From: Firmicutes bacterium HGW-Firmicutes-15
Lineage (GTDB): Bacteria > Bacillota > Syntrophomonadia > Syntrophomonadales > Syntrophomonadaceae
Length of the DNA: 64,000 nt
NCBI GenBank assembly: GCA_002840245.1
Contig: PHAA01000002.1
Span: 62,001-126,000 of the forward strand
Reading direction: 5' to 3'
Part shown: positions 1 to 64,000 of the stretch, piece by piece
Layout: every line of letters begins with the position of its first letter
Position numbering within the stretch: position 1 is the first letter of the stretch
The notes under the pieces: model-generated
What the model was told of the DNA's origin: nothing
Databases searched by the model: none
What the model saw: only the letters and a program-made list of their open reading frames with translations
Translations under genes and position numbers: made by a program

Positions 1-120
1 GATAAGTACGTTCATGGCACCAAAGACTGGAATGAATATTGCCAACTGGTGGGATACGACCGACTAAACCGTCTAAGACTGAGTGAGAATAAATACCAAA
101 AATTTGGAGAGGTGAGGTGA
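1..120 (+). CDS. CoA-transferase alpha subunit, C-terminal end (partial)
   Basis: Frame 1 is open from the window edge to the TGA at 118-120 and encodes the last 39 residues of a protein. The tail contains the segment HGTKDWNEYCQLVGYDRL, which fits the C-terminus of glutaconate-CoA-transferase-type alpha subunits. It overlaps the following beta-subunit frame if that gene starts at the GTG at 117, and otherwise ends 5 bases before it, so the two are almost certainly translated together. Identification rests mostly on the neighbour; the 5' part of the gene lies outside the window. Confidence 0.7.
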   Translation, partial: DKYVHGTKDWNEYCQLVGYDRLNRLRLSENKYQKFGEVR

Positions 121-125
121 TACGC

Positions 126-998
126 ATGTCAAACTATACAAAAGATTACAGCATGCCGGAATTGATGGCAGTTACCGTAGCCCGGGAAATAAGAGACGGA
201 GAGCTGGCATTTATTGGTGTGGGAATGCCGTTGATGGCCGCGACGGTAGCCAAATTTACCCATGCTCCCAACTTCAATATGATGGTGGAATATGGAGCGG
301 TGGGACCTGCCCCCCTGCGGCTGCAGATGTGCGTTAATTGCGCAGTCAACAATGAACGTGCTTATTTTGCCGGCAGTCAGCGGGAAGTAATGGGTGCTCA
401 ACAGTCGGGCTTTGTAGATGTTGCCTGCATCAGCGGCGCGCAGATAGACAAATACGGCAATCTTAATTCTACATGTATCGGTGATTACCATCATCCCAAG
501 GTGCGCCTAGCCGGGAGTGGCGGCGCTAATGATCTGGCTTCATCCGCTAGCCGTACGGTTATTATGATGCGCCAAGATGGTCGTAATTTTGTGAATCAAG
601 TTGATTACCTCACCTCTCCTGGACACCTGGGTGGCCCGGGAGAACGAGCCAAGGCAGGCTTGGTTGGCGGAGGCCCGGCAGCGGTGGTCACTACCATGGG
701 CGTCTATAGATTCGATGACGAGACTCGGGAAATGTATTTGGAGAAAATCCATCCTGGCGTAGACTTGGAAAAACTCAAAGCTGCTGTGCAATGGGATTTA
801 GCAATATCCCCTGATTTAGTTCTGACGGAATTGCCCACTGAGGAACAGGTCATGGTGATGCGCACCCTAGATCCTCTGGCAGTTTACCTGGGAACCGGCC
901 GCCAAACTCTATCTGGCGATTTCGAGGCCTTTATGAAGATGTTTGAAGATAGTTATCAGCCGATGGTCCAGTTAATGAGGAGCAAAGGTATGATGTGA
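126..998 (+). CDS. CoA-transferase beta subunit (glutaconate CoA-transferase subunit B family)
   Basis: A 290-residue protein that would pair with the preceding alpha subunit to move CoA between acyl-CoA and free acid. The segment MMVEYGAVGP carries Glu55 (numbered from the ATG), at the place of the catalytic glutamate that forms the covalent CoA thioester in glutaconate CoA-transferase (Glu54 in the Acidaminococcus enzyme, from memory). Glycine-rich segments SGGANDLA and GLVGGGPAAVV follow. The ATG at 126 has GAGGTGA five bases upstream; a GTG at 117, in a GTGA overlap with the alpha stop, is an alternative. Thiolase, dehydrogenase and crotonase genes follow on the same strand, suggesting activation of fatty or ketoacids for beta-oxidation. 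The true substrate cannot be read from sequence. Confidence 0.85.
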   Translation: MSNYTKDYSMPELMAVTVAREIRDGELAFIGVGMPLMAATVAKFTHAPNFNMMVEYGAVGPAPLRLQMCVNCAVNNERAYFAGSQREVMGAQQSGFVDVACISGAQIDKYGNLNSTCIGDYHHPKVRLAGSGGANDLASSASRTVIMMRQDGRNFVNQVDYLTSPGHLGGPGERAKAGLVGGGPAAVVTTMGVYRFDDETREMYLEKIHPGVDLEKLKAAVQWDLAISPDLVLTELPTEEQVMVMRTLDPLAVYLGTGRQTLSGDFEAFMKMFEDSYQPMVQLMRSKGMM

Positions 999-1052
999 TA
1001 CAATACCACATAATAGGAGAATTATCATTGTAATGGGAAAGGTGGAAAAAAT

Positions 1053-2231
1053 GTGCGTGAAGTAGTTATCGTAAGTGGAATGAGAACCCCAATCGGTGAT
1101 TTTATGGGCAGCCTCAAGGATTTTAGCGCAGTTCAGCTAGGGACAATTGCGCTTAAGGCTGCCATTAGCAAGGCTGGAATTGAACCCTCTCAAATTGAAG
1201 AGGTAATAGCAGGTCATGTATATCAGGCAGGCTGTAAAGGGAATCCTGGCCGACAGGTGACTATACATGCCGGTTGCCCGGTAGAAACGGTATCTTCAAC
1301 AGTTAACCAGCAGTGTCCTTCTTCAATGCGGGCAGCTGAGATTATAAGCCAACAGATTATGTTGGGAAAGATTGACATCGGAGCCGCGGTAGGTCATGAG
1401 AGTATGACCAATATTCCCCATCTGTTACTTAAGGCACGCTTTGGCTACAGGATGGGTTCTTCCGAACTGCATGACAGTATGATGTATGATGCTTTTATTG
1501 ATGCCTTTTATAATTATCACGCCGGAGTAACTGCTGAGAATCTCGTTGAGATGTATAATGTCACTCGCCAAGAGCAGGACGAGTTAGGCTTGTTAAGTAA
1601 CCAGCGGGCTTGCCTGGCAATCAAGGAAGGTAAATTCAAAGAAGAGATTGTGCCAGTAGAAATTAAGACCAAAAAGGGAATGGTCCTGTTTGACACTGAC
1701 GAGCATCCTAACCCGAACGCGACCATGGAATCAATGGCCAAGTTGAAGCCTGCTTTCAAAAAGGATGGGACTGTAACGGCAGGCAATGCGTCTGCTATAA
1801 ATGACGGCGCATCGGCCCTTATTTTAATGGCGGCAGAGAAAGCTAAAGAACTTGGATTAAAGCCGCTGGCCCGCATCGTGGCTACAGCCTCAGCCTCTGT
1901 TGATCCTAGTATTATGGGATTCGGAGTAGTTCCAGCCGTACGCCGCGTTTTGAAGTTTGCCAAGATGAGTATAGATGACATTGAGCTCTGGGAACTGAAT
2001 GAAGCTTTCGCAGCGCAAGTTCTGGCCTGCAATCGTGACCTGAAGCTGGATTGGAATAAGTGTAATGTCAATGGCTCAGGAGTTGGCTTGGGTCACCCGG
2101 TGGGCATGACCGGAGCCAGGCTTATTATTACCTTGATGCATGAAATGAGACGCAGGAAAAACCAATTCGGTTGTGCTTCTCTTTGCGCAGGCGGAGGTCC
2201 TGCAATGGCTGTTATAATAGAAGCTCTTTAG
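1053..2231 (+). CDS. acetyl-CoA acetyltransferase (thiolase)
   Basis: A 392-residue thiolase, the usual family length, catalysing the last step of beta-oxidation: cleavage of 3-ketoacyl-CoA to acetyl-CoA (or the reverse condensation). The acyl-accepting cysteine is Cys88 in NQQCPSSMRA, His348 sits in GLGHPVGMTGAR and the second catalytic cysteine is Cys378 in CAGGGPA. The nucleophile loop reads CPSS instead of the common CGSG, so this is not a textbook acetoacetyl-CoA thiolase. Translation starts at a GTG at 1053 with AAAGGTGG seven bases upstream. It lies 54 bases after the CoA-transferase and 66 before the dehydrogenase, in one operon. Confidence 0.93.
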   Translation: MREVVIVSGMRTPIGDFMGSLKDFSAVQLGTIALKAAISKAGIEPSQIEEVIAGHVYQAGCKGNPGRQVTIHAGCPVETVSSTVNQQCPSSMRAAEIISQQIMLGKIDIGAAVGHESMTNIPHLLLKARFGYRMGSSELHDSMMYDAFIDAFYNYHAGVTAENLVEMYNVTRQEQDELGLLSNQRACLAIKEGKFKEEIVPVEIKTKKGMVLFDTDEHPNPNATMESMAKLKPAFKKDGTVTAGNASAINDGASALILMAAEKAKELGLKPLARIVATASASVDPSIMGFGVVPAVRRVLKFAKMSIDDIELWELNEAFAAQVLACNRDLKLDWNKCNVNGSGVGLGHPVGMTGARLIITLMHEMRRRKNQFGCASLCAGGGPAMAVIIEAL

Positions 2232-2297
2232 AATGAAATCTTTAAGGATAAGCAACGACCGCCAATTTTTATTTTGATGGGAAAGAGGGGGATACTT

Positions 2298-3155
2298 ATG
2301 AGCATTAAGAAACTGGGTGTATTAGGCGCTGGAACTATGGGTAATGGCATTGCCCAGGTGGCTGCACAATCTGGTTTACAGGTAGTGCTGGTTGATATTG
2401 AGCAAGCTTTTATCGATAAAGCCCTTAAAAATATCATTAAAAACTGGGAAAAAGATTTTAATAAAGGGAAAATTACTGAACAAGACAAAGGAAACTTTGT
2501 TAACAATATATCAGTAAGCACCAACAACAATGATTTTAAGGATTGCGATCTTGTGATTGAAGTCATAGTTGAAAACATCGACATTAAAAAACGGGTTTTT
2601 AAGGAATTAAACGAAATATGTGCATCCCATACTATTTTGGCTTCGAATACTTCAGGGTTTAGTATAACTGAAATCGCAGCAGCCAGCGGACGACCAGATA
2701 AAGTGGTAGGAATGCACTTTTTCAATCCGGTACCGGTGATGAAACTAGTGGAAGTGATCCCAGGAGCTGAAACCAGTAAATCTACGGTGGACATTGCTAT
2801 AGAAACCTGTAAAATTATTAAGAAGAAAGCCATAGAAGCTAAAGAGGCCCCTGGATTTATCGTGAATCGCCTGCTAGTCCCCTATTTAAACGATGCTGCC
2901 CATGCTTACCAGGAAGGGGTAGCTTCAGTTGAGGACATTGATGAAGCTATGAAACTGGGTGCTAATATGCCAATAGGACCTTTGGCGTTGTGTGACATGG
3001 TAGGTATAGATGTGCTTCTGATGGTAGCCGAGTATTTCTACAAGGAATTTGGAGATCCAAAATTCCGTCCCTCTCTAGCCCTTAAACAAAAGGTTCGGGC
3101 AGGACATCTGGGAGTTAAGACCGGTAAGGGATTTTACGATTACTCCAAACGCTAA
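2298..3155 (+). CDS. 3-hydroxybutyryl-CoA dehydrogenase
   Basis: A 285-residue NAD(P)-dependent dehydrogenase interconverting 3-hydroxybutyryl-CoA and acetoacetyl-CoA. The N-terminal Rossmann motif GAGTMG is at residues 10-15. The segment VGMHFFNPVPVMKLVEV carries the catalytic histidine of the family, and the C-terminal helical domain ends with HLGVKTGKGFYDYSKR, typical of Hbd. The ATG at 2298 was chosen because AGAGGGGG lies just upstream; in-frame TTG and ATG codons at 2274 and 2277 would place coding sequence over that ribosome binding site. It lies between thiolase and crotonase genes, as expected for syntrophic butyrate oxidation. Confidence 0.94.
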   Translation: MSIKKLGVLGAGTMGNGIAQVAAQSGLQVVLVDIEQAFIDKALKNIIKNWEKDFNKGKITEQDKGNFVNNISVSTNNNDFKDCDLVIEVIVENIDIKKRVFKELNEICASHTILASNTSGFSITEIAAASGRPDKVVGMHFFNPVPVMKLVEVIPGAETSKSTVDIAIETCKIIKKKAIEAKEAPGFIVNRLLVPYLNDAAHAYQEGVASVEDIDEAMKLGANMPIGPLALCDMVGIDVLLMVAEYFYKEFGDPKFRPSLALKQKVRAGHLGVKTGKGFYDYSKR

Positions 3156-3193
3156 GAAGTTATACAGGGAGCTCTAAGGTAGAGAGGGGGTGG

Positions 3194-3979
3194 ATGAGTT
3201 TGGATTATAAGACGATTAGCATAACCAAGGAGGGTGCCGTTGGCATATTAACTTTGAATCGCCCTGAGATATTGAATGCCATTAATGATGAATTAATCAG
3301 TGAGTTGAGTATAGCCATTGATAGGATTGCTCAAGATGAGCAAATCCGCGTAATGATCCTCACAGGGGGCAATAAGGTATTTGCAGCTGGGGGTGATATC
3401 AAGGCTATGTTGGAATTTGGGCCCTTACAGGCCAAGAAATTTGTAACTCCAATTCATAAGGTATTTAACCAGATTACTGAAATGCCCAAACCGACTATTG
3501 CTGCTATCTGCGGGTTTGCCTTGGGTGGAGGGGTAGAAATGGCTCTAACCTGTGATTTTCGTATCGCTGCTGACAATGCTAAATTTGGCTTTCCAGAAAT
3601 CAATCTGGGGATATTTCCAGCAGCGGGAGGAAGCCAGAGGTTACCACGCTTGATAGGCATGGCTAAAGCCAAGGAGTTAATGTTCACAGGCGATACAATA
3701 GATGCAGGAGCAGCGCTGGCAATAGGTTTAGTTAATCAGGTAGTTCCTCGGGAAGAGCTTATGGAACGGGCGATGAAGCTGGCTGAAAAACTGAGCAGCA
3801 AACCTCCAATTACTATTAAGAACCTTAAAGAGTCCATGCATAACGTATTTAATACGGATATTAATATGGGACTAAATATGGAAATAGAAAAATTCTGCAG
3901 CTTATTTGCATCCGAAGATCAGAAGGAAGGTATGGGCGCTTTCATAGAAAAGAGAAAGCCTGATTTTAAGGGGCGATAG
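3194..3979 (+). CDS. enoyl-CoA hydratase (crotonase)
   Basis: A 261-residue crotonase hydrating crotonyl-CoA to 3-hydroxybutyryl-CoA. The two catalytic glutamates of the family are present, Glu115 in GGGVEMALTCDFR and Glu135 in FPEINLGIFPAAGG. The oxyanion-hole region AAGGDIKAM is also present. AGAGGGGG stands just before the ATG. It is the last gene of the operon and is followed by a terminator-like hairpin. Together with the thiolase and dehydrogenase it supplies the three steps after acyl-CoA dehydrogenase; no acyl-CoA dehydrogenase gene is in this window. Confidence 0.94.
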   Translation: MSLDYKTISITKEGAVGILTLNRPEILNAINDELISELSIAIDRIAQDEQIRVMILTGGNKVFAAGGDIKAMLEFGPLQAKKFVTPIHKVFNQITEMPKPTIAAICGFALGGGVEMALTCDFRIAADNAKFGFPEINLGIFPAAGGSQRLPRLIGMAKAKELMFTGDTIDAGAALAIGLVNQVVPREELMERAMKLAEKLSSKPPITIKNLKESMHNVFNTDINMGLNMEIEKFCSLFASEDQKEGMGAFIEKRKPDFKGR

Positions 3980-4043
3980 GAAAGTCACTTTTTCCATATA
4001 TTATTTGGTATTAATGAATAGTGATTAATATAAATCTAATCTT

Positions 4044-4070
4044 GAAGCAGGTTCGCAATGAACCTGCTTC
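4044..4070 (+). terminator. hairpin at the end of the beta-oxidation operon
   Basis: A perfect 11-bp inverted repeat (GAAGCAGGTTC, loop GCAAT, GAACCTGCTTC) starts 65 bases after the crotonase stop. Only a short, interrupted T-rich stretch follows, so termination may be weak. Confidence 0.65.
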
Positions 4071-4115
4071 TTGTCTAAATACCCACTAAAAGTATAATAT
4101 GATACATGGAGGCAT

Positions 4116-4154
4116 TTATCGAAGTTACAGACCTACAATTTACTGCTTCGATAA
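4116..4154. promoter_or_regulatory. 9-bp inverted repeat just upstream of recN
   Basis: TTATCGAAG at 4116-4124 is repeated inverted as CTTCGATAA at 4146-4154, ending 9 bases before the recN start. It could be an operator or a leader hairpin. It does not match the Firmicute LexA box, so SOS control is not shown. Confidence 0.35.
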
Positions 4155-4163
4155 GGATATTAT

Positions 4164-5861
4164 ATGTTACAGGAGATTTATATCAGCAATTTTGTTTTGA
4201 TTGATGAACTGCGCATGGAATTTTCAACCGGGCTGAATGTGGTGAGCGGCGAAACCGGGGCTGGCAAGTCTATTATTATTGATGCGCTGGGTTTGCTTTT
4301 GGGAGAAAGAATAAAAAATGATTATATACGTGACCAGAGCCGCAAGGCAGTAGCCGAGGCGGTTTTTGAGGTGCGCAACAATACTGATGCTCGCGTTTTC
4401 TTGTTGGAACAGGGACTGGTGGATGATGATGAAGAAATAGAAAATATCGTTTTAAGCCGTGAAATACATCCTAGCGGCAAAACGGCAGCGCGAATCAATG
4501 GACGCAATGTTAGCGTGTCTACCTTAAAAATGTTGAGTACATATCTGGTTGACATGCACTTGCAAAATGATCGACAGAATATACTGAGACCAGTAAACTA
4601 TCTGGGATATGTAGACGGTTTTGCTGAGGATATAGATGATTTATTGCAGAACATAGCTCGCCTTTATTCCCTTATAAGCACCAGGAGGAAGCAGTTGGAA
4701 GAATTGGGATTAAACCAACAGAACCGGGTGCAAAGGCTGGACTTTTTAACTTACCAGATTAAGGAGATAGAGGAGAGCGAGCTGCGCGAATGCGAAGAAG
4801 AGGAACTCAAGGAACTCCGAGACAGGATTAAGAATGCGGGGAAGTTGATGGAAGGCAGCAGCAGGATTTTTGAATTGCTGTACAGCTCGGAAAAGGTAAG
4901 CAGTGCTTATGATCAGGTTTCTTTTGCCTTAGATGTGACCCAGGATCTCAAGAGTGACAGCTTTTTTGCGGATATGGTAGAGCCATTGGAGAATATATAC
5001 TATTCTCTGCAGGATTTATCTGGCCGTATCTCAGCATTTAAGGACAGACTGGAATTTGAACCGGGGCACTTGGAGGGCATTGAGGATCGGCTCTATAGAA
5101 TAAGTAAGTTGAAAAACAAGTATGGAGAAAATATAAAAGACATCCTGGCTTATCTGGAAAATGCCCGCGCGGATAGGGAAGCTCTTGATCAGAGTGATGA
5201 ATTGCAGGCTGAAATAGAACAGGAAATAATGAATTTGGATGCTCAGTATATGCAGTTAGCCGCTGAAATAAGTCGCAAGCGTAAAAAGGCTGCCTTGCTC
5301 CTGGAAGAGAAAGTACATAATGAGCTGCAAGGCTTAAATATGCCTGATATAAAGTTCCAGGTGGCTGTAATCGAGAAAAGTAACCAGGGTTCAAATGGCA
5401 TGGATGACATAGATTTTCTCTTTTCTCCCAATCCCGGTGAAGAAATGAGACCGGTAACCCGTATTGCCTCGGGGGGAGAAATTTCTCGCTTCATACTCGC
5501 TTTAAAAAAGGCTTTGGCAGATGTCTATAATATTCCGACCCTAGTCTTTGACGAGATAGATGTAGGTCTGGGAGGTTCAGCCTTGAATGCAGTAGCTAGA
5601 AAACTTGCCGAACTGTCCCGCGCCCATCAGCTCATTCTGGTGACTCATTCTCCCCAGGTGGCCAGTTATGCGGAACAAAATTTTATCATTGACAAATATG
5701 TGGAGGATGATAGAACCTTTACCCGAGTCAAAAGCTTGGATGCCCAGGAGAAGGTCAGAGAAATAGCCCGGATGCTTGATGGGGAAAAATACTCGGATCT
5801 GACGTTGGAGCATGCCCGTGAGATGATAGCTATGGCAAACCCATACTCCTCAAAAAATTAA
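4164..5861 (+). CDS. recN: DNA repair protein RecN
   Basis: A 565-residue SMC-like ATPase that gathers at double-strand breaks during recombinational repair, full length for the family. The Walker A motif GETGAGKS is at residues 29-36. A long central region rich in Glu, Lys and Leu forms the coiled coil. The C-terminal lobe has the ABC signature region TRIASGGEISRF and a Walker B segment LVFDEIDVGLGG. In Bacillus recN is followed by spoIVB and spo0A. Here the same order holds but a 3.4-kb block of unrelated genes lies between recN and spoIVB. Its last 4 bases overlap the convergent ferredoxin gene. Confidence 0.97.
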   Translation: MLQEIYISNFVLIDELRMEFSTGLNVVSGETGAGKSIIIDALGLLLGERIKNDYIRDQSRKAVAEAVFEVRNNTDARVFLLEQGLVDDDEEIENIVLSREIHPSGKTAARINGRNVSVSTLKMLSTYLVDMHLQNDRQNILRPVNYLGYVDGFAEDIDDLLQNIARLYSLISTRRKQLEELGLNQQNRVQRLDFLTYQIKEIEESELRECEEEELKELRDRIKNAGKLMEGSSRIFELLYSSEKVSSAYDQVSFALDVTQDLKSDSFFADMVEPLENIYYSLQDLSGRISAFKDRLEFEPGHLEGIEDRLYRISKLKNKYGENIKDILAYLENARADREALDQSDELQAEIEQEIMNLDAQYMQLAAEISRKRKKAALLLEEKVHNELQGLNMPDIKFQVAVIEKSNQGSNGMDDIDFLFSPNPGEEMRPVTRIASGGEISRFILALKKALADVYNIPTLVFDEIDVGLGGSALNAVARKLAELSRAHQLILVTHSPQVASYAEQNFIIDKYVEDDRTFTRVKSLDAQEKVREIARMLDGEKYSDLTLEHAREMIAMANPYSSKN

Positions 5862-6100
5862 AAATTTAGGTGGTAAAGGCCTCCGGTTTTATTTCCAGGT
5901 AAATCTCCATAGTAGCGAATGGCCTGTGAAGGACACTGATTTTCGCAGCCATGACAGCCATGAATACAGTTTTCAGGCTGGATTACCGCAGGACCTTCAT
6001 CCTCATTCCATTCATATACGCCATGGGAACAGAAATCATAACACACTCCACAGCTATTACAAAGTTCGGAATTAACGATCGGGTACCATCCCAGACTCAT
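5858..6100 (-). CDS. 4Fe-4S ferredoxin-like protein
   Basis: An 80-residue small iron-sulfur protein. The N-terminal motif CNSCGVCYDFC has regular CxxCxxCxxxC spacing for one [4Fe-4S] cluster. The second set, CIHGCHGCENQCP, has an extra residue before its first pair, an unusual second cluster. It is the last gene of a leftward group with a thioredoxin-like protein, an ArsR regulator and a permease, so it may deliver electrons to that system. No partner enzyme can be named. The ATG at 6100 is 24 bases from the preceding thioredoxin stop. Confidence 0.85.
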   Translation of the reverse strand: MSLGWYPIVNSELCNSCGVCYDFCSHGVYEWNEDEGPAVIQPENCIHGCHGCENQCPSQAIRYYGDLPGNKTGGLYHLNF

Positions 6101-6124
6101 ACTTCGCTCCTCCTTACTGGCCTA

Positions 6125-6367
6125 TTATTTTTCTATATCCTTCAAATAGCTATGTAGCTCATCTTTGCGAGGCAGTCTGCCTGCAATTTTAACTTGCCCG
6201 TCAACAACTAGAGCAGGGGTTGCCATGATTTTGTAACTCATAATTTTCTTAATGTCTTCAACTTTGGATACATCTGCAGCGAGATTCAGTTCTGCCAGTG
6301 CGTTATACACATCCTTTTCTAACTGCTTGCATTTGGCACATCCTGTCCCTAGTACTTCAATCTTCAT
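6125..6367 (-). CDS. small thioredoxin-like protein (redox-active disulfide, CxxC)
   Basis: An 80-residue protein beginning MKIEVLGTGCAKCKQLEKDV, with the redox motif CAKC at Cys10/Cys13 and the thioredoxin-fold cis-proline in MATPALVVDG. This matches the small archaeal/bacterial thioredoxin-like family (MTH895/TM0996 type). The start at 6367 is preceded on its strand by GGGAGG; the frame is open further upstream but without better support. Such proteins often sit next to ArsR regulators and UPF0718 permeases, as here, and are thought to serve metalloid or thiol redox chemistry. Its substrate is unknown. Confidence 0.9.
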   Translation of the reverse strand: MKIEVLGTGCAKCKQLEKDVYNALAELNLAADVSKVEDIKKIMSYKIMATPALVVDGQVKIAGRLPRKDELHSYLKDIEK

Positions 6368-6455
6368 GGATAATACCTCCCAATAAATATTTAATCGTAA
6401 GCATGTTATATGCCGTCCCCAAAACACGTACCACGGATAACAACACCAAGAGTGT

Positions 6456-6812
6456 TTACAGCGCCGTTTTACAAAGCTTTTTCATACAGGCTTCCCCATC
6501 AATAGTAGGCATGCGGGAATACTCCTCTGCTAGTTCAGGTGTATCTTCGAGCGGTTTAACAATGTATGCCATGAACTCGCTCATTGTATTATCTAACAAC
6601 ACTGTATTTAAGCTGCAAATACTACGTTGTCCGTCCTTACGTTCCTTAACCAGGCCCGCATATTTTAAAACCTTCAGGTGCTGAGATATGCGAGGTTGGC
6701 TAATCTGCATAATTTCTTCGAGATCACAGACACATAAGTCCCTGGCTGCCAACAGCTTAATAATCTTCAAGCGAGTTGGTTCTCCTAATGCCTTAAACAG
6801 GGTTTCAAACAT
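6456..6812 (-). CDS. ArsR/SmtB-family transcriptional regulator
   Basis: A 118-residue winged-helix repressor. Helix-turn-helix residues lie in ISQPRISQHLKVLKYAGLV, followed by the wing KERKDGQRSIC. The segment DLCVCDLEEI carries the Cys-Val-Cys pair that binds As(III)/Sb(III) or soft metals in ArsR helix 3. Further cysteines lie near the C-terminus (GEACMKKLC). It lies between the permease and thioredoxin genes on the same strand, so it most likely represses this operon and is released by a metalloid or thiol ligand. The inducer is not shown by the sequence. Confidence 0.93.
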   Translation of the reverse strand: MFETLFKALGEPTRLKIIKLLAARDLCVCDLEEIMQISQPRISQHLKVLKYAGLVKERKDGQRSICSLNTVLLDNTMSEFMAYIVKPLEDTPELAEEYSRMPTIDGEACMKKLCKTAL

Positions 6813-6892
6813 GTTTATTAGCTCCTTCTCAATTAATTTAATCCATTATAATATGATTATTTGCAAATTGACTAATATTCATTTTATAGAAT

Positions 6893-7867
6893 TTACCCTG
6901 GGAGTAAGGCGTTAAACAGATAACCCACTATAATAATGGAGGTGGCAACGATACCAATAAAAACCGCAATCAACCTGGGCTTCAGTACGTTGCGAAGAAT
7001 AATCATTTCTGGCAGAGACAGGGCGGTTACAGACATCATAAAAGCCAGTACGGTACCCATGGCCATACCTTTTTCCTGCAGGGCTGCCACCAGGGGAATA
7101 ACTCCGGCAGCATTAGAGTACAGGGGAACTCCCATCAGTACTGCAATTGGAACCGCAAAGAAATTATCTTTTCCAGCGTAGGCGGCCAGGAAATCTGTCG
7201 GGACGTAGCCATGAATACCTGCTCCCAGGCCGATTCCAACCAGGACATAGGGCCACACTTTTTTAAGAATATCCATAACATAATCACGGGCATACAGGAG
7301 GCGATCCTTCCAGGTCTGTTCCGCAACCACCATTTCAATGCCGTCACCGACTTTGGCTATTTCATAAACATAGCCTTCCACATACTTTTCCATATTGAGC
7401 TTGCCTATTACCAGTCCGGAGATAATCGCCACGGTCAAGCCTGTGGCAATGTAGATCAGTGCGATGCTGGGACCAAACATCCCCCAGAGCAAAATCAAAG
7501 CAACCTCATTCACCATGGGCGATGAAATTAAGAAGGAAAACGTAACTCCCAAAGGAATGCCCGCTTCCACAAAGCCGATAAAAACCGGAACCGCTGAACA
7601 GGAACAAAACGGAGTTACGATTCCCAATAGAGCCGCTACAATGTTTCCTGCGTACTGCCTTTTGTAACTTAAAACTTTGCGGGTCTTCTCTGGAGGGAAG
7701 AAGCTGCGAATAATCGCTACCACAAAAATAATAACTGACAACATGATGAAAATCTTCAAGGTATCATAGACGAAAAAGTTAACCGCATCCGCCAAATGGC
7801 TACCTTTTATTAAACTAAACCATTGATAAGTAACCATATCTGCAAACCATTGCAACATAAATATCAT
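6893..7867 (-). CDS. UPF0718 (YraQ/ArsP-like) permease
   Basis: A 324-residue polytopic membrane protein with about eight hydrophobic segments. The signature TPFCSCSAVPVFIGF, with its Cys-Ser-Cys, marks the UPF0718/DUF318 permease family. A member, ArsP, exports organoarsenicals; others are linked to metalloids without proof. A second conserved half-motif, GVPLYSNAAGVIPL, follows the hydrophilic central loop. The ATG at 7867 follows AGGAAAG. It heads the leftward operon with ArsR, thioredoxin and ferredoxin. Export of a metalloid is an inference from the neighbours. Confidence 0.88.
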   Translation of the reverse strand: MIFMLQWFADMVTYQWFSLIKGSHLADAVNFFVYDTLKIFIMLSVIIFVVAIIRSFFPPEKTRKVLSYKRQYAGNIVAALLGIVTPFCSCSAVPVFIGFVEAGIPLGVTFSFLISSPMVNEVALILLWGMFGPSIALIYIATGLTVAIISGLVIGKLNMEKYVEGYVYEIAKVGDGIEMVVAEQTWKDRLLYARDYVMDILKKVWPYVLVGIGLGAGIHGYVPTDFLAAYAGKDNFFAVPIAVLMGVPLYSNAAGVIPLVAALQEKGMAMGTVLAFMMSVTALSLPEMIILRNVLKPRLIAVFIGIVATSIIIVGYLFNALLPG

Positions 7868-7904
7868 CTTCTTTCCTAGAGTGTCTCTATTAATATAGCT
7901 TGAA

Positions 7905-7947
7905 ATAAGTATATGCTTATATTATTATAGCAAAAACATATTGTCAA
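7905..7947 (-). promoter_or_regulatory. promoter with overlapping palindrome upstream of the permease-arsR operon
   Basis: Reading leftward, TTGACA (7947-7942), a 17-base spacer and TAATAT (7924-7919) make a good sigma-A promoter. An imperfect 16-bp palindrome, ATAAGTATATGCTTAT (7905-7920), overlaps the -10 and start region, where an ArsR repressor would block transcription. The regulator assignment is inferred from proximity. Confidence 0.55.
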
Positions 7948-8145
7948 TATGAAAAGGAATGCAACTACTATACGGTATGCTTTTCCACTTAAGACTTGAT
8001 GTTTAATTGGATTGAAACGTCAATAACCGTTCTCCAGGTTCTATGTTGGACATAGCCAATACTGTATTATAGCTAAGAAATGTTGAAAGGCAATTGATAG
8101 TTTAATGCCATTAAGGTTAAATTAAGCTATGGGAGTATGGACATC

Positions 8146-8622
8146 ATGGGAAATTATATTCTTTATGCGCTTATGGCGCTGCTATTAGCTTGGTCATACC
8201 GTAAAGACCGGCAGAAAACTAATCAAGCTTTAATGAAGGCATGGAAGGCTTTTGAAAACATCCTGCCCGAGTTTTTGGGTATCATTATATTGGTTGGATT
8301 AATGCTAGCGGTCTTGGACCCTCAGGTAATTTCTAGATTAATCGGGCAAAATTCGGGATGGACAGGGACGATATTTGCTGCGGTGGTGGGCTCGATTGCT
8401 TTAATGCCTGGTATAGTTGCATTCCCAACAGCGGCTATACTATTAAACAATGGAGCTGGGTACATGCAGATTGCTGCCTTAATATCAACCCTCATGATGG
8501 TCGGGGTTGTAACGATGCCGGTGGAGATTAAATATTTTGGTCGGAAGGTGGCTATTGCCCGCAACCTGCTGGCCTTTTTCTTTTCCTTTTTGGTCGCAGT
8601 TATTATTGCAAAGGGATTATGA
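8146..8622 (+). CDS. half-size permease, first half (UPF0718-related)
   Basis: A 158-residue membrane protein with four to five hydrophobic helices. The motif GSIALMPGIVAFPTAAILL is the counterpart of the half-motif in full-length UPF0718 permeases. ATG 8146 has GGGAG ten bases upstream; the ATG at 8137 leaves only one base between. A second half-size protein is encoded at 8786 and the two probably form a heterodimer equal to one full permease. The last codons run into the terminal inverted repeat of a small repeat element. Confidence 0.75.
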   Translation: MGNYILYALMALLLAWSYRKDRQKTNQALMKAWKAFENILPEFLGIIILVGLMLAVLDPQVISRLIGQNSGWTGTIFAAVVGSIALMPGIVAFPTAAILLNNGAGYMQIAALISTLMMVGVVTMPVEIKYFGRKVAIARNLLAFFFSFLVAVIIAKGL

Positions 8623-8770
8623 AATAATAAGACCAGATTTTGTAGCGCGGAATTTTTTGATAGTGCAAGGCGGAGGAAAGAGCAATACTGGTAGTATTGT
8701 GACTGACGATAACGCAGCAATATCGGAAAATAACCGCTTCAAAAATGGGAACTTATTGTTTCATGATCCC
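8613..8770. mobile_element. MITE-like element, family B, with 19-bp terminal inverted repeats
   Basis: GGGATTATGAAATAATAAG (8613-8631) and, inverted, GGGATCATGAAACAATAAG (8752-8770) match at 17 of 19 positions and bound 158 bp with no credible gene. An internal short palindrome AATACTGGTAGTATT is present. The left end overlaps the last codons and stop of the upstream permease. The ends resemble those of the elements at 46395 and 54698. No clear target duplication was found. Confidence 0.7.
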
Positions 8771-8785
8771 TAGAAAGATGGGAAT

Positions 8786-9310
8786 ATGAAAATTTTAAGG
8801 AGATATTGGTTTTTTGAAGTGATGATAGCAGTAATGCTGGTTATCGTATTTGTAAACCACGGTTTGGCAATAAAAGCTGCCGGGATAACTACCTACACCC
8901 TAAAAGAAATGGCATTGGTCATTCCTCCTATATTCATTCTCTTGGGTCTTCTGGATTTATGGGTTCCTCGGGAAACCATGATTAAGTATATGGGTGAGGG
9001 ATCGGGGACTAAGGGAGTTATCCTCGCTTTTATCTTGGGGTCTGCCGCAGCTGGCCCGCTATATGGGGCTTTTCCGGTAGCCGGTATGCTTATGTCCAAA
9101 GGGGCCAAATTCAGCAACATCTTAATTTTCATAGGTGCTTGGTCTACTACTAAAATCCCCATGTTTCTATTTGAAATGGCAGCCTTGGGAAGCAAATTTG
9201 CCATCACCAGGTTACTGATTGATATACCCGGAGTAATTATTTTGGCATATATCCTGTCAGCGATGCTTGGAAAAGAAGAAATAAAAAGGATATACAGCCG
9301 GTTGCTGTAA
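8786..9310 (+). CDS. half-size permease, second half
   Basis: A 174-residue membrane protein with about five hydrophobic helices. The segment GSAAAGPLYGAFPVAGMLM mirrors the paired motif of the first half-size permease, and IGAWSTTKIPMFLFEMAALG follows. The two halves flank a repeat element and probably work together. The function is transport, with the substrate unknown. The start at 8786 has a weak ribosome binding site, AGATGGGAAT. Confidence 0.75.
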   Translation: MKILRRYWFFEVMIAVMLVIVFVNHGLAIKAAGITTYTLKEMALVIPPIFILLGLLDLWVPRETMIKYMGEGSGTKGVILAFILGSAAAGPLYGAFPVAGMLMSKGAKFSNILIFIGAWSTTKIPMFLFEMAALGSKFAITRLLIDIPGVIILAYILSAMLGKEEIKRIYSRLL

Positions 9311-9345
9311 ATTTATTTCTTAAGCCGACCTCTTCTGGATTGGCG

Positions 9346-9375
9346 GTATATTGTTACTCTATGACGGAGACAATA
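9346..9375 (+). promoter_or_regulatory. sigma-F-type promoter upstream of spoIVB
   Basis: GTATA (9346-9350), 15 bases, then GGAGACAATA (9366-9375) fits the published sigma-F consensus GYATA-N15-GGNRANAHTR at every position. spoIVB of Bacillus is read by sigma-F and sigma-G, which agrees. The start would fall about 10 bases before the ribosome binding site. Confidence 0.6.
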
Positions 9376-9405
9376 TACTGAACCAATTATCGGGAGGGAA
9401 AAGAT

Positions 9406-10782
9406 TTGCAGAAAATTCGCCCAGCCATCGGAATTTTACTATCCTTTCTATTTATTGCCCTATGTCTTACCCCGCAAGTTAAAGCCGTCCTTGTTCTGCC
9501 ATCTAACCAGAGAATGGTAGTGGGGGAAACCAGCCTTATTAATATCGATCTTCCCAGCAAACTACAAGAAAAGATAGAAATGAAGGTAATGGGTCCTTCA
9601 CGCAGCGTATTTGCTGCCCAGGAAGACCCCACTGTCACGGTTACCCGGCGCACATCTGGTTATGAAATCGTTGCGTTAAAGCCTGGCAAAGCTGATGTAA
9701 AGCTTAATTTATGGGGTTACATACCAATAAAATCTATTGAGATAGAAGCAGTTCCTACCCGAAGGGTCGTGCTGGGGGGGCATTCCATAGGTGTTTTTCT
9801 GCAATCACGGGGTATTATGGTGGTAGGTTTTGCTCCGGTAATGGCGGGGAACGGCGATAAACTTTATCCGGGACGTGACCAGGGTATCGAGATGGGGGAC
9901 TTAATCCTAAAGGTAGATGAGCAGGAAGTATCGACCGAAACTGAGCTGGCTAAACTTATTGATAGCAAAGCGGAAAGCGGAGTACAGTTAAGTATAGAAA
10001 GAAGTGGTAAGGATATGACAATTCCAGTGAAACCAGTTCACTGCCCAGAAACGGATCGTTTCAGGATTGGTCTCTATGTGCGTGATGGAGTGGTGGGGGT
10101 AGGGACTTTGACATTCTGGGATCCGGAGACGCGAGGGTACGCAGCCCTAGGGCATATTATTGTTGATGCTGACACTAAACAGGGAATTAGTGTCCTCAAG
10201 GGAAGGGTTGTAAGTGCTTCTATCCAGACAATCAAACCGGGAAGACCTGGCCGGCCCGGTGAGAAGATAGGGGTTTTCAATGATAAAGGCATGGTAGCTG
10301 GCAATATAATTAAAAATTCAGCCTGCGGTATATTTGGTCAGACTGATAAAGAATTGAATAACCCACTAAGTAATTATACGACTGAGGTTGCTTATGCTCA
10401 TCAAGTAAAAACGGGACCCGCCGAAATACTGACGGTAGTAAATGGCGACGATATCGAAAAATTCGCCATAGAAATAGAGAAGGTTTATTCACCGCGACAG
10501 AACGGCAAAGACATGATTATCAAGGTCACCGACCCACGCCTCCTGACTCTAACGGGAGGCATTGTGCAGGGGATGAGCGGCAGCCCTATCGTACAAGATA
10601 ATCGGATCATAGGTGCGGTTACACACGTTTTTTTAAATGACCCTCAGTCAGGTTATGGAATCTTTATGGATAATATTTTGTCGGAGATGCCTAAGCAAAG
10701 TCCTGTTACGAAAAAAGTTTCGACAAATTTCAGGGAACTAAAGATCCCTAAGATTGCATGCGGAATAAACTTTGGGCTGTAA
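9406..10782 (+). CDS. spoIVB: SpoIVB serine peptidase
   Basis: A 458-residue forespore protease that crosses the inner forespore membrane and triggers sigma-K activation by cutting SpoIVFA. An N-terminal hydrophobic segment (about residues 5-27) anchors or secretes it. A PDZ domain follows at about residues 110-205 (SRGIMVVGFAPV to the VDEQEVSTETELAKL region). The S55 peptidase domain has the histidine motif YAALGHIIVDADT and the serine motif GMSGSPIVQ (Ser391-Ser393). Translation starts at TTG 9406 with GGGAGGG upstream. It is followed by spo0A as in Bacillus. Confidence 0.97.
   Translation: MQKIRPAIGILLSFLFIALCLTPQVKAVLVLPSNQRMVVGETSLINIDLPSKLQEKIEMKVMGPSRSVFAAQEDPTVTVTRRTSGYEIVALKPGKADVKLNLWGYIPIKSIEIEAVPTRRVVLGGHSIGVFLQSRGIMVVGFAPVMAGNGDKLYPGRDQGIEMGDLILKVDEQEVSTETELAKLIDSKAESGVQLSIERSGKDMTIPVKPVHCPETDRFRIGLYVRDGVVGVGTLTFWDPETRGYAALGHIIVDADTKQGISVLKGRVVSASIQTIKPGRPGRPGEKIGVFNDKGMVAGNIIKNSACGIFGQTDKELNNPLSNYTTEVAYAHQVKTGPAEILTVVNGDDIEKFAIEIEKVYSPRQNGKDMIIKVTDPRLLTLTGGIVQGMSGSPIVQDNRIIGAVTHVFLNDPQSGYGIFMDNILSEMPKQSPVTKKVSTNFRELKIPKIACGINFGL
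10718..10727. promoter_or_regulatory. 0A-box-like sequence inside the spoIVB 3' end
   Basis: The reverse strand reads TTTGTCGAAA, a perfect match to the Spo0A box (TTTGTCRAA), 233 bases before the spo0A start. It could take part in autoregulation, but one box in coding DNA may be chance. Confidence 0.3.
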
Positions 10783-10874
10783 AATCCTTCCTGACTACTA
10801 GTGTATTTATGTATTAAGGTGGATCTTTATAGGAGGGAATGGAATATAATCGCTCAATTTGGTGAAAGTAAAAA

Positions 10875-10902
10875 AGAGGAAAAATTTACCCTACCGTCGA
10901 AA
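10875..10902 (+). promoter_or_regulatory. sigma-H-type promoter upstream of spo0A
   Basis: AGAGGAAAA (10875-10883), 12 bases, then GTCGAAA (10896-10902) matches the sigma-H pattern RNAGGAWWW-N11/12-RNNGAAT with one mismatch. spo0A has a sigma-H promoter in Bacillus. Confidence 0.55.
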
Positions 10903-10959
10903 AGCGTTAATATATTAAATATATAAGCAATATAAAGGGATGAGGAGGGATTAGTCTTA

Positions 10960-11760
10960 ATGATTGATGAAAGGGATCAAATCAAAGTCCTGGTGGCGGA
11001 TGACAATCGAGAATTTTGCAGTATCCTAAAAGATTACTTTACTAACGAACCCGAATTTGAGATCGTAGATATCTGTTCTAATGGTATGGAAGTTCTGGAT
11101 GTTTTAGCTAAAAAGGAAGTAGAGGTATTAATTCTGGATTTGATAATGCCCTATATGGATGGGATAGGCGTTCTGGAAAAAATCGATGCATTAAACCTGA
11201 ATCCCCGTCCTAAAATTATTATCCTAACCGCTTTTGGACAAGAGAATATTACCCAGAAGGCAGAACAGCTAGGAGCTGATTATTATATCTTGAAACCTTT
11301 CAATCTGCAAGTTCTGGGTGACCGGGTGAGACAGGTAGCTAGAGATATTAGACCATCTATAGAAAAGCGCAGTTCGGCAGCGGCTGCAATGCCTAACCGA
11401 ATTCCTAAAAATCTGGAAGTTGAAGTTACCCGTATAATTCACGAAATCGGTGTGCCGGCTCACGTTAAGGGGTATCAATATCTTCGTGCTGCTATTATGC
11501 TAGTAACAGAAGAGATTAACTATCTCGGAGCGGTTACCAAGGAATTGTATCCGACCATTGCGAAAAAGTATGATACTACTCCCAGCAGGGTAGAACGGGC
11601 TATACGCCATGCTATAGAACTCGCCTGGGATAGAGGAGATATGGACAGGATTAATAAATTCTTTGGCTATACAATCAACGGGGAAAAGGGCAAGCCTACC
11701 AATTCAGAGTTTATCGCTATCATAGCTGATAAATTAAGGCTGGAGGCCAAAGCAGGTTAA
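10960..11760 (+). CDS. spo0A: stage 0 sporulation protein A
   Basis: A 266-residue master regulator of sporulation entry. The receiver domain (residues 8-125) has the acidic pair Asp14-Asp15, the phosphoacceptor Asp60 in [12 protein letters not shown] and the lysine in ILKPF. The C-terminal DNA-binding domain has the strictly conserved family region with [14 protein letters not shown] and [17 protein letters not shown] precedes the ATG. It lies directly after spoIVB, as in other spore formers, with a strong terminator about 95 bases downstream. Confidence 0.98.
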
Positions 11761-11856
11761 ACAGGAAATTTACGGGGTTTATTTATGACCCTGAGGCGAT
11801 AGATGTTGTGAATGGGACTTATTTATACCAACTAATGTTTTAATAATATGCCAACT

Positions 11857-11911
11857 AATACCCCTTATTTATTAGTCATCAAAAACTAATATGTGGGGGG
11901 TATTTTTTTAT
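11857..11911 (+). terminator. spo0A terminator
   Basis: The arms AATACCCC...ATTAGT and ACTAAT...GGGGTATT form a long interrupted stem closed by a short A-rich loop and followed by seven or more T residues. It stands about 95 bases after the spo0A stop. Confidence 0.8.
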
Positions 11912-12003
11912 GATTGATGACCTGGATTATCATCCGAAAACTTCATTCTTTATTGTACCAGTAAAAACTTAGCAAAACCCATGATAAATTATGAGTCAAT
12001 TGT

Positions 12004-12042
12004 AACCACCGATTTATTGGTAAGTAAATAGGTGGTTTTTTA
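12004..12042 (+). terminator. intrinsic terminator between spo0A and the stalk-domain gene
   Basis: AACCACC plus ATTTA pair with TAAAT plus AGGTGGTT, followed by a T run. No gene lies between it and the spo0A terminator about 90 bases upstream. Confidence 0.7.
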
Positions 12043-12143
12043 TATGTGCGTCTGTGAACGGGGCTAGAAGGGAAATTAAATCTGGCACTTATTCGTGAAA
12101 GTCATATTACTGTTTGTCCACTCATAGAATAGCTTTAAAACAG

Positions 12144-12175
12144 ATCCCTAATATGCAAGACGGTTGGGGATTTTT
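12144..12175 (+). terminator. terminator or attenuator 31 bases before the stalk-domain gene
   Basis: ATCCCTAA (12144-12151) pairs with TTGGGGAT (12164-12171) through one G-T pair, followed by TTTTT. Its position just before the start codon makes leader attenuation possible. Confidence 0.5.
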
Positions 12176-12205
12176 AATTAGGGTTATTTGGGGGAGGGAC
12201 AGCAA

Positions 12206-12979
12206 ATGAAAAAGATAACAATGGTTATAATTCTGAGCTTCATGATGCTAGTAGGGTTTGCCAGCGTGGCTTCGGCTGAGGTCAGGGTGGTAATCGAAGG
12301 TAAAGGTGACGAGTATCCGCATTACCTTGAACTGAATGTATCACCGATAATTGAAAATGGAAGCTCTCTGGTTCCTATGCGTGCCATTGCGGAAGACCTC
12401 GGATTCCAAGTGGACTGGGACCCTGCCACAGCGGGAATTACCTTAAAGGGTAATGAAAAGCTAATACAAATGAACATAGGCAGCCAACAAGCTCTAGTTA
12501 ATTCAATTCCTATTAATATGTCTTTAGCACCCCGGATTATTGAAAGCAGAACCATGGTTCCCCTGCGTTTTATATCCGAGTCCCTTGGCTATTTTGTAGA
12601 ATACAGTACTGCCTGGAATAATATGGCCCAGATATTCATTACTCCCTATACCTTAATTAGTGATTCCGAATTAGCTGGGGTGAACTATACGAATTTCAGC
12701 CAACTACCCGATGATTCATCAGGTATGAATGGGATTGTCAAGCTGCATCTAAAGAAAGATGGGTTGATATCAGGGAGTATTCAGCTGAGCAGTTCAATCA
12801 AGGACGTCTTACAGGTATACGGGGTTCCCAGGAGCCCGTATCGAAATCTCAATTACCCTGCTGATTGGTCAGGAAAATTAATCTATTGGGGCACTTTTGT
12901 ACCGCAAAGCGGTATGGGTACATTTCTGGAGTTTAGTTTTGACCGGGGAGTGCTAAGCGATCTTACTGTTAGTTATTAA
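12206..12979 (+). CDS. secreted protein with copper amine oxidase-type stalk domain
   Basis: A 257-residue exported protein. Residues 1-25 form a signal peptide (MKK, hydrophobic core, cleavage near SVASA-EV). Residues 35-145 fit the copper amine oxidase N-terminal-like stalk domain (PF07833), with its two characteristic repeats NGSSLVPMRAIAEDLG and ESRTMVPLRFISESLG. The C-terminal 100 residues are not recognised. Such domains are common in cell-surface proteins of Clostridia and carry no copper chemistry. ATG 12206 was chosen because GGGGGAGGG lies upstream and the signal peptide starts there. Confidence 0.85.
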   Translation: MKKITMVIILSFMMLVGFASVASAEVRVVIEGKGDEYPHYLELNVSPIIENGSSLVPMRAIAEDLGFQVDWDPATAGITLKGNEKLIQMNIGSQQALVNSIPINMSLAPRIIESRTMVPLRFISESLGYFVEYSTAWNNMAQIFITPYTLISDSELAGVNYTNFSQLPDDSSGMNGIVKLHLKKDGLISGSIQLSSSIKDVLQVYGVPRSPYRNLNYPADWSGKLIYWGTFVPQSGMGTFLEFSFDRGVLSDLTVSY

Positions 12980-12994
12980 ATAAACATGTCATTT

Positions 12995-13050
12995 AATGCC
13001 TCTTATTTTTTGATTTAGAGAAAAACAAAAAATAAGAGGCATTCTTTTGT
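12995..13050 (+). terminator. long-stem terminator after the stalk-domain gene
   Basis: AATGCCTCTTATTTTTTG (12995-13012) is repeated exactly inverted at 13026-13043, an 18-bp stem with a 13-base loop and a T-rich tail. Confidence 0.85.
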
Positions 13051-13262
13051 GTGATTTATTAAAACGAACTAAGGCATTCATAGGGCGGGATTATTATGGT
13101 TAATGTGATATGATAATATTGATTTTATAATTATAATGTGGGAATAATTCATATATATCGCATTTTAAGTATTCCAGGTTCGATACTTTACAGTTGAGAT
13201 GAAATATACATTTAATAGAGAGCAAAATTTGACCGGCAGGCGATGGTAAAAGGGGGATATTC

Positions 13263-14384
13263 ATGATCAATAGGGAGAGACTGGTAGAGAGTTTCATCAA
13301 AATGGTAGAGGTGGCATCAGTTTCCGGAAAGGAAGGATTGTTCAGGGACTTGCTCAAGGCGGAGTTTTTGCTCCGGGGACTGGAAATTGAAGAAGATGGA
13401 GCTGGAACAATCTTAAATGGAGAATCAGGTAACCTGTTGGTGAAAATTCCTGGGACGGTTACAGTTCCTGCACTTCTATTGGCTACGCATATCGATACAG
13501 TAGTACCTGGTATAGGCATAAAAGCCATCCGAGGTCAGGACGATGTGATAAGGAGTGACGGTAATACCATACTGGGTTCTGATGATAAGGCAGGCATCGC
13601 AGCGATTCTAGAAGCCTATGACGTAATTGTGGAAAAACGCCTAGATCATCCCCCACTCGAATTGCTTTTTACGGTTAGTGAAGAACAGGGACTCCTGGGT
13701 GCCAAGAACTTTGATTACTCTCGCTTGGAAGCCCGGAAGGGTTATGTGCTGGACAGTGGAGGGGCACCGGGTACCATTGTTATTAAGTCTCCCTGCCAGA
13801 ATGAGATAGAATACCGGGTATATGGTCAGGCAGCACATGCGGGCATCAATCCCGAGGATGGAATAAATTCCATTGGCCTAATGGCAAAAGCCTTAGCTGT
13901 AATGCCATGTGGTAGAATCGACGATGAGACCACCTGTAACTTTGGAATTATTGAAGGGGGCATAGCTCGCAATATCGTGGCCCCAAGTTGTCGGCTAAAA
14001 GGTGAGGCACGTAGCTTGAGCCGCAGTAAGCTGGATCAGCTTACTGCAGAACTGTGTGGCATTTTCGAAGCGGAAGTCGCGAAAAATGGTGGAAGATGCG
14101 AGGTTGATGTAGTGCTTCTCTACCCTGAGATTACTCTGCAACCTGATGAAGAAGTTATCAGGTTGGCTGTCAGAGCGGCAGACAAGATAGGTTTGACAAC
14201 CGAACTGATGAGTACGGGTGGGGGGAGCGATGCCAGCATCATTAATGGGAATAATATACGTTGCGCAAACCTTGGTATTGGTATGAGCGCAGTTCATACT
14301 ACGGAAGAATTTATCCGAGTGGAGGATTTGGTCAATGATGCCCGCTTGGTTTTAAGCATTATTCAAGAAGCAAGCAGACTTTAA
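13263..14384 (+). CDS. M20-family metallopeptidase (peptidase T-like)
   Basis: A 373-residue zinc-dependent amino- or tripeptidase. The metal-binding motif is ATHIDTV (His76, Asp78), followed by GSDDKAGIA, the catalytic glutamate pair in VSEEQGLLGAKN, the aspartate in VLDSGG and a C-terminal GGGSDASI segment. A dimerisation lid domain lies between about residues 180 and 290. The ATG at 13263 follows AAAAGGGGG. It is monocistronic and converges on a tiny gene on the other strand. The exact peptide specificity is unknown. Confidence 0.88.
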   Translation: MINRERLVESFIKMVEVASVSGKEGLFRDLLKAEFLLRGLEIEEDGAGTILNGESGNLLVKIPGTVTVPALLLATHIDTVVPGIGIKAIRGQDDVIRSDGNTILGSDDKAGIAAILEAYDVIVEKRLDHPPLELLFTVSEEQGLLGAKNFDYSRLEARKGYVLDSGGAPGTIVIKSPCQNEIEYRVYGQAAHAGINPEDGINSIGLMAKALAVMPCGRIDDETTCNFGIIEGGIARNIVAPSCRLKGEARSLSRSKLDQLTAELCGIFEAEVAKNGGRCEVDVVLLYPEITLQPDEEVIRLAVRAADKIGLTTELMSTGGGSDASIINGNNIRCANLGIGMSAVHTTEEFIRVEDLVNDARLVLSIIQEASRL

Positions 14385-14399
14385 TATACCTGTCAGGGG

Positions 14400-14525
14400 T
14401 CAGTTTAAGTGTAGTTTGATAAATTCTTTCAGGGTTGTGTCAGACGGATAGTCTGAAAAGATATTAAGGATGTCTTTGACTTGACCAAAAAAATATACGC
14501 TCTGTTCTTGGAACAATATTTCCAT
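14400..14525 (-). CDS. 41-residue protein resembling MciZ, a sporulation inhibitor of FtsZ
   Basis: ATG at 14525-14523 with GAGGTGAT five bases upstream, 41 codons, stop at 14402-14400. From memory of Bacillus subtilis MciZ (40 residues), Val10, Gly14, Ile19 and Tyr26 fall at identical positions without gaps, an acidic residue occupies position 18, and a hydrophobic C-terminal helix follows. Arg20, needed for FtsZ binding in Bacillus, is leucine here. A sigma-E-like promoter lies upstream, and Bacillus mciZ depends on sigma-E. The gene is divergent from nudF, in a neighbourhood (spoIIM, yqzK, xerD) syntenic with that of Bacillus mciZ as I recall it. Small size makes chance similarity possible. 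Confidence 0.55.
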   Translation of the reverse strand: MEILFQEQSVYFFGQVKDILNIFSDYPSDTTLKEFIKLHLN

Positions 14526-14544
14526 GTTTTATCACCTCAAACCA

Positions 14545-14573
14545 AGCTTATGCAGTTGATGGAAAATATATGC
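14545..14573 (-). promoter_or_regulatory. sigma-E-like promoter of the MciZ-like gene
   Basis: On the minus strand GCATATA (14573-14567), 14 bases, CATAAGCT (14552-14545) compares with the sigma-E consensus KMATATT-N14-CATACANT at 6/7 and 6/8 positions. The start would lie around 14538, immediately before the ribosome binding site. Confidence 0.45.
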
Positions 14574-14590
14574 AGGAGGAATGGAAAAAG

Positions 14591-15142
14591 ATGGATTTAA
14601 CCGAAAAGACTTTAGAGACCCGGGAAATATTTTCGGGTAGAATTATTAAAGTGCGAGTGGATACAGTTTGCCTGCCAGATGGGCAAGAGAGCACCCGGGA
14701 AGTGGTTGAACATGCTGGGGCTGTAGCAGTTGTTGCCCTGGATGGTGACAATAATATAATAATGGTTCGGCAGTATCGTAAGCCGGTGGAAATGGTACTA
14801 ACAGAGATACCGGCGGGAACAATGGAGAAGGATGAAGACCCGCTGCTGTGTGCGAAACGTGAACTAAGGGAGGAGACCGGCTTCTCAGCCGATCATTGGT
14901 ACAAGATTTTATCCTACTACAGTGCACCAGGATTCACTGATGAGTGTCTTCACCTATATCTGGCTACAGGTCTGACTGATGGAGAAATTGACCTTGACGA
15001 GGATGAGTTTGTTGAAACCGTTCACTTGCCTCTAAAAGAAGCTTGGCGTATGATCTTTGCGGGGAAAATTGTGGATGGTAAGAGTATTATTGGCATACAA
15101 TATGCTATGGGTCGGGAATCAAATAACACATTTAGTGCATAA
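14591..15142 (+). CDS. nudF: ADP-ribose pyrophosphatase (Nudix)
   Basis: A 183-residue Nudix hydrolase converting ADP-ribose to AMP and ribose 5-phosphate. The Nudix box runs from GTMEKDEDPLLCAKRELR into EETGF, with all Gly, Arg and Glu positions kept. The upstream segment MVRQYRKPVEMVLTEIPAG and the Gly-Phe-Thr-Asp-Glu region after the box are typical of NudF. ATG 14591 has AGGAGGA at 14573-14579; an earlier in-frame ATG at 14570 would overlap that site. nudF lies near spoIIM and xerD also in Bacillus. Confidence 0.92.
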   Translation: MDLTEKTLETREIFSGRIIKVRVDTVCLPDGQESTREVVEHAGAVAVVALDGDNNIIMVRQYRKPVEMVLTEIPAGTMEKDEDPLLCAKRELREETGFSADHWYKILSYYSAPGFTDECLHLYLATGLTDGEIDLDEDEFVETVHLPLKEAWRMIFAGKIVDGKSIIGIQYAMGRESNNTFSA

Positions 15143-15222
15143 CGAATTCTTAAGCTCCTCATTCAGGGGATAAACATCTATCTTTCATACGTCCTAGTAT
15201 GTTTTATTAGGAGTATCTATAA

Positions 15223-16797
15223 TTATTTCTTTCCTTTAAAAACCTTGATCCTTTTTTCATCAGGGTCAAAGTACATACTTAGCTGGCTTATATTTTCGCC
15301 TATATTTATACATTCATCCTTAATGGTTAAGCGCATGCCATGTTCCAGGCCCGAATCAATTTCAATCATGCCTTCGCCGCGTGTGGTTTTTAGTATGTTA
15401 GTAAGCAAATTGCGTTCTTGGGTACAGGCTACAAGGTCGTCGTTACATTTCATGTATTCCGGAAAGAGTTTTTGTAGTTTTACCAGGGAGTCGGGATCTG
15501 AAGTTTTCTTTTCGAGCTGCTTAATATTACGCGTAATTCGCGAAAGCTCTTTTTCAATACTAGATATTTGTTTATTTAATTCTTTGACCCAAACGTAATA
15601 ATGACTACGCTGGATGCCTTCTACTTTCAGGTGTAAGCCGTTGGAATTTTGTATCTTAGATGCTTTGATTTTTGTTTTTGCTGTTATGTTATTATTACCC
15701 ATTATTCTTCCTTTTCGTCCTTGGATTAAGACCGAGTTTCCAGCATTTATATCACAACGCATAACATATTCATTAACGACAATGTTATGACCGGCCTCCA
15801 CTACTGCCTCCTGAATAAATTTGGCCTCGACATTTTTGTGGGCTTTAATTACGGCTTTTCCCCTTCCAATTATACCTCTCTTAACAAAAATCGAACCATT
15901 ACGAGAAGTGATCTCTGCATTTTCCACTCCTCCTCTTATATCAATATCGTCATCAGCCTGAACCTTAAAACCCTCTGTTACATTACCCGTTATAAGCACT
16001 TTGCCCGGAAAATAGATGTTGCCTACAGAAAAATCCACATCCCCGTTAACGGTAAACATTTTAATAAGCGAGATTTTATTCTTATCCCAAGAAAGGGCTC
16101 CATCGTACTCTGCAATAGCTTTATCATCAATAACCAGGATACCTTTTCCCACCGGGAAGGAAGTGTCTTTACCAGGGCGAGCGGGCAATGTTTCTCCTCT
16201 TACATTATAACCCTCAACCCCTGGAGTAGCTGGAATACGTAAGCCGATAATATCACCGGCATTAACAGATACTATTTGCCCGAGTTCATAATAGTCAACT
16301 CTGCCATCTTCCAATAAGATCGGGCTTTTTTTCGATTCATGATAATACATGACTACCACGGAATCCTGTCCATCTACTGCAGAAAAACCGGCGGCTGCAT
16401 TAAACGATTTACCTGGGTTTTTGCAGGCCTTAGAGAGCGCATCTGAGTTTATCCCATAGACTACTCCGGCTTGTTTAAGCTCTAATTCTAAATCTTTCAC
16501 GGTTAAGGGAAGTTCAGAATCAGTATTTACAGTTATGGTGGCTAACATAGCATTCGAAGAGATATGAATGGTCGGTTTTTTTGGTTCAGTTTCTGGGCAA
16601 GAATTATTTTTAGAGCCAATGAATATTTCCCCATTAGGAGTTAAATGGATTTGTTGTGATAAATAGAATGGATCGATCTGAATTTGCATACGCAAAAGTT
16701 CATCAATTAAAATACTTATATCAGGAGCTGATCCGGTTAGTATCATATAAAGACCATTGTTTCTATCTATAATTTTAAAATATCTAGACGGATGCAA
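15223..16797 (-). CDS. DUF342 (FapA-family) protein
   Basis: A 524-residue cytoplasmic protein of the DUF342/FapA family, whose members have a right-handed beta-helix built from repeated Gly-Asn-rich turns. Such turns are visible here in VNGDVDFSVGNIYFPGKVLI, DIRGGVENAEI and GHNIVVNEYV. A C-terminal coiled coil (about residues 405-460) follows. Translation starts at a TTG at 16797 with GGAG upstream on its strand. It is the last gene of a group with two response regulators and a PAS kinase. The biochemical role of the family is unknown; some members take part in flagellar or polymer assembly. Confidence 0.85.
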   Translation of the reverse strand: MHPSRYFKIIDRNNGLYMILTGSAPDISILIDELLRMQIQIDPFYLSQQIHLTPNGEIFIGSKNNSCPETEPKKPTIHISSNAMLATITVNTDSELPLTVKDLELELKQAGVVYGINSDALSKACKNPGKSFNAAAGFSAVDGQDSVVVMYYHESKKSPILLEDGRVDYYELGQIVSVNAGDIIGLRIPATPGVEGYNVRGETLPARPGKDTSFPVGKGILVIDDKAIAEYDGALSWDKNKISLIKMFTVNGDVDFSVGNIYFPGKVLITGNVTEGFKVQADDDIDIRGGVENAEITSRNGSIFVKRGIIGRGKAVIKAHKNVEAKFIQEAVVEAGHNIVVNEYVMRCDINAGNSVLIQGRKGRIMGNNNITAKTKIKASKIQNSNGLHLKVEGIQRSHYYVWVKELNKQISSIEKELSRITRNIKQLEKKTSDPDSLVKLQKLFPEYMKCNDDLVACTQERNLLTNILKTTRGEGMIEIDSGLEHGMRLTIKDECINIGENISQLSMYFDPDEKRIKVFKGKK

Positions 16798-16862
16798 TTG
16801 TATTTCGCTCCTTCATTCTCGAATAATTATATAACCCAGTTCTAATTGGGGAAATATGCAAG

Positions 16863-18002
16863 TTATAGAGTCTGCAACACTTTTATGGGCTCTCTGATCC
16901 CAGTAAACTTAGCAAAATTTAGTAAACGCAGGTGCAGAACATCGCTGATCTCAGATCCTGCTTGGATTAAATCGACTCCTTTTGTATCCTTAATATTTTC
17001 CGCTATTACCATTCCTGGAGCAATTTCTTGTAAGCTAATTGATTTCACCACAAAACCTTCCTGGACATTCATCAACTCGGCCTCAAGAGCTGCGAAAACA
17101 TTAGGGTCATACCGTTCGTAGTGGGAGCGCATTACTTCCAGTGCATCTAGGTGCTTCTTTCCAGTCAGTAAAAGACCGTCTAGGTCAAGAACCACTTTAA
17201 GAATACGACCTAGCATAGAGATACCTTTTCCCGTATTAGTCATAAGAGCAATATTTTCATTGAAATTTATTGCCTGGTCGCCGATAGCTTCAGCAATATG
17301 TTCGAGTCGTGGTATTTTGGACAACAAGGCCTTTCCTTGTTGAGGATGAGCCATAAACATCTCGAGCTCAGATTCAGTGAGGAGTATGTCTTGTTCTCTT
17401 TTTTTAAGAATCTCGACGGGTATGGTAACACAACCAATCTGTGAAAGCATGGCTGCCAGCTCGATTTCCCATAATCGTTCGACCTTCAACCGGGCTGCAA
17501 CTTTCCTGGCCGTTTGCGTTAAACGGGAAGCTTGCTTGAAGGCCAGGGGGCTGATAATTGACAGAATATCTATTAGAACTCGGATACTGCCTTTTAAAGT
17601 ATTATCTAATAATTCTTTTTCTGCCATTAGTAATTCATATTGTTCCACGGCAGCATTTATACTGCTTAAAAACACATCAACCGGGCAGGGTTTACTCAGA
17701 AAACGGAAAATGTTACCTTGATTAATCGCCTCGACGGCCACTTCCATGTCAGCCTGTCCGCTGAGCATTATCCGCACAGTATCAGGAGTTAAGCTTCTGA
17801 CTATTGCGAGAAACTTAACTCCGTCCATCTCCGGCATCCGAAAATCAGAAATAACTACGGCAAAGGGACCTTGTTCCTTAATAGCGGTTATACCTTCCCG
17901 AGCACTCTCCGTTGCTACTATTAAGTAATTTTTGCGAAGTATCCTCTGATAAGAACTCAGGATATTAGGGTCATCATCTACCAGCAATATTTTTCTTTTC
18001 AT
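16863..18002 (-). CDS. response regulator with receiver and degenerate HD-GYP domain
   Basis: A 379-residue protein. The receiver domain (residues 4-120) has VDDD, phosphoacceptor Asp in VVISDFRMPEMDG and Lys in LSKPC. The rest aligns with HD-GYP domains by hydrophobic pattern, but the catalytic HDxGK is replaced by SQIGC (LAAMLSQIGCVTIP) and no GYP motif follows. A c-di-GMP hydrolase activity is therefore unlikely; it may be a binding or scaffold output. The start overlaps the previous gene by 29 bases, indicating coupled translation. Confidence 0.88.
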   Translation of the reverse strand: MKRKILLVDDDPNILSSYQRILRKNYLIVATESAREGITAIKEQGPFAVVISDFRMPEMDGVKFLAIVRSLTPDTVRIMLSGQADMEVAVEAINQGNIFRFLSKPCPVDVFLSSINAAVEQYELLMAEKELLDNTLKGSIRVLIDILSIISPLAFKQASRLTQTARKVAARLKVERLWEIELAAMLSQIGCVTIPVEILKKREQDILLTESELEMFMAHPQQGKALLSKIPRLEHIAEAIGDQAINFNENIALMTNTGKGISMLGRILKVVLDLDGLLLTGKKHLDALEVMRSHYERYDPNVFAALEAELMNVQEGFVVKSISLQEIAPGMVIAENIKDTKGVDLIQAGSEISDVLHLRLLNFAKFTGIREPIKVLQTL

Positions 18003-19206
18003 TATAATCCCTCACTATCATTTGATAAAAAAGTTCCTGCCAATCTAATAATTTACTTAACATGTTTATATTAGACAGATAAGCTATATCAATACCAGTC
18101 ATATCTGGAGTGTAGGTCGGACTATGTTCTATTGGCAGTAGTGCATTGGCAACATGTACTGCAGTCAAAACCGAGAAGGTTTTTTCTTTTAGTCCGGAGG
18201 GGCGATGATGAAACAGAACCGGTTCCAGCATGGAATCAGGTAGTCCCCACAGACCCAGAAGGTAAGCCCCTACTTCGGCATGGGAGGTGCCCAGAAGCTG
18301 GTACTCTGCTTCGATAGAACTACATTTTTGATGGTGACTTAAATCTTTCAAACGATCATAATGGCCTGGCAGTTCCAACAATGGAAGTTTGCCAATATCA
18401 TGCAGGATTCCGGCAATCATAGCTTTTTCCTCCAATTTAGGATCAGGGGATTCCAGGTGTATGATTAAACGAGCACCATTACCAACCATCAGGCTATGTT
18501 TCCATAAATGATCTGCTGAGAAATTAGCCGATGGATGAGAATGAAAGGCCGAGAAAAAATGCATGTTTAGCACTAGAGCCTTCAAAGTATTAATGCCCAA
18601 CAAAGCTACGGCTTGTTTGGGATGAGTGACCTTGGAAGCAAGCCCGAAAAAAGAGGAATTAACTAACTGTAAGACTCGGGCGGTCATCGTGAGATCTTGG
18701 CCGATGATTTCAGCGATCTTCTTTAGTGAGGGATCTGGAGATTCCATTTCAGTTACTAAGCTCTGATATAAAGAAGGTAGACTGGGCAAATCTTTAATGC
18801 TGGTTACGACATCAAGGAGGTTCCCATCGCTTAACTTTTCACGCAGCAAACAGGTACGGTTTATTGTTTGTTTCAATATGTTCACATCACAGGGTTTGGG
18901 TATAAATTGATGGGCGGTCTTGACAGACCGGAGTATCATTTGTTCATCTGAATATCCGGATAAAACAATTCGAACTGTGCTGGGATATAGTTTCATGACC
19001 TTTTCCAGCAACTCGGCTCCGTCCATTTCGGGCATGCGCATATCAGATACTACTACGTCAATAGGGTTGTCGGCTAAAATAGCCAAGGCTTCAACTCCAC
19101 TGTTGACAAAAAACATTTCCCATTCATTCCGCATACTATGCAGCATTCGTTGTAATCCCATAATTACGGAAAATTCATCATCTACAAAAAGAAGTCTCTT
19201 TTTCAT
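17974..19206 (-). CDS. response regulator with receiver and HDOD domain
   Basis: A 410-residue protein with an N-terminal receiver (VVVSDMRMPEMDGAELLEK containing the phosphoacceptor Asp; PKPCD containing the Lys) and an HDOD domain at about residues 140-345. The HDOD region shows LPSLPSLYQSLV, LTMTARVLQLVNSSFFGLA, and an HD-like ILHDIGKLPLLE. HDOD proteins are regulatory rather than enzymatic in most cases studied. Its start overlaps the kinase stop in an ATGA, so kinase and regulator are coupled. Confidence 0.92.
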   Translation of the reverse strand: MKKRLLFVDDEFSVIMGLQRMLHSMRNEWEMFFVNSGVEALAILADNPIDVVVSDMRMPEMDGAELLEKVMKLYPSTVRIVLSGYSDEQMILRSVKTAHQFIPKPCDVNILKQTINRTCLLREKLSDGNLLDVVTSIKDLPSLPSLYQSLVTEMESPDPSLKKIAEIIGQDLTMTARVLQLVNSSFFGLASKVTHPKQAVALLGINTLKALVLNMHFFSAFHSHPSANFSADHLWKHSLMVGNGARLIIHLESPDPKLEEKAMIAGILHDIGKLPLLELPGHYDRLKDLSHHQKCSSIEAEYQLLGTSHAEVGAYLLGLWGLPDSMLEPVLFHHRPSGLKEKTFSVLTAVHVANALLPIEHSPTYTPDMTGIDIAYLSNINMLSKLLDWQELFYQMIVRDYNEKKNIAGR

Positions 19207-21542
19207 AGCATATCCTCCAGATCAGTTTCCGAACAATTAACGGGTAAACGAATAATAAAGGTAGTTCCCTGACCTTCCTCTGAGTATACATCAATACTGC
19301 CCTGGTGTTTAGTTACAATAATATCATGAGCTATGGCAAGTCCTTGTCCGGTTCCCTTACCCACAGGTTTGGTAGTGAAAAATGGATCATAAATCATAGA
19401 TATCAGTGCGTTGGGGATACCTCCACCGTTATCAGCAATTATAATTTCTGCATATTCATCTTTTAGCCTGGAAGAAACATTTATGGTTCCACGTTTAATA
19501 ACCCCTTTTTCAATTACCTCACTAATTGCTTGGGCTGCATTAACAAATATATTTAAAAATACCTGATTAATTTCGTCCATGACGCAATTAATCAGTGGTA
19601 GATTATGGTCTAGATCAGCATTAAGCTCTGCGACATATTTCCACTCATTTCTGGAGATAGTTATTGTAGCTTCGATACCCTTATTCAAGTCGGAGAGCTT
19701 TTTTTGCTTTGTTCCCGGATGGGAAAATTCCTTCATAGCTAAGACTAGATTTCTCACTCGCTGAATCCCATCCATTGTTTGTTCTATGGCTACAGGAATT
19801 TCTTCTAACAGGTATTCAATTTCAAGCTCCGATTCCATAGCTTTAATTTGGAAGGCAAAATCAGCAAGACAATTCATTTCGATTGCATTACCTGCGAATT
19901 TTTGATAGCTTTGAATTAGTTTTAAAAGAGTGCTAACTGATTCTCGAAAAAAGACGGTATTATCACTAATATATTGCAGCGGCGAATTAATTTCGTGAGC
20001 GATACCAGCGGCTAGAGCTCCTATTGATTCCAACTTTTGCGATAAGGCTATCTTTATTTCTGATTTTCGGATGTCGGTGACATCCCTAATCACTAAGACA
20101 TGTCCGATTGCTATCCGCTCACTTGTTAGGATAGGCGCACTATTGACAGAAACAGTCTTAACATTTCCATCTCTGGCAACAAGGATTGCGTCTTGAACAA
20201 GACATTCAGTTTGATTGCTGCTGCTAAGAATGAGCTCAATATCATTGTTAACCTGACCGGCAGCTTGGCAGGCCTTACTGTCAGAAAACTCTAGAAAGTC
20301 TACTAAAGCCCTGCCTAATATCTCGTGCTGTTTCCAGCCAATAATATTCTCTGCAACAGGGTTGATCGTGAGTAATCTGCCTTCTATATCCGTAGCAATT
20401 ACTCCGTCACCTATGCTATGAAGTGTGACTGACAGGCGTTCTTTTTCGTTAGCCAGAGCAAGCTCGGCCAGCTTCTGCTCAGTAATATCTGTGTAAATAC
20501 CAAACATCCCGATTATATTTCCTGAATCATTTCTTATAGTATCACCGTGTAATCGAACTTGTAGGCTTAGATTATTACGGGAGCGCATCTTCAACACCCC
20601 TTGCCAGTAATTGCCATTTATCAAGGATTCATAAACCTCTTGTGCAGCACTTTGCTCACAGAAAAGAGTAGCCAATCCGCCACACTGTTTCAGTTCTTCG
20701 GCGGTGTATCCAAATAGGTTATAAAAGGCTTTGTTATGATAAATCACCGATGTTCCCTTTGAGTCTATGAGGGCTATGCCATTGCTGGCGCTATCTGTCG
20801 CTTTATTAATACGAATTAGTGATTCTTCCGTCTTCTTACGTTGGGAGATATCTCGTACAATGCTTATTAAATAACGAACATCTTCGATGTTTATACCCTG
20901 AGAACTTACTTCGACTGGAAATGTACTTCCATCTTTACGACGGTGCACTGTTTCAAACAAGATTCCCTTAAGATTAGCTTCATTTAGCTGTGGAAAGGCA
21001 TTTAAATGGGTTTCGGGTGCACGTATATCCATAATATTAAGAGATAACAATTCATCGTAAGTGTAACCATATACCTGGCAGGCAATCGAATTGGCATCAA
21101 TGATTTCACCGTTCTGATTTATACACAAGATGATATCCCGAGCATTTTCAAATATGAGCTTATAACGCTGCGATAGTTTTTCCAATTCCTTATTTTTCGT
21201 TATATCAATAAATGATGCAACAGTTTGGCAGGATTCTGGGATAATCGCTACTGTCAGCCAAACAGCTCTTATTTTTCCATATCGGTCTAGTATGCTAATT
21301 TCATAATTGCGGGGTGCGGAATCAGGGTCTATAATGCGTGAGTGGTGATACTTCTCAATAAGATTTCGATCAGCTTTATTGACTAACGAAAGCCAATCTT
21401 TTTTGCCTTCTAAATCTTCTTTAGTATAGCCGAACAGTTTTACACATTCACCATTGATAAGAAATACTGTAAGGTCTTCCTCGAGTATCATCATTGCGGT
21501 GCCTGTATTTTCAAAAATAGTACGGTAATAGTAGTTAATCAT
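19203..21542 (-). CDS. multi-PAS sensor histidine kinase
   Basis: A 779-residue cytoplasmic kinase with no transmembrane segment. Four PAS domains follow in order at about residues 3-115, 125-235, 250-360 and 375-495. The phosphoacceptor segment GIAHEINSPLQYI contains the histidine near residue 515. The ATPase domain has the N box region VFLNIFVNAAQAI, the G1 box ADNGGGIP and the G2 box GKGTGQGLAIAHDI. The ATG at 21542 was preferred to an upstream start because GAGGTAAT lies before it. It heads an operon with two response regulators and a DUF342 protein, and probably phosphorylates both. Confidence 0.92.
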   Translation of the reverse strand: MINYYYRTIFENTGTAMMILEEDLTVFLINGECVKLFGYTKEDLEGKKDWLSLVNKADRNLIEKYHHSRIIDPDSAPRNYEISILDRYGKIRAVWLTVAIIPESCQTVASFIDITKNKELEKLSQRYKLIFENARDIILCINQNGEIIDANSIACQVYGYTYDELLSLNIMDIRAPETHLNAFPQLNEANLKGILFETVHRRKDGSTFPVEVSSQGINIEDVRYLISIVRDISQRKKTEESLIRINKATDSASNGIALIDSKGTSVIYHNKAFYNLFGYTAEELKQCGGLATLFCEQSAAQEVYESLINGNYWQGVLKMRSRNNLSLQVRLHGDTIRNDSGNIIGMFGIYTDITEQKLAELALANEKERLSVTLHSIGDGVIATDIEGRLLTINPVAENIIGWKQHEILGRALVDFLEFSDSKACQAAGQVNNDIELILSSSNQTECLVQDAILVARDGNVKTVSVNSAPILTSERIAIGHVLVIRDVTDIRKSEIKIALSQKLESIGALAAGIAHEINSPLQYISDNTVFFRESVSTLLKLIQSYQKFAGNAIEMNCLADFAFQIKAMESELEIEYLLEEIPVAIEQTMDGIQRVRNLVLAMKEFSHPGTKQKKLSDLNKGIEATITISRNEWKYVAELNADLDHNLPLINCVMDEINQVFLNIFVNAAQAISEVIEKGVIKRGTINVSSRLKDEYAEIIIADNGGGIPNALISMIYDPFFTTKPVGKGTGQGLAIAHDIIVTKHQGSIDVYSEEGQGTTFIIRLPVNCSETDLEDML

Positions 21543-21920
21543 ACTAATAATTACCTCAATTCTCAACATTAGTGTTATGGTATATTTCGCTATAGTTTTA
21601 TGTTTTCCTTTAATCACACGACTAATATTGATTGATTGCAAATGTAAAACAATAAGGGTTCTTTAGGGCGATTTGTCGGTCTTCGATATGAGTAGTGAAC
21701 TGCCCAAGGAAACTGTCTCTATAAGTATCATAGTGAGCCAGGTGTTACAATTTGCATGCCCGTGTTGACGCTTCCTAGGTTTTAAGTTTAAGATTATCTA
21801 TATTCGGTTAAACATGCTTGCTTATGTGCCCGGAAAAATGAGCATTATATATATTTTCCTAATAGGTCAACATCGGCTGTGTAAGAAGGGAAGAAAAGCG
21901 TATGGAAAAGACCGATCATA
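21543..21920. other. divergent intergenic region between kinase and HD-GYP regulator
   Basis: 378 bases with no gene larger than a few codons. It must hold the divergent promoters of the leftward kinase operon and the rightward regulator. Nothing matching a c-di-GMP riboswitch was recognised. A nine-codon reading frame (21902-21928) precedes and overlaps the regulator start. Confidence 0.4.
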
Positions 21921-22925
21921 ATGTATAAAGTACTTATCGTTGATGATGATAAAAATATTCTTGCTACCTTTCGTAGGCTTTTACATAATCATTTTATCGT
22001 GGCTACTGCTGAAAATGGGTTGGAGGGGATTACTGCTTTAAAAAATGAAGGGCCATTTGCCGTGGTCGTTTCCGACTTTAGGATGCCAGGAATGAATGGA
22101 ATTGAATTTCTTTCGAAAGCCCGGCAGATTGCACCGGAAACTATTCAGATAATGTTAAGCGGACAAGCTGACATGCAGACAACTATTGACCTGATAAACG
22201 AAGGACATATTTATCGCTTCCTAACTAAACCATATAAAGCTGAGCATTTTCTAAATGCATTAAAGGGAGGAAGCGAACAATACCGTTTATCTGCGATTGC
22301 ACGGGAACTTGAGCAAAAGAAGATACAGCTGGAGAGCCTACAAAAAACTGTTGCTGGAGTTATTAATATGTTAGTTTCCATCACAGAAAAAAGAGACCCC
22401 TATACAGCAGGTCATCAGGCTCGGGTTGCAGAAATTACCGGTGCTATTGCCGTGGAATTGAGTCTATCTGAGGGGCAGGTTCAAGGTATTAAAATGGCGG
22501 CAACTATCCATGATGTAGGGAAAATATGTATACCTGCTGAAATATTAAGCAAGCCCGGATTAATTACTGAGGCCGAAAATAATCTTGTTAAAACCCATGT
22601 GCAAATTGGTTATGACATTTTGAAGACAGTGGAATTTCCTTGGCCAATTGCGGACATAGTATATCAGCATCATGAAAGAATGGATGGGTCTGGCTACCCA
22701 TTAGGTCTTGCTGGAGATAAAATCCTATTAGAAGCTAGAATTCTTGCGGTAGCTGATGTTGTAGAGGCCATGGCAGGGTACCGTCCTTATCGGCCTGCTT
22801 TCACAATGGAGGATGCCCTTAATGAAATTAGCCAAAACAGAGGTATTCTATATGATGCAGAAGTGGTTGATGCCTGCTTGAAAACTTTTCAAGGAAAAGG
22901 GTTCAAACCAATGATAAGAAATTAA
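21921..22925 (+). CDS. response regulator with receiver and HD-GYP domain (c-di-GMP phosphodiesterase)
   Basis: A 334-residue protein. The receiver domain has VDDD, the phosphoacceptor Asp in VVVSDFRMPGMNG and the Lys in TKPYK. The HD-GYP domain at residues 145-330 keeps HDVGK, the HHERMDGSGYP loop and downstream GDKILLEARILAVADV. It is therefore expected to hydrolyse c-di-GMP when phosphorylated. Its receiver closely resembles that of the degenerate HD-GYP regulator at 16863 (both have AxxGITALK/IKxxGPFAVV), suggesting a duplication. No good ribosome binding site precedes it; a small upstream frame may couple its translation. Confidence 0.93.
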   Translation: MYKVLIVDDDKNILATFRRLLHNHFIVATAENGLEGITALKNEGPFAVVVSDFRMPGMNGIEFLSKARQIAPETIQIMLSGQADMQTTIDLINEGHIYRFLTKPYKAEHFLNALKGGSEQYRLSAIARELEQKKIQLESLQKTVAGVINMLVSITEKRDPYTAGHQARVAEITGAIAVELSLSEGQVQGIKMAATIHDVGKICIPAEILSKPGLITEAENNLVKTHVQIGYDILKTVEFPWPIADIVYQHHERMDGSGYPLGLAGDKILLEARILAVADVVEAMAGYRPYRPAFTMEDALNEISQNRGILYDAEVVDACLKTFQGKGFKPMIRN

Positions 22926-23058
22926 TTATAGGGAGTTATAAGGAGTTATTTAATTTGATAATAACTGCTTTCATTTGGTATACGGGGTTATAAGGAATAA
23001 AGAAATATTTTTATTGTAACTTGGGCTGCAATTATTATAAACCTGATGAATGGAAGAT

Positions 23059-23130
23059 AAGCGAAGCTGCACTTTCCGAAATTTTGGCTTGTTGCTAACT
23101 GCCATTATATAGGACAAGGTGACTTCGCTT
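23059..23130 (+). promoter_or_regulatory. nested inverted repeats upstream of the EndoQ gene
   Basis: AAGCGAAG (23059-23066) pairs with CTTCGCTT (23123-23130), CAC (23070-23072) with GTG (23119-23121) and CTTGT (23088-23092) with ACAAG (23114-23118). The folded element ends about 100 bases before the gene. The whole interval 22926-23230 otherwise shows no gene. Confidence 0.35.
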
Positions 23131-23230
23131 CTGTAATTATGGGTTGTTTCTTAATGATTATTGCTATTATTTAGCAACTGCGAAAGTCTGGTGTCAAAAT
23201 AATAATACCGGCTGGAAATGGGGAGTAGTA

Positions 23231-24460
23231 ATGAACACTATTGAGAGATTAAACAATGAATTAGAGTACGACACTAAATCACTGACCAGTCTCTTCGCCG
23301 ATCTTCATATCCACATTGGAAGCGCTAAGGGTAAAGCTGTGAAGATAACTGCTTCACGTCAACTGCAACTAAGGACTATTATCTATCACGACGCGCCTCG
23401 TAAAGGTTTGGATATGGTGGGTATTGTTGATTCAGGCAGTACGCTGGTTTCTGCCGAAATTGAAGAAATGTTGGCTGATGGGGATTTGGTGGAGCTTGAA
23501 AAAGGTGGCTTTATAGCCCGCAATGGGGTATTGCTGATTTCTGCCTGTGAGGTGGAGAGCAGGGAGGGAGTACATATTATAAGCTACCTTCCTACTATGC
23601 AGCGCATAAGAGATTGGCAGGCATACATTAAGAGCAGGGTGCATAATACGAGGCTCTCAACCCAGAAGGTAGATGCCAGTATATTGGATCTGATAATGCT
23701 TAGCAGCCAATTGGATGGCATTTTTTGCTTTGCCCATGCCTTTACACCCCATAAAGGGGTATATGGGATGTGGACGGATAAACTTGCCAGTAAACTTGGT
23801 GAGGATATTAGGCATATAAAGGTATTAGAACTAGGCTTAAGCGCAGATACTGATATGGCAGATATGCTGGAGGAAACCAGGGGCTGTACCTTCCTGTCTA
23901 ATTCAGATGCCCATTCATCACCTAATGTAGGCAGGGAATATAATTTGTTGAGAATGGGGGAGAAGAATTTTCAAGAACTGCGGCTTTGTTTAGCAAATAA
24001 GAATGGTCGGAGGGTTTTGGCCAATTATGGAATGCATCCTAGTTTGGGTAAATATCACCGTAGTTTTTGCCCAGGCTGTGATAAAATTATTACTGATGAA
24101 CCACCGATTAGCCTTTGTCCGCTGTGCGGAAATTCTAAGATAGTTATGGGTGTTTTTGATAGAATTGTTGTGATAAGAGATTATGATAGTCCTCGACATC
24201 CAAACGAAAGACCCCCTTATTATTACCGAATACCATTAAAGGACTTACCGGGAATTGGCCCAAAGACATATAATAAACTGCTGGGTGTTTTTCCCAATGA
24301 GATAGAATTAATAGAAAAAATACTGCTTGAGGATATAAGCATGGTAGCGGGTGGGACTATCGCTGCAACCATACGCGATATGCGATTGGGCCGCTTAGGT
24401 ATAAGCGCCGGAGGTGGAGGCAAATATGGAAAGGTTAAAAAAGATTCTAGTAACCAGTGA
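23231..24460 (+). CDS. endonuclease Q-like PHP-domain protein
   Basis: A 409-residue protein of the EndoQ (YqxK) family, which nicks DNA 5' of deaminated bases. The N-terminal PHP metal site has FADLHIHIG, later GDLVELEKGGF and the closing FLSNSDAHSS. A zinc finger follows with CPGCDK and CPLCGN. A helix-hairpin-helix-like segment KDLPGIGPKTYNKLL lies near the C-terminus. ATG 23231 has GGGGAG just upstream; an earlier in-frame start at 23144 lacks one and adds an unusual 29-residue leader. It overlaps the next gene by 35 bases. yqxK lies near nudF in Bacillus. Confidence 0.88.
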   Translation: MNTIERLNNELEYDTKSLTSLFADLHIHIGSAKGKAVKITASRQLQLRTIIYHDAPRKGLDMVGIVDSGSTLVSAEIEEMLADGDLVELEKGGFIARNGVLLISACEVESREGVHIISYLPTMQRIRDWQAYIKSRVHNTRLSTQKVDASILDLIMLSSQLDGIFCFAHAFTPHKGVYGMWTDKLASKLGEDIRHIKVLELGLSADTDMADMLEETRGCTFLSNSDAHSSPNVGREYNLLRMGEKNFQELRLCLANKNGRRVLANYGMHPSLGKYHRSFCPGCDKIITDEPPISLCPLCGNSKIVMGVFDRIVVIRDYDSPRHPNERPPYYYRIPLKDLPGIGPKTYNKLLGVFPNEIELIEKILLEDISMVAGGTIAATIRDMRLGRLGISAGGGGKYGKVKKDSSNQ

Positions 24461-25139
24461 TGCCAGGGGAGCGCGAGATGCGGCCCGGGAGGGCATGCTG
24501 GTAATGATCGTAGATTTAATTGATATGTCAACCACACTGGAAAGCGCCCTCGATGCCGGAGCTTATGCGGTCCTAGGGGCTAGCCCGGATTATACCCGAG
24601 TGCCGGTGAAGGTGATGCCGGAATATATGGGAAGGTATGCTGCTCGTCTGTCTAAAGAAGGCGGGAGAGGTATTATTGTGGTAGCAGAGCCCCGGGTAGG
24701 TTCGGATGAGGAAAGAATTGCTCGTTGCCAGAAAATAATTCGGGGTATTGAAAGTGAAAAAGGAGTAGTTGAAGCTGTGTTGCCGAACATCGGAGCGGAA
24801 ACCCCACGGCTAGCGAATTTGAACGGGCGGGTTGTGGTGGTTGCGTCTGATACCGGAGGGGTAGCCTACGATGCAGCTTTTGTGGAAAGCAATAGGGTTA
24901 TTACCGGCACTGTGGCTCGAACCTACAGGCAAAAGGGTATAGAGCCTGCACTTACGGCGGTTCGAAGAGTATATGAAAACATTGGCGAAGATGATACTGG
25001 TGTTGCTATTGTAGCCGCTAGCCGTAACTCAATGGAAGACGTACTAGCAGCTCAATTCATTGCAAATCTATTACTAGGTAAAGCTCCAATAATAACTGGG
25101 AGGAAAGAGTTTGAAACCAATTTATGTGATAGGGCATAA
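24426..25139 (+). CDS. uncharacterised protein with a ComB-like motif
   Basis: A 237-residue soluble protein. The segment MIVDLIDMSTTLESALDAGA resembles the phosphate-binding region of ComB (2-phosphosulfolactate phosphatase), but the rest was not recognised. A glycine-rich middle section with VVVVASDTGGVAYDAAF and a helical C-terminus follow. It starts inside the EndoQ gene and ends inside the pyrophosphatase gene, so the three are tightly coupled. I do not assign a function. Confidence 0.6.
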   Translation: MERLKKILVTSDARGARDAAREGMLVMIVDLIDMSTTLESALDAGAYAVLGASPDYTRVPVKVMPEYMGRYAARLSKEGGRGIIVVAEPRVGSDEERIARCQKIIRGIESEKGVVEAVLPNIGAETPRLANLNGRVVVVASDTGGVAYDAAFVESNRVITGTVARTYRQKGIEPALTAVRRVYENIGEDDTGVAIVAASRNSMEDVLAAQFIANLLLGKAPIITGRKEFETNLCDRA

Positions 25140-26463
25140 GCACCCTGATATTGATTGTATTGCGTCTGCGATTGCTTACAAGGTCTACAAACAAAGCACA
25201 GAAAAAGGGCTATACCTTGCTGCTGCAGCTGGTGAACTGAATCCGGAGCTAAAATGGCTGCTGGATTTTTTGAGTTTCGAGCATCCCCAGGTAGTGGATG
25301 ACGTGGGAACCAAAGTTGGGGATTTATTGGATGACGAACTGCCATTATACATCAGCACCGATACTACACTGGTGGAACTAGGAAATATTATGCGTAAAAA
25401 TGAACTTAAGACCGTTCCGGTCTTGGATGAAAAGCAAAGATTTCTTGGCCTGATTACCATTGGTGATGTCGCTATGATTTATATGGATGCACTGGGCAGT
25501 GGTCGGGATATCGATCGGAGTCCAGAAATATTAAAGAACTTACTGGATCAAAAGGCTAGTAATATTATGAAAACCAGGGATCTGATTCTGTTTGAACCGG
25601 ATGAAAGAGTGGACGAAGCCAGAAAAAACATGCTGGCCAGCCGCTTTCGCAACTATCCCGTGGTGGATGACGAGAACCGTTATTTGGGTATGATTTCCCG
25701 GTATAACCTTCTGCAGATGAAGCGCAAGCAGATCATTCTGGTAGACCACAATGAGAAGAAACAGGCAGTGGATGGAATCGAGGAAGCGGAGATTCTGGAA
25801 ATAATTGATCATCACCGGGTAGGCGACCTGCAGACTTTGTACCCCATTTATTTTCATAATGAACCGGTCGGATCCACATCTACCTTGGTAGCGGAGATAT
25901 TTTTATTGAACCAGGTTTATATGTCTGCCAACCTGGCTTCTTTGCTCTTATCCGGTATTATGTCTGATACCATGATTTTCAAGTCACCAACGACTACCAG
26001 TAAGGATAAACGAATAGCCCAGGAACTAGAGCACATTTCTGGCTTGGACTCTCTCACTTGGGGTAAGAAATTGTATTCTGAATCCAACCGGGTGGATAAA
26101 CAGTCTGATGAAGAGGTAGTCAGTGGAGACCTGAAAGAATATGTCAGCGGGGATACCACCTTTGCTATAAGCCAGGTAGAAACAGTAGATCTGGCCGCAT
26201 TTGCCGAACGTAGATCTTCCTTGCTGCAAACTATGGAAGCAATGTGTGAACGTAAGAGCTATGTCTTAATGTGCCTTATGGTAACCAATATTTTTGAGGA
26301 TGGAACTGAAATGATCGTGGCGGGAAAGAAAAGCGCACTGGTTGAGCTGGCTTTTAAACATGAACATCTTAATGGGGGAATATTTCTACAGGGGGTTCTT
26401 TCCCGTAAAAAACAGGTGGTTCCGGTTATTTATCAGATGCTTCGTCAAGAAAATATGATTTAG
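25111..26463 (+). CDS. manganese-dependent inorganic pyrophosphatase with CBS domains
   Basis: A 450-residue family II pyrophosphatase hydrolysing PPi to phosphate. The N-terminal DHH part begins VIGHKHPDIDCIASAIAY, and a CBS pair is inserted at about residues 75-205, each with a typical VPVLDEKQRFLGLI or PVVDDENRYLGMI strand. The DHH motif is IIDHHRVGD. The C-terminal DHHA2 domain ends with SRKKQVVP, the family's substrate-binding signature. Length and order fit the CBS-PPase subgroup, in which adenine nucleotides control activity, here without the extra DRTGG domain. Translation starts at TTG 25111 after GGGAGGAAAGAG, overlapping the previous gene by 29 bases. Confidence 0.93.
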   Translation: MKPIYVIGHKHPDIDCIASAIAYKVYKQSTEKGLYLAAAAGELNPELKWLLDFLSFEHPQVVDDVGTKVGDLLDDELPLYISTDTTLVELGNIMRKNELKTVPVLDEKQRFLGLITIGDVAMIYMDALGSGRDIDRSPEILKNLLDQKASNIMKTRDLILFEPDERVDEARKNMLASRFRNYPVVDDENRYLGMISRYNLLQMKRKQIILVDHNEKKQAVDGIEEAEILEIIDHHRVGDLQTLYPIYFHNEPVGSTSTLVAEIFLLNQVYMSANLASLLLSGIMSDTMIFKSPTTTSKDKRIAQELEHISGLDSLTWGKKLYSESNRVDKQSDEEVVSGDLKEYVSGDTTFAISQVETVDLAAFAERRSSLLQTMEAMCERKSYVLMCLMVTNIFEDGTEMIVAGKKSALVELAFKHEHLNGGIFLQGVLSRKKQVVPVIYQMLRQENMI

Positions 26464-26540
26464 AAAATTCAGCGCTTCATTAAGGAATGTTAAGTAACAA
26501 ATAGTTTGTTTATACTCATATTAAGTCTAATTTGCCAATA

Positions 26541-26577
26541 GAGTGACCTGAGATTGTGTTTCAGGTCACTTTCTTTT
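26541..26577 (+). terminator. terminator after the pyrophosphatase
   Basis: AGTGACCTGA (26542-26551) and TCAGGTCACT (26561-26570) form a perfect 10-bp stem followed by a T-rich run. Confidence 0.88.
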
Positions 26578-26659
26578 TTGCATAAAGTTAACAGTAACTA
26601 AATATGATTGGAAAGAGAAGTCTGTATAGCCATACAAATTGCAGCGAAAGGGTAAGCAG

Positions 26660-27271
26660 ATGAAATTAAGACGCAAACTGAAACAGCACGTCATAGAAAA
26701 CCGATGGCAGTACCTTCTAATAACGCTCATTTTTATTTTTGGAGTGTTTATAGGGGACTACAAGGTGATGGGACTAGCGGGAGGTGTGAAAAGCCATCTG
26801 CTAAGCCTAATTGATGATTTTTTGAAAGGAGGTATAAATGCAGACCTGGATAAGCAGGTCATTTTTTTCAATTCATTTTTAAACCAGGCCAAGAGTATTA
26901 TCGCAGTTTGGTTTTTAGGCTTAACCGTTATTGGAATGCCAATAATATTGGGAGTTGTTTTTTATAAGGGCTTCTCATTAGGTTTTACAATCGCATTTTT
27001 AGTGCAGGAAAGGGCGGTATCAGGTGTTCTGATTAGCATTCTGTCAATTTTGCCGCAGAACCTGGTGTACATACCTCTGGTAATTATTTGGTCAGTAGTA
27101 GGCATCAATTTCTCCGTTTACATTGCTCGAGGCAGAGCGGGGAGTGCAGTATCTTTGGGGAGAGCTTTGGTAAGCTATACGCTGTTGATGACCGTTTTTC
27201 TGCTCATAGTGTTGGTGGGAGCGTTTATAGAGGCGTATCTTTCGCCGTGGTTCTTGAGCTTGTTTGTTTAA
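26660..27271 (+). CDS. spoIIM: stage II sporulation protein M
   Basis: A 203-residue integral membrane protein with about five hydrophobic segments, the usual SpoIIM size. SpoIIM joins SpoIID and SpoIIP in the DMP complex that thins septal peptidoglycan so the mother cell can engulf the forespore. A hydrophilic loop with conserved GVKSHLLSLIDDFLKGG follows the first helix. ATG 26660 has AAAGGG upstream; an in-frame TTG at 26639 seems less likely. The order spoIIM-yqzK-xerD agrees with Bacillus. Confidence 0.92.
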   Translation: MKLRRKLKQHVIENRWQYLLITLIFIFGVFIGDYKVMGLAGGVKSHLLSLIDDFLKGGINADLDKQVIFFNSFLNQAKSIIAVWFLGLTVIGMPIILGVVFYKGFSLGFTIAFLVQERAVSGVLISILSILPQNLVYIPLVIIWSVVGINFSVYIARGRAGSAVSLGRALVSYTLLMTVFLLIVLVGAFIEAYLSPWFLSLFV

Positions 27272-27295
27272 TTATTTTATGGGGGGGTTAATAAG

Positions 27296-27562
27296 ATGAT
27301 CATCGTGGTAGGGAAATGGAAGAAAAAACTTATTCGTCTGGGGGCTGTGGTTCTTATATTAGCTCTATTCGCAGCTGTGGTACCGATGGTATCAGGTATC
27401 TTTTATGAAAAAGTACCGGTGTTTAGTGGTTGGATGAAGGACGAACAACCGAGTGGTAACCCAATGCGAGTAGAGAAAACACAGGAGGACACCAATTTTA
27501 ATCAAACGGTGGATCGCTTTGTGGTAAAGATGCAAAATTTTTATCATGAAGAAAAAGAATAA
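27296..27562 (+). CDS. YqzK-like membrane protein (DUF4227)
   Basis: An 88-residue protein with one N-terminal hydrophobic helix (about residues 14-36) and a charged cytoplasmic or external tail ending in acidic residues. Position between spoIIM and xerD, size and layout match YqzK of Bacillus. Its function is unknown. Seven G residues before the ATG supply a ribosome binding site. Confidence 0.8.
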   Translation: MIIVVGKWKKKLIRLGAVVLILALFAAVVPMVSGIFYEKVPVFSGWMKDEQPSGNPMRVEKTQEDTNFNQTVDRFVVKMQNFYHEEKE

Positions 27563-27625
27563 GCTTATAAGCAGGAATAGAGGATCAGAGTGTCAAATTG
27601 AGAAAAGAAAAACAGGAGGCAGGCT

Positions 27626-28519
27626 GTGGATAAAAATATTGTAGCCTTCATGGATTTCATCCATTATGAGAAGGGTTTATCGACTAATACCCAGGCTGCC
27701 TACCGGCGCGACCTGCAAAAGTTTGTGAACTACCTCGTCAGTGAACGTTGTCGGGTGTATAGGTGGGAGGATGTAAACAAGAAAGATATAATCAATTTTC
27801 TATCCAAGGAGATGGATGAAGGAGTTGCAAATTCCACCGTAGCCCGGAGTTTTTCCAGTATAAAAGGCTTATATAAATTTCTGGTCGGGGAAGGTTACAT
27901 AGAGCTAAATCCCACCACTGACCTAGAAACCCCAAAAATCAGGCGCAAGTTACCTGTGGTTTTATCTGTTGAAGAAGTGGACAAACTAATGGAACAGCCT
28001 GATGTCTTGCTCCCCCTGGGTTTGCGGGACAGAGCTATGCTAGAGCTAATGTATGGTACAGGTGTGAGGGTCTCGGAACTACTGTCGCTGCAATTAGATG
28101 ACATAAATATGATGGCTGGATTCCTGCGTTGCTTGGGCAAAGGAAGAAAAGAACGCATCATTCCAGTTAATTCGACTTCTATCGTTTGGGTTGAGAGGTA
28201 CCTGGCCAGATCCAGGAATTTTTTATTGCGGAGAAACCAGGAACGTAACCTTTTTCTAAACGCCCATGGCAGGAAATTAAGCCGTCAGGGGTATTTTAAA
28301 ATATTAGCTCAGTATGGTGAAAAATCGGGCATTAAGAAGGAAATAACGCCTCATACTCTGCGTCATTCATTTGCTACCCACCTTTTGGAAAATGGCGCAG
28401 ACTTACGAGCGGTTCAGGAGATGCTTGGACATGCTGACATTTCCACAACCCAGATTTATACGCATCTTAGCAAAAGCCGATTACGCGAAGTATATCATCA
28501 GTGTCACCCCCGAGCATAA
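27626..28519 (+). CDS. xerD: site-specific tyrosine recombinase XerD
   Basis: A 297-residue recombinase that resolves chromosome dimers at dif with XerC. The N-terminal SAM-like DNA-binding domain (residues 1-85) is followed by the catalytic domain with the arginine in GTGVRVSELLSL, the lysine in CLGKGRKERIIP, HTLRHSFATHLLENGAD, GHADISTTQIYTH with the nucleophilic Tyr. The GTG start at 27626 has AGGAGGC upstream. It sits in the conserved order before deoB, so it is the housekeeping recombinase rather than a phage integrase. Confidence 0.96.
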   Translation: MDKNIVAFMDFIHYEKGLSTNTQAAYRRDLQKFVNYLVSERCRVYRWEDVNKKDIINFLSKEMDEGVANSTVARSFSSIKGLYKFLVGEGYIELNPTTDLETPKIRRKLPVVLSVEEVDKLMEQPDVLLPLGLRDRAMLELMYGTGVRVSELLSLQLDDINMMAGFLRCLGKGRKERIIPVNSTSIVWVERYLARSRNFLLRRNQERNLFLNAHGRKLSRQGYFKILAQYGEKSGIKKEITPHTLRHSFATHLLENGADLRAVQEMLGHADISTTQIYTHLSKSRLREVYHQCHPRA

Positions 28520-28689
28520 GACCTCTATAATTAGAATGATATGGGGATGGTTTCTGTTAACAAACCAAAAAAATGCGAGGTATTATTAATATTGAGAAGC
28601 AAAACAGTCAATCATAATTTTACCTTTCTATTATTAGTAATGCAGCAAGATTAAGAGTATTTTACGTGAGATAAGAAGAGGTGTTACGC

Positions 28690-29862
28690 ATGGGAAAGCG
28701 AGCGATATTAATTATTTTAGACAGCGTGGGTATAGGAGCCGTTGATGACAGCTTTCTTTATGGAGATGAAGGGTGCAACACCCTTAAACACATTGCCAGT
28801 GCAGTAGGAGGGCTTAATTTGCCTAATATGCAAGCCCTGGGCCTAGGTAATCTGGAGGAACTTGAAGGAGTAGCTGCTGCCAATATGCCGAAAGGTTCTT
28901 ACGGCAAAATGCAGGAGAAATCCAAAGGCAAGGATACCACCACCGGTCACTGGGAGATGATGGGCCTGGTCTTGGATCAGGCTTTTCCGACCTATCCAGA
29001 GGGTTTTCCAGCAAATTTAATTCATGAATTGGAGCAACGTATAGGTCGGAAGACCTTGGGTAATATCGTGGCTTCTGGTACGGAAATTATAAAAATACTC
29101 GGGCAGGAACATGTGGAAACAGGCTATCCGATTGTCTATACTTCTGCAGATAGTGTATTGCAGATTGCGGCCCATGAAGAGGTCATCCCCCTGGAAGAAC
29201 TATATAATATCTGTCGGATTGCCCGGGAGCTATTAACGGGTGAACATGGTGTGGGCAGGGTAATAGCTCGACCATTCGTGGGACAGGTTGGTAATTATAC
29301 CCGTACACCTCACCGGCATGATTTTTCCCTGGTACCAGACAGGAACATACTTGACTGCATAGCTGCTGCCGGTAAAAAGGTGGTAGGGGTGGGCAAGATA
29401 AAGGACATATTCGCAGGACGGGGTATCACTGAATCATATACCACAGAAAATAACCGGGAGGGTATTGAAAAAATTCGGGATATAATGAAGTGCAACTTTG
29501 AAGGTCTTATTTTTATTAATCTCGTAGATTTTGATCAGTTATACGGGCATAGGAATGACGTAGATGGATATGCGCATTCCCTGGAGGAATTTGACCTAGG
29601 GCTACCAGGGATTGTGGAATCCATGTTGCCGGAAGATATCCTATTTATTTCTGCGGACCACGGCTGTGATCCGACCACCCCTGGTACTGATCATACTCGC
29701 GAGCAGGTTCCGATTCTGGTTTATGGCGAAAATATTAAATCCGGGCTTGACCTGGGGGTGCGTCAGTCTTTTGCTGATTTAGGCCAGACCATTGCCGAGT
29801 TCCTGGAAGTAGAAAGTCTTAATATTGCAGGGCAAAGCTTCTATTCTCTCATAAAGAGATAG
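28690..29862 (+). CDS. deoB: phosphopentomutase
   Basis: A 390-residue alkaline-phosphatase-like mutase converting (deoxy)ribose 1-phosphate to 5-phosphate in nucleoside salvage. The N-terminal metal site is [12 protein letters not shown], the phosphothreonine loop is [15 protein letters not shown] and C-terminal metal ligands occur in [22 protein letters not shown] 28690 follows AAGAGGTG; GTG 28681 is in-frame but lies inside that site. It is followed after 30 bases by a nucleoside phosphorylase, its natural partner. The 170 bases before it hold no gene. Confidence 0.96.
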
Positions 29863-29892
29863 CCCCTAATTTAAAAGGGAGTTGATTGCCAG

Positions 29893-31194
29893 ATGAGAAT
29901 GGTTGACCTCATACAGAAAAAGAAAAATGGTGGAGTTTTGGTTCAGGAAGAAATTGATTTTATTGTTAAAGGTTATACAAAAGGAGATATTCCTGATTAT
30001 CAAATGTCAGCGTTATTAATGGCCATTTATTTTAATGGAATGAATAAAAGAGAAATTGCAGATTTAACTATGGCTTATGTTGAATCTGGAGATACTGTTG
30101 ATTTATCAGAAGTTACAGGCATAAAGGTGGATAAACATTCAACCGGTGGAGTAGGAGATAAAGTGAGTTTGATAGTATTGCCGCTGGTGGCTTGTATGGG
30201 CATTCCTGTTGCCAAAATGAGTGGCAGGGGTTTAGGGCATACTGGTGGTACTATTGATAAATTGGAATCCATAAAAGGCTTCAACACAGAATTAAGCCAG
30301 GAACAATTTATATTCAATGTAAACAAATATAAAATGGCTATAGTAGGTCAATCTGCCAATTTAACTCCTGCCGATAAAAAAATTTATGCTCTAAGGGATG
30401 TAACGGCTACCGTAGATAGTATACCCCTTATAGCAAGTTCGGTAATGAGCAAAAAAATTGCTTCTGGTGCAGACTGTATTGTTTTGGATGTTAAGGTAGG
30501 GTCAGGAGCATTTGTTAAATCTATTGATGATGCCCGAGAGTTAGCCACTACTATGGTTGAAATAGGAAAGTCCTTAAATAGAGAGACCATAGCTGTTATT
30601 ACTGACATGAGTCAACCTTTAGGACATGAAATTGGGAATGCTAATGAAATCAAAGAAGCAATAGAAGTCCTAAAGGGTCAGGGTGCTTTAGATATTACTA
30701 TAGTCTCTTTGACTATTGCTTCTTATATGGCAGTTCTAGGTGGTGCTTTTTATGACTTTGAGACTGCTTACCAAGAACTAAAGGCAATTGTTAAATCAGG
30801 TAAAGCTATTGATAAACTAAAGCAACTTGTACAAATACAAGGAGGTAATCCTCAAATAATCGATGATACCGACCAACTTCCATATGCAAAAACCCATATT
30901 GAGATTAAGGCTCTAAAGCATGGCTATGTAAATTCCATTGAAGCTGAAAGTATTGGAATATCAGCTATGTTGCTTGGTGCTGGGAGAAAAATCAAAGAAG
31001 ATATAATTGATTATTCAGCTGGTATCACTCTAGTTAAAAAAGTGGGAGATAAGGTTGATTTTGGCGAGACGCTATGTATTCTACATACGAATACAGATGA
31101 TTGCATTGAAGCTGAAACTATAGCAAATAGCGCATATACTGTCAACGATGTTAAGCCAAAACAGATTAAATATATTTACGATGTAATTCGATAA
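29893..31194 (+). CDS. pyrimidine-nucleoside phosphorylase
   Basis: A 433-residue enzyme splitting uridine and thymidine with phosphate. The family signature appears as SGRGLGHTGGTIDKLES, with the nearby KVDKHSTGGVGDKVSL phosphate-binding loop. The C-terminal domain holds GITLVKKVGDKVDFG. Together with deoB it forms a salvage pair. By eye the gene is richer in A and T than its neighbours, which may mean later acquisition; Bacillus has a purine phosphorylase (pupG) at this place. An alternative ATG lies at 29899. Confidence 0.95.
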   Translation: MRMVDLIQKKKNGGVLVQEEIDFIVKGYTKGDIPDYQMSALLMAIYFNGMNKREIADLTMAYVESGDTVDLSEVTGIKVDKHSTGGVGDKVSLIVLPLVACMGIPVAKMSGRGLGHTGGTIDKLESIKGFNTELSQEQFIFNVNKYKMAIVGQSANLTPADKKIYALRDVTATVDSIPLIASSVMSKKIASGADCIVLDVKVGSGAFVKSIDDARELATTMVEIGKSLNRETIAVITDMSQPLGHEIGNANEIKEAIEVLKGQGALDITIVSLTIASYMAVLGGAFYDFETAYQELKAIVKSGKAIDKLKQLVQIQGGNPQIIDDTDQLPYAKTHIEIKALKHGYVNSIEAESIGISAMLLGAGRKIKEDIIDYSAGITLVKKVGDKVDFGETLCILHTNTDDCIEAETIANSAYTVNDVKPKQIKYIYDVIR

Positions 31195-31230
31195 AACTGT
31201 GAACAGAATTCAATTTATACTTAGAGCTTA

Positions 31231-31260
31231 AACCAAGGGGATTGTACCCTTGGTTTTCTT
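31231..31260 (+). terminator. terminator after the nucleoside phosphorylase
   Basis: AACCAAGGG (31231-31239) and CCCTTGGTT (31247-31255) form a 9-bp stem with a T-rich tail. Confidence 0.85.
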
Positions 31261-31443
31261 GATTTTTAAGTCGTCTGAAAGTCAATACAAGAGGTGAGAA
31301 TTGATCTGCCATCCACGATTTTCCTTGTGAAAATAATATCGTTAACAATTGTTCGAAAAAGAGGGTATTTTAGGACATTTATTGAAATAATACGTATCTT
31401 TGAGGGCGAAGGAGAAAGGTGACAAGGAAGGAATAGTGATTCG

Positions 31444-33537
31444 GTGGACAATTTTATAGAAGTAGTTGGCATAAATGAAGAGAATTGTGTAAATTGCCAC
31501 CAGTGTATTGCAGTCTGTCCGGTTAAAGTTTGCAGTAATGGCAGTGGCGATGTTGTGAAATTCAATAATCATTTATGTATTGGTTGCGGAAGGTGTATCG
31601 AGGCTTGTATAAAAAGTCACGGAGGAGTCGTGGAGAAGAGTGCGCGCTTCCCGGTTGATGATTCAACAGACTTTATTAAAGATATAGAGAAAAAAGATAT
31701 TATCGCTCTAATTGCACCCTCAGCCCAGAGCAATTTTGATTTGAAAAAATTAATAAGCGCATTGAGAATTATAGGAGCTAAAGCGGTCTATGATGTATCA
31801 CTCGGCGCTGAGATCACCGTTGCTTGCTATCATGAAGCAATCGAATCAGGCCAGGTGAAATTACCGCTTATCGCTCAGCCATGTCCGGCTATCGTCAAAT
31901 ATATAGAAATACATCATCCTAAATTGATAGAATATCTGGCTCCCAGCGGCAGCCCGGTATATGATGCAGCGGTTTATGTAAAATCTCTGCATCCTGACAG
32001 CCAATTGGCATTTATTTCACCATGTTTGGCCAAAAGAAGAGAATTCCAGGATAGTAAACTGATTAGCTACAACGTTACTTTTCAATCTTTGTTAAAGATT
32101 TTTAATGCAAGAGAAATTAATCTGCTTCAAATAGAGAACAGCGATTTTGATAATTATATTTCCGCCGGGATTGCTACTAATTTTTCAATTCCGGGAGGAC
32201 TTAAGGAATGTTATTTATATAAATATCCGGAAACTCCAGCCAGTTCTATAAGTAAAATAGAAGGGCCGATTGTGTATGAAAAGTATTTGCGGGATTTAGA
32301 GAAGGCGATCAGAAAAGGTCGTTCCAACTTACCTTTGATAGTAGACATTCTTAGTTGCGAAAAGGGATGTAATATGGGAGCGGGTTGCATTAACCACCAT
32401 AAATCAATTGACGAAATAGAAAATATTGTTGCCAGGCGTGCAGAAGAAGGCATAAAAAATGAAAAGCTTAACCAGGAATTACAAACATTTCTGGCTGAAG
32501 TGATTAAAAATAACGATTTTTCTTATCATTACTATAAAGACTTATCTGCCTATAACGATATTAAAATACCCAACGAAAGTGAATTACACCGGATTTATAC
32601 TAAGATGCACAAGGTGGATGAAAGGGATTTCAGGAATTGCGCGGCCTGTGGATATAATTCTTGCTGGCACATGGCCATTGCCATTTGCAATGATTTGAAC
32701 AAGGTGGAGAATTGTCATCTCTATCAGGAAAAAGAACTGATACGGGAACAAGAAGTATTAAACAAAATGATAGAGGAATCCGTAAAGCTGAATGAGCAAC
32801 TGCGAGTGGAGATAGCGGAGAGACAACAACAAGAACAAATATTGGTGCAGAATTCTAAATTATCTGCTATGGGAGAGATGATAGGTATGATTGCCCACCA
32901 GTGGCGTCAGCCGCTATCTTCTATTAGTACAATTGCAGGTAATTTGAAGGTTTTTATTGATCTGGAGATGTATGATCAGAAACAGTTCACCAATTTGCTG
33001 GATGAAATTAATAATCATGCTCAATACCTTTCAAAAACCATTAATGATTTCAGACACTTCTTCAAACCAGATAATCCGAAAAATATGGCGTTTATTAACG
33101 ATATTATTGATGCTACCCTAGGTATCATAGGTAAATCGATGGAATACAGAAACATAACTTTAGAAAGGGATTATTTATTTATTACCCCTATTTTTACTTA
33201 TCCCAATGAGCTGATGCAGGTATTTCTTAATATTTTAAAAAATGCTATAGATGTCTTAAGCGACAACAATATAGTGGAACCTGTAATTTCCATTAAGGGC
33301 TATGAAAGAGAAGGGTATCAAAGCGTTGAGATAATGGATAATGGTGGAGGAATACCTGAAGAAATCCTAGGTGAAATATTCAACCCTTATTTTTCAACTA
33401 AAGGGCCGGCTATAGGAACTGGATTAGGTTTATATATGTCTCGAACCATTATAGAGGAACATTGCGGAGGAGAACTCAGAGTCCATAATGGCGATAAGGG
33501 AGCATGCTTTACCATAACGCTTCCCATTCAGTGTTAA
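31444..33537 (+). CDS. [FeFe]-hydrogenase-like sensor fused to a histidine kinase
   Basis: A 697-residue multidomain sensor. Residues 15-55 hold two [4Fe-4S] motifs (CVNCHQCIAVC, CIGCGRCIEAC). Residues 75-325 match the [FeFe]-hydrogenase large domain: AQPCPAIVKYIE, ISPCLAKRRE and ILSCEKGCNMGAG carry the four cysteines that hold the H-cluster, but the second cysteine of the TSCCP motif, needed for proton transfer, is missing. A further cluster motif CAACGYNSCWHMA near residue 400 follows, then a coiled coil, the kinase histidine in IAHQWRQPLSS and ATPase boxes DNGGGIP and GTGLGLYMS. Architecture fits the sensory hydrogenases; it probably senses H2 or redox state and signals to the adjacent regulator. 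Confidence 0.9.
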   Translation: MDNFIEVVGINEENCVNCHQCIAVCPVKVCSNGSGDVVKFNNHLCIGCGRCIEACIKSHGGVVEKSARFPVDDSTDFIKDIEKKDIIALIAPSAQSNFDLKKLISALRIIGAKAVYDVSLGAEITVACYHEAIESGQVKLPLIAQPCPAIVKYIEIHHPKLIEYLAPSGSPVYDAAVYVKSLHPDSQLAFISPCLAKRREFQDSKLISYNVTFQSLLKIFNAREINLLQIENSDFDNYISAGIATNFSIPGGLKECYLYKYPETPASSISKIEGPIVYEKYLRDLEKAIRKGRSNLPLIVDILSCEKGCNMGAGCINHHKSIDEIENIVARRAEEGIKNEKLNQELQTFLAEVIKNNDFSYHYYKDLSAYNDIKIPNESELHRIYTKMHKVDERDFRNCAACGYNSCWHMAIAICNDLNKVENCHLYQEKELIREQEVLNKMIEESVKLNEQLRVEIAERQQQEQILVQNSKLSAMGEMIGMIAHQWRQPLSSISTIAGNLKVFIDLEMYDQKQFTNLLDEINNHAQYLSKTINDFRHFFKPDNPKNMAFINDIIDATLGIIGKSMEYRNITLERDYLFITPIFTYPNELMQVFLNILKNAIDVLSDNNIVEPVISIKGYEREGYQSVEIMDNGGGIPEEILGEIFNPYFSTKGPAIGTGLGLYMSRTIIEEHCGGELRVHNGDKGACFTITLPIQC

Positions 33538-33553
33538 CAAGGGGGAATATGAA

Positions 33554-34648
33554 TTGGTTAATGCCAAGGAACTAAGAGAGGCTGGCCAAGGGCTTAAGGT
33601 TTTATATGTTGAAGACGATCTAGATCTTCGGGAAAATACTACCAGGTTACTGAACAGCTTTTTTTCCGAAGTTACACCTGCTGAAAATGGTCAGGTAGGG
33701 CTGGATATATATAGGGAAGGTAGTTATGATATTGTAATTACCGATATTAACATGCCGGTTATGAGTGGCGTAAGGTTGTCTAAGGTAATTAAAGAAAGTA
33801 ATAAAAAACAGGTTATTATTGTTATTTCTGCCCATGATGAGGCTAAGTATCTGTTGGATTTAATAAATATGGGTGTGGATAATTTTATCTTAAAACCTTT
33901 GGATATTGGACAATTTTTCGAGGTGCTGCATAAAGCCATAAGTCTAGTCAGGTTTGCTAAGATGGAGGAAGAATACAAGCAGAAGCTGGAAGAAACCGTG
34001 GAAATACGTACCCAGGAACTCCAGGAGGCCCTATCGTTAGTTCAAGAACTAAGCGGCGAAGTCGTTCAGAGATTGACTGCAGCTACCGAATTAAGGGATT
34101 CGGAAACCGGTTTGCATAATCGTCGTTTGGGACTTTTTGCGCCCACTCTGGCCCGGGCGATGGGGTTGTCGGATGAGTTTGTGGAGTCATTAGCCTTTGC
34201 TGCTCCACTGCATGATATTGGGAAAATTGGCATTTTGGACAAGATACTACTGAAGCCTGGCCCTTTAACAAGAGAAGAATATGAAATTATGAAAACCCAT
34301 ACCATTACTGGGGCCAGTATACTTTCAGACTCAATCCATGAAAAGATTAATGTGACTGCTTCCATTGCTCTCAGCCATCACGAGAGATGGGATGGGAGCG
34401 GTTATCCCTATGGTTTAAAGGGCGAAGATATTCCGCTTGAGGGTAGAATCGTCTCAATTTGCGATCATTACGATGCATTGAGAAGTAAAAGGCCCTATAA
34501 ACCAGCCCTAAGTCATCAAGAGGCGATGAAAATAATTGTGAATGGAGATATGAAGAGCAGTCCGGGTTGTTTTGATCCCCAGATATTAGAAGTATTTATC
34601 AGGATTGCCGATGAATTTGATCAAATATATGTTTCGCAACATGATTAG
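33554..34648 (+). CDS. response regulator with receiver and HD-GYP domain, partner of the hydrogenase-like kinase
   Basis: A 364-residue protein. The receiver keeps VEDD, the phosphoacceptor Asp in IVITDINMPVMSG and Lys in FILKPLD. A short coiled coil follows, then an HD-GYP domain with HDIGKIGILD and HHERWDGSGYP, so c-di-GMP hydrolysis is expected. The TTG start at 33554, 17 bases after the kinase stop, has AAGGGGG before it. Close linkage makes it the likely phosphorylation target, turning the kinase signal into a change of c-di-GMP. Confidence 0.93.
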   Translation: MVNAKELREAGQGLKVLYVEDDLDLRENTTRLLNSFFSEVTPAENGQVGLDIYREGSYDIVITDINMPVMSGVRLSKVIKESNKKQVIIVISAHDEAKYLLDLINMGVDNFILKPLDIGQFFEVLHKAISLVRFAKMEEEYKQKLEETVEIRTQELQEALSLVQELSGEVVQRLTAATELRDSETGLHNRRLGLFAPTLARAMGLSDEFVESLAFAAPLHDIGKIGILDKILLKPGPLTREEYEIMKTHTITGASILSDSIHEKINVTASIALSHHERWDGSGYPYGLKGEDIPLEGRIVSICDHYDALRSKRPYKPALSHQEAMKIIVNGDMKSSPGCFDPQILEVFIRIADEFDQIYVSQHD

Positions 34649-34775
34649 GCTACTTACAATCTTCTCTACATAATAATGGTAATGAGTTAACTGAATGGCA
34701 TAATAGCAAGCGTACCTCAATATAATTTACAGACGACGAAATAGCACGTTATACGTTAGGGGGGGTACGCTGGTT

Positions 34776-35921
34776 ATGAGAGTTAGACACGAAGCAGTTT
34801 GGGTGGTATTAATGTTATTTATCTTCTCCTGGGCTGGCACGGGAGTAGCCCAGGCTAAAATGGAGAACGTGAAAGCCGAGTCTTACGTGTTGATGGATGC
34901 TGATTCAGGGGGGGTTCTAGTCGGCCAAAATGAAAATAAGCGCTTGCCTCCGGCCAGCATGACTAAACTAATGACCCTTATACTGGGTGTGGAAGCCTTG
35001 GAAGCGGGGAAAGTTGAACTTAAGGATAAGGTTGTCACTAGCGAAAATGCTTGGAAGATGGGAGGATCCCAGATTTATCTGGCTCCAGGCGAATCAATGA
35101 CTTATGAAGAGATGCTTATTGCTATTGCGGCAGGATCAGCCAATGACGCTTGTGTGGCTGTAGCCGAACACCTGGAAGGTACCCACCAGGGTTTTGTGGA
35201 AAAAATGAATGATAAGGTTCGCGATTTGGGGTTGAAGGATACCCATTTCATTAACGCTTATGGTTTACCCGCTGAGGGTCATTATAGCTCGGCCTATGAT
35301 ATGGCTGTTATAGCTAAGTATGCCTTGTCCCATCCGCGTTTATTGGAATATACCTCCATCAAAGAGTATAATCTTCGGCAAGGAAAATTTAAGCTCTATA
35401 ATACTAATAAACTGCTTTGGTGGTACCAGGGCGCAGACGGCTTTAAGACCGGGTGGACCAATGAAGCTAAATACTGCTTAACATCGACGGTTAAACGGGA
35501 TGGTCTCCGTCTAATTTCAGTGGTTATGGCATCCCCTGAGGCGAGGGGTCATTTCTCAGATTCGATGGAACTGTACAACTATGGTTTTGCAAAGTATGCC
35601 TATAAATCCTTTTATACCCGTGATAGCGTATGCGGTGTAGTTCAAGTAGGTAAAGGAATGGAAGATGGAGTAGAGGCAGTAGCTATTGAGGATGCCGGGA
35701 CGATTTACTTAAAGGGTGACAAGGCAAATCTTACGAGTAAGAAGGAACTGCTTCCCTATATCAGCGCTCCCATTAAAAAAGGACAAAAGCTGGGGGAGAT
35801 ACAGATTTTTAAAGATGCAGATTTACAAAAGACAATCGACATCGTTTCGTCAAAAGACGTAGCCAGATCAGGTCCATTAAAGGAAATAATGAAAATGTTT
35901 GCCGAAACCTTTATATTATAA
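34776..35921 (+). CDS. dacF: D-alanyl-D-alanine carboxypeptidase (DacF type)
   Basis: A 381-residue penicillin-binding protein that trims peptidoglycan pentapeptides. Residues 1-29 form a signal peptide ending in AQA. Active-site motifs are PPASMTKLM (SxxK), AGSANDACV (SxN) and GADGFKTGWT (KTG). The C-terminal part of about 100 residues is the usual PBP5-like beta domain ending in an amphipathic stretch. A run of seven G residues precedes the ATG. Being directly upstream of spoIIA, it matches DacF, which in Bacillus is made in the forespore. Confidence 0.95.
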   Translation: MRVRHEAVWVVLMLFIFSWAGTGVAQAKMENVKAESYVLMDADSGGVLVGQNENKRLPPASMTKLMTLILGVEALEAGKVELKDKVVTSENAWKMGGSQIYLAPGESMTYEEMLIAIAAGSANDACVAVAEHLEGTHQGFVEKMNDKVRDLGLKDTHFINAYGLPAEGHYSSAYDMAVIAKYALSHPRLLEYTSIKEYNLRQGKFKLYNTNKLLWWYQGADGFKTGWTNEAKYCLTSTVKRDGLRLISVVMASPEARGHFSDSMELYNYGFAKYAYKSFYTRDSVCGVVQVGKGMEDGVEAVAIEDAGTIYLKGDKANLTSKKELLPYISAPIKKGQKLGEIQIFKDADLQKTIDIVSSKDVARSGPLKEIMKMFAETFIL

Positions 35922-35936
35922 TTGGAATTTTGTGGA

Positions 35937-35962
35937 AGGATTTGTCCCCTGCTTGTAGAAGT
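35937..35962 (+). promoter_or_regulatory. sigma-H-type promoter upstream of spoIIAA
   Basis: GAAGGATTT followed after 11 bases by GTAGAAG (ending near 35962) matches RNAGGAWWW-N11/12-RNNGAAT with one mismatch. spoIIA is a classic sigma-H operon in Bacillus. The promoter lies directly before a small hairpin element. Confidence 0.55.
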
Positions 35963-35968
35963 CTTAAC

Positions 35969-36014
35969 TTAAGGATCACGAAATAATAACATTTTATTGT
36001 TTCATGAGCCCTAA
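35969..36014. mobile_element. minimal TIR-TIR hairpin, deletion derivative of repeat family B
   Basis: Left arm 35969-35989 and right arm 35994-36014 match at 17 of 21 positions as inverted repeats around a 4-base loop. Each arm closely resembles the terminal repeats of the element at 8613-8770, so it looks like the two ends of that element joined without the middle. It lies between the spoIIAA promoter and gene. Confidence 0.55.
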
Positions 36015-36046
36015 GGCGCTAAGACATACGAGGAGGGGACTTTTGC

Positions 36047-36379
36047 ATGGAACTAGAGTTGAAGCAAATTAGAAACACGCTGCTGGTTAGGGTCAAAGGT
36101 GAAATGGACATGTTAGTGGCCGAAAAGTTGCGAAAGGAGATAGATAGGAGATTGGAAACCAAGCAAATTACTAACCTGGTCATTAACCTTGATAAAGTAA
36201 CCTTCATCGATAGCTCAGGTCTGGGAGTAATCATTGGCAGGTACAAAAAAATTTCAAGTCTAAATGGGAAAATGTTTATTGTAGGCGCTAGTCCTTCAGT
36301 TCGCAAGATTTTAATGTTTTCCGGCATTAATAAACTAATTTCCATGTATAATAACGAGCAGGATATAATCAGTATTTAA
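36047..36379 (+). CDS. spoIIAA: anti-sigma-F factor antagonist
   Basis: A 110-residue STAS-domain protein. The serine phosphorylated by SpoIIAB lies in VTFIDSSGLGVIIG. In unphosphorylated form it removes SpoIIAB from sigma-F and so starts forespore gene expression. ATG 36047 follows GAGGAGGGG. It is the first gene of the spoIIA operon, with a sigma-H-type promoter upstream. Confidence 0.96.
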   Translation: MELELKQIRNTLLVRVKGEMDMLVAEKLRKEIDRRLETKQITNLVINLDKVTFIDSSGLGVIIGRYKKISSLNGKMFIVGASPSVRKILMFSGINKLISMYNNEQDIISI

Positions 36380-36430
36380 GGGGAGGTGAATACCAGCTCT
36401 AAGGGGCTTAGTCCCTAGGCTGGACAGGCC

Positions 36431-36877
36431 ATGAATATGAAGAATTATGTTCGATTTGAATTTCCAAGTGTACCGGAGAATGTATCCTTTGCAAGGTCAT
36501 GTGTGGGAGCCTTTGCTGCACAACTGGATTGCACGTTGGAGGAGATAGAAGAGATCAAACTAGTAGTATCGGAAGCGGTGTCTAACAGCATCATCCATGG
36601 ATACAAAAACCAGCCTCACGGGAAGGTGCTTGTTATGGCTACCATATTGGATGATCGGATAATGGAAATTATGATTGAGGATAATGGAATAGGCATTGCC
36701 GATATTAAACAGGCAATGGAACCCAGCTTTTCAAGCGACCCGAGTCGTATGGGACTTGGTTTTACCTTTATGAAATCCTTTATGGATGAATTGGAGGTTG
36801 TGAGCCAACCGGGTGAAGGAACTAACATAAAGCTCAAGCGCTGTTTCCTTGTTAAAGATAAAGAAGCACTTGCTTAA
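36431..36877 (+). CDS. spoIIAB: anti-sigma-F factor (serine kinase)
   Basis: A 148-residue GHKL-type kinase that binds sigma-F and phosphorylates SpoIIAA. The N box is VVSEAVSNSIIHGY, the G1 box is IEDNGIGIADI and the glycine-rich lid is RMGLGFTFMKSF. An alternative ATG at 36437 leaves the reading frame MKNYVRFEF. It lies between spoIIAA and sigF as in all spore formers. Confidence 0.96.
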   Translation: MNMKNYVRFEFPSVPENVSFARSCVGAFAAQLDCTLEEIEEIKLVVSEAVSNSIIHGYKNQPHGKVLVMATILDDRIMEIMIEDNGIGIADIKQAMEPSFSSDPSRMGLGFTFMKSFMDELEVVSQPGEGTNIKLKRCFLVKDKEALA

Positions 36878-36890
36878 GGGGGGAGAGATT

Positions 36891-37622
36891 ATGCCCCCAG
36901 AAAAACTATACCAGGAAAATGATAGACTTCTGCAAAAAGCCCAGGCCGGTGATGAGGATGCGAGGTCGGAGGTTTATGAGGCCAATATAGGGCTGGTATA
37001 TATGGTTTTGGAACGATTTAAAAATACTTCTTATGACTACGAAGATCTATTTCAGGTAGGTTCTATAGGTTTGGTTAAGGCAATAGATAAATTTGATTTC
37101 TCCTTCAAGGTGCGCTTTTCTACGTATGCTGTGCCCATGATTATTGGTGAGGTAAAAAAGTTCTTGCGGGACGATGGTATCATTAAGGTGCAGAGGGGGC
37201 TCAAGGAAAATTATGGAAAGATACGCTGGGCTCAGGAAAAATTGCGAGGAAACCTAGGTAAGGAACCTACCATCACAGAGATAGCCTGTTTGTTAGAAAT
37301 GGATAAGGAAGAAATTGTAATGGCAATGGAGGCTTGTCAGGCTACTACTTCTATACACGATGCGTTTGCCGGGGAAGACAAAGAGCAGCTCTCCCTTATT
37401 GATAGGCTGGCCAGTGAGGAAAGCAATATAATGATGCTGGAAAAAATAGCACTGCGTGAGGCTTTGAGCAAATTGGACAACCGTGAGCAGGAAATCATTG
37501 TAAGAAGGTTTTTTTGCGATGAAACCCAATCCTCTATTGCTGATGACTTGGGAGTTTCGCAGGTACAGGTATCCCGAATTGAAAAAGGAGCTCTGTTTAA
37601 ACTTAAAAGGGTGCTGGAATAA
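36891..37622 (+). CDS. sigF: RNA polymerase sigma-F factor
   Basis: A 243-residue sigma-70-family factor, the first forespore-specific sigma factor. Region 2 has YDYEDLFQVGSIGLVKAIDKF and RFSTYAVPMIIGEVKKFLRD, region 4 has FCDETQSSIADDLGVSQVQVS followed by RIEKGAL. ATG 36891 was chosen because GGGGGGAGAG lies directly before it; an open frame upstream overlaps spoIIAB. It completes the spoIIA operon. Confidence 0.96.
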   Translation: MPPEKLYQENDRLLQKAQAGDEDARSEVYEANIGLVYMVLERFKNTSYDYEDLFQVGSIGLVKAIDKFDFSFKVRFSTYAVPMIIGEVKKFLRDDGIIKVQRGLKENYGKIRWAQEKLRGNLGKEPTITEIACLLEMDKEEIVMAMEACQATTSIHDAFAGEDKEQLSLIDRLASEESNIMMLEKIALREALSKLDNREQEIIVRRFFCDETQSSIADDLGVSQVQVSRIEKGALFKLKRVLE

Positions 37623-37677
37623 AAAATCCTTTCAATAACAATAATAAATCTAAATTGAATTGAAAGGAGAATGTAAA

Positions 37678-37872
37678 TTGCAGATTAGAGTAGCAGAATT
37701 TGTAGGAGAATCTCATAAAGACTGGCAGGATGCTGTTAACAGTGCGGTCGCTGATGCATCGAAAACCTTTACTAATATATCAGGAGTAGAGGTATCCAAT
37801 TGGACTGCAAGTGTAAAGGGGAACAAGATTGTTGATTACAAGGCAAATATCAAGATAGCGTATACTGAATAG
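37678..37872 (+). CDS. dodecin-family flavin-binding protein
   Basis: A 64-residue protein with the dodecin layout: a first strand, a helix with KDWQDAVNSAVADASKTF, then two strands with EVSNWTASVKGNKIVDYKA. The conserved Trp in the second strand stacks on flavins in known dodecins, which assemble as hollow dodecamers storing riboflavin or FMN. Translation begins at TTG 37678, eight bases after AAAGGAG; an in-frame TTG at 37660 would cover that site. It lies 55 bases after sigF. Confidence 0.88.
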   Translation: MQIRVAEFVGESHKDWQDAVNSAVADASKTFTNISGVEVSNWTASVKGNKIVDYKANIKIAYTE

Positions 37873-37885
37873 CTGGTCAATAGAT

Positions 37886-37963
37886 AAGGGGTATAGACAA
37901 GGGGACGGTTCTCCTGATCGAACAAGTTCGATCAGGAGAACCGTCCCCTTGTCTATACCCCTT
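37886..37963. repeat. perfect 38-bp inverted repeat, REP-like
   Basis: The left arm at 37886-37923 and the right arm at 37926-37963 are exact reverse complements around a two-base AA loop. It contains GGGGACGGTTCTCCTG, a string I know from dispersed palindromic repeats associated with REP-type (RAYT) transposases in many bacteria. No RAYT gene lies in this window. No T run follows, so it is not a plain terminator. Confidence 0.75.
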
Positions 37964-37994
37964 CAAGAACAATCTTTTACTGTTGTACCCTCAT

Positions 37995-38024
37995 GTATAA
38001 AGCTACTAGTCAAAGCCAATAATA
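37995..38024 (+). promoter_or_regulatory. sigma-G-type promoter upstream of spoVAC
   Basis: GTATA (37995-37999), 18 bases, AATAATA (38018-38024) resembles sigma-G promoters, with -10 5/7 to CATNNTA. The spoVA operon is sigma-G dependent in Bacillus. Confidence 0.45.
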
Positions 38025-38046
38025 CGATACTGAGGGGGATTACATT

Positions 38047-38511
38047 ATGAGTTCAGAAAGTGAAGAAAAACTAAAAACAGCACAGCAAGAGGAATATCAT
38101 AATCTGGTTAATCGTATCAAACCCAAACCACCTGTTTTAAAAAACTGCCTCTGGGCCTTCGTGGTAGGGGGATTGATATGTGTGATTGGTCAACTCATTC
38201 TTAATTACCTTATTTCTATGGGTATAAACAAGGTTGATGCCGGTTCTTTAACGGCCATAATTATGATATTTATGGGAGCTTTGTTTACAGGTATAGGGGT
38301 TTATGATGACTTGGGGCAAAAGGCCGGGGCTGGTTCAATTGTGCCTATAACCGGCTTTGCGAATGCTATCGTGGCCTCAGCTATGGAGTTTAAAAGGGAA
38401 GGCTATATTTTCGGCGTTGGCGCTAGAATATTCAGTATCGCCGGGCCCACTCTAGTTTTTGGTTTTGTGGCCTCCGTATTGATTGGTTTGATCAAATTAG
38501 CGTTTCGCTAA
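38047..38511 (+). CDS. spoVAC: stage V sporulation protein AC
   Basis: A 154-residue membrane protein with three to four hydrophobic segments starting NCLWAFVVGGLICVIGQ. SpoVAC acts with SpoVAD and SpoVAE in the spore inner membrane as the channel loading dipicolinic acid during spore formation and releasing it at germination. The central segment QKAGAGSIVPITGFANAI is typical. ATG 38047 follows GAGGGGG. Clostridia often have just the AC-AD-AE set, as here. Confidence 0.96.
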   Translation: MSSESEEKLKTAQQEEYHNLVNRIKPKPPVLKNCLWAFVVGGLICVIGQLILNYLISMGINKVDAGSLTAIIMIFMGALFTGIGVYDDLGQKAGAGSIVPITGFANAIVASAMEFKREGYIFGVGARIFSIAGPTLVFGFVASVLIGLIKLAFR

Positions 38512-38534
38512 GTGACAGGTAAGGTAGGGGTAAA

Positions 38535-39548
38535 ATGGTTGCATTAAAAAAAATGGGGTTGCAAACATTAGTGTTTGCAGAGCCTCCGTATATCGCTTCA
38601 TGGGCCTCCATGGTCGGTCCTAAAGAGGGTGAAGGTCCTTGGGCCAAGGATTTCGATTGGATTATGGAAGATTACTTATTCGCCGAAGCAAGCTGGGAAA
38701 AGGCTGAAAGCAAAATGCTTCGGGAGACAGTAAAGCTGGCTCTTAGCAAAATGAAACTAGAACCGAAGGATGCTGAGTTGCTATTGGCCGGTGATTTATT
38801 AAACCAGATTATATCTTCCAGTTTTGCGGCCCGGGAAGTAAGCATACCATTTCTGGGTCTTTATGGAGCTTGTTCCACAATGGCTGAGTCTTTGTTGATT
38901 GGGTCTATGCTAGTCGATGGGGGATTCTTTGAACGGGTTGTTACGGCTGCTTCAAGTCATCACTATACCGCAGAGCGTCAATTTCGCTTTCCCACCGAAC
39001 AGGGAGTGCAGAAAGTGCCCAGTTCGCAGTGGACGGCTACTGCCGCAGGTGCCTTGGTTCTACAAAAAGCCGGCGTGGGGCCGCGGGTAACGTATGCAAC
39101 GGTAGGAAAAGTAATAGATATGGGGCAAACCGATGCGGCTAATATGGGTGCGGCAATGGCTCCAGCTGCTGCGGATACGATAAAAACACATTTTCAGGAT
39201 ACCGGTAGGGTGCCAGATTACTACGACTTGATTGTTACCGGTGATTTAGGTGCGGTAGGGATGGCACTGGCGGGGGAATTATTTGTCAAAGAAGGTCTGG
39301 TTCCCAGTCCTAATTATAGCGATTGTGGGGTCCTACTCTACGATGGACTGCAGGGAGTTGATTCGGGAGGCAGTGGTTGTGGCTGTTCGGGTTGCATGCT
39401 GGCTGGTCCGTTACTTCGCAAAATAAAGAGCGGGGAAATAAATCGACTTTTATTTGTGGCTACTGGGGCATTGATGAGTCCCACCAGTTCCTTTCAAGGG
39501 GAAAGTATTCCTGGTATTGCTCATGCAGTAGCCATTGAAAATATTTGA
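38535..39548 (+). CDS. spoVAD: stage V sporulation protein AD
   Basis: A 337-residue soluble protein with a thiolase/ketoacyl synthase-like fold. SpoVAD binds dipicolinic acid and directs its transfer through the SpoVA channel. Conserved segments LYGACSTMAESLLIGSML, VTAASSHHYTAERQFRFP and CGVLLYDGLQGVDSGGSGCG are visible. It is 23 bases after spoVAC with GTAGGGG as ribosome binding site. Confidence 0.96.
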   Translation: MVALKKMGLQTLVFAEPPYIASWASMVGPKEGEGPWAKDFDWIMEDYLFAEASWEKAESKMLRETVKLALSKMKLEPKDAELLLAGDLLNQIISSSFAAREVSIPFLGLYGACSTMAESLLIGSMLVDGGFFERVVTAASSHHYTAERQFRFPTEQGVQKVPSSQWTATAAGALVLQKAGVGPRVTYATVGKVIDMGQTDAANMGAAMAPAAADTIKTHFQDTGRVPDYYDLIVTGDLGAVGMALAGELFVKEGLVPSPNYSDCGVLLYDGLQGVDSGGSGCGCSGCMLAGPLLRKIKSGEINRLLFVATGALMSPTSSFQGESIPGIAHAVAIENI

Positions 39549-39571
39549 TCCTAAGGGAGGAGAAATAATTT

Positions 39572-39928
39572 ATGTCGATAATAATGGCTTTTTTAATCGG
39601 CGGCTGCATTTGTGTAATCGGTCAATTGGCCATGGATTTAACCAAACCCGGTATTACCCCAGGGCATATACTGGTAGGCTATATCACTATTGGGGCGTTC
39701 CTAAGTGCTTTAGGTTTATACCAACCTCTGATAGATCTGGGCGGGGCAGGGGCCACCATACCTTTGAGCGGTTTTGGGCATAGCCTGGCTCAGGGAGCTA
39801 TAGCAGGTGTGCAGGAAAAAGGAATACTGGGTGCTTTTACCGGAGGAGTTTCAGCCACTGCGGGAGGGATCACCGCAGCTATCGTATTTGGATATTTAGC
39901 CGCGGTGCTGTTCAATCCTAAAGATTAG
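39572..39928 (+). CDS. spoVAE: stage V sporulation protein AE
   Basis: A 118-residue membrane protein (SpoVAEb type) with three hydrophobic segments. The region PGHILVGYITIGAFLSALGL and the glycine-rich GAGATIPLSGFGHSLAQGA match the family. It completes the compact spoVAC-AD-AE set. AGGGAGGAG lies before the ATG. Confidence 0.95.
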   Translation: MSIIMAFLIGGCICVIGQLAMDLTKPGITPGHILVGYITIGAFLSALGLYQPLIDLGGAGATIPLSGFGHSLAQGAIAGVQEKGILGAFTGGVSATAGGITAAIVFGYLAAVLFNPKD

Positions 39929-39977
39929 AGAATGGGGTAATTAAGAATTGAAAAATTCTAAGGGTGGGGTCGGCAAA

Positions 39978-40964
39978 ATGCGGGTGGGAATACCTAGGGG
40001 GCTTTTCTATCATTACTATTATCCACTGTGGAAGACTTTTTTTCAGGATCTGGGCGCGGAAGTAGTCACGTCCGCTTCTACTAACCGGCGAACGGTAGAA
40101 AGAGGCATTGAATCTGCTGTTGATGAAGTTTGTTTTCCCATAAAGGTTTATTACGGACACGTCAGGGAACTTTGCCATCAGGAGCTTAATTACATATTTA
40201 TTCCCCGCTTGGTGAGTGTTGAACCTAAGTCTTATATTTGTCCCAATTTTATGGGTTTGCCGGACATGATAAATTCGGCTTTGCCTGAGCTGCCTCCGGT
40301 TATTGATATTACTGTTGATGTAAGTAAAAACGATCGCCTTTTAAAGAGGGACATTATTCGGGTGGGCCAAATATTTACTGATAACAAAAATCATATTAAG
40401 CAGGCATATCAGCACGGTCAAGATGAGTTGCACAAATGCAGGAATATTTGCCGGGATGGCTATAACATATCAGAGGCCATAAGGATATGGGACGGTGAAC
40501 AGATTGTTCTGCCATCCACCTACAATATAAATATTGGTGTATTAGGACATGGCTATTCACTATATGACCAGACCATCAGTATGAATTTGATTGATCGCCT
40601 ACGTAAAATGGGTTGCCGAGTGCAGGTGGTGGAGACCTTAGATCGTGATGCTATAGAGGTAAAAGCGGCAGAGATACCAAAGAGAGTCTTTTGGACATTG
40701 GGGAGAAAGTCGGTAGGCAGCGCTCTTTACATGGAGGGTCAGAGTGAAATTGATGGAATTATATATCTAGCTTGTTTCGGTTGCGGGCCCGATTCTATGA
40801 TTGGAGAAATCATAGAGCGTAAAATAAAGAACAAAGCTTTTATGATGATAAATATTGACGAACATACAGGAGAAGCAGGGATGGTTACAAGGCTGGAAGC
40901 ATTTTGCGATATGTTGCGAAGAAGGGCGGGTAAAGTTGAAGATTACATTTCCGCACATGGGTAA
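39978..40964 (+). CDS. 2-hydroxyacyl-CoA dehydratase-related protein (DUF2229)
   Basis: A 328-residue protein of the group annotated as acyl-CoA dehydratase activase-related. Cysteines in VDEVCFPIKVYYGH, YICPNFMG and YLACFGCGPDSM are placed like iron-sulfur ligands in 2-hydroxyacyl-CoA dehydratase components. ATG 39978 follows GGGTGGGG; a TTG at 39948 is in-frame. It forms a tight cluster with a second related protein and an activase ATPase, which suggests an iron-sulfur reductase or dehydratase system, but neither substrate nor reaction is known. Confidence 0.82.
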   Translation: MRVGIPRGLFYHYYYPLWKTFFQDLGAEVVTSASTNRRTVERGIESAVDEVCFPIKVYYGHVRELCHQELNYIFIPRLVSVEPKSYICPNFMGLPDMINSALPELPPVIDITVDVSKNDRLLKRDIIRVGQIFTDNKNHIKQAYQHGQDELHKCRNICRDGYNISEAIRIWDGEQIVLPSTYNINIGVLGHGYSLYDQTISMNLIDRLRKMGCRVQVVETLDRDAIEVKAAEIPKRVFWTLGRKSVGSALYMEGQSEIDGIIYLACFGCGPDSMIGEIIERKIKNKAFMMINIDEHTGEAGMVTRLEAFCDMLRRRAGKVEDYISAHG

Positions 40965-42036
40965 TATGCATATTGCCATTAAGGCATTAATGGCAGGGCT
41001 TAAACTGGAAGTCATACCACCGCCTCCAGTTAGTAAACGCACTTTCGAACTGGGAATTCGACATTCTCCTGAATTTGCCTGCATGCCGCTAAAGATAAAT
41101 CTGGGTAATTTTATAGAAGCACTGGAAAATGGAGCTGATACCATTGTAATGGCAGGGGGCTGGGGGCCTTGCCGCTTTGGCTATTATGCACAGGTGGAAA
41201 GAGACATATTGGAAGGTTTAGGCTACCAATTCAAAATGATAGTTCTTGAAGCCCCGGATTCCAAGGCATATGACCTTATAAAACAAATAAAAGCTCTGGG
41301 GGAAAATGTATCCTTCTGGGAAGCTGTTAAAGCCATCAAATATGGTTGGAGCAAACTGAACGCACTGGAATTATTAGAAAGACAGTTTGATTATTATTTA
41401 CCCCGGGCCAGAGATAAACACATGGTAGAAAAAATCTATGATGATGCTGTGGTGACCATTGATAGGGCTGGAAGTAAAACTGAGGCTGATGAAGCAACTG
41501 GGCAAGCTATAAAAAAGATGAGTAGGGTAGATTTGAAAGCGGGCCTACCTCTCAAGATAGGAATTGTGGGGGAAATCTATACGATGTTTGAACCAGCTGC
41601 TAATTATAATATCTATCGCTTATTGGGAAGAATGGATGTACAGGTCAGCCGATCTGCATATGTAACGGAATGGATTAATGACCACATCATGGGGGGATAT
41701 GTTAAGAAATCTTCCCGAAAAAACCTGATTGCCTGCGCCAAGCCCTACTTGAATTGTGAGGTAGGTGGACATGGTCTGGAAACTGTGGGCAATACCGTTC
41801 ATTTCGCCCGCATGAAGCATGATGGAATTATTCAGATAGGCCCTCTAACGTGCATGCCGGAAATAGTGGCTCAGTCCATTATTCCAAGTATTAGTGAAAA
41901 AGAAGGAGTCCCCTGTATGACGCTGTGGTTTGATGAACTTTCCGGAACCGCCGGGCTTAGTACCCGACTGGAGGCTTTTGTGGATATGGTGCACAGAAAA
42001 AAACTGTCGACTAACAACCAGATAAAGGAGGCATAA
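40936..42036 (+). CDS. second 2-hydroxyacyl-CoA dehydratase-related protein
   Basis: A 366-residue protein related to the one before it. Cysteines lie in SPEFACMPLKINLGNF, GGWGPCRFGYYAQ, AKPYLNCEVGG and GPLTCMPEIVAQSI, all conserved-looking. It begins at TTG 40936 after GGGCGGG, overlapping the previous gene by 29 bases; the frame is open further upstream. It probably forms a complex with the first protein, and the following activase would supply electrons with ATP hydrolysis. Confidence 0.8.
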   Translation: MKITFPHMGNMHIAIKALMAGLKLEVIPPPPVSKRTFELGIRHSPEFACMPLKINLGNFIEALENGADTIVMAGGWGPCRFGYYAQVERDILEGLGYQFKMIVLEAPDSKAYDLIKQIKALGENVSFWEAVKAIKYGWSKLNALELLERQFDYYLPRARDKHMVEKIYDDAVVTIDRAGSKTEADEATGQAIKKMSRVDLKAGLPLKIGIVGEIYTMFEPAANYNIYRLLGRMDVQVSRSAYVTEWINDHIMGGYVKKSSRKNLIACAKPYLNCEVGGHGLETVGNTVHFARMKHDGIIQIGPLTCMPEIVAQSIIPSISEKEGVPCMTLWFDELSGTAGLSTRLEAFVDMVHRKKLSTNNQIKEA

Positions 42037-43026
42037 GTGGTGGACGGTTACCTTGGAGTAGATATTGGCTCGGTAAGTACCAATCTGGTATTGATAGACA
42101 ATGGATGTCATTTGATTGAGAAGATTTATCTGCGCACCCAGGGGAATCCCATTAAAGCAGTGATAGAAGGATTTGCAGCCTTAGTGGAGACTGGGTCAAA
42201 AGAGGGTGTCACGATTAAAGGCGTAGGAACGACTGGCAGCGGTCGTTATTTATCAGCAGTGTTACTTGGGGCAGATGTGATCAAGAATGAAATTACCGCT
42301 CATGCAGTGGCGGCTGCCCATTTATATCCAGATGTTAAGACCATTATTGAAATCGGCGGTCAGGATTCAAAGATTATCATTCTTAAGAATGGAATAGTAA
42401 ATGATTTTGCAATGAATACAGTTTGTGCTGCAGGGACTGGATCCTTTTTAGATCAGCAAGCTTCGCGACTGAATATAGACATTAAGGATTTTGGGAGGAG
42501 GGCGGCTCTTTCACAACAAGCGGTGAGGATTGCTGGACGTTGTGGAGTTTTTGCTGAATCGGACATGATTCACAAACAGCAAATGGGTTACCCAATGGAA
42601 GATATTATCATGGGTTTGTGTGAATCCTTGGTCAGGAACTATTTAAATAATGTCGGCAAAGGAAAGAAGATAGAGGGGCCGGTCGTTTTCCAGGGAGGGG
42701 TGGCGGCAAATGCAGGATTGCGAAGGGCTTTTGAAAAGATATTGGGTATGTCTGTAAAGGTGCCCCAGCACTATGATGTAATGGGAGCCATTGGCGTTGC
42801 CATGCTGGCTATGGAAAAAATGCAGTGGAGTAGAGCAATCACGCAATTCAGGGGTGATGCATTTATTTTAAAGGGAAGTTTTAAAACCAGCAGCCATGAG
42901 TGCCAAGGATGTCCTAATATATGCGAAGTGGTGTGTATAAAACGTGACCGGGAGGTATTAGCTTACTGGGGCGATAGGTGCAAGAAGTGGGAAAACAGCT
43001 TGAGTGAAAAAACACATGCTGTGTAA
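42037..43026 (+). CDS. acyl-CoA dehydratase activase (BadF/BadG/BcrA/BcrD ATPase family)
   Basis: A 329-residue ASKHA-fold ATPase. The phosphate loop is YLGVDIGSVSTNLVLID, the second is GVGTTGSGRYLS, and the cluster-binding region is CAAGTGSFLDQQASRL, followed by IAGRCGVFAESDM with two cysteines that hold the bridging [4Fe-4S] cluster. An extra C-terminal tail has CQGCPNICEVVCIKRD and DRCKKW. It would transfer electrons to the two preceding proteins in an ATP-driven step. It starts with GTG right after the previous stop. Confidence 0.9.
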   Translation: MVDGYLGVDIGSVSTNLVLIDNGCHLIEKIYLRTQGNPIKAVIEGFAALVETGSKEGVTIKGVGTTGSGRYLSAVLLGADVIKNEITAHAVAAAHLYPDVKTIIEIGGQDSKIIILKNGIVNDFAMNTVCAAGTGSFLDQQASRLNIDIKDFGRRAALSQQAVRIAGRCGVFAESDMIHKQQMGYPMEDIIMGLCESLVRNYLNNVGKGKKIEGPVVFQGGVAANAGLRRAFEKILGMSVKVPQHYDVMGAIGVAMLAMEKMQWSRAITQFRGDAFILKGSFKTSSHECQGCPNICEVVCIKRDREVLAYWGDRCKKWENSLSEKTHAV

Positions 43027-43128
43027 TATCAATCTATTTGGAAAGGATACGCTTGATAGCGATGTTTTCCTGTGATAAAATCAAGGCTGTATATTATCTT
43101 TATTAGATGAGAGGAGCGAGGAATTGAG

Positions 43129-44490
43129 ATGAGTAGAGAAGATTTAACCAAATTTATTTTGCCGGAGGAAAAGATACCCAAGTTCTGGTATAACGTGCAG
43201 GCGGACATGCCTACTCCTTTGGCACCGGGGCTTCATCCTGGAACGAAACAACCTCTGGGGCCAGCTGATCTGGCACCTTTGTTTGCTATGGGACTCATTG
43301 AGCAGGAAGTTTCCACTGAGAGGTATATTGAGATTCCCAAGGAAGTAAGGGAATTGTACAAGAAGTGGAGGCCATCTCCATTGTTCAGAGCCCGCGGGTT
43401 GGAGAAGGCTTTGGATACACCCTGTCGCATCTATTATAAATATGAAGGCGTTAGCCCGGTTGGAAGCCACAAACTGAATTCGGCACTACCGCAGGCTTTT
43501 TATAATAAGATTGAGGGTATCAAACGCCTCACCACTGAAACTGGAGCAGGACAGTGGGGAACCGCCTTATCATTAGCGTGTAAACTTTTTGATTTGGAAT
43601 GCATGATATATATGGTGCGGGTGAGTTATAACCAGAAGCCCTATCGGAGGGTGGCTATGGAAGTATACGGTGGTAAATGCGTACCCAGCCCCAGCAACCT
43701 CACCGAGTGCGGACGGGCCGAGCTAGCAAAGAATCCTGATACGCCTGGAACCTTGGCTATGGCGATTAGCGAAGCGGTGGAAGATGCTGTGAAAAGGGAA
43801 GATACCCACTATTCATTGGGCAGCGTGTTAAATCATGTTTGTTTGCACCAGACCGTTATTGGTCAGGAAGTAAAACTGCAAATGGAGATGGCCAATGATT
43901 ACCCGGATGTTGTTATCGGTTGTTGCGGCGGCGGCAGTAATTTTGCCGGAATTGCCTTACCTTTTATTCCTGACAAAATGGCCGGGAAAAAGGTGCGTCT
44001 GTTGGCGGTTGAACCGGCTGCCTGTCCAACGCTTACCAAAGGCGTATTTGCCTACGATTTTGGCGATGTGGCAGGATTTACTCCGCTCTTGAAGATGTAT
44101 ACCCTTGGCCATGATTTTACCCCTGCTGGAATCCATGCGGGTGGCTTGAGATATCACGGTGATTCACCTCTGGTAAGCCAGCTCTACCATGATGGTCTCT
44201 TTGAAGCAACGGCAGTTATGCAAAATGGCGTCTTTGAAGCTGCTATGCTTTTTGCCCAGAGCGAGGGTATTGTCCCTGCTCCCGAATCTTCCCACGCCAT
44301 TCGGGCAGCCATCGACGAAGCTTTAAAGGGTAAGGAAGAGGGAGTTTCCAGGGCAATAGTATTCAACCTGAGCGGGCATGGTCATCTGGATTTAAATGCT
44401 TATGACAACTATCTAACTGGTCATACCGAGGATGTGGAACTTAGCGATGCGCAGATCAAGGCCAGCTTGAAAAACTTACCTATTGTATAA
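43129..44490 (+). CDS. tryptophan synthase beta-like subunit (TrpB2)
   Basis: A 453-residue PLP enzyme of the TrpB2 group, longer than standard TrpB (about 400). The PLP lysine lies in [12 protein letters not shown]; the phosphate-binding loop is [10 protein letters not shown]. TrpB2 makes tryptophan from indole and serine or phosphoserine without a matching TrpA. No other trp gene is nearby, so it may salvage indole. A good hairpin terminator follows. No T-box or trp leader was recognised in the 102 bases upstream. Confidence 0.92.
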
Positions 44491-44520
44491 TGATAGTATT
44501 TTGATGGATCTGAACTTTGT

Positions 44521-44555
44521 CCCGGATATCTGCTGCAGATATCCGGGTTTTCCTT
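44521..44555 (+). terminator. terminator after trpB2
   Basis: CCCGGATATCTG (44521-44532) and CAGATATCCGGG (44536-44547) form a perfect 12-bp stem with a 3-base loop and TTTTCC. Confidence 0.9.
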
Positions 44556-44580
44556 ATATTTTTATATTAGGAGTACATAA

Positions 44581-45285
44581 ATGATGAATGATACGTTTAA
44601 GCGTTTAGCAATGATTGCCGATATGGTTATTAAGGGGGAAAAAGTGGCTGATATAGGGGCAGATCATGCATTGCTTCCTATTTACCTGATAGAGAATCAA
44701 ATTGCCCCCCAGGTTATTATTGGCGAGCTAGGAGATGGCCCTTATCGGAGAGCCTGTAAAGCGGTGCAAGCTAGTTCTGTCACCAATAGTATTGATCTGC
44801 GCCAGGGAAACGGTCTGCAGGTTTTAGACTATGGAGAGGTTAAAAGCGTGGTCCTGGCTGGTATGGGTGGAGACACGATGGTCGAAATTATGGCCCATGA
44901 TTGGGATAAAGCAGCCAGTTTTAGGCGTTTTGTTTTTCAACCTATGACCAAAGCCCAGGTTTTAAGGCAGCGATTGGCCAGTCGGGGATGGATTATTGAA
45001 GAAGAGCGTTTAGGCTTGGAAAATGGACATTTCTTTCAGGTTATTGCCAGTCGGCCCGCGAACTGTCCTTACCCCCTAACGGATTTAGAAACGGAGATAG
45101 GTTCGGAAATCTTAAGGGCTGACGATGAAATGAAAAGGGGATTTATTCAAAGGTATTTACATAATTACACGAAGATATACAAAGAGCTTATTAATTCTCC
45201 CCTGCACCTGAATCAATTATTAGCTCATAATTACAGGGATAAAATCGCACGATTGGAGGAGATACTGGGTGCAAGGAAAGGTTAG
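44581..45285 (+). CDS. trmK: tRNA (adenine(22)-N(1))-methyltransferase
   Basis: A 234-residue SAM-dependent methyltransferase. The SAM-binding motif is KVADIGADHALLPIYLI, followed by SVVLAGMGGDTMVEIM, a TrmK signature, and a C-terminal helical domain. TrmK methylates A22 of tRNA. A second ATG is at 44584. The pair with a Nif3-like gene, here overlapping by 17 bases, occurs in many Firmicutes near sigA. Confidence 0.93.
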   Translation: MMNDTFKRLAMIADMVIKGEKVADIGADHALLPIYLIENQIAPQVIIGELGDGPYRRACKAVQASSVTNSIDLRQGNGLQVLDYGEVKSVVLAGMGGDTMVEIMAHDWDKAASFRRFVFQPMTKAQVLRQRLASRGWIIEEERLGLENGHFFQVIASRPANCPYPLTDLETEIGSEILRADDEMKRGFIQRYLHNYTKIYKELINSPLHLNQLLAHNYRDKIARLEEILGARKG

Positions 45286-46384
45286 AGACATTGTGAAAAT
45301 TATGGAATCTTTTTTCCCTGTACATCTAGCGGAAAGCTGGGATAATGTCGGCCTGCAAGTCGGATCTTATAACGCCCCAGCTAACAGGGTGCTCGTGGCT
45401 CTTGATCTGGATAAGGAAGTACTCCAGTATGCCTTGGACCAAAAGGCAGATATGATTATTACCCATCATCCCTTGTTTTTTACCGGGATAAAATCTATTA
45501 ATTATGAACAGTCCCAGGGTAGCTTACTTAAGGGAATTATTAAGGCTGGAATTACCGTTTATGCGGCCCACACCAATCTGGATGCGGGGGAGCGAGGGCT
45601 TAATCAAATACTGGCAGAGCGCATTGGTTTGCATGATATCAAGCCTCTGGACAAGGGTCACAGCGAGGCTCTTTATAAGCTGGTGGTATATGTTCCTATT
45701 GGGCATGAAGAAGCTGTGCGGCAGGCTATTAATGGTGCGGGCGCCGGACATTTAGGGCGGTACACGGATTGCAGCTTTAGAACCAAAGGAACCGGCTTAT
45801 TTAGACCTTTGGCAGGGAGCAAGCCATTTATAGGGCATGAGGCAATTCTGGAAGAAGTAGAGGAGTACCGATTGGAAACAGTGGTACCGCAGCCGAGGCT
45901 AGGAAAGGTCTTACAGGAAATGCTAAAGGCCCATCCCTACGAGGAAGCAGCTTATGATATTTATCTGCTGGAAAACCGAGGCAAGGTATTTAGCCTGGGC
46001 AGAACGGGAAAACTTGCTGAGATGATGAGTCTACAAGAATTTTGTGCCGAGGTAAAGATGAGTTTGGGTTTAGAATTCTTGCGAGTAGTCGGAGATATGA
46101 ACAGGTCAGTAAAGAATATAGCGGTGGTTAGCGGTGCTGGAGCAAGCCTTATGAGTAAAGCTCAGAAGCAGAGATGTGATGTTCTATTAACCGGGGATTT
46201 AAAATATCATGAAGCAAAGGATGCTGAGGCTCTGGGGATAGCCGTGATTGATGCCGGGCATCAGGGAACTGAGCGCATAATGGCGAATTACCTGCGGGAT
46301 CTTCTTAACGAAGAAAAGAAAAGGCGAGGATTGGATTTGGAGGTAATTTCAATAAATGGGAGGGAATGCATCGTGACCGTCTAG
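45269..46384 (+). CDS. Nif3-like dinuclear metal centre protein
   Basis: A 371-residue protein of the Nif3/YqfO family. The metal site has IITHHPLFFTGIKSI and AAHTNLDAGERGLN, with C-terminal VIDAGHQGTERIM. The middle about 100 residues (near 130-230) match the PII-like insert that marks the long form. It starts at GTG 45269 inside the trmK gene. The biochemical function is not firmly known. Confidence 0.93.
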   Translation: MQGKVRDIVKIMESFFPVHLAESWDNVGLQVGSYNAPANRVLVALDLDKEVLQYALDQKADMIITHHPLFFTGIKSINYEQSQGSLLKGIIKAGITVYAAHTNLDAGERGLNQILAERIGLHDIKPLDKGHSEALYKLVVYVPIGHEEAVRQAINGAGAGHLGRYTDCSFRTKGTGLFRPLAGSKPFIGHEAILEEVEEYRLETVVPQPRLGKVLQEMLKAHPYEEAAYDIYLLENRGKVFSLGRTGKLAEMMSLQEFCAEVKMSLGLEFLRVVGDMNRSVKNIAVVSGAGASLMSKAQKQRCDVLLTGDLKYHEAKDAEALGIAVIDAGHQGTERIMANYLRDLLNEEKKRRGLDLEVISINGRECIVTV

Positions 46385-46394
46385 TTTTGCTTAA

Positions 46395-46597
46395 GGGACT
46401 ATCAAAAAATAAACTAGTCATTTACTCCGGTCTTTTTCGCACTATTCTTCGTTCTCAAAGCTTGGAATACGTCCACCCTGCGGGTACCACTGGTGCTCCC
46501 TTGCGGTCGCCAATAATGTTGCAGTATGACTGCGCTTTGGAGCCTTGTCTAGCGCGATCCTCGGACGATTCTGCCTTGTTTATTCCTTGATAGCCCC
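46395..46597. mobile_element. MITE-like element, family A, copy 1
   Basis: GGGACTATCAAAAAATAAAC at the left and, inverted, GGGGCTATCAAGGAATAAAC at the right bound about 203 bp. It has no credible gene and starts 10 bases after the nif3-like stop. Outer parts match the element in rnpB; the middle (about 46473-46523) is inverted relative to that copy. No long target duplication is evident; TAA on both sides is possible. It may also work as terminator. Confidence 0.7.
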
Positions 46598-46715
46598 TAA
46601 ATAAAGCTATTAAGGGCTGATTGTAAAAATATTTTTGGGAAACTGGGAGGAATTTCTTTAATACTGTTGAATGTTAAAGTATGATTAGGACGAGATGGGA
46701 AATGAGGAATTATGA

Positions 46716-47741
46716 ATGCTGAAGATTAGTATTAGCAGTCTAAATCCAGGGGTTAAGCTGGGAAAAGACATCTATAGCTATGATGGCAAACTATTATTAC
46801 CTAAAGAAACTATCATTAGTCAAGAACATTTGGATCAGTTTGCGCGCCGCAACATAACCGAAGTATTTATCGTTGAGTCAAGCGAAAGGCAACAGTCGGA
46901 TAAGAGATTTGAAGACGTCTATATCGATTGTTTGGAATATGTTAAGGCTTTGATGATGCAGGCTAGGATGGGTCAAACGCTAGCGTATAAGGAAATAAGC
47001 GATATCGTAGATATGCTGATGGTACAGGTTTTTGATCAAAATGATCTTTTTCGCCAGATGCGCATCATGAAAGAACGAGATGAGTATATATATACTCATT
47101 CGGTCAATGTGGCGTTGCTGTGTATTCTCATTGGCCGCTGGATGAAATGTGAGGATGTCACAGTAAAGGAATTGGGTATTGCAGGGATACTGCATGATAT
47201 TGGCAATATGCAGATACCTGACGAGATATTAAACAAACCAGGCAGATTATCGGCGGAGGAATTTGAGCAAATCAAAAGACACCCCCTATTGGGTTATAAC
47301 ATGGTTAACGAGTACGAGTGGGTGAAGGAATCCATTGCTAACGCAATATTAATGCATCATGAAAGGGCGGATGGATCAGGTTATCCGCTGGGAATGAAAG
47401 GCTATAAAATAGATTTCTTTGCATCTGTGGTTGCGGTAGCTGATCTTTATGATGCGATTACATCCAGTCGCTCCTATTCATCCAAGGCTTCTCCTTATAC
47501 CGCGGTGGAGATATTATGGCAGGAATCGTTTGGTAAGCTGGACCCTCGGATTGCTAAAGTATTTTATGATAAAATTACTAATTTTTATGTAGGCAACGAG
47601 GTTGTTTTATCAAATAATGAAAGGGGCGTGGTAGTGTTTGTAGATCCATCCCAACCTACCCGGCCTATCGTGATGTGTGGTGACAAATTTTATAATTTGG
47701 CATTGGAAAGATCACTGAGTATTTTAGATATGGTTGACTAA
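46716..47741 (+). CDS. HD-GYP domain protein (c-di-GMP phosphodiesterase)
   Basis: A 341-residue protein without a receiver domain. An N-terminal segment of about 95 residues is typical of DUF3391-like HD-GYP proteins (KLGKDIYSYDGKLLLPKETI). The catalytic motifs HDIGNMQIP and HHERADGSGYP are intact. A short C-terminal beta region (residues 290-341) resembles an SH3-like tail. GAGGAATT precedes the ATG. It stands alone between the repeat element and the HU gene. Confidence 0.92.
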   Translation: MLKISISSLNPGVKLGKDIYSYDGKLLLPKETIISQEHLDQFARRNITEVFIVESSERQQSDKRFEDVYIDCLEYVKALMMQARMGQTLAYKEISDIVDMLMVQVFDQNDLFRQMRIMKERDEYIYTHSVNVALLCILIGRWMKCEDVTVKELGIAGILHDIGNMQIPDEILNKPGRLSAEEFEQIKRHPLLGYNMVNEYEWVKESIANAILMHHERADGSGYPLGMKGYKIDFFASVVAVADLYDAITSSRSYSSKASPYTAVEILWQESFGKLDPRIAKVFYDKITNFYVGNEVVLSNNERGVVVFVDPSQPTRPIVMCGDKFYNLALERSLSILDMVD

Positions 47742-47974
47742 ATGAGTTTTTCATTCCTCACTAAAAATGAATCCCGAAAAACAGGCGTTAATTAGTCTGT
47801 GCATGTATAAAATTCATTTTTAATTGGCAGAATTAATGTAAAGGGAAACTGAAATAAGTAGTAGATTTAAAAAATATAAAAAAAATTAGAAAAATTTTCA
47901 GTTTTTTAGCAGGATTTGCCGATTTAATGGGGAATGTAAAATAAGGTTAAAAAATTTTAAGGGAGGATTATGTC

Positions 47975-48319
47975 GTGAACAAATCGGAACTTGTAAAATC
48001 TCTAGCGGAGAAAGCGGGAATCACGCAAAAGGATGCTGCTAAAGCATTGGAAGCAATCACGGGAACTATCCAACAGGCACTAGCAAAGGGAGACAAGGTG
48101 CAGATTATCGGTTTTGGTAGCTTTGAAGTCCGTGACCGTAAGGAAAGAAAAGTTATAAGTCCAGCTACTGGACAAGAAATTACTGTTCCGGCTACCAAAG
48201 TTCCTGCATTTAAACCCGGCAAATCTCTGAAGGAAGCTGTAGCACTTCCCAAGGCTCCTGTAAAAGCAGCCGCTCCTGTAAAAGGCGCGAAAAAGGCTGC
48301 CCCCAAGAAAAAGAAATAG
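47975..48319 (+). CDS. HU-family DNA-binding protein with a histone H1-like tail
   Basis: A 114-residue nucleoid protein. Residues 1-90 are a standard HU domain with GFGSFEVRDRKERKVISPATG and VPAFKPGKSLKEAV. The remaining 24 residues are Lys, Ala, Pro rich (KAAAPVKGAKKAAPKKKK), similar to histone H1 tails and to HU of a few other lineages. The GTG start at 47975 follows GGGAGGA. A terminator closes the gene. Confidence 0.95.
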   Translation: MNKSELVKSLAEKAGITQKDAAKALEAITGTIQQALAKGDKVQIIGFGSFEVRDRKERKVISPATGQEITVPATKVPAFKPGKSLKEAVALPKAPVKAAAPVKGAKKAAPKKKK

Positions 48320-48345
48320 GTTAACAAAAGCTAAGTATAATAATT

Positions 48346-48379
48346 AAAGGAGGTATACATGGTTGTACCTTCTTTTTTT
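48346..48379 (+). terminator. terminator after HU
   Basis: AAAGGAGGTA pairs with TACCTTCTTT with one mismatch, followed by a run of T residues. About 230 bases after it (to 48612) contain no recognised gene. Confidence 0.75.
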
Positions 48380-48612
48380 GTTTTATTTAATTGTGCAGAG
48401 TTAATGACATAATCCTGAGGATGGAAAAAGAGGAAGCCTCAGAAGGCAAATCATTCTCGAATAACTAAAATGACAAAAGTCCTAATTGGAGCAGGAAAAA
48501 GATGAAATATGTCGAATTATGAAACAAGATCTTATAGATGGCCAGCCAAAACAAAAAATGCTTCCTTTTCTATCTAATCATGATAATAGCTTGAATATTG
48601 AGGTGATAACAA

Positions 48613-49788
48613 TTGATTCCAGTATCTTTGCCCACTGAATTGCAACTAAGAAAATTTGTAGCTCCAGAAATTATCTTTGGGGATGGCGCAAGGTATCTGG
48701 CTGGACGCTACGCGCTAAATATTGGTGCTAAGAAGGTTTTGCTAGTAACTGATCCTGGCTTATTAGCTACAGGTTGGCCTCAACAAGTTTTAAAATGTCT
48801 GGATGAGGTAGATATACCTTATGTTGTATTTGCGGGAGTGAGTCCCAACCCTAGAGATGAAGAGGTTATGGCCGGAGCTGAGATTTATGGGAATGAGCGT
48901 TGTAATGCTATTATAGCAGTAGGGGGTGGCAGTGCCATAGATTGCGCCAAGGGCATAGGCATTGTAGGAACTAATACTCGACACATAAGGCATTTTGAAG
49001 GCGTTGATCAGGTCAAAAGACCTATTCCTCCACTTGTTTGTATTCCAACTACAGGAGGCAGCTCGGCTGATGTTTCTCAATTTGCTATTATTAGGGATAT
49101 GAGTACGAAAGTAAAGATGGCTATTGTAAGCAAGGCAGTTGTTCCTGACGTAGCCCTGATAGACCCGAGTACCCTAACTACTATGCCATCCTATTTGTCT
49201 GCCTGTACTGGGCTTGATGCTCTGACACATGCCATTGAGGCTTATGTGTCTAACGCCAGTTCGCCTTTGACTGATATTCATGCGATTGCGGCAATTAAAT
49301 TAATATCCCAGTATTTAGAGGAATCGATAAAAAAACCTGAAGATATTGTGCTTAGGAGCAAGGTGATGCTTGGTAGTATGGAGGCAGGATTGGCTTTTTC
49401 CAATGCTATACTTGGTGCAGTTCATGCAATGGCTCACAGCTTAGGGGGGCTTTTGGATATGGCCCACGGCGAATGCAATGCCATTCTACTTGAGCCAGTG
49501 ATAGATTTTAATTATTCATCAGCCTCTGAACGTTATGTCGGTGTAGCAGAAGCTATGGGTATAGAACAGCAGGGTATGACATCAAACGAAGTTAAGAGAG
49601 CTCTGCTATGCGAAATTATCCGATTGCGTAAGGCGGTTAGAGTTGATAACCGGTTAAGCAATATTGGAATTGGGCGGAGCGATATCCCGCAACTAGCTAG
49701 GGATGCAATAAAAGATGTATGCATGGCCACCAATCCTCGTACTCCAACCCAAAACGAGATAGAGGGAATATATGAAAGAGCACTATAA
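48613..49788 (+). CDS. ercA: ErcA-type alcohol dehydrogenase-like regulatory protein
   Basis: A 391-residue iron-containing alcohol dehydrogenase homologue. The coenzyme motif GGGSAIDCAKG is present, and metal-ligand histidines lie in DALTHAIEAYVS and GAVHAMAHSLGG, DMAHGECNAILL. The N-terminus LRKFVAPEIIFGDGARYLAG and C-terminus ATNPRTPTQNEIEGIYERAL match the ErcA group, which was first linked to regulation of alcohol oxidation in Pseudomonas and is often next to signalling genes. It starts at TTG 48613 with GAGGTGAT before it and overlaps the diguanylate cyclase by 17 bases. The partner supports a sensory role. Confidence 0.85.
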   Translation: MIPVSLPTELQLRKFVAPEIIFGDGARYLAGRYALNIGAKKVLLVTDPGLLATGWPQQVLKCLDEVDIPYVVFAGVSPNPRDEEVMAGAEIYGNERCNAIIAVGGGSAIDCAKGIGIVGTNTRHIRHFEGVDQVKRPIPPLVCIPTTGGSSADVSQFAIIRDMSTKVKMAIVSKAVVPDVALIDPSTLTTMPSYLSACTGLDALTHAIEAYVSNASSPLTDIHAIAAIKLISQYLEESIKKPEDIVLRSKVMLGSMEAGLAFSNAILGAVHAMAHSLGGLLDMAHGECNAILLEPVIDFNYSSASERYVGVAEAMGIEQQGMTSNEVKRALLCEIIRLRKAVRVDNRLSNIGIGRSDIPQLARDAIKDVCMATNPRTPTQNEIEGIYERAL

Positions 49789-50962
49789 TGCATCTAAGAT
49801 CCAGGAAAAACTGAGAGAACAACTTATAGGATTAGGAGAAAGTTCACTTCGAAAGAGCTATTACCCCGAGTTGCAGAAGCGGACTGAGGATTTGCAGAGG
49901 TTCAGAGCTTTATTGGATCAAAGTCCTGATTTAATATTCCTATTAGAGGTTCCTTCTGGCAAAGTTATTGACTTTAATGAGTCGTCTTGCAAGCAGCTTG
50001 GATATGCGAGAGAAAAACTTTTTTCAGCCTCCTTTGATATATTGGTAGCTGAACCGGCACCGGTTTGGTCAGGCATACTTAATTCGTGCACTACTAATGA
50101 AGATTCATCAAGGGAGACAAGCACCGTCATGTTCTGCAAATGTGATGGGAGTTACATTCCCGTTGAGCTAAGCTTTAGTCTCGTTTCTTTCGAGAAAAAT
50201 CAATATGCGGTAGTTGTTGCTCGTGATATTACAGAGCGACTTCGGGTTGAAGAAGAATTACGCAAAGCGCATATAATGCTTGAACAAAGGGTTAAGGAAA
50301 GGACTGCAGCATTATTGCAGCTCTCCGAATCCTTGCAAGTGGAAATCGCTGAACGTAAGAGGATAGAAGAACAATTGAGGCAGTTTAGCCTTCATGATTT
50401 TGCTACCGGCCTATATAACCGGGCATATTTCTCGGAAGAGATGCATCGCCTGGATACTGGTAGGTGTCATCCGGTTGGCTTGATTATGTGTGATGTAGAC
50501 GGTTTGAAAATGATTAATGATGCTTTAGGTCATATTTCCGGCGATCAACTTCTGATGGAAGTAGCGAAGATATTACGCATGGGTGTTCGTGAAGGGGACG
50601 TGGTATCTCGGGTGGGAGGCGATGAATTTGCAATTATTCTCCCTAACAGTAGATTGCAAGATGTTGAACGAGTTGTGAACAGAATAAGACTATTAATTGA
50701 GAATTATAATGTTAGCAATCTGGAATTACCATTAAGCATTTCAATAGGCTTCGCTATTAAAAACGACCGAGGTTCAAATATGGATGAGATTTTTAAGGAA
50801 GCCGATGACAATATGTATAAGGATAAGTTGGATCGGAGCAAAAGTGCACGTAATTTAATAGTTGGTGCTCTTAATCGCCTTCTTGAATCTAAAGATTTTA
50901 TGGAACAAGACTACGCGATACGTCTGCGTAACATGTGTCAGAAGCCCTGGCTCAAGCAGTAG
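49772..50962 (+). CDS. PAS-GGDEF diguanylate cyclase
   Basis: A 396-residue cytoplasmic protein. A PAS domain (about residues 35-155) begins RFRALLDQSPDLIFLLEV. A coiled coil follows at about 157-205, then a GGDEF domain (210-375) with VSRVGGDEFAIILPNS and DLATGLYNR-like HDFATGLYNRAYFSEEM. The intact GGDEF predicts c-di-GMP synthesis. Overlap with the ErcA-like gene by 17 bases shows they are made together, so the dehydrogenase-like protein may set cyclase activity. Confidence 0.93.
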   Translation: MKEHYNASKIQEKLREQLIGLGESSLRKSYYPELQKRTEDLQRFRALLDQSPDLIFLLEVPSGKVIDFNESSCKQLGYAREKLFSASFDILVAEPAPVWSGILNSCTTNEDSSRETSTVMFCKCDGSYIPVELSFSLVSFEKNQYAVVVARDITERLRVEEELRKAHIMLEQRVKERTAALLQLSESLQVEIAERKRIEEQLRQFSLHDFATGLYNRAYFSEEMHRLDTGRCHPVGLIMCDVDGLKMINDALGHISGDQLLMEVAKILRMGVREGDVVSRVGGDEFAIILPNSRLQDVERVVNRIRLLIENYNVSNLELPLSISIGFAIKNDRGSNMDEIFKEADDNMYKDKLDRSKSARNLIVGALNRLLESKDFMEQDYAIRLRNMCQKPWLKQ

Positions 50963-50992
50963 ACACATTCCATGTGAAGACCTTTAATCCTA

Positions 50993-51358
50993 CTAATTTT
51001 TAAGATTCTCCCAGTGCTCGGCCAGTTCACGTAGTTCGGCCAGAGATAATCCTAAATCTTTTGCATCGATGGAACCACTCAATCGGGCCAGATTCTCTTT
51101 AATACCGTCAATAGCATCCATTTCGGCATGAAACTGAACTTTGGGTATAGCTTTCTTCCAGGCCAAATCTAAATTGTTTAAATCTTCCTTAGCATTATCC
51201 CAACGGTCAGCTTTTACATCATTTTCAACTATAGAAATATACTGGGGGATGGTATTTTTGTCTGACATTGAGGTTATATAATAATACCCTCCTTGCATAA
51301 TTAAGATAAAGATCACCAGAGTAACTATAGGGACAACATAGGAAATCCATTTTCTCAC
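50993..51358 (-). CDS. DUF4363 protein
   Basis: A 121-residue protein with one N-terminal transmembrane helix (about residues 8-28) and an external helical domain rich in Asp, Glu and Lys. Size, topology and position after a DUF421 protein fit the DUF4363 family, which is often paired with DUF421 proteins in spore formers. Function unknown. Confidence 0.75.
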   Translation of the reverse strand: MRKWISYVVPIVTLVIFILIMQGGYYYITSMSDKNTIPQYISIVENDVKADRWDNAKEDLNNLDLAWKKAIPKVQFHAEMDAIDGIKENLARLSGSIDAKDLGLSLAELRELAEHWENLKN

Positions 51359-51406
51359 TAGTAATACCTCCCGTTAAAGCTTGATATACAGGGATAAAAC
51401 GTGCGT

Positions 51407-52108
51407 TTATTTTGCGGTGTCCTTATATGTGTCCAGGAATAGATTGCCCGAGCTATCTATGGTAGCCAAGAAGACTTCAGATACTTGGTGAATACCCTTT
51501 TTTTCTAATTCCTGTTCCAACCACAGCCTATCCACATTAGCCTGCTTAAGGTTTTCATTTATTATAATACCGTCATATATCAATTCCGTACTGAGCCCCG
51601 AAGTCTGGGCAGTAAGGTTCAAATCCTGGGGAGTGGCTGGAAGAAATTCGGGCTTTAATAATACCGATACCTTGCCATCCGTCTCAACCACCGCGAAACC
51701 CACCTGCTTTAAGTCGAATATTCCTTTGTCTCTTAATTGATGCAGAACATCAGCTAGGGTGTAACGAATTTTGCGCATCGCGTCTTCCATGATCTGGCCA
51801 TTCATAATTACTATAGTAGGTTCCCCTATAATATATTTGGCGGCAGGCCGATATTTTAAGGTAACCCATTGTAAAATCAGAACGATGATCGCCCAGACCA
51901 GTAATCCCACCCAATGAGGCCAGGCCCGACTGCTTAAATCCACCGAGAGGGTGGCGGCAATGGAACCAATGGTAATGCCCAGCACATAATCGAAGAAAGT
52001 TAGCTGAGCAATTTGCTGCTTGCCAAGTACGCGTGTAAATATTAGCAGGGTAAAGAATCCAATTATACTCCTGACTACTACTACGATGCCTTCATTCACC
52101 CTAAACAC
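51407..52108 (-). CDS. DUF421 (YetF-like) membrane protein
   Basis: A 233-residue protein with three N-terminal hydrophobic helices and a C-terminal soluble domain. The motifs RVLGKQQIAQLTFFDYVLGI and IGSIAATLSVD are typical of DUF421. The C-terminal part has the YetF-type segment IIINENLKQANVDRLWLEQEL. GTG at 52108 is the longest start; GTG 52099 has a better-placed AGAGGTG. It shares an operon with the DUF4363 gene downstream. Function unknown. Confidence 0.88.
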   Translation of the reverse strand: MFRVNEGIVVVVRSIIGFFTLLIFTRVLGKQQIAQLTFFDYVLGITIGSIAATLSVDLSSRAWPHWVGLLVWAIIVLILQWVTLKYRPAAKYIIGEPTIVIMNGQIMEDAMRKIRYTLADVLHQLRDKGIFDLKQVGFAVVETDGKVSVLLKPEFLPATPQDLNLTAQTSGLSTELIYDGIIINENLKQANVDRLWLEQELEKKGIHQVSEVFLATIDSSGNLFLDTYKDTAK

Positions 52109-52245
52109 CTCTTTAATGCAAACGCTTTTATAATATTATGATCCTTTAAGCTGGATAAAATTCCATGAAAAATTAATGAATTGCTATATCCTATAAGTTC
52201 CAGACACTTCCTAGTCACTTCGAGCATACTTTTATCATAGGCAAT

Positions 52246-52289
52246 GGCGCCGCAGAGACTTACAATCTCGCGCGCCTATTTTTATTTTT
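52246..52289 (+). terminator. terminator-like hairpin in the asnB leader (attenuator candidate)
   Basis: GGCGC, GC and GAGA (52246-52258) pair with TCTC, GC and GCGCC (52266-52276), an 11-bp stem with two bulged bases and a 7-base loop, followed by a run of T residues to 52289. It ends 21 bases before the asnB start codon, with the ribosome binding site AGGAG (52296-52300) just after. The upstream gene is on the other strand, so this cannot end a preceding message; it probably controls asnB. No T-box motif is present. Confidence 0.5.
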
Positions 52290-52310
52290 ATAGTTAGGAG
52301 TTGAATATAG

Positions 52311-54161
52311 ATGTGTGGGATAGCAGGTTGGATTGATTTGAAAGAAAATATAATTGGGCAGAGTGCAGTGATGGAGACAATGGTGCGTAGCTTAATTCCC
52401 CGTGGTCCTGATGCCGAAGGTATCTGGCGGTCGTCTCATGCCATTCTGGGACATCGCCGCCTGGTGGTGGTCGACCCTGAGGGGGGGGCTCAGCCTATGA
52501 CCCGTACCCATTATGGAAAGAATTATACCATCACTTATAATGGCGAACTGTACAATACCCTGGAAATAAGGCGTGTTCTGGAGAATTGCGGGTACCATTT
52601 TCAAACCCGAAACTCTGATACGGAAGTGCTGCTTACTGCTTATATTGAGTGGGGGACCGAATGTGTCACCAGGTTTAACGGTATCTTTGCATTTGCGATA
52701 TGGGATGAAGAAAAGCAGAGCCTATTTATGGCCCGAGACCGCTTGGGAGTGAAACCTCTTTTTTATGTAAAGAAAGGAAACAGTTTTATTTTTGCATCAG
52801 AAATAAAGGCTCTTTTATTACACCCGAAAGTTGAACCAGTTGTAGATTCAGAAGGGTTGGCAGAAATATTTGTGCTGGGTCCGGCGCGCACGCCAGGAAA
52901 TGGAGTATTTAAAGGTTTGTATGAAGTCAAGCCGGGACATACATTAAGTTGTGATTATCAGGGTATCCATATTCATCGTTATTGGTGCTTGAAAAGCTTT
53001 CCTCACCGGGAAGATCTGGATACAACTACAGGTCATCTACGGGAATTGTTCCGGGATACAGTCAAACGGCAACTGGTATCAGATGTACCGATTTGCACGT
53101 TTCTATCTGGCGGTTTGGATTCTAGCGCTATTACTGCGGTGGCAGCTCAAGTATTCCGTGAAGAGGGGCGTCCTCCTCTAAAAACTTTTTCCGTAGATTA
53201 TTTAGAAAACGATAAATACTACCGTTCTAACTCTTTTGAAACCAGCGAGGATACTCCTTGGGCTGAGCGGGTATCAAAATACCTTTGTACGGATCACGAT
53301 GCAATATTTATTGATAATAGGGAACTCTTCTATGCCCTAAGGCCATCGATGGAGGCCCATGATTTGCCAGGAATGACGGATATAGATGCTTCTTTATATT
53401 TATTCTGCCGGGAAGTGCGCAAAGGAGCGGTGGTGGCGCTTTCGGGCGAGTGTGCGGATGAAATTCTGGGGGGGTATCCTTGGTTCCGAGCAGAGGAAGA
53501 TCGGGGTTTTGATAACTTTCCTTGGATTAGGATGCTAGATGAAAGAACTGCTTATTTATCACCTGAATTGGTGAAAAAAATGAATCCACAGGAATATAGC
53601 CGGGCAAGATACCTTGAGGCTATAGCAGAAGTACCGCGTTTGGAGGGGGAAAGCTTAGCTGAAGCCCGAGTGCGTGAAATGTTTTACCTTAACATAAGCC
53701 GATTCATGCCCACTCTCCTGGATCGTAAGGATCGCATGAGCATGGCCTGGGGATTGGAAGTCAGGGTTCCGTTTAGTGACCACCGCTTGTTGGAATATAT
53801 TTGGAACATACCCTGGAGTATGAAGAACCATAATGGGATGAGTAAGGGTATATTGAGACGAGCCTTGCGTGGTTTTCTTCCTGATGAAGTACTCCTTCGT
53901 CAGAAGAGCCCATATCCCAAAACCCACCATCCTGTTTATGGTCAGGCAGTGCGCTCCGAATTAAAGGATGTCCTTAATAATCCGGCCTCACCTCTGTTAC
54001 AATTGATTGAACGTGAAGCGCTTCAGGGCATCATGGATTCGCGCCGGGTTTTCCTGAAAATGCCCTGGTTCGGTCAGCTTATGGGCGATGTACAGTTTAT
54101 GGCCTACCTGCTCCAGGTCGACCGCTGGTTACTGAAATATAAGGTAAAAATAAGCATTTAG
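52311..54161 (+). CDS. asnB: asparagine synthase (glutamine-hydrolysing)
   Basis: A 616-residue enzyme making asparagine from aspartate, glutamine and ATP. The glutaminase domain starts with the nucleophilic Cys2 (MCGIAGW), and has RGPDAEG, YNGELYN and SDTEVLL motifs. The synthetase domain has the PPi loop FLSGGLDSSAITAV and SGECADEILGGYPWF. The ATG start is certain because the cysteine must follow the removed methionine. AGGAG lies before it. Confidence 0.96.
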   Translation: MCGIAGWIDLKENIIGQSAVMETMVRSLIPRGPDAEGIWRSSHAILGHRRLVVVDPEGGAQPMTRTHYGKNYTITYNGELYNTLEIRRVLENCGYHFQTRNSDTEVLLTAYIEWGTECVTRFNGIFAFAIWDEEKQSLFMARDRLGVKPLFYVKKGNSFIFASEIKALLLHPKVEPVVDSEGLAEIFVLGPARTPGNGVFKGLYEVKPGHTLSCDYQGIHIHRYWCLKSFPHREDLDTTTGHLRELFRDTVKRQLVSDVPICTFLSGGLDSSAITAVAAQVFREEGRPPLKTFSVDYLENDKYYRSNSFETSEDTPWAERVSKYLCTDHDAIFIDNRELFYALRPSMEAHDLPGMTDIDASLYLFCREVRKGAVVALSGECADEILGGYPWFRAEEDRGFDNFPWIRMLDERTAYLSPELVKKMNPQEYSRARYLEAIAEVPRLEGESLAEARVREMFYLNISRFMPTLLDRKDRMSMAWGLEVRVPFSDHRLLEYIWNIPWSMKNHNGMSKGILRRALRGFLPDEVLLRQKSPYPKTHHPVYGQAVRSELKDVLNNPASPLLQLIEREALQGIMDSRRVFLKMPWFGQLMGDVQFMAYLLQVDRWLLKYKVKISI

Positions 54162-54181
54162 GGTGCAAGCAGACATCTGCT

Positions 54182-54285
54182 GCACATCATTATTAATAGC
54201 GACCTGACGGGAGCACCAGCAACCTTAATAGTGAGCTGATGCGAACACCAGAAGTCCCCGAAGGGGGTAGTACCCGGAGGGTGAA
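54182..54285 (-). repeat. core-only copy of the family A repeat
   Basis: The blocks GCGACCTG, GGGAGCACCAG and GGTAGTACCCGGAGGGTGA match the middle of the elements at 46395 and 54698, without the terminal inverted repeats. It lies between asnB and the rnpB terminator. Confidence 0.5.
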
Positions 54286-54331
54286 ATGTCCCCAAGGAAG
54301 GTGAAGGAATAGTACATCTGAATAAAAAGTG

Positions 54332-54353
54332 AAAAACCGCCATTTCTGGCGGT
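54332..54353 (-). terminator. rnpB terminator
   Basis: Reading leftward, ACCGCC and GGCGGT form a stem with a 6-base loop followed by TTTTT. It stands about 28 bases beyond the 3' end of RNase P RNA. Confidence 0.85.
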
Positions 54354-54380
54354 CATTTCATAGTTCTTGATGTTTATTAT

Positions 54381-54940
54381 GTAGCAAGTAAATCTGTAAG
54401 CGGAGTTCTGTATTTGATAATCATCTATCTAGGATGCTAGTTGCCTAGCACCTCCAGCGACCTAACCCGGGAGCGAGGCGGGCGACCTCACTGCTCCTCT
54501 ATTCGGTCTTGCTCCAGGTGGGGTTTACCTAGCCAGACAGTCACCTGCCTGCTGGTGAGCTCTTACCTCGCCGTTCCATCCTTACCAGAGAGCTTTCGCT
54601 CCTGGCGGTCTATTTCTGTGGCACTTTCCTTGGGGTCGCCCCCACTGGACGTTATCCAGCACCCTGCCCTGTGGAGCTCCGACTTTCCTCAGGTATAGGG
54701 ACTGTAAAGGAATAAATAAGGTAGAATACGCCGAGGATTTTTAGTGTTATACAAGGCGTCACCCTCCGGGTACTACTGGTGCTCCCCAGAGGTCGCCAAT
54801 AATGTTGCAAAACGTGGTGATACTGGGGGTATTGGCGCGTTTTGAGAACGAAGTATAGCGCTAAAAAGACCGGTGTAAATGACTGATTTATTTCTTTACA
54901 GTCCCTTGATACCCGCGACTATCTGACTTACTTGCTCACC
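54381..54940 (-). ncRNA. rnpB: RNase P RNA (type A), interrupted in helix P3
   Basis: The minus strand carries all conserved RNase P regions: GAGGAAAGTC (CR-I, 54690-54681), GCCACAGAAA with ACCGCC, GGTAAGGATGG and GAGGTAAGAGCTCACC (CR-IV), and the CR-V region with AGATAGATGATT and ACAGAAC. The ends pair to form P1 (AGCAAGTAAGTC with GATTTACTTGCT). Between GGGTAT (54914-54909) and ATACCT (54696-54691), the two sides of P3, lies a 208-bp TIR element. Without it the RNA would be about 352 nt, a normal length. Its terminal repeats would extend P3 as one long helix, so function may be kept. TATAAT (54947-54942) lies just before the 5' end. Confidence 0.93.
54698..54905. mobile_element. MITE-like element, family A, copy 2, inserted in rnpB
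   Basis: GGGACTGTAAAGGAATAAAT at the left and, inverted, GGGACTGTAAAGAAATAAAT at the right are the terminal repeats (19 of 20 positions). The outer portions match, in reverse, those of the copy at 46395, while the central 50 bases have the same orientation in both, that is, inverted relative to the ends. It carries no gene and lies in the P3 loop of RNase P RNA. Confidence 0.8.
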
Positions 54941-55188
54941 TATTATACATGAATTTCTAACCTGTATCTAGAGCTTATTATTTGTTGGGGTTGAATAATT
55001 TTCTATTTTTCTAAAAAAAATATAATTGCTAGCAGGAAATTGCTTTGCTTTAGAGAATAGTGTAATTTATAGAAATGGGAGCATGAACGTATGTGAAATA
55101 TAAAAAACAGAAAACCTTATTGTTTTACATCGTTCTTAGTAATAAAATATCTATTATGATAATCTTTTAAAAAAGAGGGGGTGAAAAG

Positions 55189-55524
55189 GTGTTAGCAATA
55201 TTTGCTTCGGCTGCAGCAGAAGGAGAACAAACTGGATTATTTCATAATCCTCTTGTATTAATACTAATGGTATTGATTGCGATATATGTATTTGTCAAAT
55301 TCTGCTCGTGGGCAAAGACATTTCAACTGTCAGGTCAACTAAAAAAATGGATGTTTATACTTACTGGTATTGGTGTGGTATTCTTCAATATACTTTATAG
55401 TCAGGGTAATTCGCAAATTATTGAAAGCGGTAATTGGGGCGGTGCTACTACTGCTTTGCTAGCTTCGCTAGCGTGGGTATTTGTATTTGCTTTTGTATTA
55501 ATGGCGGAAACTAAAACCGATTAG
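55189..55524 (+). CDS. small membrane protein of unknown function
   Basis: A 111-residue protein with three hydrophobic segments at about residues 22-42, 53-72 and 87-106. It was not recognised. The GTG at 55189 follows GAGGGGG at good spacing, and a very strong terminator follows at once, which supports it as a real, separately transcribed gene. The 248 bases between it and rnpB hold the divergent promoters and no gene. Confidence 0.7.
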   Translation: MLAIFASAAAEGEQTGLFHNPLVLILMVLIAIYVFVKFCSWAKTFQLSGQLKKWMFILTGIGVVFFNILYSQGNSQIIESGNWGGATTALLASLAWVFVFAFVLMAETKTD

Positions 55525-55578
55525 TATTTTAACAGAAAAAGGCGGCTTAATGCCGCCTTTTTCTGTTAAAATACTAAT
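55520..55578. terminator. long palindromic terminator, 27-bp perfect stem
   Basis: 55520-55546 and 55552-55578 are exact reverse complements around a 5-base loop. The arms end in A-run and T-run sides, so it can act for both strands. It starts inside the stop region of the preceding gene. Confidence 0.9.
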
Positions 55579-55682
55579 TAAAGTTAAAGGTCTGTGTCCG
55601 AAACATTCTTGTAATTAAAAGTAAAATAAACATTGATTCCCATTTAAAAACAAATAAGGATTAATGAACAGTAGGTGAGGAT

Positions 55683-57515
55683 ATGTCGGACCAGGCGAAG
55701 ATGACTATAGTAGAGCCTGATGGAAAAGAATATAGCTTCTGGACTTCCAAAGGTAAAAGCGTATGGGAGGTCCTGGAAATAATTGGCTGGGATACGAAAG
55801 GGGCATGTGGAGGTCTGGGAACCTGTGGTAAATGCAAGTTCCGATTAGCAGGAGGTGTTAGTGAGCTATCCCCGAGTGAAAGGGAGCATCTAATACCGGA
55901 AGAAATAAAAAACGGGCAGCGGCTGGTCTGTTTAGCTACAGTAAAGGGAGATTTTACACTATATATTGATTATTGGCAATCAGGCGGTACAGAAAAAAAC
56001 GGATTGCTTAGATATAGATATCGGCCTGGAATTTTGAGTCAAAGTCAGGTAAGGTGCAAGGAATTTTTTGTCCCAGGACGGCAAAAAGATTATCCTACAC
56101 CTATATATGATCGGATTAAGGGAGCCCTAGCCGATTACCGGCTGGAACTTAGCATTGACAACATAAACTACCTGATTGGTCTAGACCGTCTGGGACGGCC
56201 CACTCTGGAACTGCATGCGCTGATATTTGACGACGACAAGGTGCAATATGTGGGACGCCAGCGGGAGGTTTTATATGGATTGGCATTAGATATTGGGAGT
56301 ACCAGTCTTTTCGCAGCTTTGCTTGATCTGGAGACGGGGCAGGCGGTTGCAATGGCCTCCCAGAGCAATATGCAGCGGATATACGGAGATGATATAATTT
56401 CTCGGGTAAATTATGCAATGGAAAATGAAGAGGGTGCCTTGACATTGCATCGCATACTTATCAATAACCTAAACAGCATGATAGAAGAAATGTTGGTCGA
56501 AACTAATGTGGTTCAAGAAAGCATCTACAAGGTAACCGCGGTAGGAAATCCGGTTATGTTACACTTTCTCTTAGGTCTGAACACCAGTGGTTTTGAAGCC
56601 GCCCCCTATTCGGGTGCCCTTTCGGAAGAAATGGAAATCCTAGCTAGCCCTCTGGGCCTTAAGGTGAGCCTGTTAGCCAAGTTGAACATCCTTCCACAGC
56701 TGGGTGGCTTTGTGGGTGCTGATACCACAGCCTGTCTTTTGACCCTGTCTCCAGGAGAAACTGACACTTTTCTAATGATCGATATAGGAACTAATGGAGA
56801 GATTGTAGTAGCTTATCGGGGAAAGATGTGGGCGTCATCAGCGGCAGCCGGACCTGCTTTTGAAGGTGGGGCAATAAGTTGTGGTATGCGCGCAGGCTAT
56901 GGGGCAATAGACAAGGTATCCTCCGGTGAAGGGAAATTAGAGTTTAGGGTTATAGGTGAGGGGCTTCCCCGTGGAATCTGTGGTTCCGGTATTATTGACC
57001 TAATTGCAGTATTGATGAAAAACGGTTGTCTGGATGGGAATGGCAATTTTACGAAACAAGCTGCTCTTCAATTTGAAATGAGGGCAGGCGAACATGGTTC
57101 TGAAATAGTACTGGTTAGAGGGGAAGGGACCATGACAGGTACTCCCCTGATTTTGAATCAGGAAGATATCAGACAGGTGCAACTTGCCCGATCAGCAATA
57201 AGAACTGCGATTGATATTCTGTTGAAAAAAGCGAAAATTGATGTCCATAAGCTGGACAATATTTATTTGGCTGGAGCATTTGGAAGTTATCTGGATCCAG
57301 CTAATCTATTGAATATAGGTCTTATTCCAAGTGTAAATGTTAATAAAATTAGAAATATAGGTAACGCGGCTGCCGAAGGAGCGATTCTGGCTTTGTTATC
57401 CGACAACAAATTTAAGGAAGCAGCTATTATAAAATCGCAGGTGCAATATGTAGAATTATCACAGCAAGAAGAGTTTCAAGAAATGTTTTTAAAAAATATA
57501 AGTTTGTCAAATTAA
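55683..57515 (+). CDS. RACo-like ferredoxin/ASKHA protein (corrinoid protein activator family, DUF4445)
   Basis: A 610-residue protein. The N-terminal [2Fe-2S] ferredoxin domain has cysteines in CGGLGTCGKC and LVCLATV. A middle linker follows, then the ASKHA ATPase-like domain: LDIGSTSLFAALLD, GNPVMLHFLLGL, GGFVGADTTACLL, IDIGTNGEIV and GICGSGIIDLIAV. Members such as RACo and RamA reductively activate corrinoid proteins. No corrinoid methyltransferase is in this window, so its client is unknown. GGTGAGG lies before the ATG. Confidence 0.9.
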   Translation: MSDQAKMTIVEPDGKEYSFWTSKGKSVWEVLEIIGWDTKGACGGLGTCGKCKFRLAGGVSELSPSEREHLIPEEIKNGQRLVCLATVKGDFTLYIDYWQSGGTEKNGLLRYRYRPGILSQSQVRCKEFFVPGRQKDYPTPIYDRIKGALADYRLELSIDNINYLIGLDRLGRPTLELHALIFDDDKVQYVGRQREVLYGLALDIGSTSLFAALLDLETGQAVAMASQSNMQRIYGDDIISRVNYAMENEEGALTLHRILINNLNSMIEEMLVETNVVQESIYKVTAVGNPVMLHFLLGLNTSGFEAAPYSGALSEEMEILASPLGLKVSLLAKLNILPQLGGFVGADTTACLLTLSPGETDTFLMIDIGTNGEIVVAYRGKMWASSAAAGPAFEGGAISCGMRAGYGAIDKVSSGEGKLEFRVIGEGLPRGICGSGIIDLIAVLMKNGCLDGNGNFTKQAALQFEMRAGEHGSEIVLVRGEGTMTGTPLILNQEDIRQVQLARSAIRTAIDILLKKAKIDVHKLDNIYLAGAFGSYLDPANLLNIGLIPSVNVNKIRNIGNAAAEGAILALLSDNKFKEAAIIKSQVQYVELSQQEEFQEMFLKNISLSN

Positions 57516-57575
57516 GAAAGAATTAAACTGCCAACCAGTTACTTTTTTGCTCGGCCTGACTTTATCGACACTCTG

Positions 57576-57606
57576 AACGAGGGTAAATCACCCTCGTTTT
57601 TTATTG
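57576..57606 (+). terminator. terminator after the RACo-like gene
   Basis: AACGAGGGT (57576-57584) and ACCCTCGTT (57590-57598) form a 9-bp stem with a T run. Confidence 0.88.
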
Positions 57607-57711
57607 GCAATTTTGAATCATCTACTTTTATCCTATAAGATATACTATCTTGATTTATTAGGATAAGAGTGCTTAAATGTAATACGATAAGAGCAGTGGG
57701 AGGTACGCGAT

Positions 57712-58485
57712 ATGCTGGTGGATTACCATGTTCATGCGGTGGCTCACGGGGAATACTCCTATAGCCAGGAATGGGTTAATGAATTTCTGGACCGAGCTTT
57801 CCATCGAGGAATTCAGGAGCTTGGTTTTAGCGAGCATGAAGAGTATAGTGACCTGGTAGACATGAATATATTTAAAAAATTGCAAATAAATCGACGCAAT
57901 AACATTGACATTAAACTAGGGTTGGAAGTTGATTACATTCCCGGTCAGGAGGAAAAAATAAGGGAGATTATTTTCTCCAATGAATATGACTATATTATAG
58001 GTTCAGTTCATTACATAGATGGATGGGGGTTTGACCATCCTGATCACCGAGCTGGATTTAATGATAGAGATATTGATGAAGTTTACGCTCAATATGCGAA
58101 TATACTAATGAAGATGGTTCAGTCAGATTGCTTCGATGTGGTCGGGCATATTGATTTGGTTAAAATATGGGGTCACCGCCCTCGAAAGCGAACCTCACTT
58201 TACTATCTGGAGCCAGTTTTGAAGGCGATAAAAAAGTATGGGCTGGCAGTAGAAATAAACAGCGCGGGTTTAAGAAAGACAGTCGAAGAAATTTATCCAG
58301 CTTCTAATTTGGTGAATATGATGTATAGCTATAGTATACCGATTACTTTTGGTTCCGATGCTCACCATCCGGATCAGATGGGGGAAGGGTTAGAGGAAGC
58401 TTATCGCTCTGCTCGTCAGGCAGGGTACAGGTATTTGGTGAGGTTTGACCAGCATGAAAAGCTGGTTACGCCTATAGAGTATTAA
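57712..58485 (+). CDS. PHP-domain phosphatase, histidinol-phosphatase (HisK/HisJ) family
   Basis: A 257-residue metal-dependent phosphatase. Metal ligands lie in VDYHVHAVAHGEYS, LGFSEHEEY, GLEVDYIPG, GSVHYIDGWGFDHP, VVGHIDLVK and FGSDAHHPDQMG, which match the HisJ-type histidinol phosphatases. No other histidine gene is near, so another phosphate ester is possible. The ATG at 57712 follows GGGAGG. Confidence 0.9.
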   Translation: MLVDYHVHAVAHGEYSYSQEWVNEFLDRAFHRGIQELGFSEHEEYSDLVDMNIFKKLQINRRNNIDIKLGLEVDYIPGQEEKIREIIFSNEYDYIIGSVHYIDGWGFDHPDHRAGFNDRDIDEVYAQYANILMKMVQSDCFDVVGHIDLVKIWGHRPRKRTSLYYLEPVLKAIKKYGLAVEINSAGLRKTVEEIYPASNLVNMMYSYSIPITFGSDAHHPDQMGEGLEEAYRSARQAGYRYLVRFDQHEKLVTPIEY

Positions 58486-58512
58486 GTAAGATAGAGAGGT
58501 TTGCTTGTTATT

Positions 58513-59526
58513 ATGAGTGATATTGCTATTCTTGTTATCAGTTTGGGAATTATACTTCTAGGAGCAGAATTATTTGTCAATGGTGTTGAGTGGTTGGGGA
58601 AAATATTTGACTTATCGGAAGGTGCGGTTGGCAGTGTTTTAGCAGCGGTAGGTACTGCTCTGCCGGAAACGATTATACCAATTATTGCTATTGTATTCGC
58701 GCGAGGACCGCAGGGCAGCGAAATTGGTATTGGTGCCATCTTAGGAGCGCCTCTAATGTTGTCAACCCTGGCGATGTTTGTCACGGGTATGGCAGTAATT
58801 ATCTTTAGGAAGAGGCGCAGGACTGGTATTAAAGTAATTGCAGACTATTCTAGTATGAGTCGTGATCTGAGTTTTTTTATGATTGTTTTTACGGCAGCTG
58901 TCTTAGCTGGTGCAATTCCACCTGAATTTAGAGGCTGGCAGATACTGATAGGTGCTTTTATGGTTGTTTCGTATATTTGGTATGTATATACAATGCTTAC
59001 CGAGGAGAGGGATCTGGAATCTGAATCAGAGATTCCACCCTGCTATTTTGCCCGCCATCATGAAACGCCGCCGGCAATTAGGGTTGGATTGCAGGTATTA
59101 TTAGCCCTGTTTTGTATTATTATGGGAGCAAATCTTTTTGTTCACTCCATAGAAATTGTAGCTCTGACTTACGGTGTGCCTGCTTTCGTGCTGGCTCTAA
59201 TTATTACTCCTATTGCCACCGAGCTGCCGGAGAAGTTCAATAGTGTTATCTGGATATCTCGTGAGAAAGATACTCTGGCTCTGGGAAATATTACCGGTGC
59301 CATGGTGTTTCAGTGTTCTTTGATTCCTGCTCTAGGCATTTTTTTAACTGACTGGCAGTTGAATTCGGGGGCTTTTATATCCGCAATAATAACCTTGGGA
59401 GCGGCTGCTTTGTTATATGTTCAATTAATCAATAAAAAACATATAAGCGCGGGTATGTTATTGCTTTGCGGTGTTTTCTACGCGGTGTTTCTTTTGGCTG
59501 TGTTTAATGGAATAATTACCGGATGA
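58513..59526 (+). CDS. sodium/calcium exchanger-family antiporter
   Basis: A 337-residue membrane protein with about ten hydrophobic helices. The two alpha-repeats of the CaCA family are seen in AVGTALPETIIPIIAI and TPIATELPEKFNSVIW, followed by GNITGAMVFQCSLIPALG. The cations moved are not known. The ATG at 58513 is preferred; an in-frame TTG at 58501 would sit only 2 bases from AGAGAGG. It follows the phosphatase by 27 bases. Confidence 0.87.
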   Translation: MSDIAILVISLGIILLGAELFVNGVEWLGKIFDLSEGAVGSVLAAVGTALPETIIPIIAIVFARGPQGSEIGIGAILGAPLMLSTLAMFVTGMAVIIFRKRRRTGIKVIADYSSMSRDLSFFMIVFTAAVLAGAIPPEFRGWQILIGAFMVVSYIWYVYTMLTEERDLESESEIPPCYFARHHETPPAIRVGLQVLLALFCIIMGANLFVHSIEIVALTYGVPAFVLALIITPIATELPEKFNSVIWISREKDTLALGNITGAMVFQCSLIPALGIFLTDWQLNSGAFISAIITLGAAALLYVQLINKKHISAGMLLLCGVFYAVFLLAVFNGIITG

Positions 59527-59571
59527 TGAAAAGATTATGGGAAATAAAAATGTAAAAGGTGGTATAAAGTG

Positions 59572-59919
59572 ATGTTAAACCAGAATCCTTATGATAAGGC
59601 GCATGAGCTGGCCCGGGCAATAAAGGACAGTGAAGCTTTCCAGCGTTATGTGTTAGTCCAAAAACAATTGGAGCAAAACCCCGAAGCCCAAGAAAAAATT
59701 CGCCAATTTCGTACCCAGCAGATGGAAATAAATCAAGCTCAAATCTTAGGCCAAGCCTTAGATGACGAGAAAGTAACTCAGTTGACTGTGGAGTATGCTA
59801 AATTAAATATGAATAAAATGATTGCTGAGTTTTTTAATGCGGAGGGCATGTTTGTGCAAATGTTCACCGATATTCAGGAGATCATTCAGAAGAGTATGGA
59901 GAGCGAATTTACCGTATAA
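59572..59919 (+). CDS. YlbF-family regulator protein
   Basis: A 115-residue all-helical protein with the motif AHELARAIKDSEAFQRY at the N-terminus, fitting the YlbF/YmcA/YaaT (PF06133) family. In Bacillus the family helps RNase Y and sporulation or competence control. GTG 59569 and ATG 59572 are both possible; AAGGTGG lies upstream. It is separated from the antiporter by 45 bases. Confidence 0.85.
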   Translation: MLNQNPYDKAHELARAIKDSEAFQRYVLVQKQLEQNPEAQEKIRQFRTQQMEINQAQILGQALDDEKVTQLTVEYAKLNMNKMIAEFFNAEGMFVQMFTDIQEIIQKSMESEFTV

Positions 59920-60015
59920 TGGTCGAAAAACCAAGTCGAAAACAGGTATACAATATATTTGCGAAAAACATCTTTACATTTGTTGAATAAAGCTCAAGAA
60001 TTTATTATGTATATA

Positions 60016-60088
60016 AGGTTTTAACTATAAATTAAATAATATGGTTAAAACCTATTTCTTATGTACCCGTAAGGTTGTGTTACATAAG
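60016..60088. promoter_or_regulatory. two successive inverted repeats upstream of the nuoE-like gene
   Basis: AGGTTTTAAC (60016-60025) with GTTAAAACCT (60044-60053), and CTTATGTA (60058-60065) with TACATAAG (60081-60088). They lie 36 bases or more before the start codon and could be operators or a folded leader. A Rex site was considered, but the sequence does not fit well. Confidence 0.4.
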
Positions 60089-60123
60089 TTAGTTGATTAG
60101 CGTTTGGAAAAGGGGTGTTCTTT

Positions 60124-60672
60124 ATGACTTGCTGCTGCAAGGAAGGAAATAATTTGGACAAACAGTGTGATAGCAGCACACTGGATTTGCAGCTTTTAGA
60201 GGATTTAATGGAAAATTATCGGGGAGTGGATGGCAGTCTTATCACGGTTCTGCAAAAAGCCCAGGACATATATGGATATCTGCCACTTTCTGTCTTACAG
60301 CATATATCTGATAAATTTGGAGCCAAACGAGCCAAAATTTATGGGGTAGCCACCTTTTATACCCAGTTTAGATTAAATCCTATGGGCAAATACATCATTT
60401 TACTTTGTCAGGGGACGGCCTGTCATGTAAATGGTTCGGAAAAAATTGAGACAGCTCTTTGTGATGAACTAAAGATCAAAATGGGTGAAACCACGGCAGA
60501 TGGTATTTTTACCCTTAACGAAGCTGCTTGCTTGGGTTGCTGCAGCCTGGCACCGGTTATGATGATAAATGGACGAGCCTACGGGCCTCTTACTCCTGAC
60601 AAAGCGCGCAACATTATACGAGGCATTTATGCTGGGGAAAAGGAGTCGCAGAGGGAAGAGGTGGGAGCATGA
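60124..60672 (+). CDS. NuoE-like [2Fe-2S] subunit of an NADH-dependent hydrogenase/dehydrogenase
   Basis: A 182-residue thioredoxin-fold iron-sulfur protein. The cluster cysteines are in CQGTACHVNG and EAACLGCCSLAPVM, and AKIYGVATFYTQFRL is the family signature. It pairs with the NuoF-like protein that follows, overlapping in ATGA. In fermentative and syntrophic anaerobes such a pair serves bifurcating [FeFe] hydrogenases or NADH-linked formate dehydrogenases. The extra Cys-Cys-Cys at the start (MTCCC) is unusual. ATG 60124 follows AAGGGG. Confidence 0.93.
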   Translation: MTCCCKEGNNLDKQCDSSTLDLQLLEDLMENYRGVDGSLITVLQKAQDIYGYLPLSVLQHISDKFGAKRAKIYGVATFYTQFRLNPMGKYIILLCQGTACHVNGSEKIETALCDELKIKMGETTADGIFTLNEAACLGCCSLAPVMMINGRAYGPLTPDKARNIIRGIYAGEKESQREEVGA

Positions 60673-62429
60673 TTGTAAGGATAGGATTAGGCAGCTGCGG
60701 AATAGCTGCTGGAGGCCTGCAGGTATGGGATGCGGCAAAAGAGGAAATTGACCTCCGCGGACTGGATATTAAACTGGAACAAACCGGTTGTATTGGTATG
60801 TGTCACCATGAACCTTTACTTGATATTGTCTATGATGATGGAAGAGTTCATAGCTATGGAAGCGTAAGCCCGGAAATGGTTAAGGAAATATTTGCTGCGG
60901 AAAATGAAAATGGTCTATTAGAGAAATATTTGGTATCGACTGAAGAGAAGCCCAATGATTTTATGGCGGGACAGGTACGGGTAGCCTTGCGCAACTGCGG
61001 CATAATTGATCCGGAGTCAATAGATGATTACACCCACAATGGTGGTTATAAGGCCCTTGAAAAAGTTGTGTCAGCAATGACGCCTGAACAGCTTATAGAA
61101 GAAATTAAGATTTCTGGACTTCGGGGACGAGGAGGTGCCGGTTTTCCTACCTGGTTTAAGTGGAATGCTACCCGGCAGGAGAAATCTTCTGACAAGTATG
61201 TGGTTTGCAATGCTGATGAAGGTGATCCAGGGGCCTTTATGGATAGAAGCGTCCTGGAAGGCGATCCTCATGCAATACTTGAAGGTATGGCTATAGCGGG
61301 CTATGCAATTGGAGCCTCAACGGGTATTGTTTATGCCCGAGCTGAATATCCGCTGGCCATACGACGTCTGGAAATAGCAATAATCCAGGCCCGGGATAAG
61401 GGAATGCTGGGGAAGAATATTTTGGGGAGTTCCTTTTCTTTTGATATCTCAGTAAAACAGGGTGCCGGAGCTTTTGTCTGCGGCGAAGAGACTGCTCTAA
61501 TTGCCTCCCTGGAAGGGGAGAGGGGTATGCCACGGTTGAAGCCGCCTTTTCCATCCCAGCATGGCTACTGGGATAAACCTACCAGTATAAACAATGTCGA
61601 AACCTTTGCTAATGTTCCCTGGATTATAAATGCTGGAGGTCAGGCTTTTGCTGCCATGGGTACTGAAGATAGCAAGGGAACCAAAGTATTCGCCCTAGCC
61701 GGCAGGATTAAAAGGGGTGGATTAGTGGAGGTTCCCATGGGAATGAGCCTGCGCGATATTATTTATGGTTTGGGCGGGGGAATAAAGGAAGATAAAAAAT
61801 TTAAAGCGGTGCAGATGGGGGGACCATCTGGAGGGTGTATTCCAGAGGCTCTATTAGATACGCCGGTAGATTATAAGTCTATAATGAATACTGGAGCTTT
61901 TATGGGATCCGGTGGTATGGTGGTTGTAGACGATACTACCTGTATGGTTGACTTGGCTCGTTATTTCCTAAAGTTCACCCAGAATGAGTCCTGTGGAAAA
62001 TGTGTTCAGTGTCGGATAGGAACCAAACGCATGCTGGAGATTTTGGAGCGTTTGTGTGATGGGAAAGGGAAAACAGGGGATATTGAACTTCTCCTCAATC
62101 TGGGCAATCAGATAAAAGAAGGTTCTCTTTGTGGATTAGGACAAGGTGCACCCAATCCGGTAGTAACTACTATTCGGTATTTCCGACATGAATATGAGGC
62201 GCATATTCATGATAAGAAATGTCCTGCCCTGCAATGCAAGGCTCTTATAAAGTACCATATTGACCCTGATTTATGTAAGGGTTGTGGTCTATGTGTTAAG
62301 AAATGTCCGGTGGATTGTATTGCAGGAGAAAAGAAGCATCCACATGTAATAGATGATAACAAATGTATTAAATGTGGTACCTGTTTGGAAGTATGCCCTT
62401 CCAAATGGAGTGCGGTAGTAGTTGAGTAA
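60669..62429 (+). CDS. NuoF-like flavoprotein with extra iron-sulfur domains
   Basis: A 586-residue NADH- and FMN-binding subunit (HydB type). The N-terminal 90 residues are a thioredoxin-like [2Fe-2S] domain (LGSCGIAAGG, GCIGMCHHEP). The NADH site is GLRGRGGAGFPTW and the FMN site GAGAFVCGEETALIAS. Cluster N3 is formed by SCGKCVQCRIGT and SLCGLGQ. The last 60 residues hold two [4Fe-4S] motifs, CKGCGLCVKKCP and CIKCGTCLEVCP. Length and domain order match the beta subunit of electron-bifurcating hydrogenases. The hydrogenase or formate dehydrogenase catalytic subunit is not visible and may lie beyond the window. Confidence 0.94.
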   Translation: MIVRIGLGSCGIAAGGLQVWDAAKEEIDLRGLDIKLEQTGCIGMCHHEPLLDIVYDDGRVHSYGSVSPEMVKEIFAAENENGLLEKYLVSTEEKPNDFMAGQVRVALRNCGIIDPESIDDYTHNGGYKALEKVVSAMTPEQLIEEIKISGLRGRGGAGFPTWFKWNATRQEKSSDKYVVCNADEGDPGAFMDRSVLEGDPHAILEGMAIAGYAIGASTGIVYARAEYPLAIRRLEIAIIQARDKGMLGKNILGSSFSFDISVKQGAGAFVCGEETALIASLEGERGMPRLKPPFPSQHGYWDKPTSINNVETFANVPWIINAGGQAFAAMGTEDSKGTKVFALAGRIKRGGLVEVPMGMSLRDIIYGLGGGIKEDKKFKAVQMGGPSGGCIPEALLDTPVDYKSIMNTGAFMGSGGMVVVDDTTCMVDLARYFLKFTQNESCGKCVQCRIGTKRMLEILERLCDGKGKTGDIELLLNLGNQIKEGSLCGLGQGAPNPVVTTIRYFRHEYEAHIHDKKCPALQCKALIKYHIDPDLCKGCGLCVKKCPVDCIAGEKKHPHVIDDNKCIKCGTCLEVCPSKWSAVVVE

Positions 62430-62448
62430 GAGAGGGGTGGATGTGGCT

Positions 62449-64000
62449 ATGATTAGTTTAAATATTAACGGCAGAGAAATAAATGGTTATAAAGGACAGA
62501 CTATTCTGGAAGTAGCCCGGGAAAACGGCATTGAAATACCGACTCTGTGTCATGATGATCGTATTAAAACCTATGGAGCCTGTGGTCTATGTGTTGTAGA
62601 GATAGAAGACAGCAGCCGTCTATTACGGTCCTGTTCCACCGAGATTGCTCCAGGTATGATAATTAATACTGAGTCTATGCGGGTTCAATCCTCCCGCAAA
62701 GTAACCCTCGAATTACTCTTGTCAGACCATAGTGGGGATTGTCGTCCACCCTGTGTGAATGCATGTCCGGCTCATACTGATTGCCAGGGCTATGTAGGTC
62801 TAATTGCCAATGGTGAATACCACGAAGCATTGAAGCTAATAAAAGAACAACTGCCAATACCAGCAAGTATTGGTATGGTATGTCCTCACCCCTGTGAGGA
62901 GGTCTGCCGTCGTCAGATGGTTGAGGAACCGATTGCTATTGCGGCACTCAAGGTTTTTGCGGCAGAACAGGATTTGAAAAGCGCTAGTATTTTTATTCCT
63001 GAAATTAAGGAAGCATCTGGTAAAAAAGTTGCTATTATAGGTTCGGGACCTGCCGGGCTTACCGCTGCCTATTTCCTAGCCCGTGCGGGGCATGGGGTTA
63101 CGGTTTATGAAGCCATGCCAGAAGCGGGCGGGATGCTGCGTTATGGGATTCCTGAGTATCGATTGCCCAAGGTAATATTGGATCAGGAAATTAATGTTAT
63201 TCATGCCATGGGGGTAGAATTTATTTATAATACCAAGATTAATGTGGATGTAAGTCTTGATTATATAAGAAAACATAATGATGCGGTTTTTGTGGGGATT
63301 GGAGCTTGGAAGTATTCACGCATCGGATGCTCTGGAGAAGATGTTTCCGGAGTAATAGGTGGTATTGATTTCTTGCGAGAAGCTGCTTTAAACGGGAAGA
63401 TTGAAATAGGTAATCGGGTTGCCGTCGTTGGTGGGGGTAATACAGCTATGGATGCTGCTCGTACCGCTGTAAGGCTGGGAGCGAAGCAGGTTATGGTTTT
63501 ATACCGTAGAACCAGGGCCGAGATGCCGGCAGAGGACATTGAAATTCGGGAGGCAGAGGAAGAAGGGGTTGAATTCAAGTTCTTGCTGGCCCCGGAAGAG
63601 ATAATAGCCGATGGCGGAAAAGTATCTTCCATTCGTATGCAGAAAATGCAACTGGGTGAGCCGGATGCTTCCGGCCGTCGCAGCCCGGTGCCTATAGAGG
63701 GCGAGCAGGAACTAATACCTGTAGATACAATTATTGCTGCTATTGGGCAACAGGTTGATATGAGCGATTTTGGCGAAATCGGTGCCAGTAAGTGGCGAAC
63801 CATAGCTATTGATGAAAACAGCTTTATGACTAATCTACCAGGAGTATTTGCGGGTGGTGACGCGGTAACCGGTCCGGGTATTGCAATTGGAGCAGTGGGT
63901 CAGGGAAGAAGAGCTGCGGATGTAATGATAAGCTATCTTCAGGGAGATTTGCTGCCGTATAAGCAATCCTACATTGTGGAAAGAAAAGATTTAACGAAAG
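62449..64000 (+). CDS. iron-sulfur flavoprotein, GltD-like, with N-terminal [2Fe-2S] domain (partial)
   Basis: At least 517 codons, open to the window end. Residues 1-75 are a NuoG-type [2Fe-2S] domain with Cys34, Cys45, Cys48 and Cys62. Next comes a [4Fe-4S] region of the GltD type (CRPPCVNACPAHTDCQ and MVCPHPCEEVCRR), then the flavin nucleotide fold with VAIIGSGPAGLTAAYF and the NAD(P) fold with VAVVGGGNTAMDAARTA. The pattern fits NADPH/NADH:acceptor oxidoreductases found beside NuoE/NuoF in hydrogenase and formate dehydrogenase loci. GAGGGGTGG lies before the ATG at 62449. Confidence 0.88.
   Translation, partial: MISLNINGREINGYKGQTILEVARENGIEIPTLCHDDRIKTYGACGLCVVEIEDSSRLLRSCSTEIAPGMIINTESMRVQSSRKVTLELLLSDHSGDCRPPCVNACPAHTDCQGYVGLIANGEYHEALKLIKEQLPIPASIGMVCPHPCEEVCRRQMVEEPIAIAALKVFAAEQDLKSASIFIPEIKEASGKKVAIIGSGPAGLTAAYFLARAGHGVTVYEAMPEAGGMLRYGIPEYRLPKVILDQEINVIHAMGVEFIYNTKINVDVSLDYIRKHNDAVFVGIGAWKYSRIGCSGEDVSGVIGGIDFLREAALNGKIEIGNRVAVVGGGNTAMDAARTAVRLGAKQVMVLYRRTRAEMPAEDIEIREAEEEGVEFKFLLAPEEIIADGGKVSSIRMQKMQLGEPDASGRRSPVPIEGEQELIPVDTIIAAIGQQVDMSDFGEIGASKWRTIAIDENSFMTNLPGVFAGGDAVTGPGIAIGAVGQGRRAADVMISYLQGDLLPYKQSYIVERKDLTK

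Follow-up and report, generated by a model that had tools for sequence, protein, structure and literature searches.

The RNA of RNase P is essential, and its gene is usually present in a single copy. In the window analysed here, a stretch of 64,000 nucleotides from Firmicutes bacterium HGW-Firmicutes-15, a Syntrophomonas-like member of the Syntrophomonadaceae, the gene for this RNA (rnpB) has a long insert in helix P3. The locus raises the question of what the insert is, and whether the RNA works with it or loses it. Our analysis indicates that the insert is very probably the relic of a MITE-like element, which lengthens P3 in the sole rnpB of the genome and leaves the ribozyme working.

The interrupted rnpB gene

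The minus-strand region 54381-54936 matched the Rfam model RF00010 with a score of 256.4 bits against a gathering cut-off of 100, and the P1, P2, P3 and P4 strands and the CR regions of a class A RNase P RNA were all found. The features of the locus are as follows.

54381-54936, minus strand: rnpB, class A RNase P RNA including the insert (RF00010, 256 bits; the sole copy in the host genome)
54942-54947, minus strand: probable -10 box TATAAT of rnpB, shared with congeners
54936-54925, minus strand: P1, pairing with 54394-54383 (pairing probabilities 0.89-1.0)
54909-54914, minus strand: P3 5' strand GGGUAU (probabilities 0.83-0.99 with 54691-54696)
54697-54906, minus strand: MITE-like element of 210 bp in the P3 loop (recognised by its inverted repeats, genome copies and empty site in congeners)
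54883-54906, minus strand: 5' terminal inverted repeat in the rnpB sense, pairing with 54697-54720 in the fold
54759-54808, minus strand: nested module of about 48 bp, missing from the 162-bp basic form and also found elsewhere as a free repeat
54697-54720, minus strand: 3' terminal inverted repeat in the rnpB sense, pairing with 54883-54906 in the fold
54691-54696, minus strand: P3 3' strand AUACCU, pairing with 54909-54914 in the fold
54381-54690, minus strand: CR-I (GAGGAAAGUC) to the 3' end, containing the catalytic core and specificity domain, intact (91-93% identity to congeners)
54438-54447, minus strand: P18 pair 54447-54438, U-A here and C-G in all 15 aligned relatives (positions 282 and 291)
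54335-54354, minus strand: probable intrinsic terminator of rnpB, a terminator-like site downstream of the gene

The P1 5' strand (GCAAGUAAGUC) pairs with GAUUUACUUGC close to the rnpB 3' end, and the P4 strands (AAGUCGGAG and CUCCGCUU) were present by sequence reading and are the same in the congeners. The RF00010 score and the pairing of P1 and P3 thus confirmed the preliminary description, which had placed the class A regions on the minus strand with the two sides of P3 212 bases apart. These 212 bases consist of CA and the element. The terminal-inverted-repeat element that had been described in P3 is indeed present, but its dimensions, given as 20-bp repeats and 208 bp, were refined to inverted repeats of 24 nt (92% complementary) and 210 bp between the outer ends; assigning the outermost A/T to a 3-bp target duplication would make it 208 bp. 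P3 and its loop span 224 nt here versus about 12-28 nt in relatives, where the few larger spans reflect our script picking up an earlier CGC. The insert alone folds as a hairpin beyond chance (z = -6.8), and no ORF of at least 60 amino acids was found inside 54697-54906.

The insert also has a practical consequence for annotation. The RF00010 match starts at 54755, within the insert, and insert bases are forced into P1-P3 with many non-standard pairs, while the real 5' strands of P1, P2 and P3 lie past the insert at 54936-54909. Automatic annotation mis-sets this rnpB, since the Rfam model puts the 5' end inside the insert.

A second intact rnpB, which would have spoken against a functional interrupted gene, was looked for and not found: the host genome (3.47 Mb and 99.73% complete, a draft of 84 contigs) contains exactly one RF00010 match. 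RF00010 also matched the class B RNA of the B. subtilis control, and would probably have revealed a gene of that class in the host. The protein subunit gene rnpA is encoded in the genome (contig C79, 59712-60032), and there was no match in it to PIN_5, which we take to be the Pfam family holding the HARP-type protein-only RNase P. The interruption of the gene might suggest that rnpB is a pseudogene and that RNase P activity comes from elsewhere. This is very improbable, and already contradicted by the lack of another rnpB or a PIN_5/HARP match, the presence of rnpA and the conservation of the core, including the compensatory change in P18 considered below.

Origin of the insert

At P3, congeners G002 and G005 have the sequence GGGTAGCAATACCT, and the flanks of the insert in the host, GGGTATCA joined to ATACCT, are of equal length with one substitution. 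The orthologous site is thus empty in these two congeners, and P3 is likewise short and near-identical in G003 and G004. The short P3 in G002 to G005, with the empty site in two of them, indicates that the insert is derived rather than ancestral. The wider set of relatives agrees: P3 was short in all 48 in which CR-I could be located, and a gap of 181-241 nt between P2 and CR-I was found in no other rnpB among 63 genomes of the class, the five further pattern matches of that scan starting in non-rnpB sequence at other loci. Two congeners do not date the insertion, as rnpB is absent from the 75% complete assembly of G006 and is cut by a contig end in G001. The chance that a long P3 is ancestral and was lost by the relatives is negligible; nothing was found in its favour, and the covarying ancestral helix that had been named as a possible refutation appeared in neither the four congeners nor about 45 other relatives.

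An error of assembly, or a chimera in which a repeat copy was misjoined into rnpB, also had to be weighed, given that the element is a repeat and the assembly is in draft form. We consider such an artefact hardly credible: the closest copy elsewhere in the genome is 9% different from the one in rnpB, the insert is just 210 bp long and internal to a contig of 140 kb, and its joined flanks match the empty site of the congeners exactly in length.

The element belongs to a dispersed family. BLAST gave 74 matches to it in the host genome, other copies being, for example, 91% and 87% identical to the copy in rnpB, and the terminal-repeat pattern (at most 2 mismatches) had 99 matches versus 0 for the reversed control. 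A total of 59 paired copies were located in the host genome and congener G006. The basic form is 162 bp long and, among 54 genomes of the host's bacterial family, is carried only by these two; copies consisting of the terminal repeats only (39-47 bp) and copies of more than 300 bp were also found. The copies have no coding capacity, and their termini are GGGRCTRT. Their flanks point to a 3-bp TWA target duplication: flanking 3-mers were identical in 21 of 56 copies (TAA or TTA in 19 of these), the first outside bases agreed in 34 of 56 compared with 20.7 expected (reached in 0 of 2000 shuffles), and T occupied the second outside base in 89 of 112 flanks. None of the copies showed a longer target duplication, of 4 bp or more. 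The multiple copies, the terminal inverted repeats, the empty site and the target duplication of the family all fit a MITE, though the duplication of the rnpB copy is not intact, with flanking 3-mers CAA and TAT in the rnpB sense. It may have decayed, been lost or never formed; the right flank now takes part in P3, as its sixth pair. The rnpB copy had suggested that the family inserts without any duplication, an idea that was dropped after TWA was found. The TWA duplication and the G-rich termini are reminiscent of IS5-like and PIF/Harbinger-type transposons. As for an autonomous partner, which was looked for in the DDE_Tnp_1 family only, the host genome has two DDE_Tnp_1 genes, with no matching termini nearby.

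Compared with bacterial MITEs, the family is alike in being short, multicopy and non-coding, with terminal inverted repeats, a 3-bp duplication and size variants from 39 bp to more than 300 bp. It differs in carrying nested repeats of 48-51 bp and in having one copy within a non-coding RNA that is essential. We propose that a non-autonomous DNA-transposon relic of this MITE-like kind entered the apical loop of P3 after the split from congeners G002-G005.

A preference of the element for hairpins was tried as an explanation and rejected. The joined flanks of 56 copies formed a mean of 4.05 pairs, versus 3.96 with swapped flanks. As there was no hairpin excess, the P3 loop was probably hit by chance and the insertion then tolerated. 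Rfam scans of the 40 loci with most of the other copies showed a single SAM riboswitch touching a copy as the sole structured RNA. This copy (locus L020, 1341-1637; the MITE itself at about 10070-10282 of contig C15) starts at the 3' edge of the riboswitch aptamer, the usual place of an expression platform.

Several other copies were of interest in themselves. A second copy in the window (46394-46598, 205 bp; locus L031) carries the 48-bp module at the opposite position and is flanked by an intact TAA duplication. An 89-bp copy (L132, C79:60388-60476) was located some 360 bp upstream of rnpA; the presence of copies in or near both RNase P genes is probably a coincidence. At L016 and L140, one insertion apparently occupies an orthologous site in the host genome and in G006, with both flanks matching, suggesting that part of the activity of the family is older than the split of these two.

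The rnpB copy exceeds the basic form by 48 bp, which correspond to the nested module. In most genomic copies, positions 1-99 and 146-210 of the element align contiguously and the module is missing. The locus thus has three nested layers, a module within a MITE within rnpB. As a free repeat, the module pattern gave 36 matches in the host genome (G000), 31 in G006, 19 in G007 and 40 in G026, and none in G001-G005 and G030. The repeat reads CAACATTATTGGCGACC...GAGCACCAGTAGTACCCGGAGGGTG. Its sites in the window include 54190-54289 on the plus strand and 54759-54808 and 46470-46522 on the minus strand; at the first of these it is inserted into itself, and it has entered the MITE in either orientation.

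Fold and fate of the RNA

We folded the RNA with and without the insert. All 113 of the 113 core pairs in the minimum free energy (MFE) structure were kept with the insert present, the P4 pseudoknot and the protein being outside the MFE model. The extended P3 was predicted as 6 bp, a CA bulge, 13 bp (54906-54894 with 54709-54697), an A-C mismatch and 7 bp (54892-54886 with 54717-54711), giving 26 bp in all with probabilities above 0.8 throughout. The long helix, examined as a test stem closed by a short artificial loop, had a z of -9.8. These predictions support the initial suggestion that the element extends P3 and leaves the core pairing unchanged. The insert RNA would form an arm that continues P3 and points away from P4 and the CR regions, given that the element ends in inverted repeats and was inserted into the loop of a hairpin.

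The conservation of the gene is consistent with a ribozyme in use. The host rnpB has a branch length of 0.083, compared with 0.071 in G003, 0.053 in G002 and a median of 0.071, which is an ordinary rate. The replacement of C-G by U-A in P18 is, judged from the alignment, a lineage-specific compensatory change; both this change and the rate refer to the entire branch, and neither can be assigned specifically to the time since the insertion. The core is kept, as are the promoter-like box and the terminator, and the searches revealed no alternative RNase P, which implies that the ribozyme must work with this gene. On the basis of the fold, the conservation and the lack of an alternative, we consider it nearly certain that this rnpB yields a working RNA, and the most likely reason is that the insert merely lengthens a peripheral helix.

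The long helix could either be kept as an extra arm or be trimmed by RNase III, as in the intervening sequences (IVSs) of 23S rRNA. We see about an even chance that the RNA, about 560 nt long, is not cut and keeps its extended P3 as an arm. Besides the core pairs kept in the fold, this agrees with the variation of P3 among relatives in both length (about 12-28 nt) and sequence, and with the finding that the insert has no terminator-like site on the rnpB strand. However, the arm contains a near-perfect duplex of about 26 bp, which is a typical target of RNase III.

The insert could instead behave as an IVS, in which case RNase III would cut the P3 helix, most of the element would be removed and the RNase P RNA would be in two pieces. 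This is a serious possibility, although we put it somewhat below even. It draws on analogy: the insert lies in a peripheral hairpin loop, as with the rRNA IVSs, and the P3 helix, with 26 bp, one mismatch and one bulge, closely resembles the stem of the Coxiella 23S IVS (helix 45), which has 28 bp with one mismatch and a bulge and is cut by RNase III in vitro, giving a fragmented but functional rRNA (PMC4990558). However, not every long hairpin in bacteria is cut by RNase III, and protein or tertiary packing could protect P3 from it. A cut would split the RNA in two: the shorter part, some 40 nt from the 5' end, would carry the 5' strands of P1, P2 and P3, and the 3' part would measure about 320-330 nt. 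The bacterium would then naturally possess an RNase P RNA in two pieces, assembled non-covalently and held by P1/P2 and the core.

There is only a slight chance that the element was recruited, for example for regulation, through an internal promoter-like site (54879-54852) or the 48-bp repeat. The promoter-like site, TTTACA-16-TATACT, does face rnpB and has similar counterparts in other copies. However, the region contains 4 promoter-like sites versus 1.6 +/- 1.4 by chance, and a transcript from the internal site would miss the 5' strands of P1, P2 and P3.

Comparison with known insertions and implications

Judged by the resemblance of the arm design, the 23S rRNA IVS is the known system that comes nearest in the way it works. 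Like the IVSs of bacterial 23S and 16S rRNA, the rnpB insert has palindromic ends and occupies a hairpin within a structured RNA that is essential, and its near-perfect terminal stem is about as long and likewise contains a single mismatch and a single bulge. Unlike the rRNA IVSs, it resides in RNase P RNA, has no S23p ORF and comes from a dispersed multicopy element, and its excision here is hypothetical.

Palindromic repeats are also tolerated within functional genes in Rickettsia. The Rickettsia palindromic elements resemble the present case in this respect, whereas the host is unrelated. In cyanobacterial rnpB, STRR repeats were reportedly described by Vioque in 1997; these are short tandem repeats, in contrast to the terminal-inverted-repeat element here. 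No report of a MITE or IVS in a bacterial rnpB, or of a split RNase P RNA, was found in the open-access literature, an absence that is no proof.

The MITE-like element in the sole rnpB extends a known theme, the tolerance of palindromic insertions in structured RNA. A mobile element accepted in RNase P RNA shows how far the periphery of the ribozyme can extend, and the gene provides a convenient case for asking whether, like rRNA, RNase P RNA can function in vivo when fragmented.
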